NCBI GenBank assembly: GCA_025774615.1
Contig: JALGVQ010000148.1
Location: 1 to 9,643 of the forward strand
DNA length: 9,643 nucleotides
Direction of reading: 5' to 3'
Origin: a bacterium
GTDB lineage: Bacteria > Blakebacterota > Blakebacteria > Blakebacterales > Blakebacteraceae
Positions within the stretch are counted from its first letter, which is position 1, and each line of letters begins with the position of its first letter. A model generated the notes under the pieces. The model was not told where the DNA came from. It did not search any database and worked only from the letters and a program-made list of their open reading frames with translations. Shown one piece after another: positions 1-9,643 of the stretch. A program made the position numbers and the translations under genes.

Positions 1-1
1 G

Positions 2-559
2 GAACTGCTCGATGTCTATTACCGGTCGGTCGGCCGCAACGGCGTCCTTCTCCTGAACATCCCGCCCGACAAGCGGGGGTTGATCCATGAGAACGATGTC
101 GCTGCCCTGAGGGAATTCAGGCGCGTGCTGGATGAAACATTCCGGGAGAACCTCGCATCGGGTAAAGAGATCATTTCAGAACAGCACCGCCTCAACCACC
201 CGAAATTCGCCCCGACCAATCTGGTTGATGACGATCTCGAGTCCTACTGGGCAGCTGATGACGGCTTCCGGTCAGCCGAACTGGAGATCGACCTGGGCGA
301 GACCATGGTATTCGACCGGATCCTGCTTCAGGAACCGATCCGGTTCGGTCAAAGGGTATCTCTGTTCGAGATCGAGGCCAGGATCGATGGGGAGTGGATG
401 CAGATTGCCAGCGGAACCACCATCGGTTACAAACGGCTCTTTCGCATTAAGGGAGTCGAGGCAGATCGTGTCCGTATCCGGATCGTGGAAGCGAATAATG
501 TTCCCGCTCTCTCCCATTTCGGCCTCTTCAGAGCATCGGCTGGTGAGTCGGGTCAGTAA
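2..559 (+). CDS. alpha-L-fucosidase (GH29), C-terminal part
   Basis: The gene enters from the left edge and only its last 185 residues are visible. The first residues (ELLDVYYRSVGRNGVLLLNI, then PPDKRG and LIHENDV) match the end of the GH29 catalytic barrel, where this VGRNG-LLLN-PP-GLIHE pattern is well conserved. From about visible residue 65 a beta-rich module begins: DDDLESYW, an acidic strand ending in IDLGE, LLQEPIRFGQRV, then TTIGYKRLFR and VRIRI. This resembles the F5/8 type C (discoidin-like) carbohydrate-binding domain common at the C-terminus of fucosidases. The family hydrolyses terminal alpha-L-fucose from glycans, usually outside the cytoplasm. The nucleophile and signal peptide would lie upstream and cannot be checked. 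The stop overlaps the convergent phosphatase gene by 7 bases. Confidence in the family is high; the exact substrate is unknown. Confidence 0.9.
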   Translation, partial: ELLDVYYRSVGRNGVLLLNIPPDKRGLIHENDVAALREFRRVLDETFRENLASGKEIISEQHRLNHPKFAPTNLVDDDLESYWAADDGFRSAELEIDLGETMVFDRILLQEPIRFGQRVSLFEIEARIDGEWMQIASGTTIGYKRLFRIKGVEADRVRIRIVEANNVPALSHFGLFRASAGESGQ

Positions 560-2052
560 TCCTCGATTTTGCATACGATGGCAGTGATGTCATCTTCCGG
601 CGGACTCCCGGCAGAATGGTCCTGAACAGATTCGTAGATCCAGTCGACAATATCTTTCGCGTTTTCAGCGCGACACTCTCGAATGATCTCAAGAGCACAC
701 TCCTCCCCGAATTGGACCTCACTATCGTTCTCGGCCTCCAGTACACCATCAGAGACCAGTGCGATCAGATCACCTGTACCAAGCTGGATCGGTTCGCTCA
801 TGGGGTAGTCCTGGTCAGGGAGGAACCCGAGAGGTACCCGAACGCTCCCCAGTTCGTGAGAGACGTAACCAGCCGCGTTCATGATACATCCGGAAGGGTG
901 TCCGGCGTTGACGTACTCCATGATCCGTGATTCCGGATCGAGACGGATCAGGACCAGCGTCACGTAATGGAGCGGGTCGAGATCCTTGACCAGTTCCTGG
1001 TTCAGTCGTTCCAGGACAACCCCCGGCTCGATCCCTGCCATGGCAAGGGCGTGGATGAATGCCCGTGTCTGCGTCATGATCAGTGCGGCGCCAAGGCCGT
1101 GGCTGCAGACATCCCCGAGAATTATCCACACCTTGCCATCGGGTGTGCGGAGGAAATCATAATAATCACCGTTCGTCTCTTCCGCCGGATAGCTGGCGCC
1201 GGCGATGTCCAGCCCAGGCACAGTGATGCTCTCATGATACAGTCGCTGCTGTATCTCCCTGGCAACCTGAAGGCGGGCTTCGATCTTCTGCCGTTCTATG
1301 AAATCGGTGATGTCCCTGGCCACCGATACGAAGTTGGTAACTTCACCTATCTGGTTCTTCATCGGCGTGATCGTCTGCTGGCTCCAGTACAGTTCCCCGT
1401 TCTTCTTTTTGTTGAGAACGCTTCCCCTGTACGGCTCAGCTCTTCTGAGAGTACTCCACAACTCCTGGTAGAACGACTGATCGTGATGCCCTGATTTCAG
1501 GATCCCGGGCTTCTTTCCCAGAACCTCATCGGACGCATAGCCGGTCGTGCTCTCAAAAGCCGGATTCACATATTCGATCATTCCATCCACATCGGTGATG
1601 ACGACCGAGTCGGCGGTCTGCTCGACCGCCTTGGAGAGACGCCTGATCTCATGCTCATTGTTGACACTCTCGGTAACATCCCGGAACGTCACAGTCCCTC
1701 CGGTCAGGTTGCCCGACTCGTCCCGCATGGGACTGGCTGCAAGTTTTATGAAAACACCCTCCGGACGCATGGAATTCTTGATATAGAGGAGTTCATCGCA
1801 GACCTCTTCCCCTTTCAGCGCCCGAGCCAGTGGCAGATCCTCTGAAGGAAACGGAGTGATCCTGTCGGGATAGTAACATCCATAAGTGGTGGTCCATTCT
1901 TCGGGAGAAACATCCTGGACACCGACTCCGAGGATCTCCTCAGCCACGGGATTGAAATACCGTAACTGGCCGCTCCGATCGGCAACGATCACACCCTCTG
2001 TAAGGCTGTCCAGAAGAGTCCCGACAGTCGTGAGATTTTCCTGAAAAATCAT
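553..2052 (-). CDS. PAS-PAS-SpoIIE (PP2C-type) serine/threonine phosphatase
   Basis: 499 residues with no membrane segment, so a cytoplasmic sensor phosphatase. Residues about 8-130 form a first PAS domain (GVIVADRSGQLRYFNPVAEEILG). Residues about 138-253 form a second, typical one (VVITDVDGMIEYVNPAFEST, GYASDEVLGKKPGILKSG, ending VARDITD). A short helical linker (RQKIEARLQVAREIQQRL) leads into a SpoIIE/RsbU-type catalytic domain, about 280-498. Catalytic-type acidic motifs are visible: GDYYDF near 295-300, GDV at 313-315, NAGHP near 382, SDG at 434-436 and EDDIT near 486-490. Such enzymes dephosphorylate an anti-sigma-factor antagonist (RsbV/SpoIIAA type) in partner-switching control; no such partner lies in this window. 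The ATG has AAGG five to six bases upstream. The metal motif after GDV reads CSHG rather than the usual SGHG. No cofactor for the PAS domains can be inferred. Confidence 0.93.
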   Translation of the reverse strand: MIFQENLTTVGTLLDSLTEGVIVADRSGQLRYFNPVAEEILGVGVQDVSPEEWTTTYGCYYPDRITPFPSEDLPLARALKGEEVCDELLYIKNSMRPEGVFIKLAASPMRDESGNLTGGTVTFRDVTESVNNEHEIRRLSKAVEQTADSVVITDVDGMIEYVNPAFESTTGYASDEVLGKKPGILKSGHHDQSFYQELWSTLRRAEPYRGSVLNKKKNGELYWSQQTITPMKNQIGEVTNFVSVARDITDFIERQKIEARLQVAREIQQRLYHESITVPGLDIAGASYPAEETNGDYYDFLRTPDGKVWIILGDVCSHGLGAALIMTQTRAFIHALAMAGIEPGVVLERLNQELVKDLDPLHYVTLVLIRLDPESRIMEYVNAGHPSGCIMNAAGYVSHELGSVRVPLGFLPDQDYPMSEPIQLGTGDLIALVSDGVLEAENDSEVQFGEECALEIIRECRAENAKDIVDWIYESVQDHSAGSPPEDDITAIVCKIEDY

Positions 2053-2072
2053 TCAGACACCTTGTCTCCCAA

Positions 2073-2095
2073 ATGGTTACAGATTACATGGTTAC
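2073..2095. repeat. direct repeat ATGGTTAC x2 in the divergent spacer
   Basis: ATGGTTAC occurs at 2073-2080 and again at 2088-2095, a 15-base period, with a related ATTAC between them (2083-2087). The pair lies 21-43 bases upstream of the minus-strand phosphatase start at 2052. It could be an operator for that gene. The rest of the 2053-2278 spacer shows no convincing sigma-70 promoter to me on either strand. Confidence 0.3.
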
Positions 2096-2168
2096 GATAA
2101 TTAGGACTCCTTATTGTTAAATGCAAATGAAATCGCCCCTGTTACAGTTTTTTCTCGACGATGCTGCA

Positions 2169-2195
2169 GGTCCATACGGTTGCGTGTATGCGACC
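2169..2195 (+). promoter_or_regulatory. leader hairpin that competes with the adjacent inverted repeat
   Basis: GGTCCATAC (2169-2177) can pair with GTATG (2186-2190) and GACC (2192-2195), leaving C2191 bulged. This gives a nine-pair stem with an eight-base loop. Its 3' strand uses bases 2193-2195, which also form the left end of the 10-base inverted repeat 2193-2202/2230-2239, so the two cannot form fully at once. No U-run follows either stem, so this does not look like a classic terminator. Whether this stretch is transcribed is unknown. Confidence 0.3.
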
Positions 2196-2239
2196 ATTCA
2201 GGCCATTGAGACCATTGAAGCGAATCACCCCTGAATGGT
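2194..2239. repeat. three 9-bp tandem repeats plus an inverted copy upstream of the selenoprotein gene
   Basis: Three imperfect 9-base units follow each other without a gap: CCATTCAGG (2194-2202), CCATTGAGA (2203-2211) and CCATTGAAG (2212-2220). The first unit, with one more base, recurs inverted as CCTGAATGGT at 2230-2239, a perfect 10-base inverted repeat with ACCATTCAGG at 2193-2202. The right arm ends 39 bases before the TTG start at 2279. It could be a regulator-binding site or an RNA hairpin in the leader. The repeats are seen directly; the function is inference. Confidence 0.5.
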
Positions 2240-2278
2240 AGTCTGAATATCAATACCCCCTGACCAGAGAGGTACACT

Positions 2279-2851
2279 TTGACAGGCAAGCAATCATTGA
2301 GATGGCGGACGACACTCTTCACCATCCTGACGCTGTTGCTCCTGCCTCAGATCGGATCGGCACAGCAGAGGGATATGTCCGAACGCATGAGAGCCATGTG
2401 GCCGGAATTCGCCGGCTGGTCGCCGCAGGTTGGAGAAACAGCCATTGATTTCACTCTCGAGACACTCGAGGGTGAGACCTTTACGCTCAGCGAGTATTAC
2501 GGGGACAAACCGGTGGTTATCGAGTTCGGATCGTTCACCTGACCCCCTTTCAGGCAGAAGGCTTCTGCCGTTGAAGAGATCAGGGAAAAGTACGGTGACA
2601 AGGTCACTTTCATCATCCTCTACCAGCGCGAGGCGCACGCCACCCAGAGAATGGGCAGTACAGACCTCCACCCGGCGACAACTATCGTGATCGATGACAT
2701 GGAGAACACCATGCGGAAAGCGTACGGTGGTCTGCCGAACAGTGCCTTTATCATCGACAGGGGCGGTATTGTTGTCAAAAAGGAGAACTGGGCTGATATA
2801 AGTGCCTGGCCCGACATCCTCGACCAGTTACTTGCGGGAAACGGCCGATAA
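2279..2851 (+). CDS. exported deiodinase-like selenoprotein (Sec at codon 88, TGA read through)
   Basis: Read through the TGA at 2540-2542, this frame gives 190 residues with no other stop until TAA at 2849-2851. Residues 1-29 are a Sec signal peptide: basic start, hydrophobic LFTILTLLLL, cleavage after GSA. The mature part has a thioredoxin-fold start (VGETAIDFTLETLEGETFTL), then VVIEFGSFT-U-PPF. FGSxT-Sec-PxF is the active-site signature of iodothyronine deiodinases. A conserved-looking EAH (118-120) follows about 30 residues after U88, as in that family, and a thioredoxin-fold tail LPNSAFIIDRGG comes later. The start is TTG, chosen because AGAGAGG (2266-2272) sits six bases upstream; an in-frame TTG at 2297 is a weaker alternative. 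A SECIS-like hairpin follows the TGA. Substrate unknown: in bacteria a periplasmic redox or peroxidase role is as likely as dehalogenation. Alternatives are a nonsense-mutated pseudogene or a sequencing error, but the TGA falls exactly at the Sec site. Confidence 0.87.
2548..2576 (+). promoter_or_regulatory. bacterial SECIS-like hairpin after the Sec TGA
   Basis: GGCAGAA (2553-2559) pairs perfectly with TTCTGCC (2563-2569) around a three-base loop GGC. Below it TTTCA (2548-2552) pairs with TGAAG (2572-2576, one G-U pair), leaving GT (2570-2571) bulged. The apical loop begins 17 bases after the TGA and starts with G. Both fit what is known of SelB-binding elements in bacteria, which lie inside the coding region just downstream of UGA and carry a G early in the loop. 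The bulge is on the 3' side, unlike the 5' bulged U of the E. coli fdhF element. Drawn by eye, not folded by software. Confidence 0.68.
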
Positions 2852-2884
2852 TCGACACAGACAGACCCGGCGCACTACAACATG

Positions 2885-2917
2885 CCCGCCAGGCCTCCTT
2901 GACCTGGCGGGTTCTCT
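2885..2917 (+). terminator. Rho-independent terminator of the selenoprotein gene
   Basis: CCCGCCAGG (2885-2893) and CCTGGCGGG (2903-2911) form a perfect nine-pair GC-rich stem with a nine-base loop, followed by TTCTCT. It sits 33 bases after the TAA at 2851 and before the convergent ferritin-like gene. The short T-rich tail makes it directional for the plus strand. Its presence at the 3' end of the read-through frame supports 2279-2851 being one gene. Confidence 0.7.
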
Positions 2918-2984
2918 ACTCCCACCTGCTGCCTGAACCCTGTTAAGGGTCAGTCCGTAATCCCCGGCACTCGAGTCTTACTCC

Positions 2985-3419
2985 TCAGTATGGGTACATG
3001 CCCTTCTTGATGCCCTCGAGATTGTCCAGAAGCGTGTTGTGCTTGTTCTCATCTGTAAGCAGGTACTCAAGGAGATATTGCGCGATGACCATCTTGGTGC
3101 CCTTGATATCTGCCAGCGACTCGGTGGCAAAGTCGACTGTCCTGCGCTCTATTTCGATGTGCCCTTCGATCAGGTCCCAGACTTCCAGAAGATCCTCAGG
3201 TGTGATCGCGACACTCTCAGCCTCGTAACAATCGATGATCATCTGCTGGACCTGATGGTGACGCTGGGAGTCGGTACGGATGATCTCCATGACGGTTCGG
3301 ATCAGGGGGTGACTGGTTTTCTCTACGATATCTCCGGTCGATTTGACCGCGGCATCCTCGATCTCCTGCCAGCGCTTCATATTACTGATGAGTTTCTCCT
3401 GCAATTCCTTTGTCGACAT
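2985..3419 (-). CDS. ferritin-like four-helix protein, function unknown
   Basis: 144 residues, almost entirely predicted helix, cytoplasmic. The pattern suggests a ferritin-like di-iron bundle: helix A with E19/E21 (WQEIEDAA), helix B with DSQRHH (50-54), helix C with E85/E89 (EGHIEIERR) and helix D with ENKH (124-127, an ExxH). In helix B the glutamate expected in DExRH is serine (D-S-Q-R-H), so the metal site may be altered. The start is the ATG at 3419: AAGGAG (3429-3434 on the complement) stands nine bases before it. The longer frame from the ATG at 3440 has no ribosome site and would contain this AAGGAG inside its own coding sequence. It faces rubrerythrin divergently, which fits a shared stress role. 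The exact family is not recognised and a di-iron centre is inference. Confidence 0.8.
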   Translation of the reverse strand: MSTKELQEKLISNMKRWQEIEDAAVKSTGDIVEKTSHPLIRTVMEIIRTDSQRHHQVQQMIIDCYEAESVAITPEDLLEVWDLIEGHIEIERRTVDFATESLADIKGTKMVIAQYLLEYLLTDENKHNTLLDNLEGIKKGMYPY

Positions 3420-3482
3420 CGTCGCGTGCTCCTTGTTCATGCAGTGATGTGATCAGATGGCGGTATGAATATATCGAACACC

Positions 3483-3511
3483 AATGTAACAGAGCGTTTC
3501 ATTGCTGACAA
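3483..3511 (-). promoter_or_regulatory. candidate sigma-70 promoter for the ferritin-like gene
   Basis: On the minus strand TTGTCA (3506-3511) and TACATT (3483-3488) are separated by exactly 17 bases, matching 5 of 6 and 4 of 6 consensus positions. Transcription would begin near 3476, leaving a leader of roughly 57 bases before the ATG at 3419. Found by eye. Confidence 0.4.
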
Positions 3512-3533
3512 TCAGACACCCTTCCTCTCTGGC

Positions 3534-3578
3534 TTAATGTGAGATTGTACGGTTTAATTATGAGAGATCAGGTTGTAC
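3534..3578. repeat. imperfect direct repeat upstream of rubrerythrin
   Basis: TTAATGTGAGATTGTAC (3534-3550) is followed by a looser copy, TTAATTATGAGAGAT then TTGTAC (3554-3578), sharing the order TTAAT, TGAGA, GAT and TTGTAC. It occupies the space where a rubrerythrin promoter or operator would be expected. No clear PerR or Fur box is visible. Confidence 0.3.
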
Positions 3579-3611
3579 CACCATCAAGTATCGCGGTGAG
3601 GAGAATCAAAT

Positions 3612-4112
3612 ATGTCCACGCTGGAAAATCTGAAGGATGCGTTCGCCGGTGAGAGTCAGGCCAACCGAAAATATCTGGCATTCGCGAAGAAAGCAGCGGA
3701 TGAGGGTTTCCCCCAGGTGGCGAAACTCTTCCGCGCCGTAGCAGAGGCTGAGACGATCCATGCCCACGCCCACCTGCGCGTGATGGATGGTATCGGGAAT
3801 ACGGCAACGAATCTGCAGGCAGCCATTGATGGTGAAGGCTATGAGTTCAAGGAGATGTACCCGGGATTCCTCACCGAGGCCGAGAGCGAGAACAACCAGC
3901 CGGCGATATTCTCATTCAAGAACGCCATGGCGGCCGAGGAAGTGCACCATGGTGAGTACACCGAGGCCCTCACGGCAGTCAACAGCGGGCAGGACCTTCC
4001 TGAGGGGAAAGTCTTCATCTGCCCGGTATGCGGGAACACGGCTCACGATGAACTGCCGGATCAGTGCTCGATCTGCGGGGTACCGGGAAGCAAGTTCTTT
4101 GAGGTAGTGTAA
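3612..4112 (+). CDS. rbr: rubrerythrin
   Basis: 166 residues, cytoplasmic. Residues 1-125 are the di-iron ferritin-like domain: GESQANRKY with E14, AEAETIHAHAH with E47 and H50, and AAEEVHHGEY with E109 and H112. Residues 133-166 are a compact rubredoxin-like domain with two CxxC pairs, C137/C140 (ICPVCG) and C152/C155 (CSICG), binding one iron. Rubrerythrins reduce hydrogen peroxide to water using electrons passed through the rubredoxin iron from NAD(P)H-linked donors, and are typical of anaerobes and microaerophiles. The ribosome site GAGGAG (3598-3603) lies eight bases before the ATG. The size is slightly shorter than classical rubrerythrin (about 190). All expected ligand motifs are present, so the protein should be functional. 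It diverges from the ferritin-like gene. Confidence 0.95.
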   Translation: MSTLENLKDAFAGESQANRKYLAFAKKAADEGFPQVAKLFRAVAEAETIHAHAHLRVMDGIGNTATNLQAAIDGEGYEFKEMYPGFLTEAESENNQPAIFSFKNAMAAEEVHHGEYTEALTAVNSGQDLPEGKVFICPVCGNTAHDELPDQCSICGVPGSKFFEVV

Positions 4113-4140
4113 CACGATCACGGAGGCGATAGAGGGAGAT

Positions 4141-4177
4141 CGATCCCGATGTGCGGTTGGAATGCCTATCAGGATCG
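4141..4177 (+). other. inverted repeat between rubrerythrin and the dipeptidase gene
   Basis: CGATCCCGAT (4141-4150) pairs with ATCAGGATCG (4168-4177) with one C-A mismatch around a 17-base loop, and a palindromic CCCCGGGG lies a few bases downstream. There is no T-run, so it is not a standard intrinsic terminator. It could weaken read-through from rubrerythrin or act as a regulator site for the gene at 4215. Confidence 0.35.
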
Positions 4178-4214
4178 GTGAACCCCGGGGTACTGCAGGC
4201 ACAAGGAGGATCTG

Positions 4215-5297
4215 ATGGATCGCCGCCAATTCGTTACTGGTGTAGGGAGCGGCCTCGTGGTGGCTCCGGCCATGATGCGGACTGCCGTCACTTCTGTGGC
4301 CGGTGGTGCACAGGAGAAACCTGTCATCCTCGATGCCAACGGTGAGATCCGCCTGACCCACCCCATGAGCCTCATCCGCGAAGTGATCGCGAGTGGCACC
4401 AATTCGGAGTCGGTGACGATCACCGACCCGAAAGTGTTCGGTGAGGCAGCGATGGATGCCGCCCTCTCCGACCTGCTCGCCTATGACCGGCATATCCGTG
4501 AGCATTCCGACCTTCTGATCAAAGCGACAGGTGTTGCTGACATCCATCAGGCGAGATCGGAAGGTAAGCTGGCCATCTTCTACCAGTTGCAGAACACTAC
4601 CCCGATCCACAAAGACTTCGACCGCATCGACATGTTCTACAACCTGGGTCTGCGCTCGCTGCAGCTCACCTACAATTACCAGAATTATGTGGGCACTGGT
4701 TGCAGAGACCGGTTCGATGGTGGATTGACCGTGTTCGGTGCCGAACTGATCGAACGGATGAACGAGATCGGCATGCTGATCGACACTTCACACGCGAACA
4801 TGAAAACAATGCGGGATACGATCGCCATCTCCGGGAAACCGACCATCGTTTCCCACACGGGGTGCCAGGCGGTATATGAACACATCCGCAACACCACCGA
4901 TGAGAACATCCGCGCGCTCGCGGAATCGGGCGGCGTTGTGGGCATCTGTCAGATACGACCGTTTCTCACAGATGTGCACTCGGATGATAACGTGCGTTTC
5001 TACTTCGATCACATCGACCATGCCGTACAGGTAGCCGGCATCGACCATGTCTGTATCGGCAGTGATCGGGATCATCGTGTGATCGAGGACTCTGAAGAGG
5101 AACTGGCCGTGCTCCTCGAAGAAGAGGGAGCCCAGTTCGACCCGAAGGACTGGCCCCTCTACATGCCGGCCCTGAACGGCCCACGCCGGATGGAAGTGGT
5201 GTGGGACGGACTGCTCAGCAGAGGCTACTCCGAAGGTGAGGTGGAGAAGATCATGGGGCTCAACCTGCTGAGATTCTACACCGAGGTCATCGGCTGA
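4215..5297 (+). CDS. Tat-exported membrane dipeptidase-like protein (peptidase M19), atypical metal site
   Basis: 360 residues. The N-terminus MDRRQFVTG plus a hydrophobic stretch looks like a Tat leader; mature protein from about residue 33. The body follows renal dipeptidase (M19): KLAIFYQLQNTTPI, LGLRSLQLTYNYQN, MLIDTSHAN (H193), IVSHTGC (H214) and CIGSDRDH (D284). Active M19 enzymes bind two zinc ions through an N-terminal HxD, a bridging Glu and two His. Here DGHND appears as DANGE (N42, E44), the bridging Glu position is Gln (about Q126) and the substrate His in LTH is Tyr (Y153). The two downstream His remain. It may be a diverged subfamily with another metal arrangement or substrate, or a non-peptidase. 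AAGGAGGA (4203-4210) sits four bases before the ATG. The stop overlaps the convergent VOC gene by 11 bases. Family confident, dipeptidase activity doubtful. Confidence 0.88.
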   Translation: MDRRQFVTGVGSGLVVAPAMMRTAVTSVAGGAQEKPVILDANGEIRLTHPMSLIREVIASGTNSESVTITDPKVFGEAAMDAALSDLLAYDRHIREHSDLLIKATGVADIHQARSEGKLAIFYQLQNTTPIHKDFDRIDMFYNLGLRSLQLTYNYQNYVGTGCRDRFDGGLTVFGAELIERMNEIGMLIDTSHANMKTMRDTIAISGKPTIVSHTGCQAVYEHIRNTTDENIRALAESGGVVGICQIRPFLTDVHSDDNVRFYFDHIDHAVQVAGIDHVCIGSDRDHRVIEDSEEELAVLLEEEGAQFDPKDWPLYMPALNGPRRMEVVWDGLLSRGYSEGEVEKIMGLNLLRFYTEVIG

Positions 5298-6264
5298 GCG
5301 ATTCCAGCAACCGGTCGTTGAGGTTGTGCGACAGGAAGGTGTCGAACTCAAGGAAATACCCTTCCGGATCGTAACCCACGAACGCGCGGAAACGCCCTTC
5401 ATCATCATCCTCGATTTCGGGTGTTCGTAGTTCATACACACCGGAATCCCGCACGAACGAGAACCAGCCCTCCAGATCATCGGTGAAGAACGACACCGTG
5501 ACGGCTTTCTGCCCGGTCCATGAGTGCATGCCACGGGTCTCGTCCACCGGTCCGATGAAACCGGTCGGTGAGGTCTGATGGATCCAGGCCCATCCCTGGT
5601 CGACAACCCTTTCGAATCCCAGCTTCTCTTCAAAAAAGCCCAGAATACCATCTGTGTCCTTATAGTAGAGCCACAGCACCGTGGCCTTGATTCCGAGACC
5701 TGGTGGTACCGTGGTCTCCTGTCCCGGATCGGGATAGAGGGTTTCAGCCAGTTCCAGGATCGGCATCAGCTTCTCGTTCTCTGGGTGCGGATTGAAGCGC
5801 TCGAACTCCAGGAGGTAACCCTCCGGATCGTATGCTACGAATCCGTGATGGGGCCGCCCTTCGACCGGGGTGTACCCCGACCTCATACCGACATTCTCGC
5901 CCAGGAGGTACTCATACCACTCAACCAACTGATCGGTGATGAGCGCGATCGCCACGGTCTTCGGCTCGTCGGTGGTATGCATGCCCATTGCGCCATCAAT
6001 AAGGGTCAGATATGAAGTGGCAGCAACCTGCAGGATCTTCGCGAACCCATAATCGGCAATCACCCTGAGACCCAGGGTCCGGGAATAGAATCTCGTGGCC
6101 TCTTCAAGATCGTCATAATAGAAGAAGGCATTGTTCGCCGTGATCCCGAATTCGCTGTATGGATTCATCTGATCGCTCCCCCCTGATCGCGCGCAACCGA
6201 TGAGGACGATCGCGAGCAGTCCCGCGACCGCCACTGTCCAGCCTGATCTGTGTGAGATAGTCAT
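5287..6264 (-). CDS. lipoprotein with two VOC (glyoxalase/bleomycin-resistance fold) modules
   Basis: 325 residues. The leader VAVAGLLAIVLIGC ends in a lipobox (LIGC, C24), so the protein is probably lipid-anchored. Two homologous VOC halves follow, about 40-158 and 190-312. Each opens with an ATRFYSRTLGL / ILGFFEEKLGF helix and closes with the near-identical YDPEGYLLEFERF (145-157) and YDPEGYFLEFDTF (298-310). The closing Glu is in the usual metal-ligand position, but the early His of metal-binding VOC enzymes is not evident (NAFFYYDD, VLWLYYKD), so catalysis is uncertain; binding of a small molecule or an unusual lyase/dioxygenase role is possible. The start is the ATG at 6264. The longer frame begins with TTG at 6303 and would place 13 unrelated residues before the signal. 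No strong ribosome site is seen. It may be transcribed with the serpin 89 bases upstream. Confidence 0.85.
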   Translation of the reverse strand: MTISHRSGWTVAVAGLLAIVLIGCARSGGSDQMNPYSEFGITANNAFFYYDDLEEATRFYSRTLGLRVIADYGFAKILQVAATSYLTLIDGAMGMHTTDEPKTVAIALITDQLVEWYEYLLGENVGMRSGYTPVEGRPHHGFVAYDPEGYLLEFERFNPHPENEKLMPILELAETLYPDPGQETTVPPGLGIKATVLWLYYKDTDGILGFFEEKLGFERVVDQGWAWIHQTSPTGFIGPVDETRGMHSWTGQKAVTVSFFTDDLEGWFSFVRDSGVYELRTPEIEDDDEGRFRAFVGYDPEGYFLEFDTFLSHNLNDRLLESLSR

Positions 6265-6353
6265 GTTTTCACTCTGCGCTGAGATATCATGAATCAGAAT
6301 CAATGTCCCGCGGAGTGTACCGCCGTGGCCTCGGAGGGGGCAAGAGTCCGTTG

Positions 6354-7565
6354 TTACTGCTGCGTGGGATCCAGGATCCTGCCGATGAAGAGGACAGTGC
6401 CGGTCAGGTTCTCACGGATAAGGAAGAGAAAAGGACGATTCACCAGGAACATCGAGCCGCCCCGCTTCATGACGACCACAGTCGCTGCCGCAGCCTCGCT
6501 CCCCTCTTCATTGACTTCGATGAAGGCCTGGTGGACGACTTCACTGATGAAGAGCCCCCTGCTCCCGGTCATGCCGGAGAAATCAGCGTTATGGAATGCA
6601 GCGGGCATACCCATCGCCATGAGTATCTCAGCCATCTCGAATCGCGACGTGGTAGAGAACCGGGGTATTTGTATGGCGATACTCGAGGGCTCTTCCCTCT
6701 CGATCTCCCGCATCCAGCCGGTGACCCGCTCACCGGTGAGTATCTCTTCCAGACCGCTGATACCCAGATCCCGATCGGGCAGCAGGATGACCATGGAGAG
6801 ATCGTTGCCTTCATAGGGGAGTTCCAGGGCACTGAATCCCTCGAACGTCCTCGACCTGAACTCCGCCTCCCCGGTCATCATCGGCACGGTCACCACTCTG
6901 CCGGCGGTGACGTGGAAAGGAGATGCTCTCGTCTGTGAGGGATCGAACCCATATGCCCAGTCACCCTTGAAGTAGATGGCGTTGCAGAGGACCAGGGCCG
7001 AAGCCGGATCGAGGAGACCAGGGGTGATGAGTTCCCGAATCCTCTCTTCCGTCTCACGCTCCACCCAGGCATTGATTGAGCGACGGACGACCTCGGTCTG
7101 TCGGGCAAAATTGACCGGGAAGAGTACCGCACCGTAATGCGTCTCGACCAGGTCGAAGAACGACTCGAGGAAGGGATGATCCTCCTGATACCAGAGTGAA
7201 TTCGCCAGATGCAGGCGGATGTCACCCCTCCTCTGGATCGCGTCGAAATGATTCTGGAGACCGGACAGAGAGTGATGGAGTGTGGACTGCTCAGTCGGGA
7301 AATGAAGGACCTCTGCCATCTCCGCCGCGGTCCGGCCCCGCGCGCCTGCCCAGGCCATCGCGAGAGCGGTCGAGATACTGTACGGGGAAAAGAACAGGTT
7401 CCCTTCGATCCCAGTGAGATTCCGGTAAAGATCGAATCCGAACGCGGCGTTGCTCTCCGCTATTGCCTGCAGTTCCCCCTGCTGGGCGGAAACAGCAATC
7501 GGTGGCAGAAGCGATGTGAGCAACAAAGTCAGTGATATGGGCACTACCCTTGACAGCCGGCTCAT
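6354..7565 (-). CDS. secreted serpin (serine protease inhibitor, I4 family)
   Basis: 403 residues, within the usual serpin core size plus a Sec signal peptide (hydrophobic ISLTLLLTSLL, cleavage after VSA, about residue 27). Serpin landmarks appear in order: GNLFFSPYSISTALAMAWAG (55-74), LANSLWYQ, LVLCNAIYFKGDWAYGF (191-207), MSMVI-type strand (LSMVILLP), IPRFSTTSRFEM and the C-terminal RPFLFLIREN with GTVLFIGRILDP. The reactive-loop hinge E353-E-G-S-E-A-A-A-A-T362 is a canonical inhibitory hinge with small residues. The loop is about two residues shorter than in antitrypsin, placing the scissile bond near M366-K-R-G369, which suggests trypsin-like target proteases (inference). The start is the ATG at 7565, with AGGA upstream. 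The longer frame would add 30 residues ahead of the signal. Possible roles are defence against host or competitor proteases or control of own secreted proteases. Confidence 0.95.
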   Translation of the reverse strand: MSRLSRVVPISLTLLLTSLLPPIAVSAQQGELQAIAESNAAFGFDLYRNLTGIEGNLFFSPYSISTALAMAWAGARGRTAAEMAEVLHFPTEQSTLHHSLSGLQNHFDAIQRRGDIRLHLANSLWYQEDHPFLESFFDLVETHYGAVLFPVNFARQTEVVRRSINAWVERETEERIRELITPGLLDPASALVLCNAIYFKGDWAYGFDPSQTRASPFHVTAGRVVTVPMMTGEAEFRSRTFEGFSALELPYEGNDLSMVILLPDRDLGISGLEEILTGERVTGWMREIEREEPSSIAIQIPRFSTTSRFEMAEILMAMGMPAAFHNADFSGMTGSRGLFISEVVHQAFIEVNEEGSEAAAATVVVMKRGGSMFLVNRPFLFLIRENLTGTVLFIGRILDPTQQ

Positions 7566-7616
7566 GAGATTCCTTTCCTTACCATGTGTGTCCGGTCTCA
7601 CACAGGTAGCGAACCT

Positions 7617-7671
7617 GATCCGGCAATTGTGTAATTGAAATGCAAAAAAATACATACACCCGGGCCGGATC
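7617..7671. other. 8-bp inverted repeat flanking an A/T-rich segment upstream of the serpin
   Basis: GATCCGGC (7617-7624) and GCCGGATC (7664-7671) are perfect inverted copies, 39 bases apart, enclosing an A-run. Closer to the serpin, TGTGTG (7585-7590) and CACACA (7599-7604) form a second small stem. These fill most of the 108-base gap between serpin and PAP2 genes. On the minus strand the A-run becomes seven Ts just after the PAP2 stop, but without a proper short stem in front, so a terminator call is weak. No convincing promoter seen. Confidence 0.3.
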
Positions 7672-7673
7672 GA

Positions 7674-8525
7674 TTACTGGCGGATATAGAGGCATACCCG
7701 GTCGGGCAAGACTCCGAGGGTCAGGCGCTGTGATGAGTTATTCCGGTGCATGACCGGCACCAGATGGCCGATGGCGCCTCCCACTATGGCTCCGACGATG
7801 ACATCAGTAGGGTAATGGACACCGGCCTTGACCCGGGCATAGGCGGTGAGCGTTGCCAGGGTGAGGGTCGATCCCCAGACCAGCCTCGACCAGGTAGAGG
7901 GTCCGTGAATGTCGGAAAACACGGTCGAGGTGAAGGCAGCCAGTGCAAAGGCTGACGAACTGTGACCGGAGAAAAACGAGAAGAACGCATCGTTCTCATC
8001 ACCGATGACCTTCTGATACCGCTCTTCCACACTGAATGTGGTGTTATAGACGAACGGTCGCTTGCGACCGACGAGCGCTTTCGTAAGATAGGTGGTCCCC
8101 TTCACGAGGAGAGCTGCCTCCAGGAACATGACTCCCAGAGTAGCGGTGTCATGGAGGTTCCGGATGCGCAGGGTCTCGTACATGCCGATCCCGATCGCCG
8201 CCACGATCACCCCGTTACGATAATCATCACTCTGTTCACTCCATCCCCATGACCAGTTGCTGGTCGCTGAGCGATCGAACCGGTTCACGTCGCTCCGTTT
8301 GTACAGGGCGATCTCCTCCATGGTGAGGGGAGCACGGTATTTCGCTGCCTCGGAATCACCCAGCAGGGAAATACCGAGACTCACCGGCAGGATCACCATA
8401 TCCCGCTTTGAAACAGTATAGGGGAAGGGTCTTTCCTGAGCCCGTGTGGGCCCTGCCAGGACGATGAGGACCATCCCTGAGAGGAACAGAGAGCCGGATA
8501 ATGCTGATCTGCATCGAGCCTTCAT
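7674..8525 (-). CDS. PAP2-family phosphatase, exported or membrane-bound
   Basis: 283 residues. The N-terminus has a signal-like hydrophobic segment (LFLSGMVLIVLAG, ending TRAQ near residue 30). Further hydrophobic segments at about 43-55, 105-117 and 128-142 and around the C-terminal motifs suggest a membrane-embedded bundle. The three PAP2 motifs are present: KALVGRKRP (K149-x6-R156-P157), FSGH (S186-G187-H188) and AR-x5-H-x3-D (R231, H237, D241; Ala replaces the usual Ser before Arg). The family removes phosphate from lipids such as phosphatidate or undecaprenyl pyrophosphate, or from soluble phosphates in the periplasm. The start is the ATG at 8525; a GTG at 8573 would extend the frame into the upstream gene and lacks a ribosome site. 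CAGGAG lies 14 bases before the ATG, rather far. Only 31 bases separate it from the DUF1080 gene, so they are probably co-transcribed. Confidence 0.92.
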   Translation of the reverse strand: MKARCRSALSGSLFLSGMVLIVLAGPTRAQERPFPYTVSKRDMVILPVSLGISLLGDSEAAKYRAPLTMEEIALYKRSDVNRFDRSATSNWSWGWSEQSDDYRNGVIVAAIGIGMYETLRIRNLHDTATLGVMFLEAALLVKGTTYLTKALVGRKRPFVYNTTFSVEERYQKVIGDENDAFFSFFSGHSSSAFALAAFTSTVFSDIHGPSTWSRLVWGSTLTLATLTAYARVKAGVHYPTDVIVGAIVGGAIGHLVPVMHRNNSSQRLTLGVLPDRVCLYIRQ

Positions 8526-8556
8526 ACTGGCTGAGACAACTCCTGTCAGTGGTTGT

Positions 8557-9339
8557 TCAGTGGCCTCTTCCACTCAGGTCGAGCAGTTCCACCTTCCTGA
8601 ACTCGATCGGATGGCTCTCGGCCTGCAGGGCGATGTACCCCCCGGTCAACGCACTGCCGACAGGCACGAGGTAGCCTTCAGGGATGTTCCCGCCACCGAC
8701 CACGGGATTCGAATAGGCCAGGACCGTGTCACCCTCCACCACGTGGAAGATGTCACCGCGGCCATGCACGATCATCTCGACCGTGACCCATTCCTCACCG
8801 CGGTAGGTCTTCGAGGTCGAGTTGGTGCAGTGCCCGGGGACGGTCGCGCCATTCATGGTTATGTCGGTACCCGGCGTGCAGACGTTGGCCGTCGGGCGCT
8901 CCCCCTCCACGGAACCGCCGAGGAACTGCGCCTCTATCGAGACCGGGAAGTCCTGGTCGAGCCCCATGCTCTCGGCAGACTGGGAGTGGAGCATGGCGCC
9001 GTTGTTCCTGAGGGCCCAACCGGGAGCCCCCGGCATCTGCTCACCGACGAAGCGGTATTCCACCCTGAGGATGTAATCGGAAAAGGTCTGGTCATAGAAG
9101 ATGTGCCCGAACTCACTGTTCCACTCTTCATATTCGTCATAGCTGACTTTGAGCAGCCCATCCTCCACCCGGAAGGTGTTCCGGAAATTTTCGTTCAGTG
9201 GATATCCCGAGATCTTGATATCCCAGCCGGTGAGATCTTTCCCGTTGAACAACTGGATCCACTGATCCTGTTCAGCGCCCTTTCCGCAGGCGGTGGCAAG
9301 TGAGAGAAGAAGCAGCGAGGAGAGTATTGCGGTTCGCAT
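8557..9339 (-). CDS. DUF1080 / 3-keto-disaccharide hydrolase-like lipoprotein
   Basis: 260 residues. MRTAILSSLLLLSLATAC is a short lipoprotein signal (Cys18 in a relaxed lipobox, ATAC). The mature domain has DUF1080 (concanavalin-like beta-sandwich) features: WIQLFNGKDLTGWDIK (27-42), FRVEDGLLKV, YILRVEYRF (89-97), RNNGAMLHSQ (111-120, the usual NSG-type loop) and IEAQFLGG (135-142), ending GGYIALQAESHPIEFRKVELLDL. Members act on 3-keto-glycosides made by Gfo/Idh/MocA sugar oxidases, or bind glycans. Cys154 and Cys171 could form a disulfide. The start is the ATG at 9339, with AGGA nine bases before it, preferred over the ATG at 9366, which has no ribosome site and would put charged residues and a tryptophan in front of the signal. 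The divergent Tat-leader gene would suit a sugar-oxidoreductase partner (inference). Confidence 0.9.
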   Translation of the reverse strand: MRTAILSSLLLLSLATACGKGAEQDQWIQLFNGKDLTGWDIKISGYPLNENFRNTFRVEDGLLKVSYDEYEEWNSEFGHIFYDQTFSDYILRVEYRFVGEQMPGAPGWALRNNGAMLHSQSAESMGLDQDFPVSIEAQFLGGSVEGERPTANVCTPGTDITMNGATVPGHCTNSTSKTYRGEEWVTVEMIVHGRGDIFHVVEGDTVLAYSNPVVGGGNIPEGYLVPVGSALTGGYIALQAESHPIEFRKVELLDLSGRGH

Positions 9340-9391
9340 CTGCGGCCATCCTGGTTCCGGGTTCATGATGGGGCTGACTCGGTTGATATTG

Positions 9392-9407
9392 CCAGATCCC
9401 CAGATCC
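9392..9407. repeat. tandem 8-bp repeat CCAGATCC x2
   Basis: CCAGATCC occurs twice back to back (9392-9399 and 9400-9407) in the 193-base spacer between the two divergent genes at the right end. It may be a regulator site, but an 8-base duplication can arise by chance slippage. Confidence 0.3.
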
Positions 9408-9438
9408 AATAAAGAGATAATAGAGGACATGCCGGGAA

Positions 9439-9467
9439 TCGACACCCACCATCAACGGGACTATACT
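9439..9467 (+). promoter_or_regulatory. candidate sigma-70 promoter of the Tat-leader gene
   Basis: TCGACA (9439-9444) and TATACT (9462-9467) each match five of six consensus bases and are exactly 17 bases apart. Transcription would start near 9474, about 59 bases before the ATG at 9533. This is the best promoter match I see in the window. Confidence 0.5.
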
Positions 9468-9502
9468 CACCTACTCACGATCAGACGACCTGCAGGTGCA
9501 GG

Positions 9503-9516
9503 CGTGCTTCAGCACG
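9503..9516 (+). other. small hairpin in the leader of the Tat-leader gene
   Basis: CGTGC (9503-9507) pairs with GCACG (9512-9516) around TTCA. The stem ends at the first base of the ribosome site GAGGAAGG (9516-9523), and a palindromic CCTGCAGG (9489-9496) lies just before it. It could modulate translation; this is inference only. Confidence 0.3.
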
Positions 9517-9532
9517 AGGAAGGCCCAGAGGC

Positions 9533-9643
9533 ATGAAGGATCGATCACGGATCAGTCGACGTGCTTTCATGAAAAAGGGAGCGGCAGCCGGAGCGATGGC
9601 TGCTATCCCCACCATCATCCCTGCAACAGCCCGTGGAGAGTAT
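9533..9643 (+). CDS. Tat-exported protein, N-terminal leader only (possibly Gfo/Idh/MocA oxidoreductase)
   Basis: Only 37 residues are in the window and the frame is open at the right edge. They form a textbook Tat leader: SRRAFMK (residues 8-14, fitting S-R-R-x-F-x-K), then a small-residue hydrophobic core (GAAAGAMAAIPTIIP) and a likely cleavage region at ATARG. The ribosome site GAGGAAGG (9516-9523) lies nine bases before the ATG. No catalytic domain is visible, so the family cannot be read from the sequence. Leaders ending IPTIIPA-xxxG are common on secreted Gfo/Idh/MocA sugar oxidoreductases, and the divergent DUF1080 gene points the same way, but this is a guess from context. Confidence 0.8.
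   Translation, partial: MKDRSRISRRAFMKKGAAAGAMAAIPTIIPATARGEY

Follow-up and report, generated by a model that had tools for sequence, protein, structure and literature searches.

The region 2279–2851 on the plus strand of the window (the whole stretch of 9,643 nucleotides analysed here) is confirmed as a genuine gene of a bacterial selenoprotein, which is presumably secreted. The product is a member of the PF00837 bacterial deiodinase-like selenoprotein family. The match to the family, the TGA in dozens of relatives, a covarying SECIS hairpin and dN/dS well below 1 place the reality of the gene far beyond chance. The protein lacks a segment near the active site, and this feature is absent from the account of the initial annotation.

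Reading frame and family membership

The gene has a TTG start and a TAA stop (2849–2851), and encodes 190 residues including Sec. A Shine-Dalgarno-like AGAGAGG (2266–2272, plus strand), read directly in the sequence, is located 6 nt 5' of the TTG. The TGA at 2540–2542 is the sole in-frame stop before the TAA, and the coordinates given for this frame by the initial annotation are exact. Table-11 ORF calling stops at the TGA and splits the gene, as had been anticipated of gene callers. According to the base composition, the 102-codon open run 3' of the TGA has a chance of about 2%; the run alone is weak evidence, and other evidence is therefore needed. The codon-position G+C is alike on both sides, with a third-position value of 0.70 before the TGA and 0.70 after it.

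The signal peptide, the active-site motif FGSFT-U-PPF (residues 83–91, 2525–2551), Glu-Ala-His (residues 118–120, 2630–2638) and the thioredoxin-like end are in a common register, as first described. The probable cleavable signal peptide (residues 1–28, ending in LLLLPQIGSA, 2279–2362) is judged by the look of the sequence and hydropathy. A basic start is followed by a hydrophobic stretch with its peak at about residues 11–25, and the cleavage site is likely located between IGSA and QQ. A terminator had been proposed after the TAA. A perfect 9-bp hairpin (CCCGCCAGG/CCTGGCGGG, 2885–2911, plus strand), read directly in the sequence, is present there, but its T-tail is weak and it is absent from the terminator-scan output; the hairpin is described here as a possible terminator.

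The read-through protein matches PF00837 (T4_deiodinase, Pfam) with 59.3 bits against the curated cut-off of 27 (E = 4.7e-16), which bears out the proposed deiodinase family. Redoxin and AhpC-TSA are weaker overlapping Pfam matches. PF00837 is matched at E ≤ 0.001 by 20 of 20 aligned homologues, and a sequence search of the PDB ranks mouse Dio3 (1.2e-11) and Dio2 (9.6e-9) highest. The match to NCBIfam NF038285 'deiodinase family protein' has E = 1.4e-29 for the whole protein, with the best stretch at residues 49–122; its score of 103.6 bits is below the cut-off of 250. The catalytic network of Dio3 is present, and Ser167, Thr169, Sec170, Tyr197, Glu200 and His202 of Dio3 correspond to S85, T87, U88, Y115, E118 and H120, the last two within Glu-Ala-His (PMC7506546).

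Sec and Cys deiodinase-like proteins were reported from bacteria by Zhang and colleagues in 2005 (PMC1088965), and 22 Sec deiodinase-like sequences were tabulated from the GOS set in 2008 (PMC2398784). The family is included in reviews, where its motif is given as UxxC (PMC9312934, PMC13188914). The class is therefore not new, and the kinship to marine-metagenome proteins mentioned in the initial annotation is correct (PMC1088965, PMC2398784).

Probable selenocysteine at the TGA and the SECIS hairpin

The TGA at 2540–2542 (residue 88) very probably encodes selenocysteine. Among 70 distinct aligned homologues, the window protein included, the catalytic position is U in 65, C in two, D in two and S in one. 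Sec or Cys, as expected for this position, is thus found in 67 of the 70, and Ser or Asp only in three distant ones. In the same alignment, the Glu118 equivalent is invariant, His120 is present in 69 of 70 and Asp139 in 70 of 70. These counts are biased, since 49 of the 70 homologues were extracted by a motif requiring U or C and E-x-H; the 21 found without that motif comprise 16 U, two C and three others. Same-genus and same-family relatives have the TGA at the equivalent position, and two more family copies in the host genome (contigs C111 and C288) each carry a TGA. A sequencing error at the TGA is unlikely because other genomes carry the same TGA.

The host phylum is represented by four genomes in this analysis. 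In a wider set of 386 genomes, forms with Sec and with Cys were detected, along with a few that have Ser or Asp. A relative is matched in 17 of 18 genomes of one phylum. In the phylum of genome G275, 101 of the 392 genomes sampled have a relative, and in most cases one TGA lies within it. The C288 copy (G000:C288:8731-9492) is a third, divergent TGA copy with an N-terminal lipobox-like VPGC, and is possibly a lipoprotein. A tandem family pair (G140:C1:369295-370386) has Asp at the catalytic position in one member and TGA in the other. An Acidobacteriota homologue (L018, 1030–2571; 514 residues in total) has the deiodinase-like domain followed by a long in-frame C-terminal extension.

A search for sel genes in the host genome, which is 82% complete with 3.3 Mb in 324 contigs, found selA (509 bits), selB (321 bits), selD (351 bits) and tRNA-Sec (66 bits, anticodon TCA). 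The host selD (G000:C273:7717-8634) also encodes a selenoprotein, like the selD of G001 and of G003, and its hairpin matches that of the deiodinase-like gene. Within the motif CAG-U-ASKLGP it carries an in-frame TGA, and is therefore a second independent case of TGA as Sec in this genome. TGA is the ordinary stop of five neighbouring genes in the window; thus, TGA is not reassigned genome-wide. Reading of the TGA as another residue such as Trp was rejected, as TGA stops these five genes and some relatives have Cys.

The bacterial SECIS, a hairpin that follows the UGA and has a G in its apical loop, is located at 2553–2569 on the plus strand. It consists of a 7-bp stem (GGCAGAA/TTCTGCC) and the loop GGC (2560–2562); counted from the first base of the TGA, the stem starts 13 nt downstream and the loop at offset 20. 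The stem is 8 bp in the three nearest relatives. Among the four deiodinase genes, four of eight pairs change on both sides, whereas shifted partner registers give 0–1. In G000, G003 and G001, selD has a stem at the identical offset, with the loops GGC, GGC and GGA, respectively. When these three genes are added, seven of seven pairs covary and 98% of cells pair. The covariation score of the deiodinase and selD set is reached by 0 of 500 shuffles, which is no strict probability because the sequences are related. In a sample of the host genome's DNA, stems of at least 5 with the loop GGC at precisely this offset have a frequency of 1.3e-4 per position. The folding energy alone is not unusual against shuffles or against synonymous recoding, and the Rfam scan of the window detected no SECIS and no other credible RNA family. 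The support for the SECIS is comparative.

For the codons 3' of the TGA, comparison with the G002 relative gives a dN/dS of about 0.16 (dN 0.23, dS 1.4), and similar values were obtained against others. Purifying selection acts on these codons, which would not be expected of a dead 3' part. A plain stop, by which the TGA ends an 87-residue product or marks a pseudogene of a Cys-type redoxin, agrees with the termination of the table-11 ORF. It is extremely improbable, however, as the TGA is kept in relatives of many genomes, the sel genes are present, the SECIS pairs covary and selection continues 3' of the TGA.

The Sec machinery and three TGA copies in one genome, together with a covarying SECIS common with selD, establish deiodinase-family selenoproteins in a poorly sampled bacterial phylum, with a new member there. 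As a relative exists in about a quarter of the genomes of one other phylum, gene callers that stop at TGA likely truncate a common family.

The short linker and the predicted fold

The linker after Glu-Ala-His (2639–2671, plus strand) is about 19 residues shorter than in the nearest paralogues. According to the alignment, the spacing between His120 and Asp139 (the Asp of IVIDD) is 18 residues here, whereas it is at least 33 (median 38) in all the other 69 of 69 homologues. The gap is 19 codons, in frame, relative to G002, G001 and C111. The short form is found in one of the 70 homologues, the window copy only. In Dio3, the active-site lid lies in the equivalent region together with His219 and helix alpha-D, and Cys239 comes after them (PMC7506546). 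By this correspondence, the lost residues are those of the lid end and of the helix next to it.

The missing segment of the paralogues carries a Cys (RTCDEL or RTCDDL). In the G275 phylum, a Cys is located at nearly the same helix position in 21 of 24 relatives examined; several loci of this phylum (within L109–L138) also show EAHPxDGW, as in animal Dio3. A Sec/Cys mechanism is a reasonable inference for the Cys-bearing relatives, because in plant GPX5 the active-site Cys has as its partner a Cys of the corresponding helix (PMC7506546). The window protein has no Cys in its whole sequence, and thus Sec must act alone.

The AlphaFold model of the window protein shows a confident thioredoxin fold (mean pLDDT 86). 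The linker which replaces the helix is poorly ordered (pLDDT about 53) with no helix modelled there, and the model of the C111 paralogue has a helix (145–159) at the equivalent place. Structure matches of the window model were obtained with Dio2 (Z 16.0, r.m.s.d. 2.7, 143 aligned), with the 1-Cys peroxiredoxin AhpE (Z 17.3, r.m.s.d. 2.0, 133 aligned) and with ResA-type proteins (Z about 17–18), where matches within 1 Z of each other were counted as tied. In the tree, the window copy is located beside the G002/G001/C111 group (support 97/92) and not inside it, so that an older paralogue is the probable reading.

The lidless form, seen in a single metagenome-assembled contig, may represent a new variant. 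An assembly error, in which the short linker is an artefact and the true gene is an ordinary family member, is suggested by the fragmented state of the draft genome (324 contigs, 82% complete), in which the form is known from one contig, and none of the loci examined provides the short form from a second genome. The gap length is a multiple of three, however, and the flanks are in frame and conserved, so that we regard such an error as rather improbable. The loss of the helix could also mean reduced function. The gene may be a degenerating paralogue in which UGA readthrough could persist, activity would be reduced or abolished by the helix loss, and the C111 and C288 paralogues would do the job. 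The two other TGA family members in the host genome and the restriction of the missing segment to one of 70 are in line with this explanation, but the gene retains its frame, its SECIS, the active-site residues and a low dN/dS, and the predicted fold is confident. Degeneration is therefore quite unlikely in our judgement. Tentatively, and with slightly less than even confidence, we propose a lidless, Cys-free deiodinase branch, in which a clean in-frame deletion would have converted what was presumably a Sec/Cys enzyme to one that works with a single selenium, has an open pocket and accepts a new range of substrates. The natural pair with and without the lid in one genome offers a direct way to test the role of the lid and the helix Cys in deiodinase-fold enzymes.

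Proposed reaction and comparison with known systems

The protein would be an exported thioredoxin-fold PF00837 selenoprotein which acts as a periplasmic peroxidase-like single-Sec reductase with external thiol reduction. We consider this somewhat probable as a whole. SelB would bring Sec-tRNA to the UGA at 2540–2542, guided by the hairpin at 2553–2569, and the product would then be exported to the periplasm. The Sec88 selenolate would sit in the conserved network of Ser85, Thr87, Tyr115, Glu118 and His120, and attack a small substrate that is oxidized or electrophilic, with a hydroperoxide or a comparable oxidant as the likeliest one. An external thiol partner is proposed to reduce the oxidized Sec because the protein has no Cys. 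With the lid anchor and the helix lost and the pocket open, a broad or protein-bound substrate is likelier than a thyroxine-like ligand. The peroxidase chemistry is suggested by the fold and by analogy; the peroxiredoxin motif PxxxTxxC is absent, with Ile81 at position -7 and Ser85 at -3 relative to Sec88. In the literature searched, no enzymatic assay of any bacterial family member was found.

The initial annotation had proposed a secreted Sec-dependent redox or dehalogenating enzyme. Sec is upheld and secretion is plausible, but dehalogenation as such is not supported, and a redox enzyme agrees better with the sequence, since the thyroxine-binding lid residues and the helix are missing. A true reductive dehalogenase would use a periplasmic Sec to abstract iodine or bromine from halogenated aromatics, like vertebrate deiodinases on thyroid hormone. 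The FGSxT-U-PPF motif and the Ser, Thr, Tyr, Glu and His equivalent to those of Dio3 (PMC7506546) are shared with such an enzyme. However, the His219 region and the distal Cys are missing in addition to the lid residues and the next helix (PMC7506546). Reduction of DIO1 by glutathione requires a Cys located two residues N-terminal to Sec (PMC9141512), and this proximal position is Phe86 here. Bacteria of this kind are not expected to have thyroid hormones (PMC1088965), and no obvious halogen-metabolism gene was found among the neighbours. The dehalogenase is thus unlikely. As thyroxine-like binding is unlikely without the lid and helix, we prefer a peroxidase-like reductase to a true deiodinase or dehalogenase.

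No functional clue was found in the gene neighbourhood. An M14 carboxypeptidase gene adjoins the family gene in C111 and G001, and is not beside the window copy. Just downstream in the window are a gene for rubrerythrin (3612–4112) and, on the reverse strand, a gene that matches no Pfam family (2985–3440); an oxidative-stress setting is possible. The window also contains a full-length serpin gene with a signal-peptide-like start (6354–7655). The viral-contig scan gave no relatives.

Among the known systems, the bacterial deiodinase-like selenoproteins of the Sargasso Sea and GOS sets (PMC1088965, PMC2398784, PMC13188914) resemble the window protein in the PF00837 match, the thioredoxin fold, Sec or Cys at the TGA position and the bacterial SECIS just 3' of the UGA. 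The lid anchor and helix, about 19 residues, are absent in the window copy and kept in all the other homologues compared. The UxxC given for the family in the two reviews (PMC9312934, PMC13188914) also differs from the UPPF of the Cys-free window protein. The model of NF038285 is 347 positions long, and the match to it is partial in length and below the cut-off.

The vertebrate DIO1–3 (PDB 4TR3, 9H48) are alike in FGSxTUPPF, the equivalents of the catalytic network and the predicted fold (Dio2, Z 16.0). They are membrane-anchored, whereas the window protein is probably exported and its bacterial SECIS is inside the coding region. The Trp207/Asp211 lid, His219 and helix alpha-D of the vertebrate enzymes are all absent, and neither the proximal nor the distal Cys (Cys124 and Cys194 of DIO1; PMC9141512) is present in the window protein. 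The 1-Cys peroxiredoxins of the AhpE/BCP type are among the closest folds together with the ResA-type proteins (Z about 17), and have a single chalcogen active site. Their PxxxTxxC is not found in the window protein, whose best sequence family is PF00837. The thioredoxin and ResA proteins have a CxxC (or UxxC) redox pair, and the window protein has UPPF instead.
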